Assembly (NCBI GenBank): GCA_029263015.1
Contig: JAJCYI010000139.1
Coordinates: forward strand, 1 to 64,000
DNA length: 64,000 nt
From: Saprospiraceae bacterium
GTDB lineage: Bacteria > Bacteroidota > Bacteroidia > Chitinophagales > Saprospiraceae
Direction of reading: 5' to 3'
Shown: positions 1 to 64,000 of the stretch, in pieces
Layout of the letters: each line of letters starts with the position of its first letter
Position numbering within the stretch: position 1 is the stretch's first letter
Made by a program: the position numbers and the translations under genes
The notes under the pieces: model-generated
Told to the model about the DNA's origin: nothing
The model's input: only the letters and a program-made list of their open reading frames with translations
The model's database searches: none

Positions 1-120
1 TTTGCATGGTTCAATTTCTTCCGGAGGTTGAGCAAGGATTACGAGAAAACCCCTGAATCTTCTGCGGCCTTTGTCCAGATCACATTTATTGATATCATTC
101 TTTCAAGAATTCAGAATTAA
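1..120 (+). CDS. IS5-like transposase, C-terminal end only
   Basis: The first 39 codons are open in frame 1 and end in TAA at 118-120. The peptide contains RRLSKDYEKTPESSAAF followed by a hydrophobic stretch, which is the characteristic C-terminal tail of IS5-superfamily DDE transposases. The rest of the gene lies left of the window. The family call is from recognition of the tail; the exact subgroup cannot be decided from this fragment. Confidence 0.75.
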   Translation, partial: FAWFNFFRRLSKDYEKTPESSAAFVQITFIDIILSRIQN

Positions 121-136
121 ATTTTAAAACATACTC
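1..136 (+). mobile_element. Right end of an IS5-like insertion sequence
   Basis: After the transposase stop there are 16 nt that read outward as GAGTATGTTTTAAAAT on the minus strand, a plausible terminal inverted repeat, followed by TAA at 137-139, which would be a 3-bp target duplication of the TNA type. Immediately after this the reading frame of the HYR protein resumes. The left end lies outside the window, so neither the repeat nor the duplication can be confirmed here. Confidence 0.65.
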
Positions 137-137
137 T

Positions 138-1904
138 AAGGTATTCAATTGCTTTGCCAATTGCGGTGGGCCGACGCTGACCATACCCAACCTGACCGCG
201 GGCACTTATCACCTGATTGTCAAAATGTACAACGCCAACTACCAGTTGATCTGTCAGCTAAACGAAGATGCCGTAGTTGGGGGTGGCGGCAACAATCCTA
301 TATTGGTATTAAACTGTCCATCCAATGTCATTATAACCGCTCCAATTGGTCAGACGGAAGCTATCGTAACTTACAGCCCACCAATGGCCAATTCTACCTG
401 TCCAGTAGGCAGTGTCACACTGCAACAAACAGCAGGTACTCCAAGTGGATCAACCTACCCCGTTGGAATGCACACCGTCTCTTACCAGGCAACGGATAAT
501 TGTTCAAACAGCAAGGCCTGTTCGTTCAATGTGACCGTCCTTGATAATCCAGGGAGTGGTGTGGATTGTGACAATATCTCCATCACCAACGGAGGGGGCG
601 CAATCACGATTGGTGGGTTGCTGGCACCTATCAACGAGTTGCGGGTGTACACAAATGGCTATGCTTCCATTATTTTTAGCTGCATCAACAACTGCGATAT
701 GCCGACACAGGTGCTGCCCAACCTCGCCAATGGCAACTATCATGTTATTGTGAAATTGTATACGGCCAATTACCAGCTCATCTGTGAAAAAACACAAGAT
801 ATAGTAGTGGGAGGAGGACCGGTAAGCAATCTTACCATCACTTGCCCCTCCAATGTCACGGCTACAGCCCAAGCCGGGCAATCAGGTGCTGTGGTCAATT
901 ACAATACCCCTTCTGCCAATTCCGACTGTCAAGTAGGAACAGTATCGGTAACCAAAGTAGCAGGCCCTCCAAGTGGTTCTACTTTTACTGTCGGAACTAC
1001 CACTGTTACCTATAGGGCCACCGACGGATGTGGCAATATAAAACACTGTTCCTTTCAGGTAACCGTGACTGGGGGCCAGGGTACTGGCGATTGCAGCGAT
1101 GTATTCCTCACTGTGAACGATGACTCCCTCATTGTCAACGGACTGACTGCCCCGATCAATGAAATACAAGTGATTACGGGAGATTGGTCCACCAAGGTTT
1201 ACAGTTGTTTTGAAAGCTGCGATTCACCTTCGCAAATCATTTCAATGCTGACGCCAGGCGTTTACCATGTGCTTGTTAAGTTCTATTCTGCCAGTTATCA
1301 GCCTATTTGTGAAACGTTACAAGATATTGTCATTGCGCCGGATGCATCCTTTTTGATAGTTTTTGACTTTAACTCCGCCATGCAGGAGGATGTGAGTGTG
1401 GGGCTTTACTGGCTCAACAATACACAACATCTCAACGACTATTTTGTGGTGGAAAAATCGGTGAACGGGGCTGATTTTGAACCCATCCTCCAACAAAATG
1501 GTACTGCGGATATTCAACAGTTGCGTCTCTATGACGATATTGACCGCAACCCAGTGGAGGGGGATAATTACTACCGCATCAAACTGGTGTTTAAAGATGG
1601 GAGTTATTCCTATTCTGAAGTCAGGAAAGTTTCTTTTAATCCAGGATCGAATTTCATCCTGTTCCCGAACCCAACAGGCGACCGTGTGAATGTTTACATG
1701 AAGCGCTTTTTGGGCAAAGAGGTGGACGTAGTTATTTTTAATTCGCTGGGCCATGAGGTGTACAGACAGCATTTGGATGAGGTTAAGGATAAAATACTAC
1801 CTATCGAATTGAACCGCAACCAGTTTAAAGACGGTATATATTTAGTCTCAGTTATCAATGGCGGAAGGGCATTGTCGAGGCGGTTGGTGGTGACGAGGTT
1901 TTGA
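138..1904 (+). CDS. HYR-repeat T9SS cargo protein, 5' end cut by IS
   Basis: Large extracellular protein with two HYR domains (CPSNV..., ending CSFxVTV) alternating with a second repeat of about 85 residues (LxAPINE...SC...CD...PxLxxGxYHVxVKxY...ICE). The C-terminal 85 residues form a type A T9SS sorting domain (FPNPTGDRVNVYMKRF ... GIYLVSV). The frame is open back to the IS junction: codons from 138 read KVFNCFANCGGPTL, matching the same place in the later repeats (KVYSCFESC), so the coding region was longer and was interrupted by the IS. The first ATG at 225 lies inside a repeat and is not a true start; there is no signal peptide left. The remaining gene is probably non-functional or fused to upstream sequence. 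Confidence 0.85.
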   Translation, partial: KVFNCFANCGGPTLTIPNLTAGTYHLIVKMYNANYQLICQLNEDAVVGGGGNNPILVLNCPSNVIITAPIGQTEAIVTYSPPMANSTCPVGSVTLQQTAGTPSGSTYPVGMHTVSYQATDNCSNSKACSFNVTVLDNPGSGVDCDNISITNGGGAITIGGLLAPINELRVYTNGYASIIFSCINNCDMPTQVLPNLANGNYHVIVKLYTANYQLICEKTQDIVVGGGPVSNLTITCPSNVTATAQAGQSGAVVNYNTPSANSDCQVGTVSVTKVAGPPSGSTFTVGTTTVTYRATDGCGNIKHCSFQVTVTGGQGTGDCSDVFLTVNDDSLIVNGLTAPINEIQVITGDWSTKVYSCFESCDSPSQIISMLTPGVYHVLVKFYSASYQPICETLQDIVIAPDASFLIVFDFNSAMQEDVSVGLYWLNNTQHLNDYFVVEKSVNGADFEPILQQNGTADIQQLRLYDDIDRNPVEGDNYYRIKLVFKDGSYSYSEVRKVSFNPGSNFILFPNPTGDRVNVYMKRFLGKEVDVVIFNSLGHEVYRQHLDEVKDKILPIELNRNQFKDGIYLVSVINGGRALSRRLVVTRF

Positions 1905-1929
1905 CGTATTGCCTTCTCCAAGCAACTTC

Positions 1930-1974
1930 ACAAACCACTTGCCGGCACACGCTGGCAAGTGGTTTGTTTTTTCC
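1930..1974. terminator. Intrinsic terminator after HYR gene
   Basis: Perfect 12-bp stem AAACCACTTGCC / GGCAAGTGGTTT with a 10-nt loop followed by a T run, 26 bp after the HYR stop. Confidence 0.85.
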
Positions 1975-1992
1975 ATTCTAAAAAAGGTCGCT

Positions 1993-2052
1993 TTAACCTT
2001 TTTCCAACAATTTCAAATCCTGCAACCTCCTGCCCAGTCCGTCATCGGAAAG
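1993..2052 (-). pseudogene. Remnant of a HipB-like HTH gene (C-terminus)
   Basis: Read on the minus strand this gives DDGLGRRLQDLKLLEKG and a stop. It matches the last residues of the HTH gene at 3077-3379 (DDELGRKLQDLKLLETQ) and is similar at nucleotide level over about 47 bp. Homology stops abruptly at about 2052, 40 bp from the PIN gene, so only the 3' end survives. It indicates that the toxin-antitoxin patch has been duplicated or rearranged. Confidence 0.6.
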
Positions 2053-2092
2053 GCATTGACTAGCGTGAACGGGGATGGTGCTGGCGATGATA

Positions 2093-2527
2093 TCATCCAC
2101 CCGGCGGGAGGAGCGTGCTCAGCTCATTTATCAGTCCGAAATAATCTACGATTTTGGTATTTCCAAATGAACTTAGGCAAAGCAAGTCCTCGTCTCTGGA
2201 CACGAGGTAATCCGCTTGGGCATCCTGTGCAAGGGCAAGAAGGAAATTGTCTTTCGGATCTCTGCAAACCTGCACTTCGGAAACAACGTCAACGAGCATT
2301 CCGAAAACCGTGAACTGGAGGAGCAAGGCCTCGATATCTCTTTCTGTGAAATACTTTCTGAACTTGGGACGGCGGGCCACCTCCACTAATTCTTCGACCA
2401 GTTCTTTGCTAAAGACCAGTACAAGACGTTCGTCTTTAAAGAAGGGGTCAAGGTCAACCAGACGGCGGGTAATCAGGAAATTGATCCAAAGGTTGGTATC
2501 AATGATGATTTTGAGTTTTTCGTTCAT
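2093..2527 (-). CDS. PIN-family toxin (VapC-like ribonuclease)
   Basis: A 144-residue PIN-domain protein of the COG1569 type. The first acidic residue is in IIIDTNLWINFL near the N-terminus, the central acidic residues are in the CRDPKDNFLL segment (about residues 87-96), and the third in SRDEDLL (about 110). These acidic residues would coordinate Mg2+ for RNA cleavage. Its start overlaps the 3' end of the upstream small gene by 29 bp, the usual coupling of antitoxin and toxin. The RNA target is unknown. An alternative is a stand-alone PIN nuclease, but the overlapping small gene favours a TA pair. Confidence 0.88.
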   Translation of the reverse strand: MNEKLKIIIDTNLWINFLITRRLVDLDPFFKDERLVLVFSKELVEELVEVARRPKFRKYFTERDIEALLLQFTVFGMLVDVVSEVQVCRDPKDNFLLALAQDAQADYLVSRDEDLLCLSSFGNTKIVDYFGLINELSTLLPPGG

Positions 2528-2732
2528 AGCGGGCAGTTCTTACGGATTCAACTTCATCGGCGATTTCGGTTTCGGTGAGTTCATCGCCACCTTTTTTGCG
2601 AAGTTGACCCACCAAGTCCAAAAATGCCTCCTTGGAAGGCTTTATTTCCTGAATGCGTATGAGGTTCAACTTTGCAAGGTTTTCCAACAATGCCCGGACA
2701 TCGGGATTCTCTATTTCTATTTGATAGACCAT
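2499..2732 (-). CDS. Antitoxin of the PIN toxin pair
   Basis: A 77-residue, charged, mainly helical protein (MVYQIEIENPDVRALLENLAK...). It lies directly upstream of the PIN toxin and overlaps it by 29 bp, so translation is likely coupled. The C-terminus is rich in E, R and T (about residues 50-77), fitting a flexible toxin-wrapping tail. No DNA-binding motif is obvious. The antitoxin role is inferred from position, size and composition. Confidence 0.75.
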   Translation of the reverse strand: MVYQIEIENPDVRALLENLAKLNLIRIQEIKPSKEAFLDLVGQLRKKGGDELTETEIADEVESVRTARYERKTQNHH

Positions 2733-2747
2733 GATAAGATTACAGTT

Positions 2748-2966
2748 TTAGAATAAAGATGGCTCTTTGAAGTCTTCCAGTGGTTCGTCAAAATCGGGGG
2801 TCATTTTGAAAGTGCCTTTGGCGCAGCCGAATTTTGGCACCCGCTTATCCTGTTGTTTTTCAGCGAACTGTTTGCTCAAAAGGAATTCGAGGAACAACAG
2901 TAGTTCCTTCTTGAATTGCTCGGAATTCAGCAAGTTGATTTTTGAATAAATATATTGTTCGGTCAT
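2748..2966 (-). CDS. DUF2281-like small protein (antitoxin-like)
   Basis: A 72-residue protein. Its N-terminal half is a helix typical of DUF2281 (FKKELLLFLEFLLSKQ), and its C-terminal half has the family signature KFGCAKGTFKMTPDFDEPL followed by EDF. DUF2281 proteins in this phylum usually sit in front of a PIN toxin and act as its antitoxin. Here the next gene downstream is the other antitoxin (15 bp away), so the three genes at 2093-2966 may form one operon with two antitoxin-like genes and one toxin. Confidence 0.78.
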   Translation of the reverse strand: MTEQYIYSKINLLNSEQFKKELLLFLEFLLSKQFAEKQQDKRVPKFGCAKGTFKMTPDFDEPLEDFKEPSLF

Positions 2967-3076
2967 TGTCTAAAATATTTTTCTTCAAATATACACCAAC
3001 TCAAACATTAATGTTCAAAATACGTTCGGCCATGAAAAGCAATACCTTTTAGAGCCTGTTTTCTGCTGGGTCATGG

Positions 3077-3379
3077 CTATTGGGTTTCCAGCAGTTTCAA
3101 ATCCTGCAATTTCCTGCCCAGTTCATCGTCGGCAGCCAGTTTCAGGAAGTCGTTGTGCAGGCCGAGCACCCTGAGCACATTGAAGTATGCGCCAAAAGAT
3201 ACGCTGCCATTTCCTTTTTCAATTTGATATAAAGTGGTCCTGTTGATGTTCGCCCGTTCGGAAACTTGGATGGTGGTCAGCTTACGCCGCTTGCGGGCGA
3301 GTTTGATCTGCTCACCGAGTTGATCCAGTATTTTTTGGTGCTTTGGAAAAAGGATTTGTTTTTCAATAATGTTGTTTAT
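3077..3379 (-). CDS. HipB-like HTH regulator without a canonical start
   Basis: The minus strand encodes about 100 residues with an XRE/HipB helix-turn-helix: KLARKRRKLTTIQVSERAN, then INRTTLYQIEKGNGSVS, and a tail VLGLHNDFLKLAADDELG typical of HipB partners of HipA kinases. Close relatives usually begin a few residues before IIEKQ. Here that place has ATA (3377-3379) or ATT codons, with a TAG at 3383-3385, and no ATG, GTG or TTG precedes the HTH. The gene therefore either uses a rare start or has lost it. No hipA follows; the next downstream gene is the DUF2281 protein. Confidence 0.55.
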   Translation of the reverse strand: MNNIIEKQILFPKHQKILDQLGEQIKLARKRRKLTTIQVSERANINRTTLYQIEKGNGSVSFGAYFNVLRVLGLHNDFLKLAADDELGRKLQDLKLLETQ

Positions 3380-3455
3380 TTCCTACAAAATCAACCTATA
3401 TGTTTAGAATAATCAACATTATTGAAAAATGGTAAAGCAAGCCTTGTACACTGCA

Positions 3456-3704
3456 CCACTTCTGGTTTTGTGTATTTTGGGTGGATGCTCCCCATTAGGG
3501 GCTGGGGGCAGGGCTGTTGAGTTCTCGTTTTTAAATTTAAAATGCAAAAATGGCCTTCACGTAAAATATTTGCCATCAGGTAGGTATGTGTGTCTGATTT
3601 TTACATTTATTATTTATCATTTTACATTTTACATTAAAACCCTTAGCACTTAACAGCCCTGGGGCTGGGGATGAGCGGTGGCAAATGCTCAAAACCAGAA
3701 GTGG
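3456..3704. repeat. Imperfect inverted repeat, MITE-like
   Basis: CCACTTCTGGTTTTG at 3456-3470 is repeated inverted at 3690-3704, and CAGGGCTGTT at 3510 recurs inverted at about 3652-3661. The spacer is AT-rich with runs of TTTACATTT. No convincing coding sequence lies inside. It may be a decayed miniature element. Confidence 0.4.
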
Positions 3705-3770
3705 TCTGGCATTATTAACCTGATAATTGATGAAGTGTTCTTTCAAAAATATCGGGTTGCCTGAGTCGAT

Positions 3771-3816
3771 CCTCACTTGCACCCCAAACAAAACCTGACC
3801 ATTCAGCATGTCCAAC
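3771..3816. repeat. Degenerate copy of the CCTCACTTGCAC repeat
   Basis: CCTCACTTGCAC followed by CCCAAACAAAACC resembles the copies at 3909 and 5286, but is diverged. A shorter related stretch occurs at 3997-4012, inside the C-terminus of the ATPase gene. Confidence 0.45.
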
Positions 3817-3858
3817 ATTTTTTATAGGACAAGCTGTGCATTTTCAGAATTGCAAAAA

Positions 3859-3885
3859 GTAGCCGGAAGTACAACTTCCGGTTAC
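3859..3885. repeat. REP-like palindrome, copy 1
   Basis: A 27-bp near-perfect palindrome with core CGGAAGTACAACTTCCG and GTAG/TTAC ends. The same palindrome occurs at 6565-6590 and as a head-to-head pair at 19471-19528. Confidence 0.7.
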
Positions 3886-3908
3886 GTCAAATCCTGCCGC
3901 AAGCACAC

Positions 3909-3970
3909 CCTCACTTGCACTTCAAATAAAACCCCTCCATTTTCCGATGAAATGCCGCCAGCGTATTTTC
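3909..3970. repeat. 62-bp duplicate of the DUF4350 gene 3' end
   Basis: Identical except for one base to 5286-5347, which encodes the last residues of the DUF4350 protein. The two copies are in the same orientation on either side of the DUF4143 ATPase gene. Confidence 0.8.
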
Positions 3971-3978
3971 ACCCACGT

Positions 3979-5127
3979 CTAAAGATCAAACCACCCCCTC
4001 ACTTGCACCCCATGGCGGAGTTGGGGCAAGTCGCCACCATATATTATTGACTTTTGACCGATAGACAAACCTTCGATTTTGTTCAGATAATGAAACCCCT
4101 TAAAATAATCAGGATTGACCGTTGCGCCGTATTTCATCTCCCATACATCCACCGATTGGAACTCTTCACTTAGAAGGTCCAATTCATTGCCCACATTGTC
4201 CCGCCAGAAATAAAATTGTGGCCTTTCCCCCTGGTGGTGCCGCTGCTTGAGCAGTTCCGCTATGACCAAGTTCTCGAACAAACTACCTTTTTGATAGTAA
4301 GTGTCCACTTGCCCAGCATCCTTCATCCCAAGCAGGTAACAAGCAAGGCCCGTGTCGAAAAAATAAAGCTTGGGGCTTTTGACCAACCGCTTGTTGAAGT
4401 TGCGGTAATAGGGAGGCAGCAGAAAGGCGATAAAGCTAGTCTCAAGGATGCTCAACCATGCCTTGGCGGTTGGCGAGGTGATGCCACAATTGTTGGCTAA
4501 TGAGCTGAGATTGAGGACTTGGCCGATGTGCCCCGCGCAAAGTTTTAGAAAGTTCCTGAAAAGCGTGAGATTTTTTACATTGAGTAAGGACCTCACGTCT
4601 CGTTCAACATAGGTTTCGACGTAGTTCGGGAAATAACGGGTAGGATGGATGTCCGAATCGTAAATGGCCGGATAAAAACCTTTGAATATAACTTCGGGTA
4701 ATTGCTGGCTCAAAAAACCGGCAGTTTTCATTTCTGAAAAGTCGAACGGTAGTAAGCGGACAAGCGCAACCCTGCCAGCCAAACTCTGCGTAATGCGCTC
4801 CATCAGAGGGAAGTGTTGCGAGCCCGAGAGTATGTATTGCCCCTTAATGCGGTCAAGATCCGTTTTGGTCTGTAGGTATGAGAAAAGGTGCGGTACGTTC
4901 TGTACCTCGTCAAGAATTACGTTTTTAGAATAGATATTTAAAAACCCGTTAGGGTCAGCCTCAGCTTGTGCCCGGTTGTCTGGGTTCTCCATCGAGATGT
5001 AGGTGTACTCGGGAAAGAGTTTTTGCAAAAGTGTAGTTTTTCCAGACTGCCTTGGCCCTGTTACCGCAACGATGGGAAATTTTGTAGAAAGTTCTTTTAT
5101 TGTGGTAGCGATTTGACGATTTATCAT
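3979..5127 (-). CDS. AAA+ ATPase with DUF4143 domain (copy 1)
   Basis: A 382-residue P-loop ATPase. Walker A is TGPRQSGKTTLLQKLF at about residues 23-38; Walker B is NVILDEVQN near 68-77; a sensor-like LSGSQHF follows near 100. The C-terminal half is the DUF4143 domain with a PD-(D/E)XK-like part (FYFWRDNVGNELDLLSEEF). Such ATPases are common, often mobile, and have no settled function; a role in stress or TA-like interactions has been suggested for the family. It lies between two direct copies of a 62-bp fragment and directly behind a long palindrome that touches its start codon. The last residues (GVQVRGWFDL) overlap a local repeat, so the C-terminus may have been rebuilt by rearrangement. 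Confidence 0.88.
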   Translation of the reverse strand: MINRQIATTIKELSTKFPIVAVTGPRQSGKTTLLQKLFPEYTYISMENPDNRAQAEADPNGFLNIYSKNVILDEVQNVPHLFSYLQTKTDLDRIKGQYILSGSQHFPLMERITQSLAGRVALVRLLPFDFSEMKTAGFLSQQLPEVIFKGFYPAIYDSDIHPTRYFPNYVETYVERDVRSLLNVKNLTLFRNFLKLCAGHIGQVLNLSSLANNCGITSPTAKAWLSILETSFIAFLLPPYYRNFNKRLVKSPKLYFFDTGLACYLLGMKDAGQVDTYYQKGSLFENLVIAELLKQRHHQGERPQFYFWRDNVGNELDLLSEEFQSVDVWEMKYGATVNPDYFKGFHYLNKIEGLSIGQKSIIYGGDLPQLRHGVQVRGWFDL

Positions 5128-5130
5128 GTT

Positions 5131-5178
5131 TATTTTTTACAAATTTAAAATTTAATTTTAAATTTGTAAAAAATAAAC
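5131..5178. promoter_or_regulatory. 48-bp palindrome at the ATPase start codon
   Basis: Perfect 22-bp arms (TTATTTTTTACAAATTTAAA + AT, and its complement) around a 4-bp centre, starting 3 bp upstream of the ATPase ATG at 5127. The second DUF4143 gene at 41966 has a comparable palindrome in exactly the same place. An operator for autoregulation or an RNA hairpin masking the start are both possible. Confidence 0.6.
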
Positions 5179-5285
5179 CTATCAATTTCATCGCACCATG
5201 TTTTTCACTGGCCTATAAGTTTCACAGAAATACCGACTCTTAGCCAAACAAATAAGCATAACCGCTGCAAGTTCATCCGTTTCTA

Positions 5286-5347
5286 CCTCACTTGCACTTC
5301 AAATAAAACCCCTCCATTTTCCGATGAAATGTCGCCAGCGTATTTTC
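5286..5347. repeat. 62-bp repeat, right copy (DUF4350 3' end)
   Basis: Partner of 3909-3970; it differs at one base and covers the stop codon and last about 19 codons of the DUF4350 gene. Confidence 0.8.
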
Positions 5348-6559
5348 CGAAGTGAATTTAGAACGTTCGATGTTTCCATGGATGCTGAATATCTTTTCAA
5401 TGACCGAAAGCGGGATTTCGGATTTTACGGAGAGTTGTTTTTTAAATTGTTCGTTTAAATCTTTGGTGGACAACTTGTAATGTTCCCGAATAAAACCGAG
5501 AAAGAGTTTCATTTTTTGCAGGGCAAGTTGTCGGTGGTTGTTTTGAATGAAATGAAGGCGGCCAATAGTGTTGATAAATTCCAGGGAAGTGTTTTCGTTC
5601 TGCTCCAAAACAGGGATGATTCGCTGCCGGCGTTTGGCACGGAAAATCAGATATAGCACTGCCAGGCCCAATAAAATATACCAGCCCCAGGCCAGCGATG
5701 GTTGCGACAGGATATATTTCAATGGACTATTGCCAAACCCCCTGTTACCCTGGCCAGGTAATTCAAAGCTCCGGGTTGTTTTATCCCAAAGTATGGGGCC
5801 TTTTTCGAGATGTAATAAAACTTTTTCGACATATTCCCGACCTTCTTTTTTTACTATATGGAAATTGGTGAATGCCAGTGAGGTGGTGTGAAAATAAAAA
5901 TTTCCTTTCCCATATTTAGCACGGGCAAAATTGACTAATGTGTCATTGATGATTCCGAGAGAAGTAAATTCATGTTGATATTCACAAAATAAATCGGGCG
6001 GCATATAACCCCATTCGAAATATTGGTCATCGGCACGATAACGGTAATTAAATTCATACCCAGATACTTTATTTAAATCCTCATGGGGAAAATTTAAAGT
6101 CGCGATAGAATCGCCAAAAAAATATTCATCTTCCGTATAATAAAAAGAATCCCGATCATAAGTGAGGTCGATACAATTTTCTCCGCTTATAGTGTCCAAT
6201 AATTCAAAGGAAACAAGCGGTGAAATAATAAAGGCATCATTTCCTCTTTCCACAAAGTTGAGTAAGGCATTTAATCGCAAAGAATCAATCCATAACGCGG
6301 GGCCGAGGTAAAAATAACTTCCTGTTTTCTCTTTTTTGTTTAATTGGATAGTTAGACTGTCATTAATGTTTTCCAATCCCTCCTCTGGAAAATATTCTTC
6401 CAATAACCCATAAATAATAGATGTGCCATAAGGGTCGCCTGAGTCGGCTCGGTAATGCTCCCGCCAACTATGCCTTTTGCTGTCGCCCATAATATACATC
6501 AGCCCCGCCATGAAGATGAGGGATATTCCGATGATTATTATGATTTTTTTATTTGGCAT
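5288..6559 (-). CDS. DUF4350 membrane protein
   Basis: A 423-residue protein with an N-terminal membrane segment (about residues 5-25), a DUF4350 domain (DPYGTSIIYGLLEEYF at about 42-57; rhodopsin-like glutamine amidotransferase fold in this family) and a second membrane segment near 300 (WGWYILLGLAVLYLIFRA), followed by a cytosolic helical tail. DUF4350 genes usually accompany DUF4129, MoxR ATPase and DUF58 genes in one operon. Here the DUF4129 gene is upstream (28-bp gap) but no MoxR or DUF58 gene follows. The biochemical function is unknown. The 3' end overlaps a repeated fragment. Confidence 0.85.
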   Translation of the reverse strand: MPNKKIIIIIGISLIFMAGLMYIMGDSKRHSWREHYRADSGDPYGTSIIYGLLEEYFPEEGLENINDSLTIQLNKKEKTGSYFYLGPALWIDSLRLNALLNFVERGNDAFIISPLVSFELLDTISGENCIDLTYDRDSFYYTEDEYFFGDSIATLNFPHEDLNKVSGYEFNYRYRADDQYFEWGYMPPDLFCEYQHEFTSLGIINDTLVNFARAKYGKGNFYFHTTSLAFTNFHIVKKEGREYVEKVLLHLEKGPILWDKTTRSFELPGQGNRGFGNSPLKYILSQPSLAWGWYILLGLAVLYLIFRAKRRQRIIPVLEQNENTSLEFINTIGRLHFIQNNHRQLALQKMKLFLGFIREHYKLSTKDLNEQFKKQLSVKSEIPLSVIEKIFSIHGNIERSKFTSENTLATFHRKMEGFYLKCK

Positions 6560-6564
6560 ATTCC

Positions 6565-6590
6565 GTAATCGGAAGTTGTGCTTCCGGTTA
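6565..6590. repeat. REP-like palindrome, copy 2
   Basis: GTAATCGGAAGTTGTGCTTC and the complementary arm CCGGTTA form a palindrome of the same type as at 3859-3885. It fills the gap between the DUF4129 and DUF4350 genes and overlaps the stop codon of the former (6588-6590), so it would form a hairpin in the shared mRNA. Confidence 0.65.
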
Positions 6591-7292
6591 TGTGCGATCT
6601 GCTATTTTGTTGACATCTTTCAAGGCTGATTTGAATTTCGGTTGGAGCAATAGAAAATCTTCTTTGTTTAATTCAGCCTTTCCGTACCATATTTTTTCAA
6701 AGACCAAAGTGATTTGCTGGATATTTTTAAAAAATGGCGACCCTGCTAATTCACGCAAATACTCGCCATTGGTCTTGTCTTTTTTCCATTTTATTTTTTT
6801 CTGTAAGGATAGTTCTTTTAATATCGTTAAATAATACAACCGAATTGCCATTGAGTAGTTGCCAGCAGCGATGGCTTGTTTTATTGGGTTTTCCAATTCT
6901 GCTTCTTCCAAATTGTCTTCTATTTTTTCAAGATCAACATTGGAAACAGGCTTGAGTTTTTTATCTTTTGGTAGGAATACGTTATCGCCTGTTAATGCTT
7001 TTATCAATATGAAAAAAAGCAGGACAATACCGATGGTGATAATGAAAAATTTTAAAAAAGTTCCAATCCCTTCAAATTTTACTGGTCCTTTTTCTTTGCG
7101 GTCTTTTTTCTTTTTTTCTTTTTTTTCTTCCGAATAATCAACTCCCTCTGTGAGTGAATTATATTTTTTGTCATCAAATTTTCGCTGCTCAATATTTTGT
7201 TTGAAATAATCTTGCTGAGGAGATTGCGCAACGGCAACGTTGTCAAGATTGGTCAGGATGATAATGGAGAAGATGAGAAAATATCGGGACAT
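6588..7292 (-). CDS. DUF4129 domain protein
   Basis: A 234-residue protein with an N-terminal signal peptide (cut after VAVAQ, about residue 23), a very lysine-rich stretch (EEKKEKKKKDRKEKG, about 55-69), one membrane segment near 78-100 and a cytosolic DUF4129 domain (AIAAGNYSMAIRLYYLTILK ... FEKIWYGKAELN). It is the first gene of a two-gene unit with DUF4350. Members of this neighbourhood are linked to MoxR chaperone operons; the exact role is unknown. Confidence 0.82.
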   Translation of the reverse strand: MSRYFLIFSIIILTNLDNVAVAQSPQQDYFKQNIEQRKFDDKKYNSLTEGVDYSEEKKEKKKKDRKEKGPVKFEGIGTFLKFFIITIGIVLLFFILIKALTGDNVFLPKDKKLKPVSNVDLEKIEDNLEEAELENPIKQAIAAGNYSMAIRLYYLTILKELSLQKKIKWKKDKTNGEYLRELAGSPFFKNIQQITLVFEKIWYGKAELNKEDFLLLQPKFKSALKDVNKIADRT

Positions 7293-7337
7293 AAGAAACC
7301 TATATCAATGGAAATTTAAATAAAAATAAAAGCTGAG

Positions 7338-8708
7338 TTAGGTTTGAAAAGTCTCAGTTAGTGCAAGTGTCGCATCTACGTGAGCATTGGTGTTTATTTG
7401 TTCTAATTTAACAAATGAAATATTATTAATTAAATCTTCATCCAACGGCATTTCTATTTTAATATAATTATCGGTAAAGCCCGACATCATGTCTTTGGTT
7501 TTACTTTGCTCAAAAAGCACAGGTCTTATTTCACCAATATGTTGATCGTAAAAATAGCGACGCTTTTTTTGTGATAAGATGGTCAGCATTTCATTTCGGC
7601 GACGGCGTTCTTCCATAGGCACCTCATTTGGCATTTCAGCAGCCAACGTATTGGGGCGTTCCGAATAAGTAAATACGTGCAGGTAAGAAATTTCCAGTTG
7701 ATTGATAAAATTATAGGTCTCCAAAAAATCTTCTTCGGTCTCACTAGGAAAACCGACAATTGCATCCACGCCAATGCAGCAATGCGGCATTGATTTTTTG
7801 ATATGTGCCACACGGTCAACATAAAGCTCCCTTTTGTACCGGCGGCGCATCATTTTCAATTGCTTGTTGTTACCGCTCTGCAAAGGGATGTGGAAATGGG
7901 GGACAAAGCGTTTACTCTGTGCTACAAATTCGATGATTTCGTCAGTGCAAAGATTCGGCTCGATAGAAGAAATACGAAAACGGTCAATGCCCTCCACCTC
8001 GTCCAATTCCGTTATCAGGTCAATGAACATAGCTGCCTTTTTTGGGCGAACACCCTCAATCCCTTTTGTGCCGCCAGCCTGTTCGGTAGGTAGATTTCCA
8101 AAGTCCCCAATATTCACGCCTGTCAGCACGATTTCCTTTACGCCCATCCCGGCAATCTTCTTGGCATTTTCGACGGCGCTCTCCACGGTGTCGCTGCGGC
8201 TTTGGCCACGGGCCATTGGGATTGTGCAAAATGCACATGAATAATCGCAACCATCCTGTACTTTTAGGAAGGATCGGGTGCGGTCCCCAAAGCTGAAGGC
8301 ATGTTTAAAAACATTGACTTCTTTCACTTCTCCCGCCTGAACCAGGCCTTTGCCAGGGGCTTTTTCCAACTGCTCGACAAACTCCAAAATGCGGAATTTT
8401 TCGGCAGCGCCCAGCACGAGGTCCACGCCTGGGATTTCGGAAATCTCCTTTGGTTTCAATTGTGCGTAACATCCGATCACCACCACCTTTGCTTCTGGCG
8501 ACTTCCGCAACGCCCGTCGCACAATCTGCCGGCATTTCCGGTCTGCAAAATCCGTCACCGAGCAAGTGTTGATGACACAGATGTCGGCCCCATCGTCGAA
8601 CTTTACTTCCTGGTAGCCGGCATCCCCGAACAACCTGCCAATGCTGGAGGTTTCAGAATAATTGAGCTTGCAGCCGAGGGTATGGAAGGATACTGTTTTT
8701 GGTGTCAC
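7338..8708 (-). CDS. mtaB: tRNA t6A37 methylthiotransferase MtaB
   Basis: A 456-residue radical-SAM methylthiotransferase that converts t6A37 of tRNA to ms2t6A. The N-terminal UPF0004 domain carries the three cysteines for the second iron-sulfur cluster (C13 in HTLGCKLN, C49 in CVINTC, C80 in VIGCYA). The radical SAM motif is C154-x3-C158-x2-C161 (GCDYSCAFC). A TRAM-like C-terminal region follows. The length and the CKLN motif distinguish MtaB from MiaB and RimO. It is transcribed alone, away from the large gene at 8814. Confidence 0.93.
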   Translation of the reverse strand: MTPKTVSFHTLGCKLNYSETSSIGRLFGDAGYQEVKFDDGADICVINTCSVTDFADRKCRQIVRRALRKSPEAKVVVIGCYAQLKPKEISEIPGVDLVLGAAEKFRILEFVEQLEKAPGKGLVQAGEVKEVNVFKHAFSFGDRTRSFLKVQDGCDYSCAFCTIPMARGQSRSDTVESAVENAKKIAGMGVKEIVLTGVNIGDFGNLPTEQAGGTKGIEGVRPKKAAMFIDLITELDEVEGIDRFRISSIEPNLCTDEIIEFVAQSKRFVPHFHIPLQSGNNKQLKMMRRRYKRELYVDRVAHIKKSMPHCCIGVDAIVGFPSETEEDFLETYNFINQLEISYLHVFTYSERPNTLAAEMPNEVPMEERRRRNEMLTILSQKKRRYFYDQHIGEIRPVLFEQSKTKDMMSGFTDNYIKIEMPLDEDLINNISFVKLEQINTNAHVDATLALTETFQT

Positions 8709-8716
8709 TTTCGATC

Positions 8717-8798
8717 AGGTAAAAAGTAAAAAGTAAAAAGGCAAAAGTTAGTAGGGTGCTTGCTTTATACTTTTGCCTTTATACTTTTTACTTGTTCA
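8717..8798. terminator. AT-rich hairpin between mtaB and the cargo gene
   Basis: Repeats of AAAAAGT on the left (AAAAAGGCAAAAGT) pair with ACTTTTGCCTTTATACTTTT on the right around a GC-richer loop. It lies just after the stop of the gene at 8814 (minus strand) and upstream of mtaB, so it probably ends the transcript of the cargo gene. Confidence 0.55.
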
Positions 8799-8813
8799 AC
8801 CGCAAAGGTAAAG

Positions 8814-11354
8814 CTATTTCACAATCACTTTCCTCGTCGTGAATCGTCCATCTTCCAAAGTCCATTTCACAAAATAAATACCAGTCGGCAACTGGCCGTT
8901 TAGGTCGATAGCCTGCTGTTCTGTGTCTGTAGGAATTTTTTTTGATAAAATAGTCTTTCCATTAAAATCGAAAAGGCTGATTAGCGAAGTGTCTTTTGTT
9001 TTTTCAAAAAGTAGATTGAAAGTGCCATTAGAGGGATTGGGTGCAATGGAAAAGAGCATTTTTTCAATGAAATATTTATCCGCTGCAATTAATGTGCTAT
9101 CGTAAATCATATCCTTCCCTATCACGATATCAGAATAAGCACCCAACTGGAATAAACTGTCTTGTCCATCCACACCAATAGCATCGTAAACCTCAAAAGA
9201 TAAATTCTGTATACCATTTGGATTTCCAGTTGGTGCATCTTCTTTGAAGCCAAGTTTAATACTACCTATTTCACCATAAACATTTGAAAATGCCAAACCA
9301 TCTTTTCTTGAAATCGTTATTTCGATTCTTCCTTCTTCTTGGTTCACTTCTTCAATAACCATTACCTCTTCAAGATTACCTAAAGGAGTATTGTCCTGAA
9401 GTTTCAGAATAGCAAGCCCTGGTACTTGTTCCCAAATGCTAGTATCGTACTTAACTGTAAAAGCTATTCCATAGAGTTCGCTAATTGGAGAAACCTGAGT
9501 GCCAACCAAAATATTTGCCCTGATACTTCTTTGAAGGCTGTTAGCGATAGTCGTTGAAATTTCAACTTTATTTATGTCGAGATAAATTTCTCCTTCGGCA
9601 AATGGTGCCAATGTTTCGGTAAATATGAAGTCAGGCCTCTGTTTGTTATAATTCACCTCCAATACATGCCAATCTAACTCATTGACCACACCATCTCCAT
9701 TGCAGTCCTGATGCTTTTGGTCTATAGCACCTGAAAGAGAGCCCCACATATCAGCATAATATGGTGACCATACGATTGACGAAGGGTTGCGGATAGGGCC
9801 GTTTGCATTGTTTCCCATTGTAATTCCAATATGTAGCAAATCATCATTTTTAGCGATTCCATCATCATTGCCATCGCCAGGCCATACACAATCCGAATCA
9901 CAAAATACAGATTGGGAACACGTGGTAATCATCCCATTATTGTAAAATTCTTGAATCATTGGAATTGCATCTAAAGCTACATTGACATTTTCAATAAAAT
10001 TTGAATCAGGCTGGCGGTGGTAAGAGAAAGCAGCGTCCAGCACAATACTACTTCCTACTGGAAGTTCCTCCGCACTAAACGACATTACGATATTGGGCTC
10101 CCAAAAAAGTCCGATAACTGCTTTCTGAGACCAGCCAAACTGATCGTTGGGATTGTCGAAAAAAAGATGGTTTACAAATTCAATACTTGCTGTATCGTAT
10201 CCACTATTACCATAGGTTATGGGGGTTCCATCTCGCCATTTCCCCTCTAAGAGATTGTAATATTCGAAATCAAGTGTAGGCTTTCGCACAACCCATGCTG
10301 GTGGAGGGTCAAGTGATGTTAGGTCATAATGAACCGATAATTTTTCCATATTATGATTGAGAAATGTAATAGCCTGAATAGGAGGATTTACCCCGATTCC
10401 TCCACTGGAGCAAAAAACACCAGTATCGTTATTGTCCTTATTGTACAGATAGGCACTATTGAGGATGGTGTCACAACCAAAATAATCATCGTTGAAGCAT
10501 CCTATATCTATGTCTGCTCCAATTGCCATCCTGAAATTCAATAAACCTTCAACCGATTTATTAAAAACCTTATGGCGGGTAAAAACCGTATGATTCAATA
10601 CTTCATTATCTGAGCAATTGAAAGCATAGGACATAAAATGGACTTCCACTCCCAATGGGACACCCCCTGTTTCAAGATGAACATTCTGAATGTCATTGAA
10701 AACTGTCCAAGTCAATTCATCCGGCACAACAGATAGTAAATCGGGCCCGATGACTGGGTATTCGCCATTTATAGGTTCATAAATCCCATTACCATTTCGA
10801 TCAAAGAAAGGTGCAAGTTCCTGGTCGGGCAGCGCAAAACCCATGACCGTTTCAAAATGTGGATTTCCTTTCGCAGGCCATGACAGGATGGAGGGCGGTA
10901 CTGTCGAGTCAATAACCCCATTGTCTTCAAAGTCTTTTATGATTTGCAATATGCTCCCTCGGTTTGTTTTCCAGACATGGTTAAAATTTTCACAGCCATC
11001 AGGTAGTACGCCCATTGTTGTGTCATCAATAGGGCCAGCCCAAAAATCTGCTATGCCATTGGCATTGCCATAAACCTGGCATGCAGTTTTAAGGTTGCCG
11101 CCCGAATCATATCCTCCAAGCCATATGCCAGCAGCATAAAAAGTAGAGGTTTCTATAGTTTGTCCAGGAACATAAGGTACGATAAATTTCCCGTCGCTCC
11201 TGTCCCAGAAAAAATCACCGCCCGTGCAGACGGCAGCCTTCACCTTATTGGCAGCAATATATTCAATGGCCGAATTGTCGCACTGGGAGTTTGCCTTTTG
11301 AAAAACGAGAAACGACAAAAGGAGGGTTGGTAAGATAGTTTTAGATAGCTTCAT
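8814..11354 (-). CDS. Giant T9SS cargo with dockerin/cohesin-like parts, copy A
   Basis: An 846-residue secreted protein. A signal peptide (about 1-23, ending KANSQ) is followed by a large unassigned N-terminal region (FWAGPIDDT, FDRNGNGIYEPINGEYP; the latter looks like a Ca-binding loop). Near residues 490-560 there is a dockerin-like pair of Ca loops (GDGNDDGIAKNDDLL and DCNGDGVVNELDWHVLEVNY), then a cohesin-like beta domain (GIAFTVKYDTSIWE, about 625-740), and a T9SS type A sorting domain (FSIAPNPSNGTFNLLFEK ... GIYFVKW). It is probably secreted by PorU/PorV and attached to the surface or released. The gene at 11445 is a tandem paralogue; the two share an identical 5' block. Function unknown. 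Confidence 0.85.
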   Translation of the reverse strand: MKLSKTILPTLLLSFLVFQKANSQCDNSAIEYIAANKVKAAVCTGGDFFWDRSDGKFIVPYVPGQTIETSTFYAAGIWLGGYDSGGNLKTACQVYGNANGIADFWAGPIDDTTMGVLPDGCENFNHVWKTNRGSILQIIKDFEDNGVIDSTVPPSILSWPAKGNPHFETVMGFALPDQELAPFFDRNGNGIYEPINGEYPVIGPDLLSVVPDELTWTVFNDIQNVHLETGGVPLGVEVHFMSYAFNCSDNEVLNHTVFTRHKVFNKSVEGLLNFRMAIGADIDIGCFNDDYFGCDTILNSAYLYNKDNNDTGVFCSSGGIGVNPPIQAITFLNHNMEKLSVHYDLTSLDPPPAWVVRKPTLDFEYYNLLEGKWRDGTPITYGNSGYDTASIEFVNHLFFDNPNDQFGWSQKAVIGLFWEPNIVMSFSAEELPVGSSIVLDAAFSYHRQPDSNFIENVNVALDAIPMIQEFYNNGMITTCSQSVFCDSDCVWPGDGNDDGIAKNDDLLHIGITMGNNANGPIRNPSSIVWSPYYADMWGSLSGAIDQKHQDCNGDGVVNELDWHVLEVNYNKQRPDFIFTETLAPFAEGEIYLDINKVEISTTIANSLQRSIRANILVGTQVSPISELYGIAFTVKYDTSIWEQVPGLAILKLQDNTPLGNLEEVMVIEEVNQEEGRIEITISRKDGLAFSNVYGEIGSIKLGFKEDAPTGNPNGIQNLSFEVYDAIGVDGQDSLFQLGAYSDIVIGKDMIYDSTLIAADKYFIEKMLFSIAPNPSNGTFNLLFEKTKDTSLISLFDFNGKTILSKKIPTDTEQQAIDLNGQLPTGIYFVKWTLEDGRFTTRKVIVK

Positions 11355-11356
11355 AA
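11233..11356 (-). repeat. 124-bp identical 5' block, copy A
   Basis: Identical to 13843-13966. It covers the start codon, signal peptide and first about 40 codons of the cargo gene. Just inside the genes, identity falls to roughly three quarters. Confidence 0.85.
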
Positions 11357-11397
11357 TAGTTGCATTTTGAGTATGAAAGAATGTTGTTGTCGAGATG

Positions 11398-11430
11398 AGT
11401 TGGGAGGCAACTTAGAGTTGCCTCCCAACT
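11398..11430. terminator. Terminator-like hairpin between the paralogues
   Basis: A 14-bp perfect stem AGTTGGGAGGCAAC / GTTGCCTCCCAACT with loop TTAGA, 15 bp after the stop of the gene at 11445 (minus strand). It lacks a long T run on the expected side, so it may also stabilise mRNA ends. Confidence 0.6.
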
Positions 11431-11444
11431 ATGCTCCTCCCACC

Positions 11445-13964
11445 CTATTTCACCACTACTTTCTTGGTCGTAAACTTCCCGTCGGCCAATACCCATTTCA
11501 CAAAATAAATACCAGTCGGCAACTGGCCGGAAAGGTCAATGGTGTGCCGCTCTGTTCCTGCGGGGATTTTTTCTAAAAAGATTATTTTCCCGTTGAGATC
11601 GAAAAAATTGACCTGCGAGACGGTGTTTGTTTTTTCAAAAAACAAACCGAACGAGCCGCTGCTGGGGTTGGGGGAGACCGTGAGTTGGATGTTTTTGTCA
11701 AACAGTTCTTCCGAAGAGGTCAAGGTACTGTCGAAAACCATGTCCTTGCCGATGACTATATCTGAGGCAGCGCCCAATTGGAAAAAGTTACCATCTGCAT
11801 CCACACCGACAGCATCATAAATTTGAAAGGTGAATGTCTGCATTCCATTGGCATTGCCGGTCGGGGCGTTTTCCTTGAGGATTAAGTTGAACCGTCCCAA
11901 TAGCCCAAAAGTATCGCTGACAGGTTGACCATCTTTTCTTGAAAATGCCACATCCATAAGACCTTTATCTAGGGATGCGTATTCAATGGTCATAACCTCA
12001 TCTTCATTTCCAAAAAATGTTGTGTTGGACAAACTTAATGGGTTACCTCCAAATGGTTCCCAGATGCTTGTATCATATTTAACGGTAAAAGCAAGGCCGT
12101 AAATTTCAGGAAATGGGCTGTTCTCAAAGGCCAAGTAAATGTCCCCTTTTAACAGCCTTTGCAAATATGGGCTTGAAGTTGACAGTTCGTCCTTGTTCAG
12201 TTCAATATAGAGTTCATTGTCAACAAAAGGGGCTTTCATTTCGGTATGTACATAATCGGGCCGCTTGTCAGCATAGTTTTTTTCCAAAACATACCAGTCC
12301 AGTTCATTTACGGCCCCATCACCGTTGCAGTCTTGGTGCTTTTGGTTGACGGGATTATTGGGGAATAAGCCCCAGGCAGCAGCATTGTAGGGAGACCAGA
12401 CATTGGAGGCGGGTTCACGGGGAGGCCCACTGGCATTTTGGCCCATCGACACGCCAATGTAGAGCAGGTCATCGTTTTTGGCAATGCCGTCGTGGCCTGC
12501 ATCGCCGGGCCATACGCAGTCCGCCTCACAAAAAGCAAATTGGGCGCAGTTTGACAGGCCGCTGTCATAAAAATCCTTTATACCAGCTACAGCGGCCAGC
12601 GCCACGTTTACATTTTCCAGATGGTCGGCACCGGGTTGGCGGTGATAGGAGAAAGCCGCATCCAATATTAAAGTTTCTGCTTCTGGTAGTTCGAAGATAT
12701 CCATAGACATGATTATTGTCCTATAATATAGAGGTATCCATCCTAAATTACTTAATGCCCAACCCAAAGGATCATTTGGATTGTCAAAAAAAGCATAACT
12801 AACAACATTTGAGCTTCCAGGACTGTAGCCATTTCCCCCATACGTAAGAGGAGTACCATCCTTCCAAAAACCAGACAAATATCTATAGTATTCTACTGGG
12901 AATGCTGGGCTTGTTGTACCAAAAATAGGTGGTTCAAAGCCTTCTTGGTAAAATATCATTTTACTCATTTTCTGGTTTAGAAAAGTAACTGCTTGCACAG
13001 GAGGGTTTTCACCATAGGTCCCAATTCCTGCACATTGCCCACCACCATCATCATCATTGGTTGCATTGTATGCGTAGCTAGTGTTCAGCAGCGTATCACA
13101 GCCAATATAATCGTCAGCATAACACCCCAGGTCCATATCTATAGCTAATCCCATTTTAAAATCAAATAAGCTTTTCCCTAATTTGTTAAAGATTTTATGC
13201 CGAGTAAAAACGGTATGATTCAGCACTTCATCATCCGAACAATTGAAAGCATAAGCCATAAAATGAACCTCCGCGCCGACAGCAAGGGTATCGAAACCAT
13301 TTAGGGCATTGGCACTAGCGTTAAAAACGCACCAGGTCATTTCATCGGGAATGACACTTGGCATGGAAGCATCAATGAGCGGGTACTCGCCATTGGAGGG
13401 TTCGTAAAGGCCGTTGCCGTTGCGGTCAAAAAAGGGAGCCAGTTCCTGATCGGGCAACGGGAAACCCATTGTATTTTCAAACAAAGGATTGCCCCTTGCG
13501 GGCCATGATTTTATGGCAAGGGGAACGGGCAGGTTAATCGTGCCATTGTCCTCAAAATCCCCTTTTACCCACAAAATATCGCCCCGGGAAACTTTCCAGA
13601 TATGGTTGAAATTCTCGCAGCCATCGTCAAAGATGGTCAACGAGCTGTCATCTATTGGCCCGGGCAGGTAGCGGTTGCCATTTGCCTTGTGTGTCACTTT
13701 CAGGTTGCCAGCAGCATCAATGCCGCCAAGCCATAAAGCCGCTGCAAAGATCGTGGTGACCTCTGGAAACTGACCCGGCACGTAGGGCACGACAAATTTC
13801 CCGTCGTTGCGGTTCCAGAAGAAGTCGCCGCCATTTAGCACAGCAGCCTTCACCTTATTGGCAGCAATATATTCAATGGCCGAATTGTCGCACTGGGAGT
13901 TTGCCTTTTGAAAAACGAGAAACGACAAAAGGAGGGTTGGTAAGATAGTTTTAGATAGCTTCAT
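11445..13964 (-). CDS. Giant T9SS cargo with dockerin/cohesin-like parts, copy B
   Basis: An 839-residue paralogue of the 8814 gene with the same order: signal peptide, unassigned N-terminal region, paired Ca loops (GDAGHDGIAKNDDLL and DCNGDGAVNELDWYVLEKNY), cohesin-like domain and T9SS type A sorting domain (VSPNPSSGSFGLFFEK ... GIYFVKW). It lies 90 bp upstream of copy A in the same orientation, so the two arose by tandem duplication. The substrate or ligand is unknown; the Ca loops suggest assembly or matrix binding rather than catalysis. Confidence 0.85.
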   Translation of the reverse strand: MKLSKTILPTLLLSFLVFQKANSQCDNSAIEYIAANKVKAAVLNGGDFFWNRNDGKFVVPYVPGQFPEVTTIFAAALWLGGIDAAGNLKVTHKANGNRYLPGPIDDSSLTIFDDGCENFNHIWKVSRGDILWVKGDFEDNGTINLPVPLAIKSWPARGNPLFENTMGFPLPDQELAPFFDRNGNGLYEPSNGEYPLIDASMPSVIPDEMTWCVFNASANALNGFDTLAVGAEVHFMAYAFNCSDDEVLNHTVFTRHKIFNKLGKSLFDFKMGLAIDMDLGCYADDYIGCDTLLNTSYAYNATNDDDGGGQCAGIGTYGENPPVQAVTFLNQKMSKMIFYQEGFEPPIFGTTSPAFPVEYYRYLSGFWKDGTPLTYGGNGYSPGSSNVVSYAFFDNPNDPLGWALSNLGWIPLYYRTIIMSMDIFELPEAETLILDAAFSYHRQPGADHLENVNVALAAVAGIKDFYDSGLSNCAQFAFCEADCVWPGDAGHDGIAKNDDLLYIGVSMGQNASGPPREPASNVWSPYNAAAWGLFPNNPVNQKHQDCNGDGAVNELDWYVLEKNYADKRPDYVHTEMKAPFVDNELYIELNKDELSTSSPYLQRLLKGDIYLAFENSPFPEIYGLAFTVKYDTSIWEPFGGNPLSLSNTTFFGNEDEVMTIEYASLDKGLMDVAFSRKDGQPVSDTFGLLGRFNLILKENAPTGNANGMQTFTFQIYDAVGVDADGNFFQLGAASDIVIGKDMVFDSTLTSSEELFDKNIQLTVSPNPSSGSFGLFFEKTNTVSQVNFFDLNGKIIFLEKIPAGTERHTIDLSGQLPTGIYFVKWVLADGKFTTKKVVVK

Positions 13965-13966
13965 AA
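13843..13966 (-). repeat. 124-bp identical 5' block, copy B
   Basis: Partner of 11233-11356. Confidence 0.85.
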
Positions 13967-14013
13967 CACTGTGTTTTAGTTTAAAATAGCTTAGTCAGCA
14001 CTAAATTAAGCAA

Positions 14014-16119
14014 TCATTCCAAATCCAACACAAACGCCCCTTCCTCATTAATATCATAAAACGCCACGTCCAACTCCGCACACTGCGTTTTCCATTTCTT
14101 CACCTGCCATTTTTTATTGGAGGCATCAAAAATGAGGTTTTTAAAATTAAAAATATGCACCAGTTCGGCGATCATTATTTTTGGACTGTTGCGCAGCAGG
14201 ATGTAATCTACTTTCATTTTTGTATGTTCATTTAAATTTGTCGTTCCGTCAATAATTGCCAGTTTTAAATTGTGGAATTGTGCAAATCTATTATTATAAA
14301 AAAAACGCCCAAATACTTTTGTCTCAGTTTCTTCCAAAAAAATATTCTCCGCTTTTTTACCTCCCATCGCATATCGGTGGCCCTGTGTCGTAAAACCGAT
14401 TGATTTCATATCCATATTTTGATCTATAAGTGAATATATATTTTTGCCATCAAAAAAATCAATGGTGGTGTGTTTGTAAATATTGTAAATTACCATTTGC
14501 TGCGATTGGTGGTTTTTTATCTTGGTAAATGCGAAATTTAAACTGACAAATAAAAAAGCCCCTAACGCCACTATTACCCAGCGGTATTTTCTCGAACTTA
14601 TGGCCATCATGGTACTTGTAATGACGACGTATAAAAGCAGTGCCACCACTCCGATAAACCATATTCCTTCTATCACTGCGGCAGGTAATTGCTGGATCAG
14701 GAAAACACATTCATTTCCGCACCACAACATGGCATAAAGCAATTTGCCGATCCACACCGCAATCGGAGGACATATTGCTTCGAATAACAACAAAGCCAGT
14801 CCTGCCCCTAATTCGAATCCTGCCAATGGGACCAATATCAAACCTGTCAACCAAAAATAAACTGGGAGTTGATTGAAATAATAAAAGGTGAGCGGGAGGG
14901 TCATTATTTGTGCGGCCAAAGAAACACAGGTCAATTGCCACATATAATTGGCAATTTTATTTTTAACCTTCCATAGCCTGGCAATTTTTGGTTGAAAATA
15001 TACGATGCCAAAAACCGCCAAATAAGACAATTGAAAACCGACACTTGCAATTAAATATGGATTGAACAGCAACATAAAAAATGCACTCGCTGCCAACGTA
15101 TTATATATGCTTGCATATCGTTGAAATGCCAAACCAATATTTAAAAAAGAAAACATGACCGCAGCCCGCATGACTGATGGCGAAGCGCCCGTCACTAAGG
15201 CAAATGCCCATATCACTGCCAAGACGATCAATACTTTGGCGATGCGCCAAACAGGTGTATTTATTTTTATTTTTTTCAGGAAAAAATTAAAAATTAAGAA
15301 TACAATTCCGACATGTAACCCTGACACGGCGAGCACATGCATGGCCCCGGTTTGCGAATAAGCTGTTTGCAGCTCTTCCGGTATTTCATTGCGGTAGCCC
15401 AATATGAGAGCCGAGCCAACAGCCAGTTCTTTTTCATTCGTTAAATGTTTGCGAAGCGTATTTAAAAATCGCTCCTGCAACGCAATAGCCCTGCTGAAAA
15501 TCACATTGCCATTACCTTTTTCAAGCACATGCCATTTCCCTTTTTTGATGAATGCCTGATAATGGATATTTTGAAAATGGAGATACCGTTTGTAGTCGAA
15601 CGAATGTGGGTTTTTGGGAGCACCCAATTCCATTGGTTTACCTCGAAAAGATAAAAGGTCACCATATTCAATAGCCTCCGAACTCGTATCCCTTGCGATA
15701 TAAACAAGTATGTTTCCGTCACACTTTTGTAGACTATCGGCAGTTGTGCCATAAGCTTTGACAGTAAGTTTCACCCGCACCCAATTCCCTTTTATAATGG
15801 GTGCATCGTTCACCTCTCCGAACAGTATGTTTTCTTTTTTCGAAATATGGTGACTAAAATGAGCAGGACTATTCCGGTCGGCGTGCAAATACGCGATATG
15901 ATAGCCCACCAAAAAAAGAATAAAATAACCAGCGGCACCGAAGAGCCAGCGGTTATTAAAATTCCCTCGTATATTTTTGACCAACCAAATTGGCAGTAAT
16001 AAAACCAAAGTGATGATGATAAAAATCGGATGATCAAAGTTGAAATAAAAAGAGGTGAGTATGCCAGCTACAAGAACCAGCAACAGGCGTACAAAGGGGA
16101 ATTCCCGCCAGTTGAACAT
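14014..16119 (-). CDS. ComEC/Rec2-like DNA uptake channel
   Basis: A 701-residue polytopic membrane protein. N-terminal membrane segments (about 8-65) are followed by the DUF4131 region and the Competence domain with its signature AVSGLHVGIVF (about residues 250-260) and VMRAAVMFSFLNIGL. About ten membrane segments follow. The C-terminal 170 residues are periplasmic but lack the HxHxDH motif of the metallo-beta-lactamase domain found in longer ComEC proteins. It would carry single-stranded DNA through the inner membrane. It is transcribed alone; the start MFNWREFPFVRLL is typical of Bacteroidota members. Confidence 0.9.
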   Translation of the reverse strand: MFNWREFPFVRLLLVLVAGILTSFYFNFDHPIFIIITLVLLLPIWLVKNIRGNFNNRWLFGAAGYFILFLVGYHIAYLHADRNSPAHFSHHISKKENILFGEVNDAPIIKGNWVRVKLTVKAYGTTADSLQKCDGNILVYIARDTSSEAIEYGDLLSFRGKPMELGAPKNPHSFDYKRYLHFQNIHYQAFIKKGKWHVLEKGNGNVIFSRAIALQERFLNTLRKHLTNEKELAVGSALILGYRNEIPEELQTAYSQTGAMHVLAVSGLHVGIVFLIFNFFLKKIKINTPVWRIAKVLIVLAVIWAFALVTGASPSVMRAAVMFSFLNIGLAFQRYASIYNTLAASAFFMLLFNPYLIASVGFQLSYLAVFGIVYFQPKIARLWKVKNKIANYMWQLTCVSLAAQIMTLPLTFYYFNQLPVYFWLTGLILVPLAGFELGAGLALLLFEAICPPIAVWIGKLLYAMLWCGNECVFLIQQLPAAVIEGIWFIGVVALLLYVVITSTMMAISSRKYRWVIVALGAFLFVSLNFAFTKIKNHQSQQMVIYNIYKHTTIDFFDGKNIYSLIDQNMDMKSIGFTTQGHRYAMGGKKAENIFLEETETKVFGRFFYNNRFAQFHNLKLAIIDGTTNLNEHTKMKVDYILLRNSPKIMIAELVHIFNFKNLIFDASNKKWQVKKWKTQCAELDVAFYDINEEGAFVLDLE

Positions 16120-16277
16120 TTTTTGGGGTGTTGAAGAAAATTAGAAATTAGGTTTCTGAATATTGAATAGAGGGGAAACGCTAATCTCTAATTTTTTGGT
16201 TTTTTATTGAAGTTTTCAGGGTTGAAGATAGGATGAATTTTTTAAATTAAAGAATATTTGGATTTTGAATTACCTTT

Positions 16278-16324
16278 AGGACTTAGAAAAGAATAAGTGC
16301 TACACTTATTCTTTTCTAAGTCCT
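16278..16324. repeat. Perfect 22-bp-arm hairpin
   Basis: AGGACTTAGAAAAGAATAAG + TG is followed after CTA by its exact complement. It lies 40 bp upstream of the DUF4199 gene. The arms are too long and the T run too short for an ordinary terminator; it resembles the other long palindromes of this window. Confidence 0.6.
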
Positions 16325-16363
16325 TAGCTCGTCAACTCACTCATTTACGAAAAATCAATCATC

Positions 16364-16822
16364 ATGAAAACGGAAACAAAATGGGCCGTCATCATTGCTA
16401 TCTCAATCTTTATCTGGTTTTTTATCGAAAAACTATTGGGCCTGCAAACACTTGAAGAAATGCCCACTTGGGTAATCGCAAATAGGATTGCCATTATACT
16501 CATCGCCCTTGTCTGCTATTTCATGGCAACCCGTGAAAAAAGGGAACACGACCTTGGTGGCATTATGACCTGGAACCAGGGTTTTTGGGCAGCGGCTACC
16601 ATGACTTTGGTATTGATTCCCGTTTGTGGCTTGCTGGTTTATATTTTCCTCACCGCGGTCAATCCTGATTTTGCTCCTGCACGTATGGCATATACGACCA
16701 ATGGTAGTATTGACAAAGATGCTATTGACTACTTTCTTTCCCTTTACCTCGCAGATGTTGTTATCGGCGGATTGTTAATGTCGGTTGTTTTTGCATTTGT
16801 GAATAAACGGGAAGCGGCGTAA
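16364..16822 (+). CDS. DUF4199 membrane protein
   Basis: A 152-residue protein with four predicted membrane segments (about 6-26, 38-54, 72-96, 125-145) and the DUF4199 arrangement (GGIMTWNQGFWAAATMTLV). DUF4199 proteins are small inner-membrane proteins found mostly in Bacteroidota with no known function. It is followed by a strong terminator and is monocistronic. Confidence 0.85.
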   Translation: MKTETKWAVIIAISIFIWFFIEKLLGLQTLEEMPTWVIANRIAIILIALVCYFMATREKREHDLGGIMTWNQGFWAAATMTLVLIPVCGLLVYIFLTAVNPDFAPARMAYTTNGSIDKDAIDYFLSLYLADVVIGGLLMSVVFAFVNKREAA

Positions 16823-16839
16823 ACTCTCTGATTTTGCTC

Positions 16840-16874
16840 AAAGGTGACACCTTTCTGAAAGGTGTCACCTTTTA
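16840..16874 (+). terminator. Intrinsic terminator after DUF4199 gene
   Basis: AAAGGTGACACCT / AGGTGTCACCTTT hairpin ending in T residues, 18 bp after the stop. Confidence 0.85.
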
Positions 16875-16908
16875 TGCTGTTCATATAGGAATTTGCTCAC
16901 CACTGGGA

Positions 16909-16916
16909 TACCTTTG
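16909..16916 (+). promoter_or_regulatory. -7 box TACCTTTG for the M28 peptidase
   Basis: Exact match to the Bacteroidota -7 consensus TAnnTTTG, 53 bp before the ATG at 16970. The best TTTG upstream (16892-16895) is only 13 nt away, which is short. Confidence 0.45.
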
Positions 16917-16969
16917 CCGCCATCTCAACTCCCAAATAATCAAGCTTTGTTACTTAATTGTTTCTATAA

Positions 16970-17986
16970 ATGCATTTCACAAAGAATATATTTAAAAGCC
17001 TGCTCTTTCTTTTTCTCTTTTTTGAAATAGGCTGTAAATCCGATCCAAAACCAAGGCCTACTTTACCAGTACCCGAAGCCGTTGTCAAGGTGCCCAAATT
17101 TGACCGTGATTCTGCTTTTTCTTTTGTCGAAAAACAGGTTGCATTTGGTCCACGGCTGCCCAATACAAGCAGTCATGTACAATGTAAGGATTGGATGGTT
17201 AAAAAATTTGAAAGCCTCGGGCTTAAAATCATTGAGCAGCCATTCCAGGCTACTGCATATAATGGCAAAGTCCTTAACGGTTTCAACATCATTGCGCAGC
17301 ACAACTCCTCCGCCACCAAACGGATCATGTTGGCGGCTCATTGGGATAGCCGCCACATTGCCGATTCGCCATTGAGTACGGAAAGGAAAAACGAACCTAT
17401 TTTAGGAGCCGACGACGGGGGAAGCGGTGTTGGCGTATTGATCGAAATAGCTCGGCAGTTGCAGGCTACTCCACCTGAAATCGGAGTCGATTTTGTTCTG
17501 TTCGATGCAGAGGATCATGGCGATGACGCAGAAAGTGCTGATCCCGACCCTGAAAGCTGGTGCCTCGGCTCACAGTATTGGTCAAAAAATATCTTGCCTG
17601 TTGGTTATCGACCTAAATATGGGATTCTGCTGGATATGGTGGGTGCAAGGAACACGAGCTTTCCGAAAGAAGGTGTTTCAATGACTTTTGCCACCCAAGA
17701 GGTCAACAAAATATGGGCATTGGGACAAGAGTTGGGCTATGCGCGCTTCTTCGTGGATGAAAAAGTAGGCACCATTACCGATGATCACTTATTTGTAAAC
17801 ACGGTTGCCAAAATCCCAATGCTCGACATTATCGGCATGCCTCGGGTTCCCGGCACAAACAGCAGTTTTGGTAAACACTGGCACACGCACGATGACAATA
17901 TGGAAGTCATTGATGTGCGTACCCTTCGTGCTGTTGGGCAGACGCTGCTCGAAGTGATTTACAGAGAAGCTGCGGGAAAATTTTGA
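16970..17986 (+). CDS. M28 peptidase / glutaminyl-cyclase-like lipoprotein
   Basis: A 338-residue lipoprotein (lipobox FFEIGC, Cys at residue 22) of the M28 family, in the branch with bacterial glutaminyl-peptide cyclotransferases. Zinc-site motifs are visible: AAHWDSR (about 123-129), GADDGGSGVG (about 144-153), DAEDHGDD (about 180-187) and KHWHTHDDN near the end. It would act in the periplasm or on the cell surface, either cyclising N-terminal Gln of exported proteins or trimming peptides. T9SS-rich bacteria often have pyroglutamate at the N-terminus of secreted proteins, so the cyclase role is plausible but not proven. Confidence 0.85.
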   Translation: MHFTKNIFKSLLFLFLFFEIGCKSDPKPRPTLPVPEAVVKVPKFDRDSAFSFVEKQVAFGPRLPNTSSHVQCKDWMVKKFESLGLKIIEQPFQATAYNGKVLNGFNIIAQHNSSATKRIMLAAHWDSRHIADSPLSTERKNEPILGADDGGSGVGVLIEIARQLQATPPEIGVDFVLFDAEDHGDDAESADPDPESWCLGSQYWSKNILPVGYRPKYGILLDMVGARNTSFPKEGVSMTFATQEVNKIWALGQELGYARFFVDEKVGTITDDHLFVNTVAKIPMLDIIGMPRVPGTNSSFGKHWHTHDDNMEVIDVRTLRAVGQTLLEVIYREAAGKF

Positions 17987-18011
17987 CGTTTTGAAATAAC
18001 TTATCCTGACC

Positions 18012-19454
18012 ATGATAAAAATAGCGAATTACATCAATGGAGAGCACCTTCCCGCTCAGTCTGAAAACTATTTGGATAATTACGACCCCTCCACTGGAAA
18101 AGTGTATTCCCTCATTCCCGAATCTGATGCATTGGATGTGGAAGCGGCTGTAGCGGCTGCCAAAAAAGCATTCCCGAAATGGTCGTCCTGTGGCGTTGAG
18201 GAGCGCTATCGAATCATGAACCGGATTGCCGATTTGATAGGGGAAAACATGGAAGAACTGGCACGGGCTGAAAGCCGGGACTCCGGCAAGGCCATTTCAC
18301 TTTCCCGAGCGGTGGATATTCCGAGGGCAGAATCGAACATCCGGTTTTTTGCGACAGCGATCCTGCACTTTGGGTCAGAGTCATATCATATGGAAGGACT
18401 GGCAGTTAACTACGTCCTTCGCCAACCAATCGGGATAGTGGGCTGTATTTCACCGTGGAATTTACCGCTTTATTTATTTACTTGGAAAATAGCCCCGGCG
18501 CTTGCCACGGGTAATTGTGTCATTGCCAAACCTTCTGAAATGACGCCGATGACGGCTTATTTATTTTCAAAAATATGTGTCGAAGCGGGTCTGCCTCCTG
18601 GTGTTTTGAATATTGTACACGGCCTCGGCCCAAAAGCAGGACAGGCCATTGTCGAGCATCCCAAAATCAAAGCAGTTTCGTTTACAGGAGGCACCAACAC
18701 AGGTAAAATATTGGCACGTACAGCCGCCCCCATGTTCAAAAAACTATCACTTGAACTTGGTGGTAAAAATCCAAACATCATCTTCGCCGATTGCGATTTT
18801 GAGCGCGCTGTTAGAACCACGGTTCGATCTTCCTTTGCCAATAATGGTCAGATATGCCTCTGTGGATCAAGGGTTTACATCGAAAGGCCGATTTACGAAA
18901 AATTTAGGGATGAACTGGTCAAGCGGGTAAAGTCACTCAAGGTCGGCAACCCATTTGAGGAAGACACCGTGCAGGGAGCACTCGTCTCCAAGCAGCACCG
19001 GGAAAAGGTGCTGGGCTACCTTGAACTTGCCAAAGAAGAGGGTGGCTCTATCCTTTGCGGCGGTGAAACTGTTTCTCCAGACGGCGAATATTCCGAAGGA
19101 TATTACCTCTCTCCAGCCATCATAGAAGGCTTGCCGAATGCTTGTCGCACCAATCAAGAAGAAATTTTTGGCCCTGTTGTCACACTGCAACCTTTTGATA
19201 CTGAAGAGGAAGCCCTCGAACTTGCCAACGGTGTGCAATATGGCCTCGCTTCCACCATCTGGACGCAGGATATCCAGCGTGCCAGCCGCATGGCCGAGAA
19301 AATAGAAGCTGGTATTGTCTGGATCAATTGCTGGTTGTTGCGGGATTTGCGGACTCCGTTTGGCGGGGTGAAAGATTCCGGCGTTGGGCGGGAAGGCGGC
19401 ATGGAAGCGCTGAGGTTTTTTACAGAGCCTAAAAATGTTTGTGTGAGGTATTGA
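18012..19454 (+). CDS. NAD-dependent aldehyde dehydrogenase (muconic semialdehyde type)
   Basis: A 480-residue ALDH. The family motifs are present: SPWNLPLYLFTWKIAPALA (about 148-166), SFTGGTNTGK (about 222-231), LELGGKNPNIIF with the general-base Glu (about 247-258), and the nucleophile Cys in NNGQICLCGSR (about 280). The sequence resembles 2-hydroxymuconic / 2-aminomuconic semialdehyde dehydrogenases (ALDH8-like), which act in tryptophan/kynurenine or catechol breakdown. No other gene of these pathways is next to it; the CoA transferase at 19541 is convergent. The exact substrate remains inferred. Confidence 0.87.
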   Translation: MIKIANYINGEHLPAQSENYLDNYDPSTGKVYSLIPESDALDVEAAVAAAKKAFPKWSSCGVEERYRIMNRIADLIGENMEELARAESRDSGKAISLSRAVDIPRAESNIRFFATAILHFGSESYHMEGLAVNYVLRQPIGIVGCISPWNLPLYLFTWKIAPALATGNCVIAKPSEMTPMTAYLFSKICVEAGLPPGVLNIVHGLGPKAGQAIVEHPKIKAVSFTGGTNTGKILARTAAPMFKKLSLELGGKNPNIIFADCDFERAVRTTVRSSFANNGQICLCGSRVYIERPIYEKFRDELVKRVKSLKVGNPFEEDTVQGALVSKQHREKVLGYLELAKEEGGSILCGGETVSPDGEYSEGYYLSPAIIEGLPNACRTNQEEIFGPVVTLQPFDTEEEALELANGVQYGLASTIWTQDIQRASRMAEKIEAGIVWINCWLLRDLRTPFGGVKDSGVGREGGMEALRFFTEPKNVCVRY

Positions 19455-19470
19455 ATTCCGTTGGCTTTCC

Positions 19471-19528
19471 GTAGCTGGAAGTTGTACTTCCAGGTGAATA
19501 ACGCGCCGGAAGTACAACTTCCGGCTAC
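19471..19528. repeat. Head-to-head pair of REP-like palindromes (copies 3 and 4)
   Basis: Unit 19475-19493 (CTGGAAGTTGTACTTCCAG) and unit 19505-19528 (GCCGGAAGTACAACTTCCGG plus CTAC) are each palindromic and also complementary to each other, so the whole 58 bp can fold into one hairpin. It lies between two convergent genes. Confidence 0.7.
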
Positions 19529-19540
19529 CCTCCTGAACCC

Positions 19541-20608
19541 TCAGAAATTCATTTCAAACGCCACTGTCCGTACACATTTCCCCCCGTGTTTATTTTCCAA
19601 AATCATTTCCTGCGCGAATGGCATTTCAAAAACCTGCTGCATATTTCTGATAATTCCGGCGGGGACTTTTTTTTCTTTAAATTTATCCAATAAAATAGGT
19701 CTGGCATATTTTAAAAAACCCGTTTGTAATAATTCAATTAACTCGTTCCTGTTTTTTACCCAGTTGCCATTTAATTGAAATCGATGGTCGTTTTTCAATT
19801 CTGCCAAATTCAAAATATCACAGAGATCCGCAAACTGTTTTTCTGTACCAACTGCCATTATTATTTCCTGATGATCCTTTGTTTTAAAAATATCACCATA
19901 AGGCGAAATATTCGGATGTTGCGCCCCCATGCGCTGTGGGATATGCTTGACGTTCAGCCAATTGGCGGCTTGATTCGCCAATGCTGCAATGGCAGATTTT
20001 GCAAGTGATACAGAAATAAAACCGCCCTTTCCTGTTTCTTTTCTTTTTAATAATGCAATTAATATCGCTTCTTTTAATTGGTGTGCAGCAAGAATGTCAA
20101 TTAATGCGACGGGCATTTTAGCAGGCGGTCGGTCAGGCTCCCCGTTCATATATAAAAACCCAGTTTCGGCTTGTAATAAAACATCAAATCCGGGAGCGTT
20201 TTCGCCTTCTCCATAAGCGGTTAAATTGGCATATATTAATTGCGGGTTTTTATTTTTTAAAAAACCATAATCCATTTTTAATTTTTCAGCGGAACCACTT
20301 TTAAAATTTGCAATTAAAATATCTGCGCCTGAAATCAAATCAATTGCAATATTTCTTTCTTTAGCTTCAGACAAATCAAGCATAAGGATTTCTTTCCCCC
20401 AATTGGTGCTGTGGTAATAAGCAGAAAGGGGGTCGCCGATATCTTCCTGTGGCAATTTCCATTTACGGGTCACGTCGCCGCCCGTTCTACTGTTTTCTAT
20501 CTTAATAACTGTTGCTCCAAGCTCTGCAAAAAATTGCCCGACAGCAGGGCCAGCGAGCACACTGGCCAGTTCTATGATTTTTAGGTTCTTAAATAATTTG
20601 TTGTCCAT
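19541..20608 (-). CDS. CaiB/BaiF-type CoA transferase (family III)
   Basis: A 355-residue family III CoA transferase. The N-terminus KIIELASVLAGPAVGQFFAELGA and the following IKIENSRTGGDVTRKW are typical, and LSEAKERNIAIDLISGADILI contains the helix after the catalytic region. Such enzymes move CoA between carboxylic acids through a glutamyl-free or Asp-anhydride mechanism. Substrate cannot be read from the sequence. It is somewhat shorter than the usual 380-400 residues, and the C-terminus (GGKCVRTVAFEMNF) lacks part of the last segment. It is convergent with the aldehyde dehydrogenase and divergent from purK. Confidence 0.85.
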   Translation of the reverse strand: MDNKLFKNLKIIELASVLAGPAVGQFFAELGATVIKIENSRTGGDVTRKWKLPQEDIGDPLSAYYHSTNWGKEILMLDLSEAKERNIAIDLISGADILIANFKSGSAEKLKMDYGFLKNKNPQLIYANLTAYGEGENAPGFDVLLQAETGFLYMNGEPDRPPAKMPVALIDILAAHQLKEAILIALLKRKETGKGGFISVSLAKSAIAALANQAANWLNVKHIPQRMGAQHPNISPYGDIFKTKDHQEIIMAVGTEKQFADLCDILNLAELKNDHRFQLNGNWVKNRNELIELLQTGFLKYARPILLDKFKEKKVPAGIIRNMQQVFEMPFAQEMILENKHGGKCVRTVAFEMNF

Positions 20609-20697
20609 TTTTAATTAGGCTTTGTTACTTAATTCTGATTTTAAGGCCAAATTAAGCTATTCGTTCTTCGTTCTTGATTCTTCAATACTCCTTTGTT

Positions 20698-20705
20698 TAC
20701 CTTTG
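20698..20705 (+). promoter_or_regulatory. -7 box TACCTTTG, purK
   Basis: Exact TAnnTTTG, followed by GCGCC as at several other genes here, only 4 nt before the purK ATG. The transcript would start at about the start codon. Confidence 0.55.
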
Positions 20706-20709
20706 CGCC

Positions 20710-21855
20710 ATGAGGATCAACGAGATAAAAATAGGCATGCTTGGTGGTGGTCAATTAGGAAAAATGATGGCACTTGCTGCTCACAATTGGGACTTGGCCA
20801 CCTGGGCACTGGACACTTCCAAGACTTTTCCTGCCGGGTCAGTCGTCTCGCATTTTGTGGCAGGAAATTTTAAAAATTTTGATGATGTTTACAACTTCGG
20901 TAAACAAGTGGATGTGCTAACCATTGAAATCGAACACGTCAATACCGAGGCATTAATAAAACTGGAAGCAGAAGGCTTAAAGGTTCACCCTTCGCCATCA
21001 GCATTGAACATTATCAAGGACAAAGGGCTGCAAAAAGAATTTTATCAAAAGAACAACCTGCCCACCTCATCTTTTACTTTGTGGGAAAATGGGGAGGCAA
21101 TCAAGCAAGCCATAAAAGATGGTCAACTCAAATACCCCTTTGTCCAAAAATCAAGAGAAGCAGGATATGATGGGAAAGGAGTTGCCGTAATTAGGGCAGA
21201 AGCTGATCTGGGTTCGATTTTGTCCCCAGCTTCTATGGTGGAAGATTTGGTCGATATTGATACAGAAATTGCTGTCGTAGTTGCCAGGAACGAAAAGGGG
21301 GAAGTAAAGACATTCCCACCAGTCGCTATGGAATTCAATCCTGTTGCCAACCTCGTGGAATTCCTCGTTTGCCCGGCGGGGCTGGATGAAAAAATTGCAA
21401 AACATGCAGAAGAATTGGCCATTGCAGCGATCAATGCATATGGCATTTGTGGCTTGCTGGCAGTCGAATTGTTTTTGACAAAGAATGGTGAACTGCTCAT
21501 CAACGAAGTCGCTCCCCGGCCTCATAACAGTGGGCACCATACAATTGACAGTTGTTATACTTCGCAGTACCAACAGCACCTGAGGGGCATCCTCAACCTG
21601 CCTTTGGGTAGCACTAAAATGAAAGCAGCGTCCGTTATGGTCAACTTACTTGGCCATCCTGACTATTCTGGGCCAGTCAATTATGACGGCCTTGAAGAAT
21701 GCATGGCAATGGAAGGCGTCAAAATGCATTTGTACGGCAAAGCGATCACCAAACCTTATCGAAAAATGGGACATGCTACTGTATTGGACAACGACCTGAA
21801 TAAGGCAATGGCAAAAGCAATAAAAGTAAAAGATACCCTTAAAATTATTTCATAA
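20710..21855 (+). CDS. purK: N5-carboxyaminoimidazole ribonucleotide synthase
   Basis: ATP-grasp enzyme of purine synthesis that carboxylates AIR to N5-CAIR with bicarbonate. The N-terminal motif is IGMLGGGQLGKMMALAA; the ATP-grasp core has VQKSREAGYDGKG, and the metal-binding end is INEVAPRPHNSGHHTID. I take ATG 20710 (382 residues) rather than the upstream in-frame TTG-type extension, because the protein family begins right at this point. It is followed 15 bp later by purE, which uses its product, so the two form an operon. The -7 promoter box ends 4 nt before this start, so the mRNA would be leaderless or nearly so. Confidence 0.93.
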   Translation: MRINEIKIGMLGGGQLGKMMALAAHNWDLATWALDTSKTFPAGSVVSHFVAGNFKNFDDVYNFGKQVDVLTIEIEHVNTEALIKLEAEGLKVHPSPSALNIIKDKGLQKEFYQKNNLPTSSFTLWENGEAIKQAIKDGQLKYPFVQKSREAGYDGKGVAVIRAEADLGSILSPASMVEDLVDIDTEIAVVVARNEKGEVKTFPPVAMEFNPVANLVEFLVCPAGLDEKIAKHAEELAIAAINAYGICGLLAVELFLTKNGELLINEVAPRPHNSGHHTIDSCYTSQYQQHLRGILNLPLGSTKMKAASVMVNLLGHPDYSGPVNYDGLEECMAMEGVKMHLYGKAITKPYRKMGHATVLDNDLNKAMAKAIKVKDTLKIIS

Positions 21856-21870
21856 TAAATAATAATCAAT

Positions 21871-22386
21871 ATGATTTTCATCATCATGGGCAGCGATTCT
21901 GACCTTCCGATCATGCGGCAAGCAGCAGATGTCCTCACCGAGCTTGGTGTTCCATTTGAACTGACCATTGTCTCGGCGCACCGCACGCCTGAGCGGATGT
22001 TTGATTTTGCAAAAAAGGCGCATATAAAAGGGGTGAAAGTCATCATCGCTGGGGCAGGGGGAGCAGCACATTTGCCTGGCATGGTTGCTTCTTTGACGCC
22101 ATTACCCGTGATTGGGGTACCGATCAAATCATCAAACTCTATCGATGGGTGGGACTCTATTTTGTCTATTTTGCAAATGCCGAATGGCGTGCCTGTAGCC
22201 ACAGTTGCACTGAATGCTGCTAAAAATGCGGGATTGCTCGCAGCTGAAATCATGGCAACGAGTGACGCGCAATTATTGAATAAAATGATTGCTTACAAAA
22301 AAGAATTGGCCGATGGCGTTGCGGTGAAATATGAAAAATTGGAGAAAGTAGGGTACGAGCAATATTTGAAAGAGAAAGGGAATTGA
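21871..22386 (+). CDS. purE: N5-CAIR mutase
   Basis: A 171-residue class I PurE that converts N5-CAIR to CAIR. The active-site segments are visible: [17 protein letters not shown] (about 5-21), SAHRTPERM (about 41-49, with the catalytic His) and [15 protein letters not shown] (about 65-79). It follows purK by 15 bp. Confidence 0.95.
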
Positions 22387-22407
22387 CAATGGAAAATTTT
22401 ACCAAAC

Positions 22408-22441
22408 AAAAAAGGCTTGCCGATATCGGCAAGCCTTTTTT
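22408..22441 (+). terminator. Intrinsic terminator after purE
   Basis: AAAAAAGGCTTGCCGA / TCGGCAAGCCTTTTTT hairpin, 22 bp after the purE stop. It is symmetric, so it can also end porV transcription from the other side. Confidence 0.9.
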
Positions 22442-22464
22442 GTTTTCATCTATGCTATTATCCA

Positions 22465-23715
22465 TCATCCATTATCAACGCCATCTCCATTGAATGCCCC
22501 AAAATCGAACAACAAGGAGAAGCGAAGGGTATTGTCGAGTGGGTTACGCTGGTTGGTAGTCGGTACGAGATAGGAGAAGTTCAGCCCAAAAATATTGTAC
22601 TTCAATCCAAGTCCCACTGTGAAATAGTGTCGGTCACCTTTGGTACGGCTTTCAGTAAAATATCCGGCCCTAACGGCAAATTGCTTATCGTACCAATATT
22701 CGAGTCCGAATGAAAGCATCAATTCTTTCAGCTCTTCGTCAAAGCCACCTGGTGCATCACTAAAAGAAGTGAATATCCCGCCAATAGGTGATTCTTCCCG
22801 CCAATCAGGAACATCATTACCGTCCAGGTCACATTCGTCTTCTGCTGTCCGGTCGTCATCAAAGCATCGGGTTGGCACCAATAATTTATTTACATCAGCC
22901 GCCAACGTCAAACTATTGTAGTTGTCGAAATTGATCGTCCAAGCACCCCCCAAACCAAGATTGGTAGGAAGGAAATCCTTTTGCTGGTTGCCAGCATTGG
23001 TATAGGTGATCTTTGAGCCAATATTTGAGATGGCCAAACCGAGGGTCAGGTCACTTGGTTTGCCGTTGGCTTCAATCTCAGTATCATAGGTTAAAGAAAC
23101 ATCAGCAGCGCCAGAAGTTCCGGCGTCAATTGTTTGGCCATCGACTTGTTGGCCGGAAGCCAAGTTGGAATAAATGAATTTTGCTCCAATCCCCGCAGAA
23201 AATTTTTCGCTCAACTTTCTGGAATAGGCAGCGGTAAATTCAAATTCGTTTGGCCGGCCAGTACCGGTGGGGTTGCCGTTTTCGTCAGTGAAATTTATAT
23301 CACCCAATGCAAAATACCGAAGCCCGACGCCTACTGCCTGCAGGTCATCCAGTTTGTAATAACCGGTGAGGTAGGCTAGGTAAACATCGTTAAGTCCAAG
23401 TGACCGCAACCAGGGGGTGTAAGTAGCCGAAATACCAAGTGATTGTTCGGCCATCACTAATTTCGACTGGTTAAAATGCATAGCGTTCGCATCGGCAGAA
23501 AGGCCGATCCCAACATCGCCCATCGCGCCTGACCGGGCATCGGAAACAATCCGCAAAAAAGGCACAGCAGTCAATATGGTGTTGATGCACTCGGATCCAT
23601 CAGGATTCACGAGGTTTCCGTTGGAGTCAAAGAAACATTGCGCCTCCGTATTGGTTGGCATAAACAATACGCCAACAGTCATTAAACAAGCAATCTTCAG
23701 AAGTAAACCTTTCAT
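22465..23715 (-). CDS. porV: T9SS outer-membrane protein PorV
   Basis: A 416-residue beta-barrel (14 strands expected, FadL-like) with signal peptide (about 1-25). Family hallmarks are LRIVSDARSGAMGDVGIGLSADANAMHFNQSKL (in parts, about 50-80) and the repeated strand patterns ending LRFSLLFDFGAF. PorV binds cargo after the SprA translocon and passes it to the PorU sortase on the cell surface. It is the second gene of a porU-porV unit (porU ends 144 bp upstream). Confidence 0.93.
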   Translation of the reverse strand: MKGLLLKIACLMTVGVLFMPTNTEAQCFFDSNGNLVNPDGSECINTILTAVPFLRIVSDARSGAMGDVGIGLSADANAMHFNQSKLVMAEQSLGISATYTPWLRSLGLNDVYLAYLTGYYKLDDLQAVGVGLRYFALGDINFTDENGNPTGTGRPNEFEFTAAYSRKLSEKFSAGIGAKFIYSNLASGQQVDGQTIDAGTSGAADVSLTYDTEIEANGKPSDLTLGLAISNIGSKITYTNAGNQQKDFLPTNLGLGGAWTINFDNYNSLTLAADVNKLLVPTRCFDDDRTAEDECDLDGNDVPDWREESPIGGIFTSFSDAPGGFDEELKELMLSFGLEYWYDKQFAVRAGYFTESRTKGDRHYFTVGLGLKYNIFGLNFSYLVPTTNQRNPLDNTLRFSLLFDFGAFNGDGVDNG

Positions 23716-23859
23716 GAGATAGATTCTATTTTAAAAAAAAAGTTTGCAAATATATAGAAGCCAGATTGAATGCAGCATACAGAATGAAAAATGCAGCATG
23801 TTTTCACTAAATGAAGGTAGTATGAAACTTCATTCGGCGTTCTGCTTTTTAATTCTTCA

Positions 23860-26800
23860 TTATTTCAAAATGACCAATTTTTCAAATTCGCTTTCTCCTT
23901 CTAAGAGGGTTTGACCTGTATTTGGGCTTTGAATTTTAACTTTATAAATATAAACCCCTTTGGCCAATGGATCGCCGTAGTCGTCGCGGCCATCCCAGCG
24001 GATGCAATTGTCGCTCCCTAAACGCCGGTCCTCTAAGATTATTCTTTCCTCCAGCGTTTTTATCAAACGCCCTGAAATAGTATAGATTTGAACTAGTGCA
24101 TCCAGCTCGACGCCAGGGCGCGCAGGATTAAGTTCAAACATGAAACAGGTGGAGGAAATGAAGGGATTCGGATAATTCAATACGTGTTCGAGAGCAGTCT
24201 TTTCAGACGATACAACTACAAATTCAGTGAAACCTTCTGCTGGGTTGTTAGCAATATCCCAAGCGGTTACTTTTATCTCGTGGCGGCCTTCAGGAATGTC
24301 GTATATAGGAAACCTGACTTCGCCTTTTGTATGGTCATCAATGGCCGCTTCGTAAAAGTCGTTTAAAACGTAGTTGAAATTCTGCGAATTATTGTCCATG
24401 ACCCCGTTCAGGTCGTGGCCAATTGCATTACCTACTACATTTATGCCATTATCGTCTTCTAGCTTCACTAAAAGCAAAGGGTCGGAGCTGGTCATGCCGC
24501 CAAAAACAAAACTTTCGTCATCCATAAACACCTCTACCCTCGGTCCCCTGTCGTCGGCCAGGGCATTGGGGTCGGTGCCGCCCACTATTACTTCTTGGTA
24601 GTTGCCGGCGGCATCTTCCAACTGTGTTTCATCAGAGGCATAATAACTCAGCTTGAAAGCCCCATAATTGTAATCAATATCTTTTGGCACAACAAAGGTG
24701 AAAGAAAACTTTCCATTGGTCACACTTGCACGCCCTTTGAATATAATGTTCTTCTGCAAATCAAAATTGAAAACCGGACTGCTGGTCGCCTGTCCCAATG
24801 TCTGGTAGGTCACTTTTTTATCAAAAATAGTTGGATAAACAATGCCGCTAAAATCATTCATCAAGTTCCCAAAGTCATCTTGTACTTCCCCTTCAATGGT
24901 CACTTTTTGTAATGAACGGATCGTGTCTATTACGGCCAAGGAAACATTCTGGCCGTTTATTTTGGTCGTAGCAACCTTGTAGTTGGGGAGCGCCAGTTTT
25001 TGAGCGGGGTCGCCGATGAGCAAAAACTTGCGGGAATTTGAGGCGCTGCCCACTTTATTTTTGCTGATGCGCAACACTTCTCCCAAGGTTGGTATTTCGT
25101 TGTTGAATTTGTAAAAAAGCGTATCCACTGACGCCCTGGTTAACTGCTCGTTGGCATTGGCAAATACTGGCCGCACAGTAGTATAAAGGCCAATCGCCCC
25201 ACCTTTTTCATTTAAAAAAGCCAACTCGCCGCCACTGGTAAATGCAGGGTTGTCAAAACCAGAAAACGAACAGGTAGCGGTGATGATCAATGGCATCCTG
25301 TCTTTGTTAGTCCAACTGAGGATGTCGTCTATTTTCAAGACACGCTCCTGGGTCCAACCTTTTGATCCCCCGTGGCCAAGATAGACCATCGCCAAAAGCC
25401 CTTTGAACATGTTGTTGTTCATCGCTTCAGTAGCGAGGGGTACCCGAGTTCCGCCGGAGGTCGAAACCTGTGGAAATGCATCGAGGTAAATTTTATCTAC
25501 ATTGAGGTTTTTGTTCTTGTTTCCAATAAAATCAGCAATGCCATTCGCATCATTGGTGTGGGTGTTGTTATCCTCATCGTCACCAATAAATAATATCCTG
25601 TTCCGCCAATCCCTGTAGTTGCCCGAATTGGTATCGTAAAAAATGATCTTGTCGACAGCAGTCGTTGCTTCGTCCAAGTCTTTCACCGGTAACCTCCCAA
25701 CTCCAATATCGAGTGATCCTATATTGATATTCGCCCCTTCGCCGTCACTCAAAAGCCCATAAAAATCATCGGAAGGAAACGAAGAAATTGGGCTCAATGA
25801 GTTGGTTGTCTCATAAACTGGAATGAAATCGCCACCTAGGTGGTAAATATCCCTCGAATCAAATGAGCCATCGCCAAAGAGCAATAGCGAATGAAACCCT
25901 TCTGGGTTGCGTTCAAGCAGCATGCCTGCAAAATCCCTAATGGCGCCACCGTCTTTCCTTCCAGAAGAAAATTCATTATAAAGTTGATTGACTTCAACCG
26001 TCACCACTTCCAATCCGCTGAATTCCCTGCGGTGTTCAGCCAATCTTTCTGCCTCCGATTCAAATTCTTTTGGATAAATAATGGCCATGTTGACCTCATC
26101 GATTCCGTGGATATTCTGGTTTTCTATAATATCGTTTGGAATTGCATTAGCAGAAAGGAATCCAGTACTGGTGTTGAACACGATGAATTCTTTCAGTGAA
26201 TTCGTATTGGTTGTGAAAGAAAGGTCAGAGCCGTTTAAACTGGTCTCCTGCCGTTTGGGGTGGAGTGGGTCAGTGATGTCCCAGATTTCCAGATTGCCCG
26301 AAGCGTTGCCCAAATTGAAAGTGCTGGCATCATTTCCAATGGTTTGGCCATCTCGGAATATCATTTGATCTCCAGCCATTAAAAGATGACGGCGGAAATT
26401 TACCTGAAGGTAATCCAACCAGCCTTCGTTGAAAGAGGCACTTCCTTTTTCAAAATTCAAATTGATGTCAAATTGGTCGCTACCAGGTACAAATTCCTGA
26501 TCAATAACTTGCGAGTGTGCATACGTATCTACAGAGCCGCCTGATGTTGTTCCAAAATTGCTTGTGCTGAAAGTATTGCCATTGGCGTTGATCACAAACC
26601 TGCCAAAAGAACCGGATTCGATACGCCCTGCAAAAACGGCCCTCAGTTTGGCCGGAGCATTAGATACAAGATTCTCAACCTGAAACTCATTTGAATAATC
26701 TTCATCCACCTTCACTTTAAAATAATCGCCATAAAACTGTCTGCCCGATCCTTGTCCAAATGACCAATCGTGTATCAAGTTAAAAATTTCTTTTTCATAC

Positions 26801-27738
26801 CTGATAAAGTCATTAAATGTTGTTGAATTATAGGTGCTACCACTAACTGAAATTTGGTCGTTGATCCTTAATCCATTTCCGGCGCTTATTTTTATGAAAT
26901 AATAATTTTTGGTGTCGTAATAATTTGTTGGGTAATTGAATACGCCCTTCTCCTCATTAAATGACCATACATTTGGGCCTTGTCCAAAGAAAAGTAGATA
27001 GTCTCCTTCATTAAATGTTCCGTCATTTTCCCCTGATACATAAATGGCATTTTCAACTAGGTCGTCAGCCCTGTCCGCTTCTACCAATTCAGGCAGGACA
27101 CCACCACCATTACCATATAATTTAATGGAGCGCGGATCAATATTGTCCACGTCAATCCCCATTTCATTTTTTAAAAAATTATAATCCAGTTTATAAGCAC
27201 CAGTTTCGCTCACCTCAAATTTGTAGATATTACCATCGGACAGCACAGACGTATAGGTATGTCCGCCCCGATTAGCAGTGGGAGGGGTTTGTGCCTGGTA
27301 AGAAACACGTATTTCAAAAGAAACCAAACGTTCATATTGGCCCGGTCCTATTTGGCGGATTGGAATGAACGAAATCCTTCCAAAATAATCTGACCGATCT
27401 TTTTCGACGGAAATTTCAATGTTGACGCCCTCTCTCAAAACAGCATCATCAACAGACGGTGTTTTTGAGTATGGTTCATAAGAGACATTTGAAAAGACAG
27501 CTTGGATTTCACTGTAAGCATCCAGCTTAAACCGCTTAGCAAAGTAGGGTAGCGTTGGATGGCTTTCATCAAAATATGCACCTTCAAAATGGCTGATAAA
27601 ATAGGTGGTAGCATCTTCTGCTGGCACCAGAGGTGATTCTTCTGACCAATTCAACGTTCCCTTTATTGTTGTCGGAGAGTTGGCAAAAACTACTGTTACT
27701 AGCAGGAGTGCGATAATGGATGTCCCAAATTTCTTCAT
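23860..27738 (-). CDS. porU: T9SS sortase PorU
   Basis: A 1292-residue surface protease of the gingipain (C25) family that removes C-terminal sorting domains and attaches cargo. A signal peptide ends near residue 20. The catalytic domain spans about 540-900: His in VYLGHGGSKGW (about 789) and Cys in TATCSFSGFDNP (about 821). An Ig-like region and the C-terminal FlgD-like/T9SS domain (LNYPNPFISSTCFMFELN ... GVYIYKVKIQ) follow. It lies upstream of porV and is divergent from the PorP/SprF-like gene. Size and motifs fit the family closely. Confidence 0.95.
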   Translation of the reverse strand: MKKFGTSIIALLLVTVVFANSPTTIKGTLNWSEESPLVPAEDATTYFISHFEGAYFDESHPTLPYFAKRFKLDAYSEIQAVFSNVSYEPYSKTPSVDDAVLREGVNIEISVEKDRSDYFGRISFIPIRQIGPGQYERLVSFEIRVSYQAQTPPTANRGGHTYTSVLSDGNIYKFEVSETGAYKLDYNFLKNEMGIDVDNIDPRSIKLYGNGGGVLPELVEADRADDLVENAIYVSGENDGTFNEGDYLLFFGQGPNVWSFNEEKGVFNYPTNYYDTKNYYFIKISAGNGLRINDQISVSGSTYNSTTFNDFIRYEKEIFNLIHDWSFGQGSGRQFYGDYFKVKVDEDYSNEFQVENLVSNAPAKLRAVFAGRIESGSFGRFVINANGNTFSTSNFGTTSGGSVDTYAHSQVIDQEFVPGSDQFDINLNFEKGSASFNEGWLDYLQVNFRRHLLMAGDQMIFRDGQTIGNDASTFNLGNASGNLEIWDITDPLHPKRQETSLNGSDLSFTTNTNSLKEFIVFNTSTGFLSANAIPNDIIENQNIHGIDEVNMAIIYPKEFESEAERLAEHRREFSGLEVVTVEVNQLYNEFSSGRKDGGAIRDFAGMLLERNPEGFHSLLLFGDGSFDSRDIYHLGGDFIPVYETTNSLSPISSFPSDDFYGLLSDGEGANINIGSLDIGVGRLPVKDLDEATTAVDKIIFYDTNSGNYRDWRNRILFIGDDEDNNTHTNDANGIADFIGNKNKNLNVDKIYLDAFPQVSTSGGTRVPLATEAMNNNMFKGLLAMVYLGHGGSKGWTQERVLKIDDILSWTNKDRMPLIITATCSFSGFDNPAFTSGGELAFLNEKGGAIGLYTTVRPVFANANEQLTRASVDTLFYKFNNEIPTLGEVLRISKNKVGSASNSRKFLLIGDPAQKLALPNYKVATTKINGQNVSLAVIDTIRSLQKVTIEGEVQDDFGNLMNDFSGIVYPTIFDKKVTYQTLGQATSSPVFNFDLQKNIIFKGRASVTNGKFSFTFVVPKDIDYNYGAFKLSYYASDETQLEDAAGNYQEVIVGGTDPNALADDRGPRVEVFMDDESFVFGGMTSSDPLLLVKLEDDNGINVVGNAIGHDLNGVMDNNSQNFNYVLNDFYEAAIDDHTKGEVRFPIYDIPEGRHEIKVTAWDIANNPAEGFTEFVVVSSEKTALEHVLNYPNPFISSTCFMFELNPARPGVELDALVQIYTISGRLIKTLEERIILEDRRLGSDNCIRWDGRDDYGDPLAKGVYIYKVKIQSPNTGQTLLEGESEFEKLVILK

Positions 27739-28079
27739 ATCTTGCGCTGGTTAATTTATTGGATTTAGCCTTGAATGGTAATTCGAAAGAAGGCCGATAA
27801 TTTTATCAGGATTATGAACGTTAAGTGAAAACAGCTATGATGCAGCGTAGTTTTTTAACTAAAAAATGTCTTCTACGGGCAAAACAATTCTGAAACGATC
27901 CGAATATTTTAGCAAGCTTGCTGGCAGTTATTGAGATTGTTCAATATTTGGGCAATTATTTCTACTTCAAAGCATTTACTTTTGGGGAAACACATTCGGG
28001 CTCATCCACTATTATTTCCCTTGGGTTCATTGCACAAATTTAGTTCTTTTGTTTAACTGAATCACAACCATTGAGGTCA
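27739..28079. other. Divergent intergenic region porU / porP-like
   Basis: 341 bp without a gene. A TAAATTTG -7 box on the minus strand (28035-28042) points toward porU but lies about 300 bp from it. No strong promoter was found close to either start. Confidence 0.3.
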
Positions 28080-29093
28080 ATGAAAAGACAAATACTTTCC
28101 TTTATCATTGTCGCTTTCACGGCGCTTTCAGCTGTACAGGCTCAGGATCCTGTGTTCAGTCAATTCTATTCTACACCACTTTTGCTCAATCCAGCTTTTG
28201 CAGGGACCACTTTCGCACCAAGGGTTTCTGCCAGTTACAGAAACGAATGGCCTACCGTGGCTGATATTGGAGTTGCCTATTCTACATACGCCGTATCTTA
28301 TGAACAATTCGTGCCGGAAGTGAACAGCGGTTTCGGATTGATGATATTGACCGACAACGCAGGCGACGGACTTTTAAAAATGAACAATATCCTCGCCTCG
28401 TATGCCTATCGGATTGATGTCAATGATGAATTTCACTTAAAACTTGGCATCGAGGCAGGTTTCAGGCAGTATAAACTTGACTGGGACAAGCTCGTTTTTT
28501 TTGATCAAATAGACCGTATAGAAGGCCCTGTCAACCCTACCAACGAAATCCGGCCTGATGCACTTACCAATACCATATTTGATGCTGGAGCAGGGCTGCT
28601 TGCATTTAGCAACCAATTTTATGGAGGAATTGCCTTGCATCACCTTACCAGCCCTGACGAAGGATTTACGGATGTCAATGCTGGGTTGGTGGAAGGGTTG
28701 CCTTTGCAGTTATCATTTCATGGCGGGGCACAGTTTATTGTTAAAGAAGGCAATAACCGGCAACCTGCATCGTTTGTTTCGCCAAATATCCTTTTCCTAA
28801 AACAAGGAGACCAAGGGCAGGTCAATGTTGGTGCTTATTATAGCATGGGGTTGGTTTTTGCGGGAGGGTGGTATCGACATGCTTTCGGAAACCCCGACGC
28901 AGCCATAGCAATGGTTGGCTTTTCATACGATGTTTTTAAAATTGGCTATAGTTACGACTTCACTTTGTCCAGCCTTGCCCCAACTGGCGGTTCACATGAA
29001 ATCTCTATTGTGCTCAATTTTGAGAACAGTGAACGCTTGAGAAATAAACGTTTTGCAAATAGATACAATGACTGTTTTAAAATATTTAGATAA
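28080..29093 (+). CDS. PorP/SprF-like outer-membrane protein
   Basis: A 337-residue beta-barrel of the PorP/SprF family. The mature N-terminus QDPVFSQFYSTPLLLNPAF plus AGT follows a signal peptide (about 1-22). The C-terminal strands read AIAMVGFSYDVFKIGYSYDFTLS. I start at ATG 28080, not at the TTG 9 bp upstream. These proteins pair with particular T9SS cargo or adhesin complexes (type B sorting). Here no type B cargo is next to it; it lies between porU and gldJ. Confidence 0.88.
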   Translation: MKRQILSFIIVAFTALSAVQAQDPVFSQFYSTPLLLNPAFAGTTFAPRVSASYRNEWPTVADIGVAYSTYAVSYEQFVPEVNSGFGLMILTDNAGDGLLKMNNILASYAYRIDVNDEFHLKLGIEAGFRQYKLDWDKLVFFDQIDRIEGPVNPTNEIRPDALTNTIFDAGAGLLAFSNQFYGGIALHHLTSPDEGFTDVNAGLVEGLPLQLSFHGGAQFIVKEGNNRQPASFVSPNILFLKQGDQGQVNVGAYYSMGLVFAGGWYRHAFGNPDAAIAMVGFSYDVFKIGYSYDFTLSSLAPTGGSHEISIVLNFENSERLRNKRFANRYNDCFKIFR

Positions 29094-29136
29094 TTGCCTG
29101 ATTAATGGCACTTTATGTTAATTTTTTTTTCAACCA

Positions 29137-29165
29137 TTGTTTTGACCTTTACATTCATATATTTG
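29137..29165 (+). promoter_or_regulatory. gldJ promoter (-33 TTG, -7 TATATTTG)
   Basis: TTG at 29137-29139 and TATATTTG at 29158-29165 are separated by 18 nt, a good match to the Bacteroidota primary-sigma promoter, 37 nt before the ATG. Confidence 0.6.
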
Positions 29166-29202
29166 CGGGCTTAAAATTTTAATACAAAAATTCTTATTAA
29201 AA

Positions 29203-30708
29203 GTGATGACACAATTGTTGAAGTTTACTACTATCCTTTTCCTCGCTTTGGTTACATTAAGCTCTTGTGGTAAGAAAGAAGGTTCTTCTACTACAGGGTG
29301 GCAATACAACGATACAAAATGGGGAGGGTTTGAAAAAGTAGATTACGAAGGTCAGGCCACTGGTCCGAACCTTGTGTTAATTGAAGGCGGCACTTTCACC
29401 ATGGGAGTTACCGATCAAGATGTAACCTATGACTGGAATGCTGTTCCACGCCGAGTAACTGTATCATCTTTCTATATGGATGAAACGGAAGTTGCTAATA
29501 TCGATTACCGTGAGTACCTGTACTGGATAACCAGGGTGTTCGGAGAATCTTACCCAGAAGTTTACCTGAATGCTTTGCCGGACACATTGGTTTGGCGGGA
29601 AGAATTGGCTTTTAATGAGCCATTCGTAGAAACTTATTTCCGTCACCCATCATACGATGGCTACCCAGTAGTTGGCGTGAGTTGGCTTCAAGCAAATGAC
29701 TACGCTCAATGGCGTACCGATAGGGTGAACGAGATGATCCTTATTGAAAAAGGCATCCTCAACCTTAATCCTGAGCAAAAGGATGAAGATAACTTTAACA
29801 CAGAATCCTATTTGGCTGGACAGTACCAAGGTGATGTCCGAAAAAATTTGAAAGATATCAGAACTGATGGGGAGCGCCCAGTGCGTTTCGAAGACGGCGT
29901 CATGTTGCCGACTTATCGTTTGCCTACCGAAGCCGAATGGGAATACGCAGCTCTTGCACTCATCGGAAACCTTGTTTCAGAAAAAGATGAGCGAATTTCT
30001 GACAGAAGGCTTTATACTTGGAACGGGAATACGGTTCGTTATCAAAAGCGTGACAAGTACCAAGGTAAAATATTAGCCAATTTCAAGCGTAGCAAAGGGG
30101 ATTACATGGGTATGGCTGGCAACCTGAATGATGAATCCCACATTACTTCGCACGTAAGAAAATTCTTTCCAAATGATTTTGGTTTATACCAAATGGCAGG
30201 AAACGTCAACGAATGGACTATGGATCTTTATCGTCCGACCACCAGTTTGACTGTTGAAGATGTTGAACAACAAGATTTGAACTCTTTCCGTGGGAATAAA
30301 TTCGAAACTAAAGTGTTGGACGAAGATGGTAAACCTGTCGAGAAAGATAGCCTTGGCCGCCTGCGTTACCGTTATGTCGAAGATGATGAAGTTGCTACCC
30401 GCGAAAACTATAAAGTAGGCCAGCCATATAACTTCCTTGATGGTGACAAACAATCCGAGGCGTTTTACGATTACGGTAAAACCACCCTTGTCAGTGACAA
30501 AGCCAGGGTAATTAAGGGCGGTTCATGGCAAGATCGGGCATTCTGGCTTTCGCCGGGCACCCGTCGTTTCCGTGAAGAAGACCATTCATATCGCGATCTT
30601 GGTTTCCGTTGCGCCATGACCAGGACTGGTGGGCCTACCGGAAATGAAGATACTGCTGGTAATAGTTTTAAAACCAAGCGGAGTAAGACTAAGAGGCGTT
30701 ACAAATAA
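29203..30708 (+). CDS. gldJ: Gliding / T9SS lipoprotein GldJ
   Basis: A 501-residue lipoprotein (lipobox LSSC, about residue 22) with a formylglycine-generating-enzyme-like (SUMF1) domain: LVLIEGGTFTMG, then SFYMDETEVANIDYREYLY, GVSWLQANDYAQWR, LPTEAEWEYAAL and KGGSWQDRAF. This arrangement, with a long insert (about 160-300), is that of GldJ. GldJ stabilises other Gld proteins and is required for gliding and T9SS function. The catalytic cysteines of true FGE enzymes are not needed. gldJ followed by murF is a conserved order in the phylum, and so is the closeness of porU/porV. Confidence 0.92.
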   Translation: MMTQLLKFTTILFLALVTLSSCGKKEGSSTTGWQYNDTKWGGFEKVDYEGQATGPNLVLIEGGTFTMGVTDQDVTYDWNAVPRRVTVSSFYMDETEVANIDYREYLYWITRVFGESYPEVYLNALPDTLVWREELAFNEPFVETYFRHPSYDGYPVVGVSWLQANDYAQWRTDRVNEMILIEKGILNLNPEQKDEDNFNTESYLAGQYQGDVRKNLKDIRTDGERPVRFEDGVMLPTYRLPTEAEWEYAALALIGNLVSEKDERISDRRLYTWNGNTVRYQKRDKYQGKILANFKRSKGDYMGMAGNLNDESHITSHVRKFFPNDFGLYQMAGNVNEWTMDLYRPTTSLTVEDVEQQDLNSFRGNKFETKVLDEDGKPVEKDSLGRLRYRYVEDDEVATRENYKVGQPYNFLDGDKQSEAFYDYGKTTLVSDKARVIKGGSWQDRAFWLSPGTRRFREEDHSYRDLGFRCAMTRTGGPTGNEDTAGNSFKTKRSKTKRRYK

Positions 30709-30726
30709 TCCTTTTCAACTTTCAAG

Positions 30727-30768
30727 AAAAAGTCCCCACATCTGCTAATTGATGTGGGGACTTTTTTT
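30727..30768 (+). terminator. Intrinsic terminator after gldJ
   Basis: AAAAAGTCCCCACATC / GATGTGGGGACTTTTT hairpin, 18 bp after the stop. Confidence 0.88.
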
Positions 30769-30815
30769 ATTTATTATTGCGCATCATTCCACAAAGCGAC
30801 ACGACTGCTTTCTCA

Positions 30816-32141
30816 ATGAAAAGTATCAGCCATATTTATGACCTTTTCCTCAAGCATCCAAAAGTGAGGACAGACAGTCGGCAAATCGAACCTGGCTGTT
30901 TGTTTTTTGCATTGAAAGGTGATCGGTTCAATGGAAACAAGTTTGCCGCACAGGCCATTGAGCAGGGAGCGGCTTTTGCCGTCATTGACGAACCCGAATA
31001 TCAAAACGGCGATGGTTTTATTTTGGTTGAGGATGTTTTACAAACCCTCCAGTTATTAGCTAATTACCATCGGCGCAAGTTTCATATTCCTATTATTGCG
31101 ATTACAGGCAGCAATGGTAAAACGACTACAAAGGAATTGATAAGTACAGTACTATCGAGTCATTACAAAGCCCATTTTACGAAAGGAAATTTCAATAACC
31201 ACATCGGGGTTCCACTCACATTACTCGCTATGCCCACAGATACAGAAGTTGGTATAATCGAAATGGGGGCCAACCATCAAGGAGAAATTGAGTTTCTCTG
31301 TAAAATAGCCGAACCCACCCACGGGCTGATTACCAATATTGGCAAAGCGCACCTAGAAGGATTTGGAGGAATAGAAGGCGTAAAAAAAGGGAAATCAGAA
31401 TTGTTCCGATATCTGACCAAGCACAAGGGGGTCGCATTTGTCAATCAGGATGAAGCTTATTTAATGGAACTTTCTGAGGAGGTGAAATGGAAAATCTCTT
31501 ATAAGGAAGGGAAAATACCATCTTCTGATTCGATTCCGTTCCAAGTTGAGTTCATCTCAACCACGCCCTTTGTGAAAGCTACTTTTGTTTCTGATCAAAA
31601 TGAAGAAGTAAGGATCGAAAGCCACTTGATCGGAAGTTACAATTTCAATAATATAATGACGGCAGTAGTATTGGGTACCTATTTCAAAGTGCCGGGCAAA
31701 AAAGTAAAGAAAGCCATTGAAGATTATATTCCCTCGAACAACAGATCTCAACTACTCGATATAGGTTCCAATACGTTCATCCTTGATGCATATAACGCTA
31801 ACCCAACTAGTGTAAAAAACGCCTTGCTTTACTTTTCAAAAATGGATTCCCAAAACAAGGTTACTATTTTAGGGGCAATGAAAGAACTCGGAGGTTTTAG
31901 TAAAACAGAGCATCAAGAAATTGTGGATTTAGTTTTTTCGTTCGATTTTGAAAAGGTGATTTTAGTTGGGCAAGAATTTCAAGACATAAAGACAAACAAC
32001 CAAGCCCTTTATTTTGCCGACGTGGATGGGCTGAGCAAGTGGTTTCAGGAGCAAAATTTTGAAAATACTTACTTTTTGGTGAAAGGTTCACGTAGTATTG
32101 GCTTGGAAAAAGTAATCGGGATAGCACAAAACAAATGTTAA
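30816..32141 (+). CDS. murF: UDP-MurNAc-tripeptide--D-Ala-D-Ala ligase MurF
   Basis: A 441-residue Mur ligase adding D-Ala-D-Ala in peptidoglycan synthesis. The ATP loop is ITGSNGKTTTKE (about 96-107), followed by FTKGNFNNHIGVPLTLL and EMGANHQGEI, which are diagnostic for MurF. The C-terminal region has the DAYNANPTS motif. I prefer ATG 30816 over the upstream TTG at 30777. The 3' end overlaps the next start by 7 bp. Confidence 0.94.
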   Translation: MKSISHIYDLFLKHPKVRTDSRQIEPGCLFFALKGDRFNGNKFAAQAIEQGAAFAVIDEPEYQNGDGFILVEDVLQTLQLLANYHRRKFHIPIIAITGSNGKTTTKELISTVLSSHYKAHFTKGNFNNHIGVPLTLLAMPTDTEVGIIEMGANHQGEIEFLCKIAEPTHGLITNIGKAHLEGFGGIEGVKKGKSELFRYLTKHKGVAFVNQDEAYLMELSEEVKWKISYKEGKIPSSDSIPFQVEFISTTPFVKATFVSDQNEEVRIESHLIGSYNFNNIMTAVVLGTYFKVPGKKVKKAIEDYIPSNNRSQLLDIGSNTFILDAYNANPTSVKNALLYFSKMDSQNKVTILGAMKELGGFSKTEHQEIVDLVFSFDFEKVILVGQEFQDIKTNNQALYFADVDGLSKWFQEQNFENTYFLVKGSRSIGLEKVIGIAQNKC

Positions 32142-33331
32142 AAGAGAAAATACAATCCCTTGCAGATGAATATCTCAGCGAGATGACAGCCATTCGTCGG
32201 CATCTTCACCAATATCCTGAGCTTTCATTTCATGAAGTGGAAACAGGGAAGTTCATTTCTGAAAAACTTACTGAATTTGGAATTGAAAATGAGCAAGGCT
32301 GGGCAGGAAATGGCGTAATCGCTCTAATCAAGGGTAAAAACCCAACTCGAAAAGTGATAGCCTTGAGAGCTGATATCGATGCCCTTCCCATCACCGAGGA
32401 TAGTGCAGTACCGTATAAAAGTCGCAATGAAGGAATCATGCATGCCTGTGGCCACGATGTCCACACTTCGTGCTTGTTGGGCGTTGCAAAGATCCTCACC
32501 AAGTTGCAGAATGAATTCGAGGGATCTGTAAAATTAATCTTCCAACCAGCTGAGGAAAAACTGCCCGGCGGGGCATCGATCCTTATCAAAGAAGGCGTTT
32601 TGAAAAATCCTTCGCCAACTGCCATCTTTGGCCAGCACGTACACCCTCCACTTGAAGTTGGGAAGGTCGGTTTTAGGCCAGGAATGTACATGGCCAGTGC
32701 TGATGAATTGTACATTACCATAAAAGGAAAAGGAGGCCACGGCGCCCTGCCTCATGATTGCATTGACCCAATACTGATTGCTTCTCACCTCATTATTGGA
32801 CTACAACAGATTGTCAGCCGCTACATGGATCCGACTATTCCAGCAGTCCTGACTTTCGGGAAAATAAACTCAACTGGAGGAGCGACGAATATCATACCCA
32901 ATGAAGTAAAACTGGAAGGGACATTTCGTACCATGAATGAAGAATGGCGGGAAAAAGCACATCAACAAATGGCCACGATGGCCGAAGGCATTGCGTCAAG
33001 CATGGGTGGATTTTGCGAATTCCATATTGAAAAAGGCTACCCTTTTTTGCACAATGATGAAGTCCTTACCAAGAAGGCAAAGTTATTGGCCGAAGAATAC
33101 CTGGGAAAAGAAAATGTTGTTGATCTTCCGATACGGATGACCGCAGAAGATTTTGCCTTTTACTCCCAACAGATGCCAGCTTGTTTTTACCGGCTTGGCA
33201 CGGGCAATGTCGCAAAAGGAATCACCTCTTCTGTGCATACCAATACATTCGATGTAGATGAGGATTGCCTGCTAACTGGGATGGGTCTGATGAGTTGGCT
33301 GGCCATTAAAGAGCTGAAAAACGCACATTGA
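32135..33331 (+). CDS. M20-family amidohydrolase
   Basis: A 398-residue metallopeptidase of the M20D type (N-acyl-amino-acid or IAA-amino-acid hydrolase-like). Metal-binding motifs are HACGHDVHTS (about 103-112), the QPAEEKLPGG pair (about 135-144) and HGALPHD (about 203). It would cleave the amide of an N-acylated amino acid in the cytosol. It overlaps murF by 7 bp, so it is translationally coupled, although its function in cell-wall metabolism is not known. Confidence 0.9.
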   Translation: MLKEKIQSLADEYLSEMTAIRRHLHQYPELSFHEVETGKFISEKLTEFGIENEQGWAGNGVIALIKGKNPTRKVIALRADIDALPITEDSAVPYKSRNEGIMHACGHDVHTSCLLGVAKILTKLQNEFEGSVKLIFQPAEEKLPGGASILIKEGVLKNPSPTAIFGQHVHPPLEVGKVGFRPGMYMASADELYITIKGKGGHGALPHDCIDPILIASHLIIGLQQIVSRYMDPTIPAVLTFGKINSTGGATNIIPNEVKLEGTFRTMNEEWREKAHQQMATMAEGIASSMGGFCEFHIEKGYPFLHNDEVLTKKAKLLAEEYLGKENVVDLPIRMTAEDFAFYSQQMPACFYRLGTGNVAKGITSSVHTNTFDVDEDCLLTGMGLMSWLAIKELKNAH

Positions 33332-34058
33332 TTCGAGGAAACTAAATGTGCAAACTTGGAAAGAAACCAATTGGCAGTGAGCAGTATGCCTTTGGGGGCA
33401 TCACTTGGGAATATTGAGGAATAAGAATAGTGAATTTACTGCCCACTGCCATTCAGTTTACCGGCCGCTACCCAATGAATTTCTTTCGAGTTTCTCAGCG
33501 ACCCAATTGGTCAAAGTTATGATGCCCCCGCCTAGGAGGAATGCACCGAGTGCAAGCTGAAGGATCAACATAGTTAAATCGTTTTCGAGATGAACAAATG
33601 TGTTTCAAAAAATGGAATGGTAACTCGGTTTGAATAAATCCTTGGCCAAAATAAATCACATCACTTGGCACTAGACTTCAACGCCGTTTACAATTTCAAA
33701 AGCTCTTCTTGTGGATAGTTGGATGGGAAATCTTAACAGAAAGGATGAAAACCCATACGCAACTTTCCATTGGCAATTGCGGCACAATATGCCGACACCA
33801 ATTTTAAGTCTTTAGTACAATGTTGCATGGGAAAAATTTATTCTAATAAGTATCAATTTGATGGCGCTTCATTTGGGCATACATATTATGGAAAATATTC
33901 CTCTTGTATAAAACCCTGTGTTTACGCTAACTAATAATGGGATAACCTATATTTTCAATTATCTTGCCAAAAAACTAATATAATTTTATTTATATTTAAA
34001 ATACTGATAGGAAAAGCAGGCTAAACTGCTGAAGGTCAAAACTTTGAAGAGGGAATAT
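33332..34058. other. Long intergenic region with one tiny gene
   Basis: 727 bp holding the 37-residue ORF at 33458-33571. The rest is AT-rich, and no further feature is convincing. Confidence 0.6.
33458..33571 (-). CDS. Tiny membrane protein (37 aa), family copy 1
   Basis: ATG at 33571 to TAA at 33458. The product starts MLILQLALGAFLLGGGII, one predicted membrane helix, then a short charged tail (WVAEKLERNS). It closely resembles the 33-residue product at 52741 (MLLLYIATGAFLIGGVII, then a basic tail). The shared start, length and GAFLxGG motif in two distant places suggest a real gene family. Function unknown. Confidence 0.5.
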   Translation of the reverse strand: MLILQLALGAFLLGGGIITLTNWVAEKLERNSLGSGR

Positions 34059-35390
34059 TCAAGAACCACTTAGTACATAGAACATGCCTTTGGCTTTTAA
34101 AAGACATTCATTGAATTCCGATTCTGGCTCGGAATCATAAACGATTGCACCGCCTACTTGAGTGGAAAGGTACTTTTCTGTTTTATTATAAATAATGCTG
34201 CGGATGACAACATTAAAATCGAAACCCCCTTCTGGGGTACAATAGCCAACGGCTCCGGCATAGAGTCCGCGCTTTGTCTGTTCATACATTTCGATCAATT
34301 CCATGCTTCTTACTTTTGGTGTACCTGTCATTGATCCCATGGGAAAAGCATTCCTAATGGCGTCCACAAAATGAATGTCTTCCCGCAGTTCTCCAACAAC
34401 GGTAGAAACAAGGTGGTGGACTTGGGCAAAAGTTTTCACACCAAATAATTCAGGGACGTGTACACTGCCTGCGATGCAAGATTTGGACAAGTCGTTCCGT
34501 ACCAAGTCCACGATCATCACATTTTCAGAACGGTCTTTTTGACTGTTCAAGAGTTGGTTTTGCAAATGCTTGTCTTCACGGGGTGTCTCTCCTCTTTTGA
34601 TCGTTCCTTTAATTGGCTGTGATATTAACCGATTTCCTACTTTTCTTAAAAACCCTTCTGGGCTTGAGCTTATCAGATAATGGCTCTTCCGTTTATAAAA
34701 AGCTGAAAAGGGGGCTTTTGTCGTTTGATTCAATTGCAGAAATGTGCCCTTCTCGTCCAATAAAAAGTCTTCCAAATAGAACTCCTGGCAAAAATTCATT
34801 TCATAAATCTCCCCCAGGGAAATGTGCTGCCGAATGGCTTGGACTGTTTGAAGGTAATTGTTTTTCGAAATGCGGGAAAGTAATTTAGCAGGACGATAAT
34901 TTTTGCACTTTCTATTTTTGCTTATTGAAATTTGAAGGATGGTTTGAAATATGTGAAATGGCGATTCGGATTTGCTGTGAATTGTTACCCAATTGCCTTT
35001 TATTTCAAAAACATAGGTTGGCTGAAAAAATTGTAGGGGTGGAAACCCAATGCCATCGAAATTGGCAGAAGTGAGGTGCTCAACATCATTTTTTAAGTCG
35101 TAGCTCAAATGGCCGAACAGCCAGTCTTTTTTTTCGCTGCAATAATTTTTCAACTTATCGAATGCCCCTTCTTCTTCTGTTGAAACCAACTCGCTTTCCA
35201 TGCCGGCAGCGGCCAATACATCATAACTTTTGTGCCTATATCCCTGATAAGAATTGTGGTCGTAATAACAGCATTGTTCAAAACCATCGATCCACTCGAT
35301 AACCTGTCGTTTGAAAATGGACGGGTTGGCCAGAGCAAAAGATTCGGATAACCTGCTTGTTGACAATAAATTTGTCCGACTACTTTTCAT
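34059..35390 (-). CDS. pabB: Aminodeoxychorismate synthase component I
   Basis: A 443-residue chorismate-binding enzyme. The motif PIKGTIKRG (about residues 263-271) has the Lys that marks aminodeoxychorismate synthase rather than anthranilate synthase (PIAGT). Further hallmarks are MIVDLVRNDLSKS, FPMGSMTGTPKVRSMELI and GGAIVYDSEPESEFNECLLKAK (in part). It makes ADC for folate together with a PabA partner, which is not in the window. The N-terminal region is shorter and more divergent than in TrpE. Confidence 0.92.
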   Translation of the reverse strand: MKSSRTNLLSTSRLSESFALANPSIFKRQVIEWIDGFEQCCYYDHNSYQGYRHKSYDVLAAAGMESELVSTEEEGAFDKLKNYCSEKKDWLFGHLSYDLKNDVEHLTSANFDGIGFPPLQFFQPTYVFEIKGNWVTIHSKSESPFHIFQTILQISISKNRKCKNYRPAKLLSRISKNNYLQTVQAIRQHISLGEIYEMNFCQEFYLEDFLLDEKGTFLQLNQTTKAPFSAFYKRKSHYLISSSPEGFLRKVGNRLISQPIKGTIKRGETPREDKHLQNQLLNSQKDRSENVMIVDLVRNDLSKSCIAGSVHVPELFGVKTFAQVHHLVSTVVGELREDIHFVDAIRNAFPMGSMTGTPKVRSMELIEMYEQTKRGLYAGAVGYCTPEGGFDFNVVIRSIIYNKTEKYLSTQVGGAIVYDSEPESEFNECLLKAKGMFYVLSGS

Positions 35391-35426
35391 GTACAGAAAG
35401 AATGATTTGGTATGGAGGAAAATGGA

Positions 35427-36008
35427 TCAGGAAGTAATCCAGGTGGTTTTGTCTTCAACTGGATTCCGTTTACCTGGCAGTTCAGGCAAGTTATGATAAC
35501 CCATATAAAAAAGACCTAAACATCGTTCACCATCTTCTAATTCTAAAAACGCAGTTGCTTCCAGCGCAGATTGGGGAGTACTCCAATAGCAGCCAATCCC
35601 ATGAGCGGTACAGGTAAGGTACATGTTCTGCACTGCACAGGCTGTGGCAGCAACCTCCTCCCATTCGGGCAAACGCGCTTGGGGGTCGCGTTTCATGCAC
35701 ACAGCAATAATACACGCAGCTTTCATTGGGTTGGTCTTTAGTTTGTTGTATTTGATTTCAGAAAATTTATCCTTAGAAGTGTTGCTTTTGTAATGGCTGG
35801 ACATAAATTCGCTCAACCTTTCCAGCCCATCTCCCGCAATCACTTTAAAACGCCACGATTCCGTCAATTTATGGGTTGGTGCCCAGTTTGCATTCTCGAG
35901 GATTTCTTCCACGATTTCGCGGCTAATTGGTTTCCATAGGTATGTTTTAGGAAAAATTGACCTTCTTTTGCGGATGAGTTCACTAACTTGTGCAGGCGTG
36001 AAATTCAT
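35427..36008 (-). CDS. Nitroreductase-family flavoprotein
   Basis: A 193-residue FMN-dependent nitroreductase-like protein. The FMN-phosphate site RKRRSIFPKTY is near the N-terminus; WAPTHKLTESWRFKVI (about 47-62) and AACIIAVCM, ATACAVQNMYLTC and FYMGYHN mark the fold. It probably reduces quinones or nitro compounds with NAD(P)H. Its operon partner is unclear; it is 36 bp from the pabB start in the same orientation and may be co-transcribed. Confidence 0.88.
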   Translation of the reverse strand: MNFTPAQVSELIRKRRSIFPKTYLWKPISREIVEEILENANWAPTHKLTESWRFKVIAGDGLERLSEFMSSHYKSNTSKDKFSEIKYNKLKTNPMKAACIIAVCMKRDPQARLPEWEEVAATACAVQNMYLTCTAHGIGCYWSTPQSALEATAFLELEDGERCLGLFYMGYHNLPELPGKRNPVEDKTTWITS

Positions 36009-36212
36009 TTATTAAAAGGGAAGAGACTTCGCCGTCGAGCTTCCGAAATCGTTTCGTCGGATGCACAACAACATAAATATAAGAATCTAGTTAGTTTTAA
36101 TTCGACAAAGGTAACGTTGTTGGTGGGACAATAGTTGAAGCGGCTATTTGAATCGACGTCTGCTATCTGACCTCTAAGCCTGATCGAGGCTCATACAATA
36201 ATTGCATCGACC

Positions 36213-36569
36213 ATGATATCTAAGTTCAGAATGAAAATAGACCTGCTGGGACAAGGCATACTGCTGATAGCAATTGTTTTGCTGGCCTTTTTTGCTTCCG
36301 GCAAAACTTGGACAAATACAATGTTAGTTATATTAGGTGTTTGGCAGATTGCAAGTGCCGTACACTTATTCTATGTTTACCAGCATATCAAGCGGTTGAA
36401 TTATATCAAAACAACGATCGTCCTTGCGGTGAGCCTACCAATCTGGATAAAGCTGGTTGGCTTGTTAGCGTACTTGCCCATAACCGGCATTGTACTTTGG
36501 TATTTTTGGCAAACGATAGCTGACACCATTAAAGTTTATAATCGGCCCCGGTCTTTTTGGGATCTTTAA
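36213..36569 (+). CDS. Small polytopic membrane protein
   Basis: A 118-residue protein with four hydrophobic segments (about 13-29, 34-54, 65-83, 87-105) and a basic tail (YNRPRSFWDL). No family recognised. A start at the second Met (36231) is equally possible. Confidence 0.65.
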   Translation: MISKFRMKIDLLGQGILLIAIVLLAFFASGKTWTNTMLVILGVWQIASAVHLFYVYQHIKRLNYIKTTIVLAVSLPIWIKLVGLLAYLPITGIVLWYFWQTIADTIKVYNRPRSFWDL

Positions 36570-36581
36570 TAGTAATTAGTT

Positions 36582-36745
36582 GATTAGTTCGTTAGTGATT
36601 AGTAAGACCCGACAAGCTTAGTAAGATGTTGAAAATCAAATAGTTAGAAAATGGACAATCAATTGTTTTTGATTTGCCACATAGATTCAAGTAGCGAATG
36701 CCACGCCAGCAATGTTTTGGCGAACTAATCACTAGTCCCCTAATC
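36582..36745. repeat. Imperfect inverted repeat between membrane genes
   Basis: GATTAGTTCGTTAGTGATTAG (36582-36602) has an inverted partner at 36725-36745 matching at about 15 of 21 positions. The spacer is non-coding. It may be a decayed miniature element. Confidence 0.3.
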
Positions 36746-36779
36746 ATTTCACTAAGAATTTGATCGTCAAACAAATAAA

Positions 36780-37454
36780 ATGATTTTCCCAATTGGTGAT
36801 GACCAAGTAAAAGGTGGGTATTTCCCTCTGTTCAGTTATAGTTTTATTGTGCTGAATATTGCTGTTTTTATTTTTCAAGCAATGCTGTCTGAAGCTCGGC
36901 TGGATGTTTTTGTAAATGAATTCGGCTCCGTTCCTATCGAAATAATAAATGGGAGAGACCTGTACTCCTTAGTGACGTCCATGTTTTTGCATGCTGATTT
37001 CATGCACTTACTGGGGAATATGCTTTTCTTGTGGGTCTTCGCTGACAACATCGAAGCTACTGTTGGTAATTTAAGATTTTTGCTTTTTTATATATTAGGT
37101 GGCCTGATTGCCGTGGGAGGCCATGTTTATTTCAATATGGATAGTACGGTGCCCATGATAGGAGCTAGCGGCGCTATTTCAGCTGTAATGGGTGCCTATT
37201 TGGTCATGTTCCCGCATTCCCGTATCAAATTGTTGTTCCTTATTTTCCCCTTTCGAATTTCAGCATGGATTTTCCTTGGCCTATGGATTTTGCAGCAGTG
37301 GATTGCTGGCACCAGTTCATTGGCTGACGGAGGCACAAGCGGGGGCGTTGCCTGGTGGGCACATATCGGGGGATTTGCTTTTGGCTTGTTCATGGGGTTC
37401 TTCTTCAGATCAATTGGCAGCATGAAAGGCGTAGAATTGCATGTAAAAGAATGA
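36780..37454 (+). CDS. Rhomboid intramembrane serine protease
   Basis: A 224-residue, six-segment rhomboid. The catalytic Ser is in PMIGASGAISAVMGAYL (about residue 131), the catalytic His in WWAHIGGFAFGLFMG (about 197), and the oxyanion-site HLLGNMLFLWVFADNIE is near 77-93. The C-terminal GxxxG-rich helix is intact. It would cleave membrane proteins within the lipid bilayer; the substrate is unknown. Confidence 0.93.
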   Translation: MIFPIGDDQVKGGYFPLFSYSFIVLNIAVFIFQAMLSEARLDVFVNEFGSVPIEIINGRDLYSLVTSMFLHADFMHLLGNMLFLWVFADNIEATVGNLRFLLFYILGGLIAVGGHVYFNMDSTVPMIGASGAISAVMGAYLVMFPHSRIKLLFLIFPFRISAWIFLGLWILQQWIAGTSSLADGGTSGGVAWWAHIGGFAFGLFMGFFFRSIGSMKGVELHVKE

Positions 37455-37638
37455 TTTATCAAAATCATCTTGCCTTGCCTCACCAACCAGTGGAATTGCA
37501 AAAGATAAATGAGTCGCCAGTTCTATCAAGGCATTGATAATCAAGACTTTTGAATTTTAGATTTATCATTTATCATTTTACTTTTCACCAATACTTTCCT
37601 TGTTACAGTTTCGTGACATAGATCAGAAACATGCGGAC

Positions 37639-37646
37639 TAATTTTG
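37639..37646 (+). promoter_or_regulatory. -7 box TAATTTTG, hemA
   Basis: Exact TAnnTTTG 35 nt before the hemA start. No convincing TTG is visible at the ideal distance. Confidence 0.45.
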
Positions 37647-37681
37647 TATTTACAATACATCACCAAATTTGTAGATACTAA

Positions 37682-38908
37682 ATGCTTGACGGCTATAAAA
37701 TACTGACCATTTCTCACCGCAAAACACCTTTGCGTCACATTGGGCAGTTTGTTGTCAATCACACTGACGATCAAGAATTACAGTTGCGTTTAGCATCATT
37801 GAAAAATACATTTGGGATTGAGGAATTGATTTACCTTGCAACTTGCAACCGGGTGCTATATTTTTTTTATACTGAAAAGAATCTGTCATCCTCTTTTATT
37901 TCTTCCTTTTTCAAAAACATTCAACCAGAACTTTCTTCAGAGTTCATAAATGAGCATGTGAACTTGTTCGAAGGCGCTTCCGCCACTGACCACTTATTCA
38001 AAGTTGCTGCTTCTGTTGACAGCCTAGTAGTGGGTGAGCGTGAAATACTCCGTCAACTCAGGGAAGCATACAACCGATGTATGGGTTGGGGTTTCACAGG
38101 CGATCATTTGCGTATTGCGATGGATGGTGCAGTAGTGGCCGCAAAAGAGGTTTACGCCAAGACGCGGTTAGGGGAAAAGTCTGTATCGGTAGTTTCATTG
38201 GCAGTGAAAGAATTGCTAAAAACCAACCTCCCAAAGAACGCTCGGATTTTGATGATCGGTGCTGGCCAGACGAATTCGTTAGTTGCCAAGTTTTTGAAAA
38301 AATATGGATTTAGCAACGTTGTTGTTTTTAACCGAACGCCGGAAAAAGCACAGAAGATTGCTGATATGCTTGACGGTAGAGCACTACCTTTTGAGGACCT
38401 GCCGAGCTATCAGGAAGGATTTGATTGCTTGATCGTTTGCACCGGTGCGACCAAAGCGCTTGTTGACAAAAAATTATATTCAAGCTTATTGGGAAGCGAT
38501 GATGCCAGGAAAGTGGTCATAGATTTATCCGTTCCGAACAATATTTCCCGAGAGGTGATAGAAACATTCGATACTCATTATATTTTAATAGAAGGATTAA
38601 AATCGTTGGCTCGGAAAAACCTTTCCTTTAGAGAAAAAGAGGTGACGAATGCATGTAGTTTACTCGAACAACACCTTTCCGATTTTGAATTAAAAACACG
38701 CCACCGTCGTATCGAGCGGGCACTCCACCAGATTCCAATAGAAGTAAAAGCGGTGCGCGAAAAGGCCATGAACGATGTTTTCAAAAAAGAAATAGAAATA
38801 CTCGATAATGATACGCGCATATTATTGGAACGTATGATGCTGTACATGGAGAAAAAGTGCACAGGCATTCCTATGAAAGTGGCAAAGCAGGCACTTGTTT
38901 CTGTCTGA
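37682..38908 (+). CDS. hemA: Glutamyl-tRNA reductase
   Basis: A 408-residue enzyme of the C5 haem pathway that reduces glutamyl-tRNA to glutamate-1-semialdehyde. The catalytic Cys is C55 in LATCNRVLYFF. The NADPH domain has ILMIGAGQTNSLVAKFLKK (about 189-207). The C-terminal dimerisation helices are present. The motif VVGEREILRQLREAY (about 119-133) is typical. Transcribed alone. Confidence 0.94.
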   Translation: MLDGYKILTISHRKTPLRHIGQFVVNHTDDQELQLRLASLKNTFGIEELIYLATCNRVLYFFYTEKNLSSSFISSFFKNIQPELSSEFINEHVNLFEGASATDHLFKVAASVDSLVVGEREILRQLREAYNRCMGWGFTGDHLRIAMDGAVVAAKEVYAKTRLGEKSVSVVSLAVKELLKTNLPKNARILMIGAGQTNSLVAKFLKKYGFSNVVVFNRTPEKAQKIADMLDGRALPFEDLPSYQEGFDCLIVCTGATKALVDKKLYSSLLGSDDARKVVIDLSVPNNISREVIETFDTHYILIEGLKSLARKNLSFREKEVTNACSLLEQHLSDFELKTRHRRIERALHQIPIEVKAVREKAMNDVFKKEIEILDNDTRILLERMMLYMEKKCTGIPMKVAKQALVSV

Positions 38909-38995
38909 TTTTCAGATGTATTCCTCCATTCTGACAGCTTATCTAGCTCTCATTCCTTACCTTTAGATTTCAAATCACTATTCCTGAAAAAAACA

Positions 38996-39334
38996 ATGGC
39001 AAAAAAGCTTAATAAGCAAGATTTTGAGGCAATCATCAAAGTACTTCCGAGCAAGGAGCGTAACAAAATAAGAGATGAGAGCCTCACGGTGCAATGGCTT
39101 GAAGAAAATATTGAACGCTGCAAAGGGCTGATGAAACGAGATGCTCAGATTGGTCTGCCATGGTTTTTGGCATATAGTGTCTCTTTATGGAAGGTGGGCA
39201 TGAACAACATTACGATTGCCATTTTTGTTATTGGGGTGGCCTATTTTGTTTATACTACCTTCACCACGGGCACTTATGGCCTCAACCAAAAGAGGGTGAA
39301 AGTTTACCAAGATATTTTAGAAAAAATCAAATAA
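38996..39334 (+). CDS. Small two-segment membrane protein
   Basis: A 112-residue protein with a basic N-terminal region (about 1-45) and two membrane segments (about 57-73 and 77-95). No family recognised. It precedes the YkvA-like gene by 18 bp and probably forms an operon with it. Confidence 0.65.
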   Translation: MAKKLNKQDFEAIIKVLPSKERNKIRDESLTVQWLEENIERCKGLMKRDAQIGLPWFLAYSVSLWKVGMNNITIAIFVIGVAYFVYTTFTTGTYGLNQKRVKVYQDILEKIK

Positions 39335-39352
39335 CCCTTTTCTTATCCTGCT

Positions 39353-39739
39353 ATGAAAAATCCATTTAAAAAATATTCTGACCTTTTTACCGAAAATAAA
39401 TTGCTTGGTAAGGTCAAGGACTACTTCAGACAGGCTGGGGTCAAGGTTGTTTATAGTGCCCTCCTTCTCTATTATGCATTTACCAGAAAAGATACCCCTG
39501 TATGGGCCAAGAATATTATCTTCGGCGTGTTGGGGTATTTCATCGCACCATTTGATGCGCTCCCTGATATTACACCGCTGATTGGCTACACAGACGATTT
39601 GGGCGTGTTGAGTTTCGGACTCGTTACAGTGGCTTGTTACATTAATAAAGAAGTCAGGGGAAAAGCGAGGGGCCGCCTAAAAGATTGGTTCGGCGAAGTT
39701 GACCATTCAGAATTAGATGCAATAGATAGCCAGCTTTGA
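39353..39739 (+). CDS. YkvA/DUF1232 membrane protein
   Basis: A 128-residue protein with the DUF1232 core AFTRKDTPVWAKNIIFGVLGYFIAPFDALPDITPLIGYTDDLG in the middle (about 42-84): the PFDALPD-type motif is diagnostic. Two membrane segments are predicted. Function unknown; it follows the small membrane gene at 38996. Confidence 0.88.
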   Translation: MKNPFKKYSDLFTENKLLGKVKDYFRQAGVKVVYSALLLYYAFTRKDTPVWAKNIIFGVLGYFIAPFDALPDITPLIGYTDDLGVLSFGLVTVACYINKEVRGKARGRLKDWFGEVDHSELDAIDSQL

Positions 39740-39767
39740 CAAATGAAAATAATATTAAAAATAAAAA

Positions 39768-39797
39768 AGGGATAAAATTTTCCATCTTATCCCTTGA
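39768..39797. terminator. Bidirectional terminator hairpin
   Basis: AAGGGATAAAATTTTCCA / TCTTATCCCTT hairpin between the convergent YkvA and atpC genes. Confidence 0.6.
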
Positions 39798-39823
39798 ATA
39801 ACAGCGAAATATAAATTTATTTT

Positions 39824-40129
39824 TTAGTTCTGAGCTATTCTTACCAACAGCGAAATCTCATTGTTCAGCACTTCTATAAAACCGCCGTTAATTTTGTAAT
39901 TGATCATCTGCCCGACCTGTGAACCTTCTTTGATGGTTGAGCTTTCTTCATCATAATATTTGTACGTCCCATTAGTGGTCACCAGTACCACTTCGCCATT
40001 TCCCAAAGATGAAACAATGGGAGCGTGTCCATTAAGGACTTGAAACTGTCCAAGAGTCCCAGGTACTTTAACTGAAAGTATTGCACCTTGGAAAATCTCT
40101 TTATCGGGAGTAAGGATAGTAATATTCAT
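39824..40129 (-). CDS. atpC: F1 ATP synthase epsilon subunit (short form)
   Basis: A 101-residue epsilon subunit. The N-terminal beta-sandwich is complete (ITILTPDKEIFQGAILSVKVPGTLGQF in part; NGHAPIVSSLGNG), whereas the C-terminal inhibitory helical hairpin of E. coli epsilon is absent, as is usual in Bacteroidota. It follows atpD by 71 bp, so the two are an operon separate from the rest of the ATP synthase genes. Confidence 0.9.
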   Translation of the reverse strand: MNITILTPDKEIFQGAILSVKVPGTLGQFQVLNGHAPIVSSLGNGEVVLVTTNGTYKYYDEESSTIKEGSQVGQMINYKINGGFIEVLNNEISLLVRIAQN

Positions 40130-40200
40130 CTCTTTAAGTTTGGAGTGGTGAGTTTTGGATGGTGAGTAAATAACTCATCACCCAAAACTCAAAACTTATG

Positions 40201-41715
<1,515 letters not shown>

Positions 41716-41784
41716 TTACTGATTTATTATTTGATCTGGTGAGTTGTTTTTTACCGAAAAGATACCCCTTTCAGAAAATCGGCG

Positions 41785-41792
41785 CAAAGATA
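41785..41792 (-). promoter_or_regulatory. -7 box TATCTTTG, atpDC promoter
   Basis: On the minus strand TATCTTTG is followed by GCGCC and preceded, 19 nt upstream, by a TTG (in CCGTTGTTAAAC). This is a strong Bacteroidota promoter 76 nt before atpD. Confidence 0.65.
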
Positions 41793-41920
41793 CATTTTTG
41801 GGTAAGTTTAACAACGGAATAGCGGGAAAAGGAAAAGGTTTTTGAATGGTTGGAAAACAATGCGGTTTGAGTGGAAAATAAAGACCTGCGAAATGGCGGG
41901 TATGTTAAATTATTTTACGC

Positions 41921-41965
41921 AAAGTTGTACTTTTTGTTATAAATTTGTACACAAAGTACAACTTT
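41921..41965. promoter_or_regulatory. Palindrome at the second DUF4143 start codon
   Basis: AAAGTTGTACTTTTTGT and ACACAAAGTACAACTTT are near-complementary (one to two mismatches) around an AT-rich centre. The right arm ends directly before the ATG at 41966. The architecture matches 5131-5178 at the other DUF4143 gene. Confidence 0.6.
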
Positions 41966-43147
41966 ATGTATCCAAGAAAGATTTTCCGGGCACTTGAGAG
42001 CCATTTAGCAGAAAAGGCAGTCTCCGTTATTACTGGTATGCGGCGGGTTGGGAAGACCACTGCCGTAAAATATATGCTCGACAAAACACCACACACCAAT
42101 AAGCTTTACCTTGACTTGGAGCGCTTGGAAGACCGGGCGATTTTCAAGCAAAAAAATTTTAGTGAAATACAGACCGATTTGGAAATAAAGGGGATTGATT
42201 TTTCAAAACCAGCGGTCATCGCCCTTGACGAAATACAGCTCATCCCAGAGGTGGCTTCCTTTATCAAGTATTACCACGACCATTTCCAAGTAAAATTCAT
42301 TGCTTCTGGTTCTAGCTCCTATTATCTACGTAACCGTTTTACCGAAAGCCTTGCAGGGCGCAAACAAGTATTCGAGCTCTATCCGCTCGATTTTATAGAA
42401 TTTTTGCATTTCAAGAATATTGGCCCGAAGCCGTTGGAGGGGTTCGGCATGTCTGCCTACCGCCGTACCTTATATGCAAAGTACAAACCGCTTTATGAAG
42501 AATATATCCGGTACGGCGGTTTCCCAGAGGTTGTACTGACGGGTTCGGTAGAAAAAAAAGAACGCTACCTAAAAGATGTGCTTAATTCATATATAGAACT
42601 GGATGTCAAACTGCTGTCTGATTTTTCGGCCATTGACGACTTGTACAGGCTAGTAGCCTTGTTGGCTTCAAGAATAGGCCGAAAGCTGGACTACTCCAAG
42701 ATCGGTGTACTGCTCGGCGTTGGCCGGCATAAGATAAAAGACTATATCCACCTGTTGGAAAAAACCTATTTCCTGCACTTGGTCAAGCCTTATTCGAAAA
42801 ATATAGACAGGGCCATTGCCCAGCAGCAAAAAGTCTATCTGGCGGATACGGGGCTGGTGAATCAACTGGCACAGATAGACAGTGGCTCTCTGTTTGAAAA
42901 TGCCATCGCCGTGCAACTGCTCCGCATGGGCGAAATCAATTATTTCCAGCTCAAATCAGGCCAGGAGATAGATTTTATATTCGACAAAAAAGTAGCTGTG
43001 GAAGTAAAAGAAACCCCTACCGAAAGGGATTTGAAGCGCTTGAACGCCCGAGCAGCAACGCTTGGCCTATCCGATGTCAGGTTGATTGGCAGGTATCCAT
43101 CGGGCAGCGGGTTTGAAGAATTTATTTGGGGAGGGAGTGTCTTTTAG
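41966..43147 (+). CDS. AAA+ ATPase with DUF4143 domain (copy 2)
   Basis: A 393-residue P-loop ATPase of the same family as 3979-5127. Walker A is ITGMRRVGKTTAVKYML (about 22-38), Walker B AVIALDEIQLIPE (about 76-88), sensor-like ASGSSSYYLRNRF (about 107-119). The DUF4143 domain ends with the nuclease-like QLKSGQEIDFIFDKKVAVEVKE. I use ATG 41966 because the track-like alternative TTG at 41945 lies within the palindrome. Compared with copy 1 it is clearly a different subgroup, so it was acquired separately. Confidence 0.88.
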   Translation: MYPRKIFRALESHLAEKAVSVITGMRRVGKTTAVKYMLDKTPHTNKLYLDLERLEDRAIFKQKNFSEIQTDLEIKGIDFSKPAVIALDEIQLIPEVASFIKYYHDHFQVKFIASGSSSYYLRNRFTESLAGRKQVFELYPLDFIEFLHFKNIGPKPLEGFGMSAYRRTLYAKYKPLYEEYIRYGGFPEVVLTGSVEKKERYLKDVLNSYIELDVKLLSDFSAIDDLYRLVALLASRIGRKLDYSKIGVLLGVGRHKIKDYIHLLEKTYFLHLVKPYSKNIDRAIAQQQKVYLADTGLVNQLAQIDSGSLFENAIAVQLLRMGEINYFQLKSGQEIDFIFDKKVAVEVKETPTERDLKRLNARAATLGLSDVRLIGRYPSGSGFEEFIWGGSVF

Positions 43148-43288
43148 CGGCAGGTCGGTTAGCACTTATTATTTTAATTGTATCCCCTTAAAATTGGGTG
43201 GTAAATTCGGGCTTGCGGTAGAAGAGAATTTATATTCGCCTCTACCAGCTACCATTACATTTTGAACGGATACTTTTAATTTGCCTAA

Positions 43289-43451
43289 GAGCTTGTCTAG
43301 TTTTTGTATGAACTGGTAATCAAGAGTTTAGGGTTTTGGCGAAGAATCAAAGAAAGAGTTTAGCAGGTATTTGATTCAAAGCCAAGTTCCTAAAACATTG
43401 GTTATCAGCCTGCCTGACGGTAGGCAGGGAATAGAAAAAATAGACAAGCTC
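43289..43451. mobile_element. 163-bp MITE with TAA target duplication
   Basis: Terminal repeats GAGCTTGTCTAGTTTTT and AAAAAATAGACAAGCTC (17 bp, two mismatches) are flanked on both sides by TAA (43286-43288 and 43452-43454). The interior has no ORF and contains a small palindrome GCCTGCCTGACGGTAGGCAGG (trimmed). The size, ends and 3-bp duplication fit a non-autonomous IS5-type element. Confidence 0.75.
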
Positions 43452-43510
43452 TAAAGTGCGCTAACTGTTATGCACGGATGCACCTTTTTGCAGGGACAGC
43501 AAATATCCAT

Positions 43511-45034
43511 TCACCTCCCCGCCCGCTCCAATGCCTCCATCGCCATGCCCCAGAAATGCTCGTAAGGGATGGCCTCCACCTCGTGCGGTGCCAGGAGGAA
43601 CTGCACGGGCTGGCTGCTCATGCGCCGCCGCAGTTCCGCTGATTTTTCCTCTGCTCCTTCTTTTTTGAAATCCGCCTTTTGGATGTTCAGCAACGACTGC
43701 ACCAGGCACCAGGAGCGGAAAGTGTCGTCGCCCTCCTTGAGGTGGCGGGCATTGTATTTTTCGAGGGCGAGCATGCGGTCGTAGGAATCGTCGTAGCGCT
43801 TTTCATATAGCAAGTAAATGGCATGGGTGATGAGTACTGGGATGTTCATGCCTCGCTTGTCCCTGGAAAAATTCGGCACTTCGTTGAGGAAACGGGCTGG
43901 CCGGAACTTGCTTTTCTCCATGTCCGTTTCGGGCAGCACGATCTTGCCAGCGGCGATCAGGAGGTGAATGTAGCCCCCGTAGATTTTCCAGCTTTCTTGC
44001 TCTGCCGGGGGGAGGTATTTAAAGCGCTTGTTATTAGTGGCATCCTTGTGCAGCATATAAGCCTGTTGGTAGTCCTGCTTGTGAAATTTTAAAGATAGGT
44101 AGAGTTCGGTGGTCTTATACCAGCCGACAGAATATTTTACGACCATGCCCAATGCTTTAGCTGCCATTTTTTCAGCCTTCCCGTATTCTCTAGTCATGGT
44201 AAGGCCGACGAGTAAGGTGTTGTTGAAAATAGCAAAAGTCGTTTTAGGCGTGGAGTCTTTTTTTTCAAAATGCTGGAGTGCTTCTATGCTGACTGCTATC
44301 ACGCCAGGGTAGTCATAGGCAATCTCCCGTTCCAATCTTTTTATCATGTAATAATAAAGGTGGAAGCGGTAACTTTCTATATTATCTACAAATGGTTCGA
44401 GTTCTTTCAGGTGTTTTCTTGCTTCTTCTCCGATCCATGGCTTGGCGGAGCGAGAAAGGACAAAGGGAGCAATGAGTTCATTGTATTTGCATTCTGCCTT
44501 GACAGTAATCGTAAAGGCTTCAAGGCTTTTGCGAACTAACTCTTGGAAATAACGCCTTTTCTTTTCATCTGGTTCTCTTGTTGTATAATGATATAATAAA
44601 AGCCTTGAAATTTCCAATACAACTTCAACGGATTCAAGTTTTATTGCAGCTGGCAATGTCTTCTTCATTAATTTCAGGGCAGCACCGTATGCCCCTCTAA
44701 CACCCATTATTTTAATCGCTGCCAAGTTTTTCCAACAATTATAAAGCCCTACCTGAGCATCATTAAACTCTGGTTGCTTTAAGTCCAGATGAAAAATAAC
44801 ATTAACCAGTCTTCTAAAAAACCTGTTTTTAAAATTTTTGTACTGGGTGTGCTTCCCATTCTTGTCCGGCCCAAAGAAAAAAGCAGCAGCCTCATCATCC
44901 GAACCGAATTTCCCATTTTCTAACCGTTCATAGAATAGCTCATAGCGGTTGTCGGCATCATCATACCCTAGCACATTGAGCTGTTTTCTTTTGTGGCGGG
45001 TGACGACGTACATTAGATCTTCCAAATTTTTCAT
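43511..45034 (-). CDS. Helical protein of unknown function (MKNLEDL family)
   Basis: A 507-residue, mainly alpha-helical protein with no signal peptide and no membrane segment. It starts MKNLEDLMYVVTRHKRKQLNVLG, then carries a conserved-looking block DDEAAAFFFGPDKNGKHTQYKNFKNRFFRRLVNVIF (in parts, about 43-80). The rest looks like a TPR-like superhelix with many charged helices. I recall a family of such proteins that is expanded in Saprospirales, but no function is established. It is divergent from the row of short units at 45373-46050; that arrangement resembles TPR regulators encoded beside small peptides. It has no HTH that I can see, so a direct DNA-binding role is not supported. Confidence 0.6.
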   Translation of the reverse strand: MKNLEDLMYVVTRHKRKQLNVLGYDDADNRYELFYERLENGKFGSDDEAAAFFFGPDKNGKHTQYKNFKNRFFRRLVNVIFHLDLKQPEFNDAQVGLYNCWKNLAAIKIMGVRGAYGAALKLMKKTLPAAIKLESVEVVLEISRLLLYHYTTREPDEKKRRYFQELVRKSLEAFTITVKAECKYNELIAPFVLSRSAKPWIGEEARKHLKELEPFVDNIESYRFHLYYYMIKRLEREIAYDYPGVIAVSIEALQHFEKKDSTPKTTFAIFNNTLLVGLTMTREYGKAEKMAAKALGMVVKYSVGWYKTTELYLSLKFHKQDYQQAYMLHKDATNNKRFKYLPPAEQESWKIYGGYIHLLIAAGKIVLPETDMEKSKFRPARFLNEVPNFSRDKRGMNIPVLITHAIYLLYEKRYDDSYDRMLALEKYNARHLKEGDDTFRSWCLVQSLLNIQKADFKKEGAEEKSAELRRRMSSQPVQFLLAPHEVEAIPYEHFWGMAMEALERAGR

Positions 45035-45372
45035 GAGAGTTATGTTTTTAATTTTTGAACCATCTTTCCAAGGTTATGGCTATGGCAAAATCAATTCTTC
45101 ATTGAAGAGCGGCTTTTAAATAGAATCGTTGAACTAAAGGATGCCCAATATTCAATCTCGAAAGTAACTGAAGAAAAGTGCTAAAACAAGAACGAACTAG
45201 TAACTATGACATTTGAAGTAATAACCGTGTAAAACCAAAAATTATGACACCGGAAACAGACTGTTATAGAAAGATTAGCCAAGATAGAAGGATATGTTTA
45301 GGGAGAGATGAAGGACAACTCAGGTAATTCAAAATTAGAAACTACCCCTTTCGTGTCATAAAAAATTTTAGA
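45035..45372. other. Intergenic region between the helical protein and unit 1
   Basis: 338 bp. It should hold the promoter of the 43511 gene (minus strand), but no exact -7 box stands out. A 27-codon ORF at 45244-45327 is not convincing. Confidence 0.4.
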
Positions 45373-45435
45373 AATTGAGGTGTTAGGAAATGTAAAGAGT
45401 GTCTTTGAATAGGCGTCTTCATTCTTATAATTTTG
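45373..45435 (+). promoter_or_regulatory. Promoter module of short unit 1
   Basis: GTGTTAG at 45380-45386, TTTG (-33) at 45404-45407 and TAATTTTG (-7, exact consensus) at 45428-45435. The box-to-(-7) distance is 48 nt and the -33 to -7 gap 20 nt, the same as in units 2 and 3. Confidence 0.7.
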
Positions 45436-45471
45436 CGCTAACATTTTAATCAACCTCAAAAAACCAAAACT

Positions 45472-45600
45472 ATGCTCTCCACTATTATCTCTCTATTGAT
45501 TGCCCTTGGAACAATCGTCAACCAAGCCGACTTCGACGATCTCTCCCAACAAGAACAGGATGATATGATAGAAATTGTTGTTGATGACATCAACCAATGA
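45472..45600 (+). CDS. 42-aa exported-looking peptide (unit 1)
   Basis: The ORF starts at ATG 45472, 36 nt after the -7 box, and ends in TGA at 45598-45600. The product begins with a hydrophobic helix, MLSTIISLLIALGTIVNQA, with a plausible signal-peptidase site after NQA, followed by a strongly acidic tail (DFDDLSQQEQDDMIEIVVDD). The unit is closed by a strong terminator. It lies divergently from the helical protein at 43511. A precursor of a signalling peptide, a small exported effector or a toxin-like peptide are all possible. Confidence 0.55.
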   Translation: MLSTIISLLIALGTIVNQADFDDLSQQEQDDMIEIVVDDINQ

Positions 45601-45610
45601 GCAGTCCTCA

Positions 45611-45650
45611 ATCCGGCATTTGAAAAGACACTTTTGAAAATGCCGGATTT
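45611..45650 (+). terminator. Terminator of short unit 1
   Basis: AATCCGGCATTT / AAATGCCGGATT hairpin followed by TTTT, just after the peptide stop. Confidence 0.85.
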
Positions 45651-45688
45651 TTCTCCATCAAATCACAAAAGTTGAAACTGCAAAAATT

Positions 45689-45747
45689 GGGGTGTTAGGA
45701 ATGGAGGGAAGTGTCTTTGTATGAAATAAAATACCGCTGCAACTTTG
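45689..45747 (+). promoter_or_regulatory. Promoter module of short unit 2
   Basis: GTGTTAG at 45692-45698, TTTG at 45716-45719 and CAACTTTG (one mismatch to TAnnTTTG) at 45740-45747. The spacing equals that of unit 1. Confidence 0.65.
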
Positions 45748-45782
45748 TCCTGTCAAAAAAACAACAATTCAAAAACTAAAGC

Positions 45783-45890
45783 TATGAAAACGCCTCCTGG
45801 GCCATTGACAAAAAAAAACACCTGGCAGAAAAAATGCTGGGTGTTCCAGTTAAGCAGGACTGTTATCTGCCAACTGGGTACTGCCAACTG
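45783..45890 (+). CDS. Short ORF of unit 2 (35 aa, doubtful)
   Basis: ATG 45783 lies 35 nt after the -7 box, as in unit 1, and the leader (AACTAAAGCTATG) is similar. The product, MKTPPGPLTKKNTWQKK then CWVFQLSRTVICQ, does not resemble the first peptide, and the ORF runs through a hairpin (AACACC ... GGTGTT, about 45819-45845). It looks like a unit whose coding part was deleted or replaced. Confidence 0.25.
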
Positions 45891-45899
45891 AAAAATGGG

Positions 45900-45955
45900 G
45901 TGTTAGAAAACCGCAAAATTGTCCTTGAAAAGAAAAAAAGGTGGAAGCACCTTTG
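45900..45955 (+). promoter_or_regulatory. Promoter module of short unit 3
   Basis: GTGTTAG at 45900-45906, CTTG at 45924-45927 and CACCTTTG at 45948-45955, again 48 and 20 nt apart. Only a 10-codon ORF follows (45976). Confidence 0.6.
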
Positions 45956-46014
45956 CGGTACATTAAGTTGAAAACATGCGAGTTTCGATTGCTTTTGCGC
46001 GCTCTTAGAATTAG

Positions 46015-46055
46015 AAAGTGCCCGGTACCTGTCGGTGCTGGGTGCTTTTTTAAAG
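46015..46055 (+). terminator. Terminator of short unit 3
   Basis: GTGCCCGGTACC and GGTGCTGGGTGC can pair with G-U wobbles, followed by six T. It ends the roughly 100-nt unit 3, which may therefore be a non-coding RNA or a decayed copy. Confidence 0.6.
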
Positions 46056-46190
46056 AAACCAGAAGCGACGTTTCTTCTACAATCACTTGAAACACTAAAA
46101 AGCTATATATCTCTGGCCAGACCATATAGGGGCGGATGCCGAAAAGCCCATTTTTGAATAGAGTAGGCGTTAAGCTTTAAAACTAAAATT

Positions 46191-47036
46191 ATGAAAAATT
46201 TAATTCTTTTATTAACCTCGTTGATCACAATGTCCACTATTGATGTTTCAAATATTCCTTCAGTTTTTGGAGGGAGTAAATTAATTATTGCGACTACGCC
46301 GTTTGCTGACAATGTAGACCCAAGGGAGTCATGTAGTATGGACTTGGTGAACTCTTATCGTGGGATCACTAGTGAAATACCCCGACTAACTAATAATGAC
46401 ATTGAACAAATTGGTATAAATCATAACTACATTTTAAACTTGGCTGTAATTGAAATGAGTAAAACCCCCGGTATCCCTTCCCTGAATGAAGTTAAAGGAA
46501 TATTCAGAAATATTGAAATTCCCAATCTTGAATTTACTGATCCTGCTGTAGAGTTGAACTGGAAGAACTATTTTATGGACAATTCGATCATATCTGAAAA
46601 CGAGCTTCCGGTTCCAGTTAGGAACGCATATTACGAGATGTTAAATATTTTTTCTAGTTCAAATAATTACAATGAAGTAGAAATACAAATAAACAATTCT
46701 TTAGCCGATGTGGAAAGTTTAAACATTGATTATGTAAACAAAGATTTAATCAAAGTTATGTTGACAGTTGGAAAATATTCTGCTAAATTTTGGTTTCCAG
46801 AGAATTTAGGAGGAGATGGAATCGGATATGCTTTTTTAGTAAATAAAGGTGTTCTTGATATTGGCGATGACATCCAGGCATTGAGTATAGCGCAAGCCGA
46901 TGCCATCGGCGCTGCTGGAGGAATGCTACAATGGGTTGGGGCGGCAATATTGGGAGGTCCAGTAGGGGTTGCCGGCTTTATTGGCGGCGCATTATTTGGC
47001 GCCGGTTTCGCTTCAGCAGTGGAATGGTTAGATTGA
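46191..47036 (+). CDS. Secreted protein with glycine-rich hydrophobic tail
   Basis: A 281-residue protein with a short N-terminal hydrophobic segment (about 1-20) that may be a signal peptide or anchor, a mixed middle region, and a C-terminal 45 residues very rich in Gly and Ala (GAAGGMLQWVGAAILGG, then VGVAGFIGGALFGAGF). The tail recalls the glycine-zipper helices of bacteriocins and pore-forming peptides, and of some holins. The family is not recognised. It lies downstream of the short units and upstream of two MITEs; its leader (AAAACTAAAATTATG) is like those of the small units. The AT content is higher than in the core genes, as in other laterally acquired patches. Confidence 0.6.
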   Translation: MKNLILLLTSLITMSTIDVSNIPSVFGGSKLIIATTPFADNVDPRESCSMDLVNSYRGITSEIPRLTNNDIEQIGINHNYILNLAVIEMSKTPGIPSLNEVKGIFRNIEIPNLEFTDPAVELNWKNYFMDNSIISENELPVPVRNAYYEMLNIFSSSNNYNEVEIQINNSLADVESLNIDYVNKDLIKVMLTVGKYSAKFWFPENLGGDGIGYAFLVNKGVLDIGDDIQALSIAQADAIGAAGGMLQWVGAAILGGPVGVAGFIGGALFGAGFASAVEWLD

Positions 47037-47045
47037 AATTTCAAT

Positions 47046-47176
47046 GGGTGTATTTCAAAACTTCGTCGTATATTTTTAAAATTTTAAATCAACTTCGTAA
47101 CGCGCTGACAGTCAATTATAAACAAGTAGCGATTTTGGCCTATTATTAAGTCAGTCCGAAATTTTGAAATACACCC
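47046..47176. mobile_element. 131-bp MITE, copy A
   Basis: Begins GGGTGTATTTCAAAACTTCG and ends with the inverted CCGAAATTTTGAAATACACC C. It starts 10 bp after the stop of the 46191 gene. No clear target duplication. Confidence 0.7.
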
Positions 47177-47407
47177 TTATAATCTGCTAATGATTGAAAA
47201 TCAAAATGTTATATTTTTAGAAAAATTGCTGGGGCTTGAAAACTTCGCTTGTGGAGGATAAAGCTGTAATTTGGTGTTAGCAAATAGTGTTTTTTTCAGG
47301 GTGAACCAAAAAGTCATTTTTTAATATGAAAAATCCTTTGGATTCATTGAGTTAATAGACTTTTATTTCAACACTAAAATAAGACGATTTTAAATAACTT
47401 TTGGTAA

Positions 47408-47539
47408 GGGTGTATTTCAAAGTTTCGGTGTATATTTTATAAAATTTAATAATATCTGTGTAATGGATTGATATTCATAATTTAATGAATGATTATTTTA
47501 ACATACATATTGTTACGACCGAAGTTTTGAAATACACCC
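47408..47539. mobile_element. 132-bp MITE, copy B, with 8-bp target duplication
   Basis: Same ends as copy A (GGGTGTATTTCAAAGTTTCG / CGAAGTTTTGAAATACACCC). It is flanked by TTTGGTAA at 47400-47407 and 47540-47547, an exact 8-bp duplication. Interiors of the two copies differ, so they have diverged apart from the ends. Confidence 0.78.
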
Positions 47540-47556
47540 TTTGGTAATCAATGGAT

Positions 47557-47663
47557 TATATAGCAATCATGAATAGGATGAGATATTGAAATGTCAATTA
47601 ATCTCAAATCATATGTGGTGTGAAAGATTATATTTATCGTCACCTATTCAGGATTGCTATATA
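47557..47663. repeat. Inverted repeat with 21-bp arms
   Basis: TATATAGCAATCATGAATAG G at 47557-47577 has an inverted partner at 47643-47663 with one mismatch. The 65-bp spacer is AT-rich. It begins 10 bp after the duplication of MITE copy B. Confidence 0.6.
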
Positions 47664-47819
47664 TTGTCGAAACGGTTTTTCGTCACCTTGTTTTATTTTT
47701 TAAAAACCTGAAAATTAATTTTTTAGGTTAGCTGCTCAATTCATTACAATCAGATAAAATCAAATATTCAAATGCTATTGCGGTAACGTATTATTTTATT
47801 AAATTTAAAACTAATATCA

Positions 47820-48014
47820 ATGAAAATTACTTACTACATTTTTATAGACATCCTAATATACGGACTAATGGTATGCGTATATATAATCTGGTCTCTCCAT
47901 GACAATGGATGTGAAATAGAAGGGTCAATTGTAAAAAAAGGATTGTTAACTTTTTTGTTTATATTCATAATGACCTTATATAGAATTTTTATGCAAAAAA
48001 AATCTGCCAGCTAA
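47820..48014 (+). CDS. Small membrane protein (64 aa)
   Basis: Two hydrophobic segments (about 4-25 and 43-57) around a short DNGCEIEGS loop and a basic C-terminus. No family recognised. It lies between MITEs and an IS in AT-rich DNA; the coding status is likely but not sure. Confidence 0.45.
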   Translation: MKITYYIFIDILIYGLMVCVYIIWSLHDNGCEIEGSIVKKGLLTFLFIFIMTLYRIFMQKKSAS

Positions 48015-48169
48015 CGTAGGGCCACACCCTGTACCCTTCCATGTTCAGTTTTTTTTTAATGGCCTCCGTTATAGACGGCTATGGGCGCAACAGCGATCTG
48101 TGCCATTAAAATAAGTTAAAAAAAAGAGGGAAGAGTGGCCATATTTGCAATGAACAAAAAAGCAAAAAA

Positions 48170-48424
48170 ATGGCACACACTTCCATCGCAGCAAAGATAA
48201 GCTCATTTTTAGCAAAGGACCTGATAGGTCGATTTGAATCGTTCATTGAAAAACTAAGCGAAGGCCGATTGTACGAATTTGAGGAAGAACTTTGCTCAAC
48301 CACGAAAGACTTTTACAACCTGGTAGCAAGAGAGTTGCTGTGTGAAGGGCGAAAAAGAGCCAGGAGAACATGCGCAAAATGGCAAGGTCCAAAGGCCTTG
48401 GCAAACTCGAAGAGCGGCCGATGA
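48170..48424 (+). CDS. IS transposase N-terminal frame (orfA)
   Basis: An 84-codon frame. The first about 60 residues (MAHTSIAAKISSFLAKDLIG...FEEELCSTTKDFYNLVA) look like the N-terminal region of ISKra4-type transposases. It ends in a nonsensical tail because the coding information continues in the -1 frame. A run AAAAA at 48349-48354 (GCGAAAAAGAGC) lies just after a stop in the -1 frame, and so in the window where slippage could join both frames. Confidence 0.65.
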   Translation: MAHTSIAAKISSFLAKDLIGRFESFIEKLSEGRLYEFEEELCSTTKDFYNLVARELLCEGRKRARRTCAKWQGPKALANSKSGR

Positions 48425-49518
48425 GCGTACAGTTGAAGACGGGCCATTACGTGAAGCCCACCGGGCTTTATGCCTGTAAAGCCCCCAGGGGCTACCAGGG
48501 GGCGAGGCATTTGCTACGGGCCCATTGGCGCCTGGTAAAAGGGGCCTCCCCTGGCTATTACAGCAATGTGTGCCTGTTGTGCGTCCTTTGCCCATCTTTT
48601 GAAGTGGCCGGACAAGTACTTGACCTTCAAGGGGTTGCCTGCAACAGGGACCGGATACGCAAGTTGGCTGTCGCATTCGGCAACAAATGCAAAGGGCAAC
48701 AACCTGCCCTGGCACACGCACCCGGGGAAAGCCTTGCCGGTAAACGGGTCGTTGTCAGCCTGGACGGCGGGCGCACTCGCACCAGGGAGTACGACGGCGA
48801 AGAGAACAAAGAGGGCAACGCCACTTTTGATACCCCCTGGCGGGAGCCCGAGCTGTTTGTCATAGACATAATGGACGGGTACGGAAAAGTGGACACGACG
48901 AGCCTGCCGGTCTATGGCTGCCTCTTTGACAAGGAAGAAACGGTGGAACTGCTGGGCGACCACTTGAAGGCTCTCGGCATCCAGTACGCACGGCAGGTCG
49001 AGGTGGTGGCCGACGGCGCCCCCTGGATATGGAACAGGGCCGGGCCCATGTTGAAGGAACTTGGCGTGCAGGATGAAAAAATTGTCGAGGTGGTGGACTA
49101 TTACCATGCCTGCAGCTATGTGCACAAAATAATAGAAGGGCTGCCCCAAAAGCACAGGGGCCGGTCAAAAGAACTGTTGAAAACATTTAAAGGCCATCTT
49201 TGGGAGGGGCAAATAGAAAAGATCGTCGAAAAATGCGAAGGGTTGTTCAAAAGGCCCGGCAAACTTGTCCGGCGGTATGTTGGCTACCTTTCAAAAAATG
49301 AAGACAGGATGCAATATGCTGATTTTCAAAAGGATAAATTAATGTGCGGCAGTGGGATCGTAGAATCGGGAATAAGAAGGATCATCAACCTCCGGTTCAA
49401 AAATGCGTCTTCTTTTTGGAAAAAAGAAAATGTCGAGTGTTTATATTTTTTGAGGGGCATCCTCCTTTCTTTCAGATGGAATATGATGATGCAAAATTTA
49501 ATTAAAACTCAATTTTAG
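48370..49518 (+). CDS. ISKra4-like DDE transposase, main frame (orfB)
   Basis: A 382-residue frame. The catalytic elements are visible: VVVSLDGGRTRTRE (first Asp), VEVVADGAPWIWNRAG, EVVDYYHACSYVHKI (second Asp), and the last block MQYADFQKDKLMCGSGIVES with the Glu, followed by RRIINLRFKNASSFWKK. The order and the GSGxVES block are those of the ISKra4 family. The true protein is probably made as an orfA-orfB fusion through -1 frameshifting; the frame is open from just upstream of 48350. Confidence 0.82.
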   Translation: MRKMARSKGLGKLEERPMSVQLKTGHYVKPTGLYACKAPRGYQGARHLLRAHWRLVKGASPGYYSNVCLLCVLCPSFEVAGQVLDLQGVACNRDRIRKLAVAFGNKCKGQQPALAHAPGESLAGKRVVVSLDGGRTRTREYDGEENKEGNATFDTPWREPELFVIDIMDGYGKVDTTSLPVYGCLFDKEETVELLGDHLKALGIQYARQVEVVADGAPWIWNRAGPMLKELGVQDEKIVEVVDYYHACSYVHKIIEGLPQKHRGRSKELLKTFKGHLWEGQIEKIVEKCEGLFKRPGKLVRRYVGYLSKNEDRMQYADFQKDKLMCGSGIVESGIRRIINLRFKNASSFWKKENVECLYFLRGILLSFRWNMMMQNLIKTQF

Positions 49519-49614
49519 GGGGCACAGATCGCTGCTGCACCCGACGGCAAGTATATATGGCCACGGCAGGACTGCTAAAACGAACACCGAATGGAGTCGG
49601 GCGTCAGCGACTAA

Positions 49615-49641
49615 TAAATTGTCGTTCCTGACAATTTTATC
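49615..49641. terminator. Hairpin downstream of the IS
   Basis: AAATTGTC / GACAATTT stem with a 6-nt loop. It may end transcription leaving the IS. Confidence 0.4.
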
Positions 49642-49736
49642 GCTCAAACAAAATCATTTAGTCGAACACTACTAAAATTTTATGCGTTTAACCTATTGAA
49701 AAAGTAGCAATCTCATTTTTTTAAAATAAAATAGCT

Positions 49737-50177
49737 ATGAAAACATCCACTCACACCATGCTCATTGCCCTACCATTTTTTATAATGGCATTTGGCATAT
49801 CAAATAAACCCTCATCAATAGGCGACCCAATCACCATAGAAATAAATGTGGGTAAAGGCGCCAATTGCTATGACCGTGGCCGATTATGCAATGCTAGGGC
49901 TATGGAAATGAACAACTCACAAATAGGCCCAGCAACCGATGCCCTTGGCAAAGCCTACTTCAACAGCGAAGGCCGTTTTGTGATGGAACTGAACATCCTC
50001 TTGACCGGCGCCATTACCGAAGAACTGTCTGATGGTATATTCAGCATAGAAGAAGATTTCCAACTGTCAAATGAACTGCTGACCCTCATGGGAAGGCCAT
50101 CGGATACGGTCATTTTAAACAATGGCGATTACACCGTCGAGGCGGTGGAAGGCAACAGTTACCGAATTGTGTTTTAA
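49737..50177 (+). CDS. Secreted Cys-pair protein (family copy 1)
   Basis: A 146-residue protein with a signal peptide (about 1-22). The mature part begins with a beta-strand and a Cys pair, GANCYDRGRLCNARAMEMN, then FVMELNILL, and ends with a C-terminal strand pair NGDYTVEAVEGNSYRIVF. The whole pattern is shared with the protein at 51391 (CLNYGICRVNVLA ... GIYSVLEEEGCLKVIF), so the two are paralogues. No known family is recognised. It heads a likely three-gene cassette. Confidence 0.6.
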   Translation: MKTSTHTMLIALPFFIMAFGISNKPSSIGDPITIEINVGKGANCYDRGRLCNARAMEMNNSQIGPATDALGKAYFNSEGRFVMELNILLTGAITEELSDGIFSIEEDFQLSNELLTLMGRPSDTVILNNGDYTVEAVEGNSYRIVF

Positions 50178-50237
50178 TTTAAATTGCTGTTGGCCATTGG
50201 CTTTTAGCATTTGGCCAAAAGTCAAAATATTTCAGCT

Positions 50238-51407
50238 ATGAAAACGGCAACCTTACTTCTCGCTTGGGGGCTACTTTACTGCTCCCCCTTGCTCGCTGGA
50301 ATTGTGAAAGATTCTCTTTCTGCACAATTTCCCCTCCAAGAACTGGAAGCGGAACTGTCGGGCCTCCACCAGGATTTTGAAACGGCGGGGGCTGCCCTGC
50401 AGGTAGAACTGGCCGCCGTCAACCGCATCCTCGAAAACAGCTATGCCGGACGGGGCATGGTGGCCTACTTGGAAGCCATGAACCACAAAATGGAACTGCG
50501 GGACGAAATGGCACTTCTCGAAGAAATGTACCAGCTCAACATGGCTAAGGCCCGGTATCGGAAAGGGCTGGAACTCATCAAACTGATGTACGAAAAAATA
50601 CTGGGCCTCGACCACCATTTCTATTCCCTCGAAACCTATAACAACATCGCTCAGATGACCAACCCCAATGCCTATCCCGCTTTCCAGAAATCGAAAGGGG
50701 ACATTGAGAAACGGCTCAAAAAAAACAACGACATCAGCCTGCCCAACCTCCTGAATAGCAACCCGCTCATGTCGGCCACCTTTGCACTAGTGGCCTCTTT
50801 TGTTGGGGAAGGCGAACCTCGAAACAAAGAAAAAGACTTGGAGCAAGTCGCCTGCATCCTTGATTTTACGGTGCGTATGTTTGCCGACCTGAACCTCATT
50901 TATTACGAAACCGAATTCCTCAAAGAAAGCAACAAGAACCTTAAGGCTGACTGCCTGCAGCTGTTTAAGGATTATGCAAAGATTATCGGTTACAAAGCAG
51001 CGCTCGACGTCTGCCGTGCCGACGACGATTGGGAAACAGTCTATGAAAAACTCGATCAATTTATTATCGATATGGAAGCCGATGCTGTAAAAAGCAAAGA
51101 CGACGCCGTGGCCAACCGCAACCTGATGAAGGGCATCGCCAACCTCGAATTTTCCATTGACCGCCTGCTTGATTTTTTGGAAAAATACAATGCGTTTATC
51201 GCACAGGGCGGCAAGTATTATCAAAAATTCGAAGTCATTGTTTCCAATTACCAGAACGAGGCGGCCTGCGCCAAACAATTGCCCCACCAATTTTCGACAT
51301 TAAAACAGGACATTAAATATTCCATCGAAAAATTCAAGGAGGCGTACAACATCGCTGAACTGAACGGCTCAAAACTAAAAGACTTGCTTTATGGAATCGA
51401 AGATTAA
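50238..51407 (+). CDS. Secreted helical protein between the Cys-pair genes
   Basis: A 389-residue protein from ATG 50238 (upstream TTG 50211 is unlikely). A signal peptide (about 1-21, ending SPLLAG) is followed by long helices with heptad-like patterns (residues 25-150, 235-390: LQELEAELSGLHQDFE, LEFSIDRLLDFLEKYN). It is probably an extracellular or periplasmic helical bundle. No family recognised. The 3' end overlaps the next gene by 17 bp. Confidence 0.6.
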   Translation: MKTATLLLAWGLLYCSPLLAGIVKDSLSAQFPLQELEAELSGLHQDFETAGAALQVELAAVNRILENSYAGRGMVAYLEAMNHKMELRDEMALLEEMYQLNMAKARYRKGLELIKLMYEKILGLDHHFYSLETYNNIAQMTNPNAYPAFQKSKGDIEKRLKKNNDISLPNLLNSNPLMSATFALVASFVGEGEPRNKEKDLEQVACILDFTVRMFADLNLIYYETEFLKESNKNLKADCLQLFKDYAKIIGYKAALDVCRADDDWETVYEKLDQFIIDMEADAVKSKDDAVANRNLMKGIANLEFSIDRLLDFLEKYNAFIAQGGKYYQKFEVIVSNYQNEAACAKQLPHQFSTLKQDIKYSIEKFKEAYNIAELNGSKLKDLLYGIED

Positions 51408-51795
51408 AACCTTAAAACCAGGAGGGCTTTTTTCATCCGATAAATTCCGCTTCGCCCTCGTCGAAGTCGAATTCGGCTCGCCGATGAAAAACTGTCTGAA
51501 TTACGGCATCTGCCGAGTCAATGTACTCGCAGCATCATCGCAAGACCGTTGCCCCTGCCGCTGCCTGGCGACCGTCAGGGCCTATGAAGGCGGGCTGGTA
51601 CAGTTTGTTTTTGACAAAAAAAGCATGACCGCCAGCACTGTTGAAAAACATTTCAAAAACGGGCTGTTCCGCGTGACTGATGCTTATGTGTTGGTATCAG
51701 AAGTAGTGGCCAAGATCGGTCGGGAGAGCTTTGTCGTATTACCGGGCATTTATTCGGTCTTAGAGGAGGAGGGGTGTTTGAAAGTGATTTTCTGA
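51391..51795 (+). CDS. Cys-pair protein (family copy 2, no signal peptide)
   Basis: A 134-residue protein that starts inside the end of the previous gene (17-bp overlap), so it is translationally coupled. It has KNCLNYGICRVNVLA, a second Cys cluster CPCRCLA, then LVQFVFDKK and the C-terminal strands GIYSVLEEEGCLKVIF, all in the same order as the protein at 49737. It lacks a hydrophobic N-terminus, so one relative is exported and the other stays inside. Function unknown; the Cys cluster could bind metal. Confidence 0.6.
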   Translation: MESKIKTLKPGGLFSSDKFRFALVEVEFGSPMKNCLNYGICRVNVLAASSQDRCPCRCLATVRAYEGGLVQFVFDKKSMTASTVEKHFKNGLFRVTDAYVLVSEVVAKIGRESFVVLPGIYSVLEEEGCLKVIF

Positions 51796-51812
51796 TATGC
51801 CCAAAGTTGGCC

Positions 51813-52409
51813 TCACTCCAAACTCCGCCACAAATACCAGCAAGCATTGGTACGGTAAGGCCGCCATGGTTCAGCCAACTCGGTCATGCGCGTCTTTAAT
51901 AATTTGCCTGTTTCTGTTAAGCCGTAATTTTTGATTATTCCATTTTGGATGCCCAGGTCATCGACTGGGAAAACATCTGGGCGAAAAAGGGAGAACATCA
52001 AGATCATTTGAACGGTCCATCTGCCGACTCCCTTTATTTGGGTTAGGTATTCTACTATAACCTCATCTTCCATTCCTTCAAGGTCGCTATTTTCAATTTG
52101 TTCACGAAGAAAAAAATCAGACACATTTTGTAGATAGGAAGCTTTTTGCCGAGAGAGGCCCACTCCCCGTAATGTTTCCATGTCCATGGCAATTACTTTT
52201 TTAGCCAATGGTGTTTTGTTTTCGAAAAGATCGAGGAAACGGTGGTGAATGGTCTCAGCAGCTTTGCCAGAAAGTTGCTGCCCAACAATGGACCGCAACA
52301 AATCCTGATAAAGTCCTTTGGGTTGCCGGAAGGTGGGTGGCGGCAATGTGATTATCAGGCTCTTTAGAACAGGATCTTTGGATAAATGGTCAGCGGATTC
52401 TTTGTGCAT
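51813..52409 (-). CDS. AlkA-like DNA-3-methyladenine glycosylase
   Basis: A roughly 198-residue HhH-GPD glycosylase. The helix-hairpin-helix is LTQIKGVGRWTVQMILMF (about 125-142 from the chosen start), and the catalytic Asp is in FPVDDLGIQNGI. The start is best placed at MHKESADHLSKDP (ATG 52409); the preceding 20 codons (to 52469) look unlike the family. It removes alkylated bases in base-excision repair. It is convergent with the Cys-pair genes. Confidence 0.9.
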   Translation of the reverse strand: MHKESADHLSKDPVLKSLIITLPPPTFRQPKGLYQDLLRSIVGQQLSGKAAETIHHRFLDLFENKTPLAKKVIAMDMETLRGVGLSRQKASYLQNVSDFFLREQIENSDLEGMEDEVIVEYLTQIKGVGRWTVQMILMFSLFRPDVFPVDDLGIQNGIIKNYGLTETGKLLKTRMTELAEPWRPYRTNACWYLWRSLE

Positions 52410-52740
52410 GAGTGGTGGAGTTTGTTTAGATTCCCAAATGTCGGAAAAGAAACCAAGCCATAGAAACAAAGACTCATTTTAGAAACCGGAAAACAAATGT
52501 TGGCCAGCACAAAATTTTGATTTTTTTAAATTTTCCCACACAAAATTTTTCTAAAATAATAATTTTTCTCACCTTAGCATTCTCAATTGAACAGCGACAT
52601 CCCATCCGAAATATCCAATCTCGAAATTAGCTTAACCTCTGAATTACATTTGGAATAATTCCAACATCGAAGAACCATGTGTAGGCTTACTCTACTAAAG
52701 AGGAGTTGTTTATTAAATCAAACCAAAACACAGCAGAACT

Positions 52741-52842
52741 ATGTTACTACTCTACATTGCAACTGGAGCATTCTTGATTGGCGGGGTCATCATTTTAGGA
52801 GCTAACTATACCGCTCAAAAAACGACCAGGAGATGGTATTGA
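52741..52842 (+). CDS. Tiny membrane protein (33 aa), family copy 2
   Basis: MLLLYIATGAFLIGGVII, one membrane helix, then LGANYTAQKTTRRWY, a basic tail. It is similar to the 37-residue product at 33458 in start, length and GAFLxGG core. The gene lies in a 750-bp region without other genes, preceded by a leader like those of other small genes here (AAAACACAGCAGAACTATG). Function unknown; regulators of membrane complexes or toxins of type I TA systems often have this size. Confidence 0.55.
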   Translation: MLLLYIATGAFLIGGVIILGANYTAQKTTRRWY

Positions 52843-53077
52843 TGTAAAAAAGAACTTTATGGTCTAAAAAAACATCTAATACACCCTCTTCCCCATCCAA
52901 TTTCCAATCATTATTATTTTCCCACTGAAACACTATTTATTGTGTTGGTTTATAGAATTTGACAAGTTAACATCCACACTTGCCACATTTTTTTTTTGCT
53001 CATTTCTTGATAAAAAAATTTGGCTGCTGACGTTCAGCCCTTTCCTGTTTATTACCTACTTTTCCTGTTTTTAGGAT

Positions 53078-53194
53078 CGTTCAAATAATAACTTCGACAT
53101 CCTTTTGGTGTTCTAAGGAATGAGTTCTAAATAAAGTATAGTTGTACACTTTATTTAAATCTCATTCCTAATTGCCTAATTTATTATTTGAACG
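53078..53194. repeat. Nested palindromic element (about 117 bp)
   Basis: Outer perfect 14-bp arms CGTTCAAATAATAA (53078-53091 and complement at 53181-53194), with an inner imperfect hairpin, TAAGGAATGAGTTCTAAATA versus its partner up to TCATTCCTA (about 53114-53170). No ORF. It resembles the other long palindromes; it could be a miniature element. Confidence 0.6.
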
Positions 53195-53216
53195 GTCTTT
53201 AATTTCAATTTAAACT

Positions 53217-54245
53217 TTGCCCGAAAAAAAAATATTGATTACAGGTGCTACTGGGTTTATCGGCGCATACCTCCTTCACTACTTGGTGTCAAAAGACGAG
53301 AAGAACATCCGTGCTTTGCGACGGCAGTCAAGCCCTTTGGATTTGGTAGAAAGTATTTACAATCAAGTGGAATGGGTGGAAGGGGATATACTCGATCCAA
53401 CTTCATTGGAAGATGCCATGCAGGGGATTGATAAAATATACCACTGTGCCGCTATCGTTTCTTTTAACCAAAATGATGCGGCATATATGATGAGAGTAAA
53501 CCAGGAAGGAACTGCCAATGTGGTGAATATTGCGTTGGAGAAGAAGGTTGAAAAACTGGTCTATGTCAGTTCAATTGCTGCGATTGGCCGCCGCAAGAAT
53601 GAGACAACGATAAATGAAAAAAGCAAATGGAGCAGCGACAAATCGAACACTCCCTATGGGATTAGTAAGCACCTGGCAGAAATGGAAGTATATCGGGGAA
53701 TGGCAGAAGGTTTGAATGCGGCCATTGTCAATCCATCCAATGTTTTGGGCAGTGGTTTTTGGAAAGGCCGAGCCACTACAGGGCAATTTTTTTTCAAAAT
53801 GTGGCGTGGGTTACCTTTTTATCCAGCTGGTGGGACAGGTTTTGTAGATGTGCGGGATGTAGTTCGTTTCATGCATCTTCTTATGGAAAGTGACATTACC
53901 AGCGAGCGTTATATATTAAATGGTGACAACCTTCCATTTCTGACCATTTTTGAGAACATCGCCAAGTCACTGAGTGTTAGAATACCTTTTATAAAAGTCA
54001 GCCCACTTATCAGAGAAGTCGCTTGGCGAAGCAGTTGGCTATTATCCAAATTTACAGGTAAGCCTCCTTTCATTACCAAGCAAACAGCGCGCTATTCAGC
54101 TCGCAATTATTTTTATGAAAATGGTAAATCCTTAGAGCAATTTTCATTTTTATATACGCCGATAGAGCAAACCATTAAAGAAACGGGCAATCAATTTTTG
54201 GAAAGTGTAACCAAGGGCCTCAAGCCTATGATTTTACCTTTCTGA
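53217..54245 (+). CDS. NAD(P)-dependent epimerase/dehydratase
   Basis: A 342-residue extended SDR. The nucleotide loop is ILITGATGFIGAYLL (about 6-20); the active site is YVSSIAAIGR (Ser) and the YGISKHLAEM motif (Tyr, Lys, about 145-154). It resembles dihydroflavonol-reductase-like proteins. The substrate is not obvious. TTG is the best start (MPEKKILITG), because no ATG lies upstream in the frame. Confidence 0.85.
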   Translation: MPEKKILITGATGFIGAYLLHYLVSKDEKNIRALRRQSSPLDLVESIYNQVEWVEGDILDPTSLEDAMQGIDKIYHCAAIVSFNQNDAAYMMRVNQEGTANVVNIALEKKVEKLVYVSSIAAIGRRKNETTINEKSKWSSDKSNTPYGISKHLAEMEVYRGMAEGLNAAIVNPSNVLGSGFWKGRATTGQFFFKMWRGLPFYPAGGTGFVDVRDVVRFMHLLMESDITSERYILNGDNLPFLTIFENIAKSLSVRIPFIKVSPLIREVAWRSSWLLSKFTGKPPFITKQTARYSARNYFYENGKSLEQFSFLYTPIEQTIKETGNQFLESVTKGLKPMILPF

Positions 54246-54319
54246 TCTATGACTTGATTGAAGGCCAACCCAGTGCTACCTAATGTTAGGTATATCCGTT
54301 CTCCCAAAATATAGCTAAA

Positions 54320-54445
54320 ATGATTAAACTCACCGGAATTGCCGATAGTACGCGCTACTTTTGGCTGTGTGAATTAAATCTAAATAAAAATAAAGGCGTT
54401 TACGGTAAAAGTGGACGACGTTTTTCTACACCTTTTGAAGTATAA
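54320..54445 (+). CDS. 41-aa ORF before feoA
   Basis: ATG 54320 to TAA 54445. The product, MIKLTGIADSTRYFWLCELN..., ends RRFSTPFEV. It is in the same direction as, and 12 bp before, feoA, so it may be the first gene of the iron operon. No family recognised; it could also be a leader peptide. Confidence 0.35.
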   Translation: MIKLTGIADSTRYFWLCELNLNKNKGVYGKSGRRFSTPFEV

Positions 54446-54457
54446 ATATTTGATGAG

Positions 54458-54688
54458 ATGAAAAGCCTTTTAACTGCAATCAAAGTGGGTAGCATTGGTA
54501 AAATTGCCCATTTTAAAGATGACTTGATTGCCGGCAAATTAATGACAATGGGAATATTGCCGGGTAGTATGGTTAAGGTAATTAGGAAAGCACCTTTCAA
54601 GGGTGGGCTTTACCTTAAGATAGATGGTTACAACATTGCCCTTCGGGAACAAGAAGCAGCAAACATTGTCTTGTCAATGAGTGCCTGA
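54458..54688 (+). CDS. feoA: Ferrous iron transport protein FeoA
   Basis: A 76-residue SH3-like FeoA: AIKVGSIGKIAHFKDDLIAG, KLMTMGILPGSMVKVIRKAP and GGLYLKIDGYNIALRE. It stimulates FeoB. It is followed 84 bp later by feoB. Confidence 0.92.
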   Translation: MKSLLTAIKVGSIGKIAHFKDDLIAGKLMTMGILPGSMVKVIRKAPFKGGLYLKIDGYNIALREQEAANIVLSMSA

Positions 54689-54772
54689 AGAAAGACCTTA
54701 TTCCTAACAAAAAATGATACCCAGCACCTCCTTTCCAACATCTTTCAGTTTTATACCGCTTCGCATTAAAAG

Positions 54773-56866
54773 ATGAGAATAGCACTTGCAGGAAACCCAA
54801 ACAGCGGTAAAACTTCCCTTTTTAACAAGTTGACCGGTCTTCGTCAAAAAACCGGAAATTTCCCTGGCGTCACCGTTGAAAAAAAATCTGGAATACTTCA
54901 TCTGCCAGACAAGCAGCACATTGAACTTATTGATTTGCCCGGTGCATATAGCCTTTATCCTTCTTCAGAAGACGAACGCATTGTCTTGAACGTGCTCATC
55001 AATCCTGAAGATGAGAATTATCCCGATGCCGTCATTTATGTAGCAGATATAACCAACCTAGAAAAACATTTGCTACTGCTTACTCAAATTAAGGATTTGG
55101 GGTTCCCAACTCTGCTCGCACTCAATATGTCGGATCTTGCGGAAAAGAAAGAGGTTCAAGTTGAGGAACGTAAGCTGTCAGATTTTTTGGGATTACCAAT
55201 TCTATCCATCAGTGGAAAGACAGGCGAGAATCTTGAGAATTTGAAAAAAGAAGTGGGGAAACTGACTGGTATCGAAACTGTTGGGCAGCCTTTTTACAAA
55301 TTTAACGAAATAGAAAAGACAGTCTCCAGCAACGTCCAGTCAATATTTGGAATCAAAAATCCCTACCGTGCCAAGCTCTTTGCTCACCACCATGAAAAGC
55401 TTCCATTTTTAACTGCAAGGGAAAAAGAAAAGGCCGCAGAAATTGTCAAAAAAGAAGGGTTTAATGATCTCCGCCTCCAAATAACAGAGACCATGCAGCG
55501 GTTCGAGCAATTTGTACCTACCCTGCGGTCAGCCGTTTCTCAAAAAAACAACCAGTCCAGTTTTACCGATAGTGTTGATGCTTTTTTGACCCATAGGATT
55601 TTTGCTCCTATTATCTTTTTTGTCATCATGTTTTTTGTATTTCAGGCTATATACGCTTGGGCTGCTTACCCCATGGATTGGATTGAGGGAGGGTTTGCGG
55701 CAATAGGAGACTTTACGAGAAACAGCCTCCCTTCAGGGTGGTTCACTGATTTATTGACGAATGGGATTCTTGCTGGTTTGGGAGGGATACTTGTGTTTGT
55801 TCCTCAAATTGCAATACTTTTTCTACTCATTAGTATTTTGGAGGAAGTGGGTTATATGGCCAGGGCCGTCTTTATTTTTGACAAACTTATGCAACAGTTT
55901 GGCCTAAATGGACGAAGTGTTGTGGCATTGGTTTCAGCAGGAGCTTGTGCTATCCCAGCCATCATGTCCACGCGGACTATTGGGAATTGGAGGGAACGAT
56001 TGATTACTATTATGGTGACCCCTTTCATAAGCTGCTCTGCCCGCATCCCCGTGTATGCAGTGCTCATTGGTTTTGTAGTTCCGGCAGATACTATCGGTGT
56101 TTTTAATTTGCAGGGACTTGCGTTCATGGGTCTGTACTTGTTGGGGATATTGGCAGCCTTATTTTCAGCCTTTATCTTTAAATTGATCCTTAAGACTGGT
56201 GAAAAATCATATCTGATGATGCAGCTCCCATCTTACCAAAGGCCCTCTTGGAGGAATATTTGGCGAAACATTATTGACAAAGTAGCTGCATTTGTTCTGG
56301 AAGCAGGGAAGGTAATCATGGTCATAAGTATCGTATTGTGGTTCTTGGCCAGCTATGGCCCATCAAAGGCTATGGCAGTGGCGGAATCAAGTGCTATATC
56401 AACTGCGAAAGCCCAATCACTCGATGACACCGCTACTGCTGATCTCATTGCTGCAAGGAAAATTGAAGCGTCTTATGCCGGGCATCTGGGAAAAAGTATC
56501 GAACCTGCCATCAAGCCGCTTGGGTTTGATTGGAAAATCGGCATTGCGCTGATTACTTCATTTGCTGCCCGGGAAGTTTTTGTTGGCACAATGGCGACCA
56601 TATATAGCATTGGCAGTAGTGAAAATGAAAACACCATCCGAGACAAATTGGCCGCTGCCAGGGATCCGGTCACTGGGGCAAAAGTTTATTCAGCAGCCAC
56701 ATCTTTATCCTTACTGATCTTTTATGTCTTTGCTATGCAGTGCATGAGTACCTTGGCTGTGGTAAAACGTGAAACTGGAAGTTGGAAATGGGCGCTCATT
56801 CAGTTTGTTTACATGAGTGGCCTCGCTTATCTCGGAAGCTTCATCACCTATAAATTAATGTCGTAA
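54773..56866 (+). CDS. feoB: Ferrous iron transporter FeoB
   Basis: A 697-residue Fe2+ transporter. The N-terminal G domain has G1 GNPNSGKTS (about 7-15), G2 FPGVTVEKK, G3 DLPGAYSL and G4 LNMSD. The membrane part has two Gate domains (GGILVFVPQIAILFLLIS and SAGACAIPAIMSTRTI plus ITSFAAREVFVGTMATIY). Complete, with about ten membrane helices. Fe2+ uptake in low-oxygen conditions. Confidence 0.96.
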   Translation: MRIALAGNPNSGKTSLFNKLTGLRQKTGNFPGVTVEKKSGILHLPDKQHIELIDLPGAYSLYPSSEDERIVLNVLINPEDENYPDAVIYVADITNLEKHLLLLTQIKDLGFPTLLALNMSDLAEKKEVQVEERKLSDFLGLPILSISGKTGENLENLKKEVGKLTGIETVGQPFYKFNEIEKTVSSNVQSIFGIKNPYRAKLFAHHHEKLPFLTAREKEKAAEIVKKEGFNDLRLQITETMQRFEQFVPTLRSAVSQKNNQSSFTDSVDAFLTHRIFAPIIFFVIMFFVFQAIYAWAAYPMDWIEGGFAAIGDFTRNSLPSGWFTDLLTNGILAGLGGILVFVPQIAILFLLISILEEVGYMARAVFIFDKLMQQFGLNGRSVVALVSAGACAIPAIMSTRTIGNWRERLITIMVTPFISCSARIPVYAVLIGFVVPADTIGVFNLQGLAFMGLYLLGILAALFSAFIFKLILKTGEKSYLMMQLPSYQRPSWRNIWRNIIDKVAAFVLEAGKVIMVISIVLWFLASYGPSKAMAVAESSAISTAKAQSLDDTATADLIAARKIEASYAGHLGKSIEPAIKPLGFDWKIGIALITSFAAREVFVGTMATIYSIGSSENENTIRDKLAAARDPVTGAKVYSAATSLSLLIFYVFAMQCMSTLAVVKRETGSWKWALIQFVYMSGLAYLGSFITYKLMS

Positions 56867-56997
56867 TTAACTGCCTGTTTTCTTTGCAAATCATAAAATT
56901 ATTTCTACTAATTGGCCATTTTATTGATAATTTTCTAAAATATCTTCTGATTTTGCAGATATATTGCAACATGTCGTACTCGTGAAACTCATTCTTT

Positions 56998-57005
56998 TAT
57001 CTTTG
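56998..57005 (+). promoter_or_regulatory. -7 box TATCTTTG, CBS-like gene
   Basis: Exact TAnnTTTG followed by GCGCCCC, 30 nt before the preferred start at 57036. Confidence 0.5.
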
Positions 57006-57035
57006 CGCCCCAATAGAAAAAACTATCTAATATCT

Positions 57036-58073
57036 ATGATTTACAACAGCATCTTGGAAACCATTGGACGCACGCCCCTTATTCGGTTGAATAAAATCAC
57101 AAAAGGATTGGCGCCTACAGTTTATGTAAAGGTCGAAGGATTTAATCCTGGCCAATCAGCCAAAGACCGTATTGCGCTCCACATGATCGAAGAAGCTGAA
57201 AAAGGCGGTCGGTTAAAAAAGGGCGGGACTATTATAGAAGCCACAAGTGGGAATACAGGGTTCAGCCTGGCAATGATCGCAGCTATAAAAGGATACAAAT
57301 GTGTGCTTACCGTTACCAGTAAGATTTCAAAAGAAAAGAAAGACTCCCTTGAAGCAATGGGGGCAGATGTCATTGTTTGCCCAAAAGAGGCAAAGGCGGA
57401 AGATCCCCGTTCCTATTATCGGGTAGCTGAACGAAAAGCAAGGGAAATCAAAAACTCCCTTTATGTCAATCAGAACTTCAATACCCAAAATGCTAGAGCA
57501 CATTATTTATCCACTGGCCCCGAGATATGGGAACAGACGGAAGGAAGAATCAGCTGTCTTATGGCAAGTGCAGGCACTGGGGGTACGTTGTCAGGAACTG
57601 CTCAATATCTCAAAGAGATGAACTCGAAGGTCAGGATCATTGGTGTAGATGCATATGGTTCTGCCTTGAAAAAATACCACGAAACTGGAGAATACGATGA
57701 AACTGAGATTTATTCTTATCTCATTGAGGGAACGGGTAAAAACATTATCCCTGCCAATTGTTCTTTTGAGTTGGTTGATAAATTTGTAAAAATAACCGAT
57801 AAAGATGCTGCATTGCGCACAAGAGAATTGGCATTGATGGAAGGTATATTGGCTGGCTATTCAAGTGGCGGTGTCATACAAGCCCTTTTGCAGATTCAGG
57901 ACGAATTCACAAAAGATGACGTGGTCGTGCTTATTCTTCCCGACCACGGCAGCAAATATCTTGGCAAAGTATTTAATGATGAATGGATGAAGCAACAAGG
58001 GTTTCTCGATGATGTTTATGCAGAGGAGAGCGAGCCTGTCCCAATGCCTTCAGCGCCAATTTTTGAATATTGA
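57036..58073 (+). CDS. PLP-dependent cysteine synthase / CBS-like enzyme
   Basis: A 345-residue fold-II PLP enzyme. The PLP lysine is in FNPGQSAKDRIA (about 41), then EATSGNTGFSLA and the phosphate loop GTGGTLSG. The C-terminal LPDHGSKYLGKVFNDEWM is closer to the cystathionine beta-synthase core than to CysK, but without CBS regulatory domains. It makes cysteine or cystathionine. I prefer the start at 57036, since the frame upstream (to 56964) contains the promoter and is not conserved-looking. Confidence 0.85.
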   Translation: MIYNSILETIGRTPLIRLNKITKGLAPTVYVKVEGFNPGQSAKDRIALHMIEEAEKGGRLKKGGTIIEATSGNTGFSLAMIAAIKGYKCVLTVTSKISKEKKDSLEAMGADVIVCPKEAKAEDPRSYYRVAERKAREIKNSLYVNQNFNTQNARAHYLSTGPEIWEQTEGRISCLMASAGTGGTLSGTAQYLKEMNSKVRIIGVDAYGSALKKYHETGEYDETEIYSYLIEGTGKNIIPANCSFELVDKFVKITDKDAALRTRELALMEGILAGYSSGGVIQALLQIQDEFTKDDVVVLILPDHGSKYLGKVFNDEWMKQQGFLDDVYAEESEPVPMPSAPIFEY

Positions 58074-58106
58074 CTTGCTGTCTAAAACAGCTTCCTTGTA
58101 ACGATC

Positions 58107-58146
58107 AAAAGCGACTTCATTGCTTATAAATGAAGTCGCTTTTTTA
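58107..58146 (+). terminator. Intrinsic terminator after CBS-like gene
   Basis: AAAAGCGACTTCATT / AATGAAGTCGCTTTT hairpin with a T run. Confidence 0.88.
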
Positions 58147-58267
58147 TTGTAGTCCGTCAATTTTGTTGCTGGATAATCCTTTAAAAATTATGAATCCCTA
58201 AAATTCCAACTTTGTACAGTGTGAAATGAATAATTAATTCTTTTCTTCGGGTCTAAAATACAACAAC

Positions 58268-58687
58268 ATGAAAAAGGCAATATCACTTCTTTCTTTTATT
58301 ATCATGGTCACTATGTCTTGCCAGACCCAAGGTCAAGCTCCCGAGAAAAATGGCGCTCAAGACAAAGCAGAACAAACCGCTCCTGCATATCTTGACCTTT
58401 CCGTACCTGAATTCAAGGCGAAAATGTCGGATTCGGATATTGTGCTATTTGATGTGCGGACACCAAAAGAAACAGCAGAGGGGAAAATCGAAGGAGCTAT
58501 GGAAATAGATTTCCGAGCAGATGGATTCTCAGAAAAGCTGGATGAACTTGATAAAGACAAAACATACCTTATCTATTGTCGTAGTGGAGCCCGAAGTGGC
58601 AATACTTGCAAAATGATGTCCCAAAAAGGGTTTGGTAATCTTTTTAATCTGGATGGGGGGTATATTGCATGGTCAAAAGAGAATTAA
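58268..58687 (+). CDS. Rhodanese-domain lipoprotein
   Basis: A 139-residue lipoprotein (lipobox VTMSC, Cys at about residue 18) with a single rhodanese domain. The active Cys is in YLIYCRSGARSGNT (about residue 102), with FDVRTPKETAEGKIEGAMEID earlier. It may transfer sulfur or sense sulfane sulfur in the periplasm. The next gene is a Crp-like regulator starting 5 bp after its stop. Confidence 0.9.
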   Translation: MKKAISLLSFIIMVTMSCQTQGQAPEKNGAQDKAEQTAPAYLDLSVPEFKAKMSDSDIVLFDVRTPKETAEGKIEGAMEIDFRADGFSEKLDELDKDKTYLIYCRSGARSGNTCKMMSQKGFGNLFNLDGGYIAWSKEN

Positions 58688-58691
58688 TGTT

Positions 58692-59321
58692 ATGCTTATT
58701 AAGGATCGAATAGCACATCACTTGCAATATTTTGAATCGCGACTCTTGGAAGAGTTGGCATTGGTGAGTGTATATAAAGAAATAGAACCTGGAGAGGAAA
58801 TGATGCGGCCCGGCATGTATGTAAATTTCATACCTATTGTCCTTTCTGGAAGTCTTAAAATAATGCGGCAGGATGATGATGGGAAAGAAACCTTCCTTTA
58901 CTTTTTAACAGAAGGCAACACTTGTGCAATGTCCCTAACCTGCTGTGTTGCAAATAAACCAAGTGCGGTGAGGGCTGTGGCGGAGGACAAAACGGAACTG
59001 ATTCTCGTACCTGTTGAGAAGTTGGACACATGGATGAGTAAATACTCTTCGTGGAAGTCATTTGTTTTTCAGACTTACCAGAAGCGCTTTGAAGACTTGT
59101 TGGAGGCAGTGGACAGTCTTGCTTTCCGGAAGATGGATGAACGCCTATGGCGGTTGTTGAAAAAAAAGGCTGGGTTGCAAGAAAAACGCTACATTTATTC
59201 CACCCATCAGGAATTGGCGGACGAACTGAGCACTTCACGCGAGGTGGTTACCCGTCTGCTGAAAAAGCTGGAAGGTATGGATAAGATCAAAACGCATAGA
59301 AACAGGATTGAGATGATTTGA
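58692..59321 (+). CDS. Crp/Fnr-family transcriptional regulator
   Basis: A 209-residue regulator. The N-terminal cyclic-nucleotide-like barrel has IVLSGSLKIMRQDDDGKETFLYFLTEG; two neighbouring cysteines follow (SLTCCVAN, about 81-82), and the C-terminal winged HTH has STHQELADELSTSREVVTRLLKKLE. The start at ATG 58692 is preferred; the longer frame overlaps the rhodanese gene. The cysteine pair and the rhodanese next to it suggest a sulfur- or redox-responsive regulator. Confidence 0.9.
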   Translation: MLIKDRIAHHLQYFESRLLEELALVSVYKEIEPGEEMMRPGMYVNFIPIVLSGSLKIMRQDDDGKETFLYFLTEGNTCAMSLTCCVANKPSAVRAVAEDKTELILVPVEKLDTWMSKYSSWKSFVFQTYQKRFEDLLEAVDSLAFRKMDERLWRLLKKKAGLQEKRYIYSTHQELADELSTSREVVTRLLKKLEGMDKIKTHRNRIEMI

Positions 59322-59690
59322 GATGCCCCCCTTGTATATTGGCCCGTAAGTGACAATAGTCACTATTGGTCCAGGTGTATATTGTTAACCTTGCAAAGCT
59401 TTTTTTGAAGCAAGTATAAATTAAAGGACAATAAGGTAGTCACAAAATAATAATGTAGCGGATTAAGGAAGGCAAGAAGGATTTGATTTATTGTAGGCTT
59501 TGGCATATATTGCAATACTTTTCGGCTTCGGCTTCGGCTTCAATCTTTTGTTTTAAGCCATCGTTTATTGAATTTTTGTGTGACAACAACAGTATAAAAT
59601 CTTTTTCAAAAATCTTTTCATGTTGTCTGTGCCTTTACAGGAAGTATAAAAAGGGGTAACTTTCTTAGGTGAATTTAAACCCTTTTATTG
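59322..59690. other. Intergenic region after the Crp-like gene
   Basis: About 370 bp with no gene found. It contains a short microsatellite (CGGCTT repeated, about 59522-59542). Confidence 0.5.
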
Positions 59691-59802
59691 TATCTTTGTT
59701 GAATAAATAAACAAGCTAGTTATTATAACTCAAGATAAATTGTTTTCATTTGGTTTTTTGGGGTTAAAATGAGAGGGTGGCTTCGGTCACCCTCTCTACT
59801 TT
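59691..59802 (+). ncRNA. Possible small RNA with its own promoter and terminator
   Basis: A -7 box TATCTTTG at 59691-59698 is followed by about 70 nt without an ORF and a hairpin GAGAGGGTG / CACCCTCTC (59771-59797) with T residues. The transcript would be about 95 nt. No strong -33 TTG is visible, and no known RNA family is recognised. Confidence 0.35.
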
Positions 59803-59893
59803 TATAAGCAGGCTTAAATATTTTTCTATTCATAAGAAGCTCACCTTTCCAGCTTGTTTTCCTTTTTAAATAATGCACGATTTTCACAAACCA

Positions 59894-61300
59894 TTATTCT
59901 CGGCTAGCGTCTAATTTCAGCAAGACACTTATCATGATAGTGAACCCAATGAGGGAAGACCCCCCCTTGCTGAGGAATGGAAGAGGGATGCCTATGATAG
60001 GCAAAAGCCCCATAGTCATGGAGATATTGATTAGGATATGGATGAAAAGAACACCTGCTACGCCATAAGCATACAGGCGGTTGAAATCAGTCTTTTGCCT
60101 CTCGGCAATGAAAACAATACGGCCTAGCAAGGCTAGGAAAAGACCGATCACGATCACAACACCAACAAACCCCTGTTCCTCACCAATTGCACAGAAAATG
60201 AAATCGGTTATTTGTTCAGGGACAAAGTTGCCTTGGGTAATAGTGCCTTCCAGGTACCCTTTGCCGAGTAACCCACCTGCACCGATTGCCATTTTTGAGT
60301 TATTGAGGTTGTAAGCTGCACCGTGGAGATCTGCTTCTGAAGGCTTGAGCCAAACTTTAATCCTTTCTTGTTGGTGAGATTGGAGTACGTTGTCAAAGGT
60401 GAAATTGGCAGCAAAGGAAAGTCCCGCTCCAATGATAAAAGAAAACAAAATGGATATATAAAGTTGTTGGTTTTTCTGCACAAAGAAGAACCAGCTACAC
60501 AATCCGATAAGTAAAATGGAAGCACCAACCACAGCGTGAATTTGATAGCCATTGATTGTAGCAATGCCTATTGTTGAAATGAGCAAGGCAAGCCCGCCTA
60601 TCCAATATCGTTTACTGTTTTGGTTCCAGGCCAATATGAAAAATCCTATCATTGCTAAAGCCAACGTGATGTGTATCGGCGGGTTGATTAGTCCCAAAAC
60701 AAAAATTAGGGCCACGCTGAAACCTATTCCGAAGACCCATCCTGGAAATCCCTCCCGGTAAAGTACAATGAAAAAAGAAAGGAAAACGATGGCCGATCCA
60801 GCATCTGGCTGCAATAATATAAGCACCATAGGGGCAGCAAAAAAAGAGATGGAATAAAAAGTAGATTTGAAAGAACGGAGATTGTTGGAGTAGGAACTTA
60901 GAAACCCTGCCAAGGCCAAGCAAGTGCCAAACTTAGCAAACTCAGCTGGCTGCAAAGTGATCCCTGATCCAAAGTCGAACCAAGACGTAGCCCCCTTTAT
61001 CGTTTTGCCAAATATCAGAACGGCAACCAGCGACAACATGCAAATAATGTAAAGAATACTGGAAAAGGTCCGCCAAAATTTAGCGTCAATAGCAAAGGTG
61101 ACGATGAACACTCCTATCGCTATTACGATCCAGATCAATTGTTTGCCGACAGGCGTATCAATAAAATTAAAGAACCCTTCCTCATAGCCTTCTTGCCCAA
61201 ATCCAACGGTGTAAATCATAGACCACCCGATGGCTACTAATGCCAAATAAATGGAAAAAGTTAAGAAATCAAGGTTAGTGTTGCTCTTTCTGGATCGCAT
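59894..61300 (-). CDS. rodA: Rod-shape protein RodA
   Basis: A 468-residue SEDS glycosyltransferase from ATG 61300 (MRSRKSNTNLDFLTF). About ten membrane segments; signature LQPAEFAKFGTCLALAGFL, LLQPDAGSAIVFLSFF, NSKMAIGAGGLLGKGYLEGT and the C-terminal LPIIGIPLPFLSKGGSSLIGF. It polymerises peptidoglycan for elongation. The upstream extension to 61372 consists of the repeat codons of the tandem repeat and is unlikely. Confidence 0.93.
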   Translation of the reverse strand: MRSRKSNTNLDFLTFSIYLALVAIGWSMIYTVGFGQEGYEEGFFNFIDTPVGKQLIWIVIAIGVFIVTFAIDAKFWRTFSSILYIICMLSLVAVLIFGKTIKGATSWFDFGSGITLQPAEFAKFGTCLALAGFLSSYSNNLRSFKSTFYSISFFAAPMVLILLQPDAGSAIVFLSFFIVLYREGFPGWVFGIGFSVALIFVLGLINPPIHITLALAMIGFFILAWNQNSKRYWIGGLALLISTIGIATINGYQIHAVVGASILLIGLCSWFFFVQKNQQLYISILFSFIIGAGLSFAANFTFDNVLQSHQQERIKVWLKPSEADLHGAAYNLNNSKMAIGAGGLLGKGYLEGTITQGNFVPEQITDFIFCAIGEEQGFVGVVIVIGLFLALLGRIVFIAERQKTDFNRLYAYGVAGVLFIHILINISMTMGLLPIIGIPLPFLSKGGSSLIGFTIMISVLLKLDASRE

Positions 61301-61309
61301 GGAGTGGTA

Positions 61310-61343
61310 TAACGGTATAACGGTATAACGGTATAACGGTGTG
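61310..61343. repeat. Tandem repeat CGGTATAA, about 4 copies
   Basis: An 8-bp unit (CGGTATAA) repeated about four times just before the rodA start codon; related copies (GGTATATCGG, TATACCG) continue to 61384. It covers the region where the promoter of rodA would lie. Confidence 0.75.
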
Positions 61344-61386
61344 TTGGTATATCGGTTCCGTTGCACCAACACATCCTTATACCGAT

Positions 61387-62118
61387 CTAATCTACATATA
61401 TTACTTTTCGGAGAAAACGAAAACCGACCGTTATTTCAAAAGTTATGTTGCGGATGGTTCGTTCTCTAATAGTGCCGTTGGTTCCTGTATAAGGGATATA
61501 AACGTTGTTTATTTCTGGTTGTTTATATTGGAATGAAAAGTCTGGGTTAACGGTGAACTCAACCAATGCCCCCACAAATTCACTGAGGCTGAATTCAAGC
61601 CCACCCCCCATCGTGACACCGTAGGTGATGTCTTTTACAAAAACATCTGATGGAAAAAAAAGTCCGCCATTAGCCTCGTTCAAGTCTTCGTACTCGTCAA
61701 GGTTGGTGCTGATATTATAGTCTCCCCTCATTCCAAACATATAGTGCCACTTGGTATTACCAGAAAGTACATGCTTCTTCTTACCGCCCATTGTTAGGGA
61801 AATGTTGTTGAAAACAAAAGCTTGGGAAGGGGGCCTGAAGGTTTCGCCGTTCGACAGGCTGATAAAATTCCGTCCGCGTATGGCACTCCCTTTTTGATGA
61901 AGGCCAGCCTGGGCAAAAAGGGAAAAATCTCCTGCTTCATCATAACTTTCAATAAAAGCAATGCCATGAAATTTGATAAGCGGATCCCGGTCAAAATTGT
62001 TCCAGGATTGGGTGCCAATGAGCAGGCCGCCTTTGAGGCCAAAGTAAAAACCTTGGGCTTCGGAAGAATGCTTGATGAAAGCAGTTAGGATAATGATAAG
62101 TAGAATTCTGATTTTCAT
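61387..62118 (-). CDS. PorT-like outer-membrane beta-barrel protein
   Basis: A 243-residue protein with signal peptide (about 1-21, ending SSEAQ) and eight or so beta-strands of the OMP_b-brl type (GFYFGLKGGLLIGTQ ... ITFEITVGFRFLRKVI). It is 50 bp downstream of the muramidase gene and in the same direction. The specific role is unknown; the PorT resemblance is general. Confidence 0.75.
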   Translation of the reverse strand: MKIRILLIIILTAFIKHSSEAQGFYFGLKGGLLIGTQSWNNFDRDPLIKFHGIAFIESYDEAGDFSLFAQAGLHQKGSAIRGRNFISLSNGETFRPPSQAFVFNNISLTMGGKKKHVLSGNTKWHYMFGMRGDYNISTNLDEYEDLNEANGGLFFPSDVFVKDITYGVTMGGGLEFSLSEFVGALVEFTVNPDFSFQYKQPEINNVYIPYTGTNGTIRERTIRNITFEITVGFRFLRKVIYVD

Positions 62119-62167
62119 TGCTGGTACCTTTTTTTGCTGAAGATCAATGGGTTCAAAAACAAAAGTA

Positions 62168-63424
62168 TCATTTTACCTTCAATACCTGACCAATACCGAT
62201 GGTAGTTGAATTCAAATTATTCATACGCATCAATTGATCTACGGTGAGGCTGTTGCGCCGGGAAATGCTATAGAGGGTGTCGCCTTTTGCCACTGTGTAA
62301 TATAATAAAGTTGCCGGATTTGGTTCTGGTTGAGTTGCGGGGACATCAGGTTGAGTAGTTGGTGGTTCAGGCTCAATGTCAGGATTGTCAGGGATTATAT
62401 CATCTTCCATGAAGTCACCGTCAGTGTCGATGAGAACAGGTACTTTTTCTGTTTTGGGTTCACTTGTAAGTTTGGGACGTTCACTTGACTTTACTTTGCA
62501 GCCTTTTAGTTTCAGGCGTTCGTCCACTTGTGGCTGTGAGCCAGTGGTTATTCTGTTTCTTCTGTATAATTTGGAAAGTTTGATCCCATATTCCTGTGAA
62601 ATGCTGAACATGGTCTCGCCTTCTTTTAGATAATGCCATTTTTGTTTGCCGCGGTAGCGGTTTCGTTTAGGTTGGATGAATACCCGGTAATTATCTGGTA
62701 GGGAGTCACTGATTTCTGGCAGGTTTTCATTGTACCTATTTAAAGCATTGACGCTGACGCTGGCTTTCAGTGAAATTTCTTGAAGGGAAATGCCGTTTTT
62801 CGCAAATACTACTTTTGCGCCATTGACCTTTCTAAGATCAAGGCCGACAATAGCATCGTTTGGCCTATCAGGGAAGTTGTCATTGGCCATTTTATCGTAC
62901 TGGTCTAGACCGTAGGTTTCGATCAGGCTTATCAGTTTTTTATCATAATTGCCGGCAGTGGCATAGCCGGCTTTTTTCAATCCTCTTGCCCAGCGTTTGT
63001 AATTTGTTGCATCTATCCTGAAAAGGAAACCATAGATATGTGCTTTTCTTGGATCCCGCAAAAATTCGGAATGTGCGATGTAAGAATCTTTGGCTTTGCG
63101 GTAGCTTCTGAAACAAGATTTTTTTAAGTTGCCAAACTCGTCGTAGTCATCGTCTTTTTTATGAAAGGTTTTTCCTTTCCAACTGCCTCCACACTTCATC
63201 CCAAAGTGATTGTTTGCTCTGCGGGCAAGTTCACTGCGGCCTGCATTGGACTCTAAAAGGCCTTGTGCCAGCTTGATGCTTGCTGGCACTCCGGATCTTT
63301 CCATTTCCTTGATGGCGATCTTCTTGTACTTTTCAACGTAATTATAAAACTCGCTGCTCTGCGCTAAAGTGACTGACATCGAAAGTGCCAGCATGGAGAT
63401 AATGATTAAAGGCCGGGGGATCAT
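62168..63424 (-). CDS. Muramidase/glucosaminidase with LysM domains
   Basis: A 418-residue cell-wall hydrolase from ATG 63424 (MIPRPLIIISMLAL), signal peptide ending LAQ. The N-terminal glucosaminidase domain has IKLAQGLLESNAGRSELARRANNHFGMKC (in parts; catalytic Glu in LLESNAG) and YRKAKDSYIAHSEFL. Two LysM domains follow: KWHYLKEGETMFSISQEYGI (about 275-295) and LYYTVAKGDTLYSISRRN near the C-terminus, after a Pro/Glu-rich linker. It probably hydrolyses peptidoglycan in the periplasm. Confidence 0.9.
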   Translation of the reverse strand: MIPRPLIIISMLALSMSVTLAQSSEFYNYVEKYKKIAIKEMERSGVPASIKLAQGLLESNAGRSELARRANNHFGMKCGGSWKGKTFHKKDDDYDEFGNLKKSCFRSYRKAKDSYIAHSEFLRDPRKAHIYGFLFRIDATNYKRWARGLKKAGYATAGNYDKKLISLIETYGLDQYDKMANDNFPDRPNDAIVGLDLRKVNGAKVVFAKNGISLQEISLKASVSVNALNRYNENLPEISDSLPDNYRVFIQPKRNRYRGKQKWHYLKEGETMFSISQEYGIKLSKLYRRNRITTGSQPQVDERLKLKGCKVKSSERPKLTSEPKTEKVPVLIDTDGDFMEDDIIPDNPDIEPEPPTTQPDVPATQPEPNPATLLYYTVAKGDTLYSISRRNSLTVDQLMRMNNLNSTTIGIGQVLKVK

Positions 63425-63694
63425 AAGATTGTTTTTTTTAATGTGTACCGGAGGATAGAACGTCAAAATATCTGAACGATTATTGACTTATTCCATTTAC
63501 GTGCCCTTTTCAGGTTTTACATGATATTATTGCAAATATATAATGTAAGTCTTGAAATGTTTTGGCCAGTGATGGGTGGGTGTGGAAATGAATGCTCAAA
63601 GAATTCAATTTTAAGCAACGAAATTCAATGAAAAATTTTTCATATTATTTAAAAATCATATTTTAGCATCTTGATTTAGATTGGTGTGTTGGGG

Positions 63695-63749
63695 GGCAAT
63701 AGATAAATAAAATAAAGAGATAGATAACGTATTTTATTTATCTATTGCC
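63695..63749. repeat. Perfect 20-bp-arm hairpin
   Basis: GGCAATAGATAAATAAAATA and its exact complement around a 15-nt loop. It lies 75 bp upstream of the last gene. Same kind as at 16278 and 5131. Confidence 0.6.
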
Positions 63750-63823
63750 TCTGAAATGTGGCTTTTCACCAATGAAGCACTTAAGCCCACACTATTTACC
63801 TGAGCCAGAATTCAAGAAACAGC

Positions 63824-64000
63824 ATGAACACACAAACCCGTAGGTACGTCTTTGTAGATTATTCCAATCTCTTGGAATACAAATTTAAAAAACTGGAAAA
63901 AGTAGCATCCAGGATTTTTGTTTTTATCGAAGCCAGTCAGGAAAACATTCCACTTTCACTTGTCCGGCAAACCCAAAACGCAGGCAAAAGCCTCCGTTGG
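63824..64000 (+). CDS. PIN/NYN-like protein, N-terminal part only
   Basis: ATG 63824 to the window end (59 codons), product MNTQTRRYVFVDYSNLLEYK... . The segment YVFVDYSNLLEY resembles the first acidic strand of NYN/PIN-like nuclease folds, which start with FxDxxN. The rest lies outside the window. Family assignment is tentative. Confidence 0.45.
   Translation, partial: MNTQTRRYVFVDYSNLLEYKFKKLEKVASRIFVFIEASQENIPLSLVRQTQNAGKSLRW

What the first reader, a model, noticed from the sequence alone, without database searches (positions are those of the whole stretch)
45373..46055. Three tandem short transcription units with invariant promoter geometry
Three times in 580 bp the sequence shows GTGTTAG, then TTTG/CTTG, then a TAnnTTTG-like box. 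The first box starts exactly 48 nt before the -7 box in all three (45380-45428, 45692-45740, 45900-45948), and the -33 to -7 gap is 20 nt each time. Each unit ends in a hairpin. The conserved GTGTTAG box, about 20 nt upstream of -33, looks like an activator site. Only unit 1 keeps a convincing peptide ORF; units 2 and 3 may be decayed or non-coding. This repeat architecture is not explained by any feature type I know.
Basis: partly seen in the sequence, partly recalled or inferred. Interest (0 to 1): 0.75.

Follow-up and report, generated by a model that had tools for sequence, protein, structure and literature searches.

The report
Repeated promoters of a peptide–receptor-like locus
The three repeats look like copies of one dedicated promoter in an undescribed gene cluster of Saprospiraceae bacteria, where a helical-repeat protein sits beside a tiny peptide gene whose tail is conserved, which might be a cell-to-cell or internal peptide signal.

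Summary
GTGTTAG, a -33 box and a -7 box recur three times with the stated spacing; the strict pattern has no other exact hit in the 6.95-Mb genome. The element is found in 6 of 13 congeners and two other genera.

It is promoter-like, and its core is TGTC-N24-TAnnTTTG. That core is enriched around the family of the neighbouring 507-aa gene, with at most a modest excess genome-wide. GTGTTAG is one clade's version of the upstream box.

Unit 1 encodes a peptide under purifying selection, divergent from a predicted TPR-like superhelix. Short ORFs next to this family share a C-terminal tail (EIIIIDMNGV, AIVIVDLDEL; window MIEIVVDDINQ): 29 of 74 near against 3 of 132 far, and in held-out loci 6 of 38 against 0 of 52. 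Unit 2 has no conserved ORF. In relatives unit 3 precedes a DUF805b-led gene.

Best reading: a co-regulated locus pairing a TPR protein with a small peptide, working like Rgg–SHP systems. Membership is not shown: no HTH found, no RRNPP sequence match, no export route. Transcription is untested.

The parts
43511..45034 (-). 507-aa all-helical TPR-like protein, no Pfam or NCBIfam family; candidate receptor/regulator
45374..45435 (+). Promoter 1: GTGTTAG 45380-45386, TGTC 45400-45403, TTTG 45404-45407, TAATTTTG 45428-45435
45472..45600 (+). Unit-1 peptide gene, 42 aa, hydrophobic N-terminus, tail MIEIVVDDINQ; homologs next to TPR genes
   Evidence: selection measured on three homologs, not on this copy
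45610..45649 (+). Unit-1 hairpin followed by T-run, terminator-like
   Evidence: z -4.3; not listed by the scan
45686..45747 (+). Promoter 2: GTGTTAG 45692-45698, TGTC 45712-45715, TTTG 45716-45719, CAACTTTG 45740-45747
45784..45891 (+). Unit-2 reading frame (35 codons and stop) with internal hairpin 45817-45845; not conserved as protein (MKTRV-stop in G009 and G007, MKILF-stop in G008)
45894..45955 (+). Promoter 3: GTGTTAG 45900-45906, TGTC 45920-45923, CTTG 45924-45927, CACCTTTG 45948-45955
45956..46084 (+). Extra stretch (129 nt, against 6 nt in G009 and G011, 30 in both G008 copies, 34 and 28 in G002) with a 10-codon ORF 45976-46008 and a strong terminator-like hairpin 46013-46050
46129..46169 (+). 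DUF805b RNA (RF02914), leader of the next gene
46191..47036 (+). 281-aa protein with signal-like N-terminus (by eye), no family; unit-3 cargo
49737..51795 (+). Three further cluster genes (146, 398, 134 aa) with counterparts seen by eye in G002; the last is a 'CxNYGICR' protein

Best explanation
The three repeats are three copies of one dedicated promoter: a clade-specific upstream box (around TTTGnGGTGTTAGnAA) plus a core TGTC-N24/25-YAnnTTTG. Through them one input switches on the neighbouring units together: (1) a short peptide with a conserved C-terminal tail, (2) a short hairpin transcript without a conserved ORF, (3) a DUF805b-led gene for a probably secreted protein. The input is most likely the divergently encoded 507-aa TPR-like protein, with the peptide as its partner or ligand, working like the Rgg-SHP autoinduction loop of streptococci. 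Shown: sequence conservation, geometry, coding of the peptide family, its linkage to the TPR family, and the enrichment of the core there. Inferred: transcription, DNA binding, peptide-TPR contact, secretion, export of the peptide and signalling.
For: Geometry: 20 of 21 instances with the -33 box at 24, TGTC exact in 20 of 21. The regexes that collected them left the box-to--33 distance free only within a range. PWM scan of the window and 79 TPR loci: all 20 hits above 14 bits (lowest 17.0) lie in the window and the 6 loci whose homologs are 44% identical or more, 0 in the other 73; five of those six genomes supplied the matrix. Congeners: 5 of 5 with a close TPR homolog carry 3-4 copies; of the 7 others searched for both, 1 carries one copy. 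Core TGTC at gap 23-25: 33 of 79 loci, 17 of 35 clusters of the 58 aligned members, control mean 1.8 clusters. Peptide pN/pS 0.16/0.65, 0.09/0.84, 0.12/0.77. Tail ORFs near against far: 29 of 74 and 3 of 132, held-out 6 of 38 and 0 of 52. TPR-like model pLDDT 90. SHP facts: passages of PMC3679016.
Against: No HTH found in the TPR N-terminus (that model has pLDDT only 73). No RRNPP family among sequence matches. Foldseek finds generic TPR folds, none at E 0.001 or better. G010 has one promoter copy without a close TPR homolog. Three of six whole genomes, and the own one, show a modest general excess of the core (105 against 66 reversed control, and 31 against 20), so part of it may be ordinary promoter signal. 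The best control 4-mers reach 15 (TTTG, overlapping TTTGTC) and 14 (TTTT) clusters against 17. The core fades in distant members (2 of 51 held-out loci). Most peptides show no export signal that I could recognise by eye. The tail pattern was read from some of the same loci before it was counted; relatedness is not corrected for in the Fisher tests; pS is near saturation.
Confidence: 0.55

Rival explanations
1. Ordinary regulon: the repeats are housekeeping-type promoters duplicated with their operator, controlled by an unlinked activator; the TPR protein and peptide have another job (scaffold, chaperone).
For: -33/-7 spacing is the usual kind for the phylum (recalled; TAnnTTTG papers seen only as a search listing). 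No DNA-binding domain found in the TPR protein. One copy in G010 lies apart from any close TPR homolog. Modest genome-wide excess of the core in some genomes.
Against: Co-occurrence of the box with one TPR subclade and of the core with the wider family; different upstream boxes in other TPR clades (L095/L099, L142).
Confidence: 0.3
2. Peptide toxin or bacteriocin locus: the small hydrophobic peptide and the downstream proteins are antibacterial, and the TPR protein gives immunity or control.
For: Hydrophobic peptide; variable proteins with signal-like N-termini after the same promoter; one family peptide has a double-glycine-like leader (motif recalled; L285).
Against: The conserved part across the family is the short acidic-hydrophobic tail, not the body. 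No PADLOC match for the TPR protein, which was not otherwise tested for immunity.
Confidence: 0.1
3. Unit 3 in the window is a leader/attenuator: promoter 3 reads through the 10-codon ORF and terminator into the DUF805b leader, so the extra stretch adds a second control step.
For: In G008, G009, G011, G002 and L082 the same promoter leads within 100 nt or so into DUF805b. No TA/CAnnTTTG box lies between promoter 3 and the DUF805b element.
Against: The stretch was seen only in this genome among those compared; no antiterminator was identified; a CATTTTTG inside the DUF805b element (46149) could itself be a -7 box; it may simply be an insertion.
Confidence: 0.35
4. Chance or mobile-element repeats without function.
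For: Repeats lie near an ISKra4-like transposase gene.
Against: Fixed spacing with diverged spacers across species; 0 in 60 resampled windows; conserved peptide after promoter 1.
Confidence: 0.03

Closest known systems
Rgg-SHP (RRNPP peptide quorum sensing, streptococci)
   Same: TPR-type protein next to a very short gene, often divergent, sometimes downstream; the functional end is the C-terminal hydrophobic/acidic part of the peptide (SHP DIIIIVGG, EGIIVIVVG; passages of PMC3679016); a shared promoter type before peptide and neighbouring genes.
   Different: Bacteroidota, not Firmicutes; 507 aa; no HTH found; an acidic residue follows the aliphatic run; no sequence match to RRNPP; export and import not shown.
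Rap proteins (RRNPP without DNA binding; recalled)
   Same: All-helical TPR; Rap chains are among the 50 listed of 1202 Foldseek matches, TM-score by target 0.49-0.54.
   Different: E 0.02-0.03, no better than many eukaryotic TPR proteins.
Bacteroidota -33/-7 promoter (TTG ... TAnnTTTG)
   Same: -7 box and spacing.
   Different: TGTC core element plus clade-specific upstream box, concentrated at this gene family.
DUF805b RNA (RF02914)
   Same: Window 46129-46169 scores 35.8 against cut-off 35.6.
   Different: Here it is a leader downstream of the third promoter; DUF805b is matched in 37 of 60 genomes, among them G001, G004 and G005 without this promoter.

Membership tests
RRNPP (Rgg, Rap, NprR, PlcR, PrgX) | TPR peptide-binding domain | tested here: inconclusive
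   TPR-type fold predicted, pLDDT 90; profile matches TPR structures weakly (best E 3.5e-4). Peptide binding untested.
[quoted passage not shown]
   No match for the N-terminal 96 residues by profile or fold; model of moderate quality.
RRNPP (Rgg, Rap, NprR, PlcR, PrgX) | Sequence homology to known members | tested here: not met
   No RRNPP family among Pfam or NCBIfam hits of 58 members, nor among the 31 sequences of the PDB profile search.
RRNPP (Rgg, Rap, NprR, PlcR, PrgX) | Adjacent short propeptide gene with conserved C-terminus | tested here: met
   weaker in the held-out set. That it is a propeptide is not shown.
RRNPP (Rgg, Rap, NprR, PlcR, PrgX) | Peptide exported, matured and re-imported | not testable with these tools
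   Only a hint: double-glycine-like leader in L285.
DUF805b RNA | Score at or above Rfam cut-off | tested here: met
   35.8 against 35.6; conserved in 8 aligned leaders.
Bacteroidota -33/-7 promoter | TTG at -33 and TAnnTTTG at -7, about 20 nt apart (recalled) | tested here: met
   -7 is CAnnTTTG in units 2 and 3.
Bacteroidota -33/-7 promoter | Transcription start about 7 nt downstream | not testable with these tools
   No RNA data.

The most novel reading that the evidence does not exclude
A previously undescribed peptide-signalling system of Bacteroidota (Saprospirales): a TPR receptor senses the C-terminal tail of a tiny co-encoded peptide and autoactivates a dedicated TGTC-type promoter repeated before the peptide, a small RNA and secreted effector genes, with receptor, tail and upstream box diversifying together.
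Probability: 0.35. Interest if true: 0.9.

Novelty: new variant of a known kind. Interest (0 to 1): 0.7.

Why it matters
Intracellular-receptor peptide signalling of the RRNPP type is described for Firmicutes and their phages and plasmids (PMC10075063, start of abstract in the listing and passages). A conserved TPR-protein/tail-peptide pair with its own promoter type would give a concrete, testable candidate in a Bacteroidota lineage, and would suggest a role for a set of unannotated small ORFs. It also places a DUF805b leader within a defined transcription unit.

Tried and rejected
Strict pattern with 2 mismatches: no signal above control. Promoter model R1 in 199 family genomes: 15 genomes at E 0.001 or better, but only 3 (own, G155, G149) reach 34 bits; the other 12 score 26.2 or less and were treated as chance. 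TPR homologs in viral contigs: none. Consensus RNA structure of the leader: 7 pairs, 1 with a two-sided change, so weak. PADLOC: of 6 proteins only the AAA_14/DUF4143 gene matched. Repeat of the peptide promoter within 27 TPR loci: clearly above 12 shuffles each only in four GTGTTAG-clade loci (L079, L080, L081, L089); L084, L107, L138 and L148 exceed by 1-2 letters; L082, which has two copies, did not exceed. The L099 second promoter was seen by eye. BFVD fold search: helical-repeat matches, none at E 0.001 or better. GTGTTAG copies at 44697 and 47273 are not matched by model R1.

Literature searches: DUF805b, 0 papers; '224 candidate structured RNAs' or DUF805, listing only; RRNPP with Bacteroidetes, 4 papers, passages of one read; Saprospiraceae/quorum sensing/peptide/promoter/TPR, 10 of 172 listed, none of the 10 holding 'Saprospiraceae'; GTGTTAG as a word, 0; TAnnTTTG with Bacteroid, listing only; Rgg/SHP/Bacteroidetes, listing, passages of PMC3679016 read; peptide pheromone/Bacteroidota/tetratricopeptide/small proteins, 4 listed. 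'Undescribed' means these searches and the family libraries only.

Full report
Observation. The three repeats are present as described and are not chance: exact hits of the strict pattern in the 6.95-Mb genome are these three alone, and 60 resampled windows gave none. Directly before each -33 box stands TGTC, 24 nt from the -7 box.

Conservation. The neighbouring 507-aa gene led to matching loci in congeners. By model R1 the element occurs in 6 of 13 congeners (G002 3, G007 4, G008 3, G009 3, G010 1, G011 3) and outside the genus in G149 (1) and G155 (2). Of 21 instances, 20 have the -33 box 24 nt after the start of the GTGTTAG-like box, 1 has 23; the gap to the -7 box is 20 in 12 and 21 in 9; TGTC is exact in 20. 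They were collected by patterns that left the spacing only partly free and by homology. A position matrix from the first 16 gave 20 hits above 14 bits (lowest 17.0) in 1.85 million positions: all in the window and in the six loci (L079-L083, L089) whose 507-aa homologs are 44% identical or more, none in the 73 others. Five of these six genomes supplied the matrix; L082 is new. Among congeners, 5 of 5 with a close homolog carry 3-4 copies; of the 7 others searched for both, 1 does (G010: one copy, on a contig without a homolog; its homologs are at most 25% identical). G013 was not searched for the 507-aa protein and has no promoter match.

What the units are. Unit 1 encodes a 42-aa peptide. Homologs lie beside the 507-aa gene in 22 of 79 loci, all 22 on the divergent strand (about ten loci hold under 900 nt upstream). 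Three homologs compared over 44 codons show purifying selection (pN 0.09-0.16, pS 0.65-0.84, the latter near saturation). Unit 2 keeps promoter and hairpin, but its frame is MKTRV-stop in G009 and G007, MKILF-stop in G008, 35 codons in G011 and in the window: probably a short RNA. In G008, G009, G011, G002 and L082 unit 3's promoter leads into a DUF805b leader and a gene for a protein with a signal-like N-terminus, judged by eye. In the window 129 nt separate the -7 box from the conserved leader start, against 6 in G009 and G011, 30 in G008, 34 and 28 in G002; the extra stretch holds a 10-codon ORF and the strongest hairpin (z -6.7).

The 507-aa protein. No Pfam or NCBIfam family. Among 58 members single ones hit TPR-type models; the profile matches TPR structures (best E 3.5e-4). 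AlphaFold gives an all-helical model, pLDDT 90.2, pTM 0.88. Foldseek has no PDB match at E 0.001 or better; generic TPR proteins lead, Rap proteins appear at E 0.02-0.03 with TM-score by target 0.49-0.54. The N-terminal 96 residues gave no HTH match, so direct DNA binding is unproven.

A promoter type tied to this protein family. Among 915 TAnnTTTG sites in the window and 79 loci, TGTC at gap 24 occurs 34 times against a mean of 4.2 over the gaps examined. Within 1 kb of the TPR gene it occurs (gap 23-25) in 33 of 79 loci, in 17 of the 35 clusters that 58 aligned members form at 50% identity; other 4-mers average 1.8 clusters, the best being TTTG (15, overlapping TTTGTC) and TTTT (14). Whole genomes: own 31 against 20 reversed control; six others 128 against 113 in all, of which three show an excess (105 against 66) and three do not (23 against 47). 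So the core is concentrated at these loci, but a weaker general promoter signal is not excluded. Upstream boxes differ by clade: GTGTTAG here, GGTCATAAG in L095/L099, a GGTATG type in three copies in L142. This is what one expects if a regulator and its box diverge together, but it does not name the regulator.

The tail peptide. Many ORFs after such promoters are short peptides or 'CxxxGICR' proteins. The peptides share a C-terminal tail of aliphatic residues and an acid: EIIIIDMNGV, KGIIIIDVIGL, AIVIVDLDEL, KVIVVDITGP; in the window MIEIVVDDINQ. With TAnnTTTG upstream, 29 of 74 short ORFs within 1 kb of the TPR gene carry it against 3 of 132 farther away (p 4e-12, relatedness ignored); shuffled residues give 3.6%. 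Without demanding a promoter it is 50 of 1078 against 35 of 4073. Two of the three far ones look like genuine extra copies. I wrote the tail pattern after seeing some of these peptides, so I tested it unchanged on 51 further loci (60 chosen from the matches, 9 dropped as 90% or more identical to the first set): 6 of 38 near, 0 of 52 far, p 0.004; two of the six look weak by eye. Without demanding a promoter: 21 of 722 near, 11 of 1248 far; a stricter pattern made afterwards, 9 and 2. The TGTC core was found in only 2 of these 51, so it belongs to the nearer part of the family. Further hints of signalling: L267 has four tandem copies of one peptide gene, one with an internal stop, and the L285 peptide has a double-glycine-like leader (motif recalled). 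The GICR protein is found in 17 of 79 loci (up to 6 kb of flank) and 2 of 51 (about 3 kb of flank), 0 in 180 kb of other sequence.

Mechanism. Best supported: one input drives repeated copies of a dedicated promoter before a peptide, a short RNA and cargo, and the neighbouring TPR protein is the likeliest input, with the peptide as its partner. Streptococcal Rgg–SHP loci offer the nearest working model: divergent short hydrophobic peptide, C-terminal mature form, activation of the shp promoter (passages of PMC3679016). Membership is not claimed: sequence homology fails, HTH inconclusive, export unseen. RRNPP systems are described for Firmicutes and their mobile elements (PMC10075063, passages), whose authors analysed only Firmicutes and viruses.

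Limits. All evidence is sequence and prediction. Counts over loci are not corrected for common descent except for the 35-cluster count. Many of the genomes are metagenome assemblies (record titles).

Noticed in passing
window 46129-46169: DUF805b RNA just above Rfam cut-off; in relatives a further conserved stretch 5' of it (CTGGCCAG / CCGGCCGG / CTAGCTAG palindrome with matched changes) suggests that the element is longer than the Rfam model.
   Followed up: partly
window 41945-43147: AAA_14/DUF4143 ATPase with PADLOC PDC-S01 matches (E 3e-65).
   Followed up: no
window 48370-49518: ISKra4-family-like transposase (below the family cut-off) between the unit-3 gene and the further cluster genes.
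   Followed up: no
window 47046-47087 and 47408-47449: 42-nt direct repeat (83%) GGGTGTATTTCAAA... about 360 nt apart.
   Followed up: no
L267 1696-2743: Four tandem copies (about 349 nt apart) of a 44-aa tail-peptide gene next to a distant TPR homolog; one has an internal stop.
   Followed up: partly
L285: Two adjacent TPR-like genes, a peptide with double-glycine-like leader and a GICR protein together.
   Followed up: partly
L179 (G149) 5530-9676: Promoter, short peptide-like ORF, DUF805b-like stretch, small Cys-containing peptide, then a protein with a GLPGLI motif and a large outer-membrane-type protein (read by eye, names recalled).
   Followed up: no
G251 genome: Several dispersed TGTCCTGG...GGTAACTTTG promoter-like sites on separate contigs, perhaps another regulon or repeat family.
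   Followed up: no
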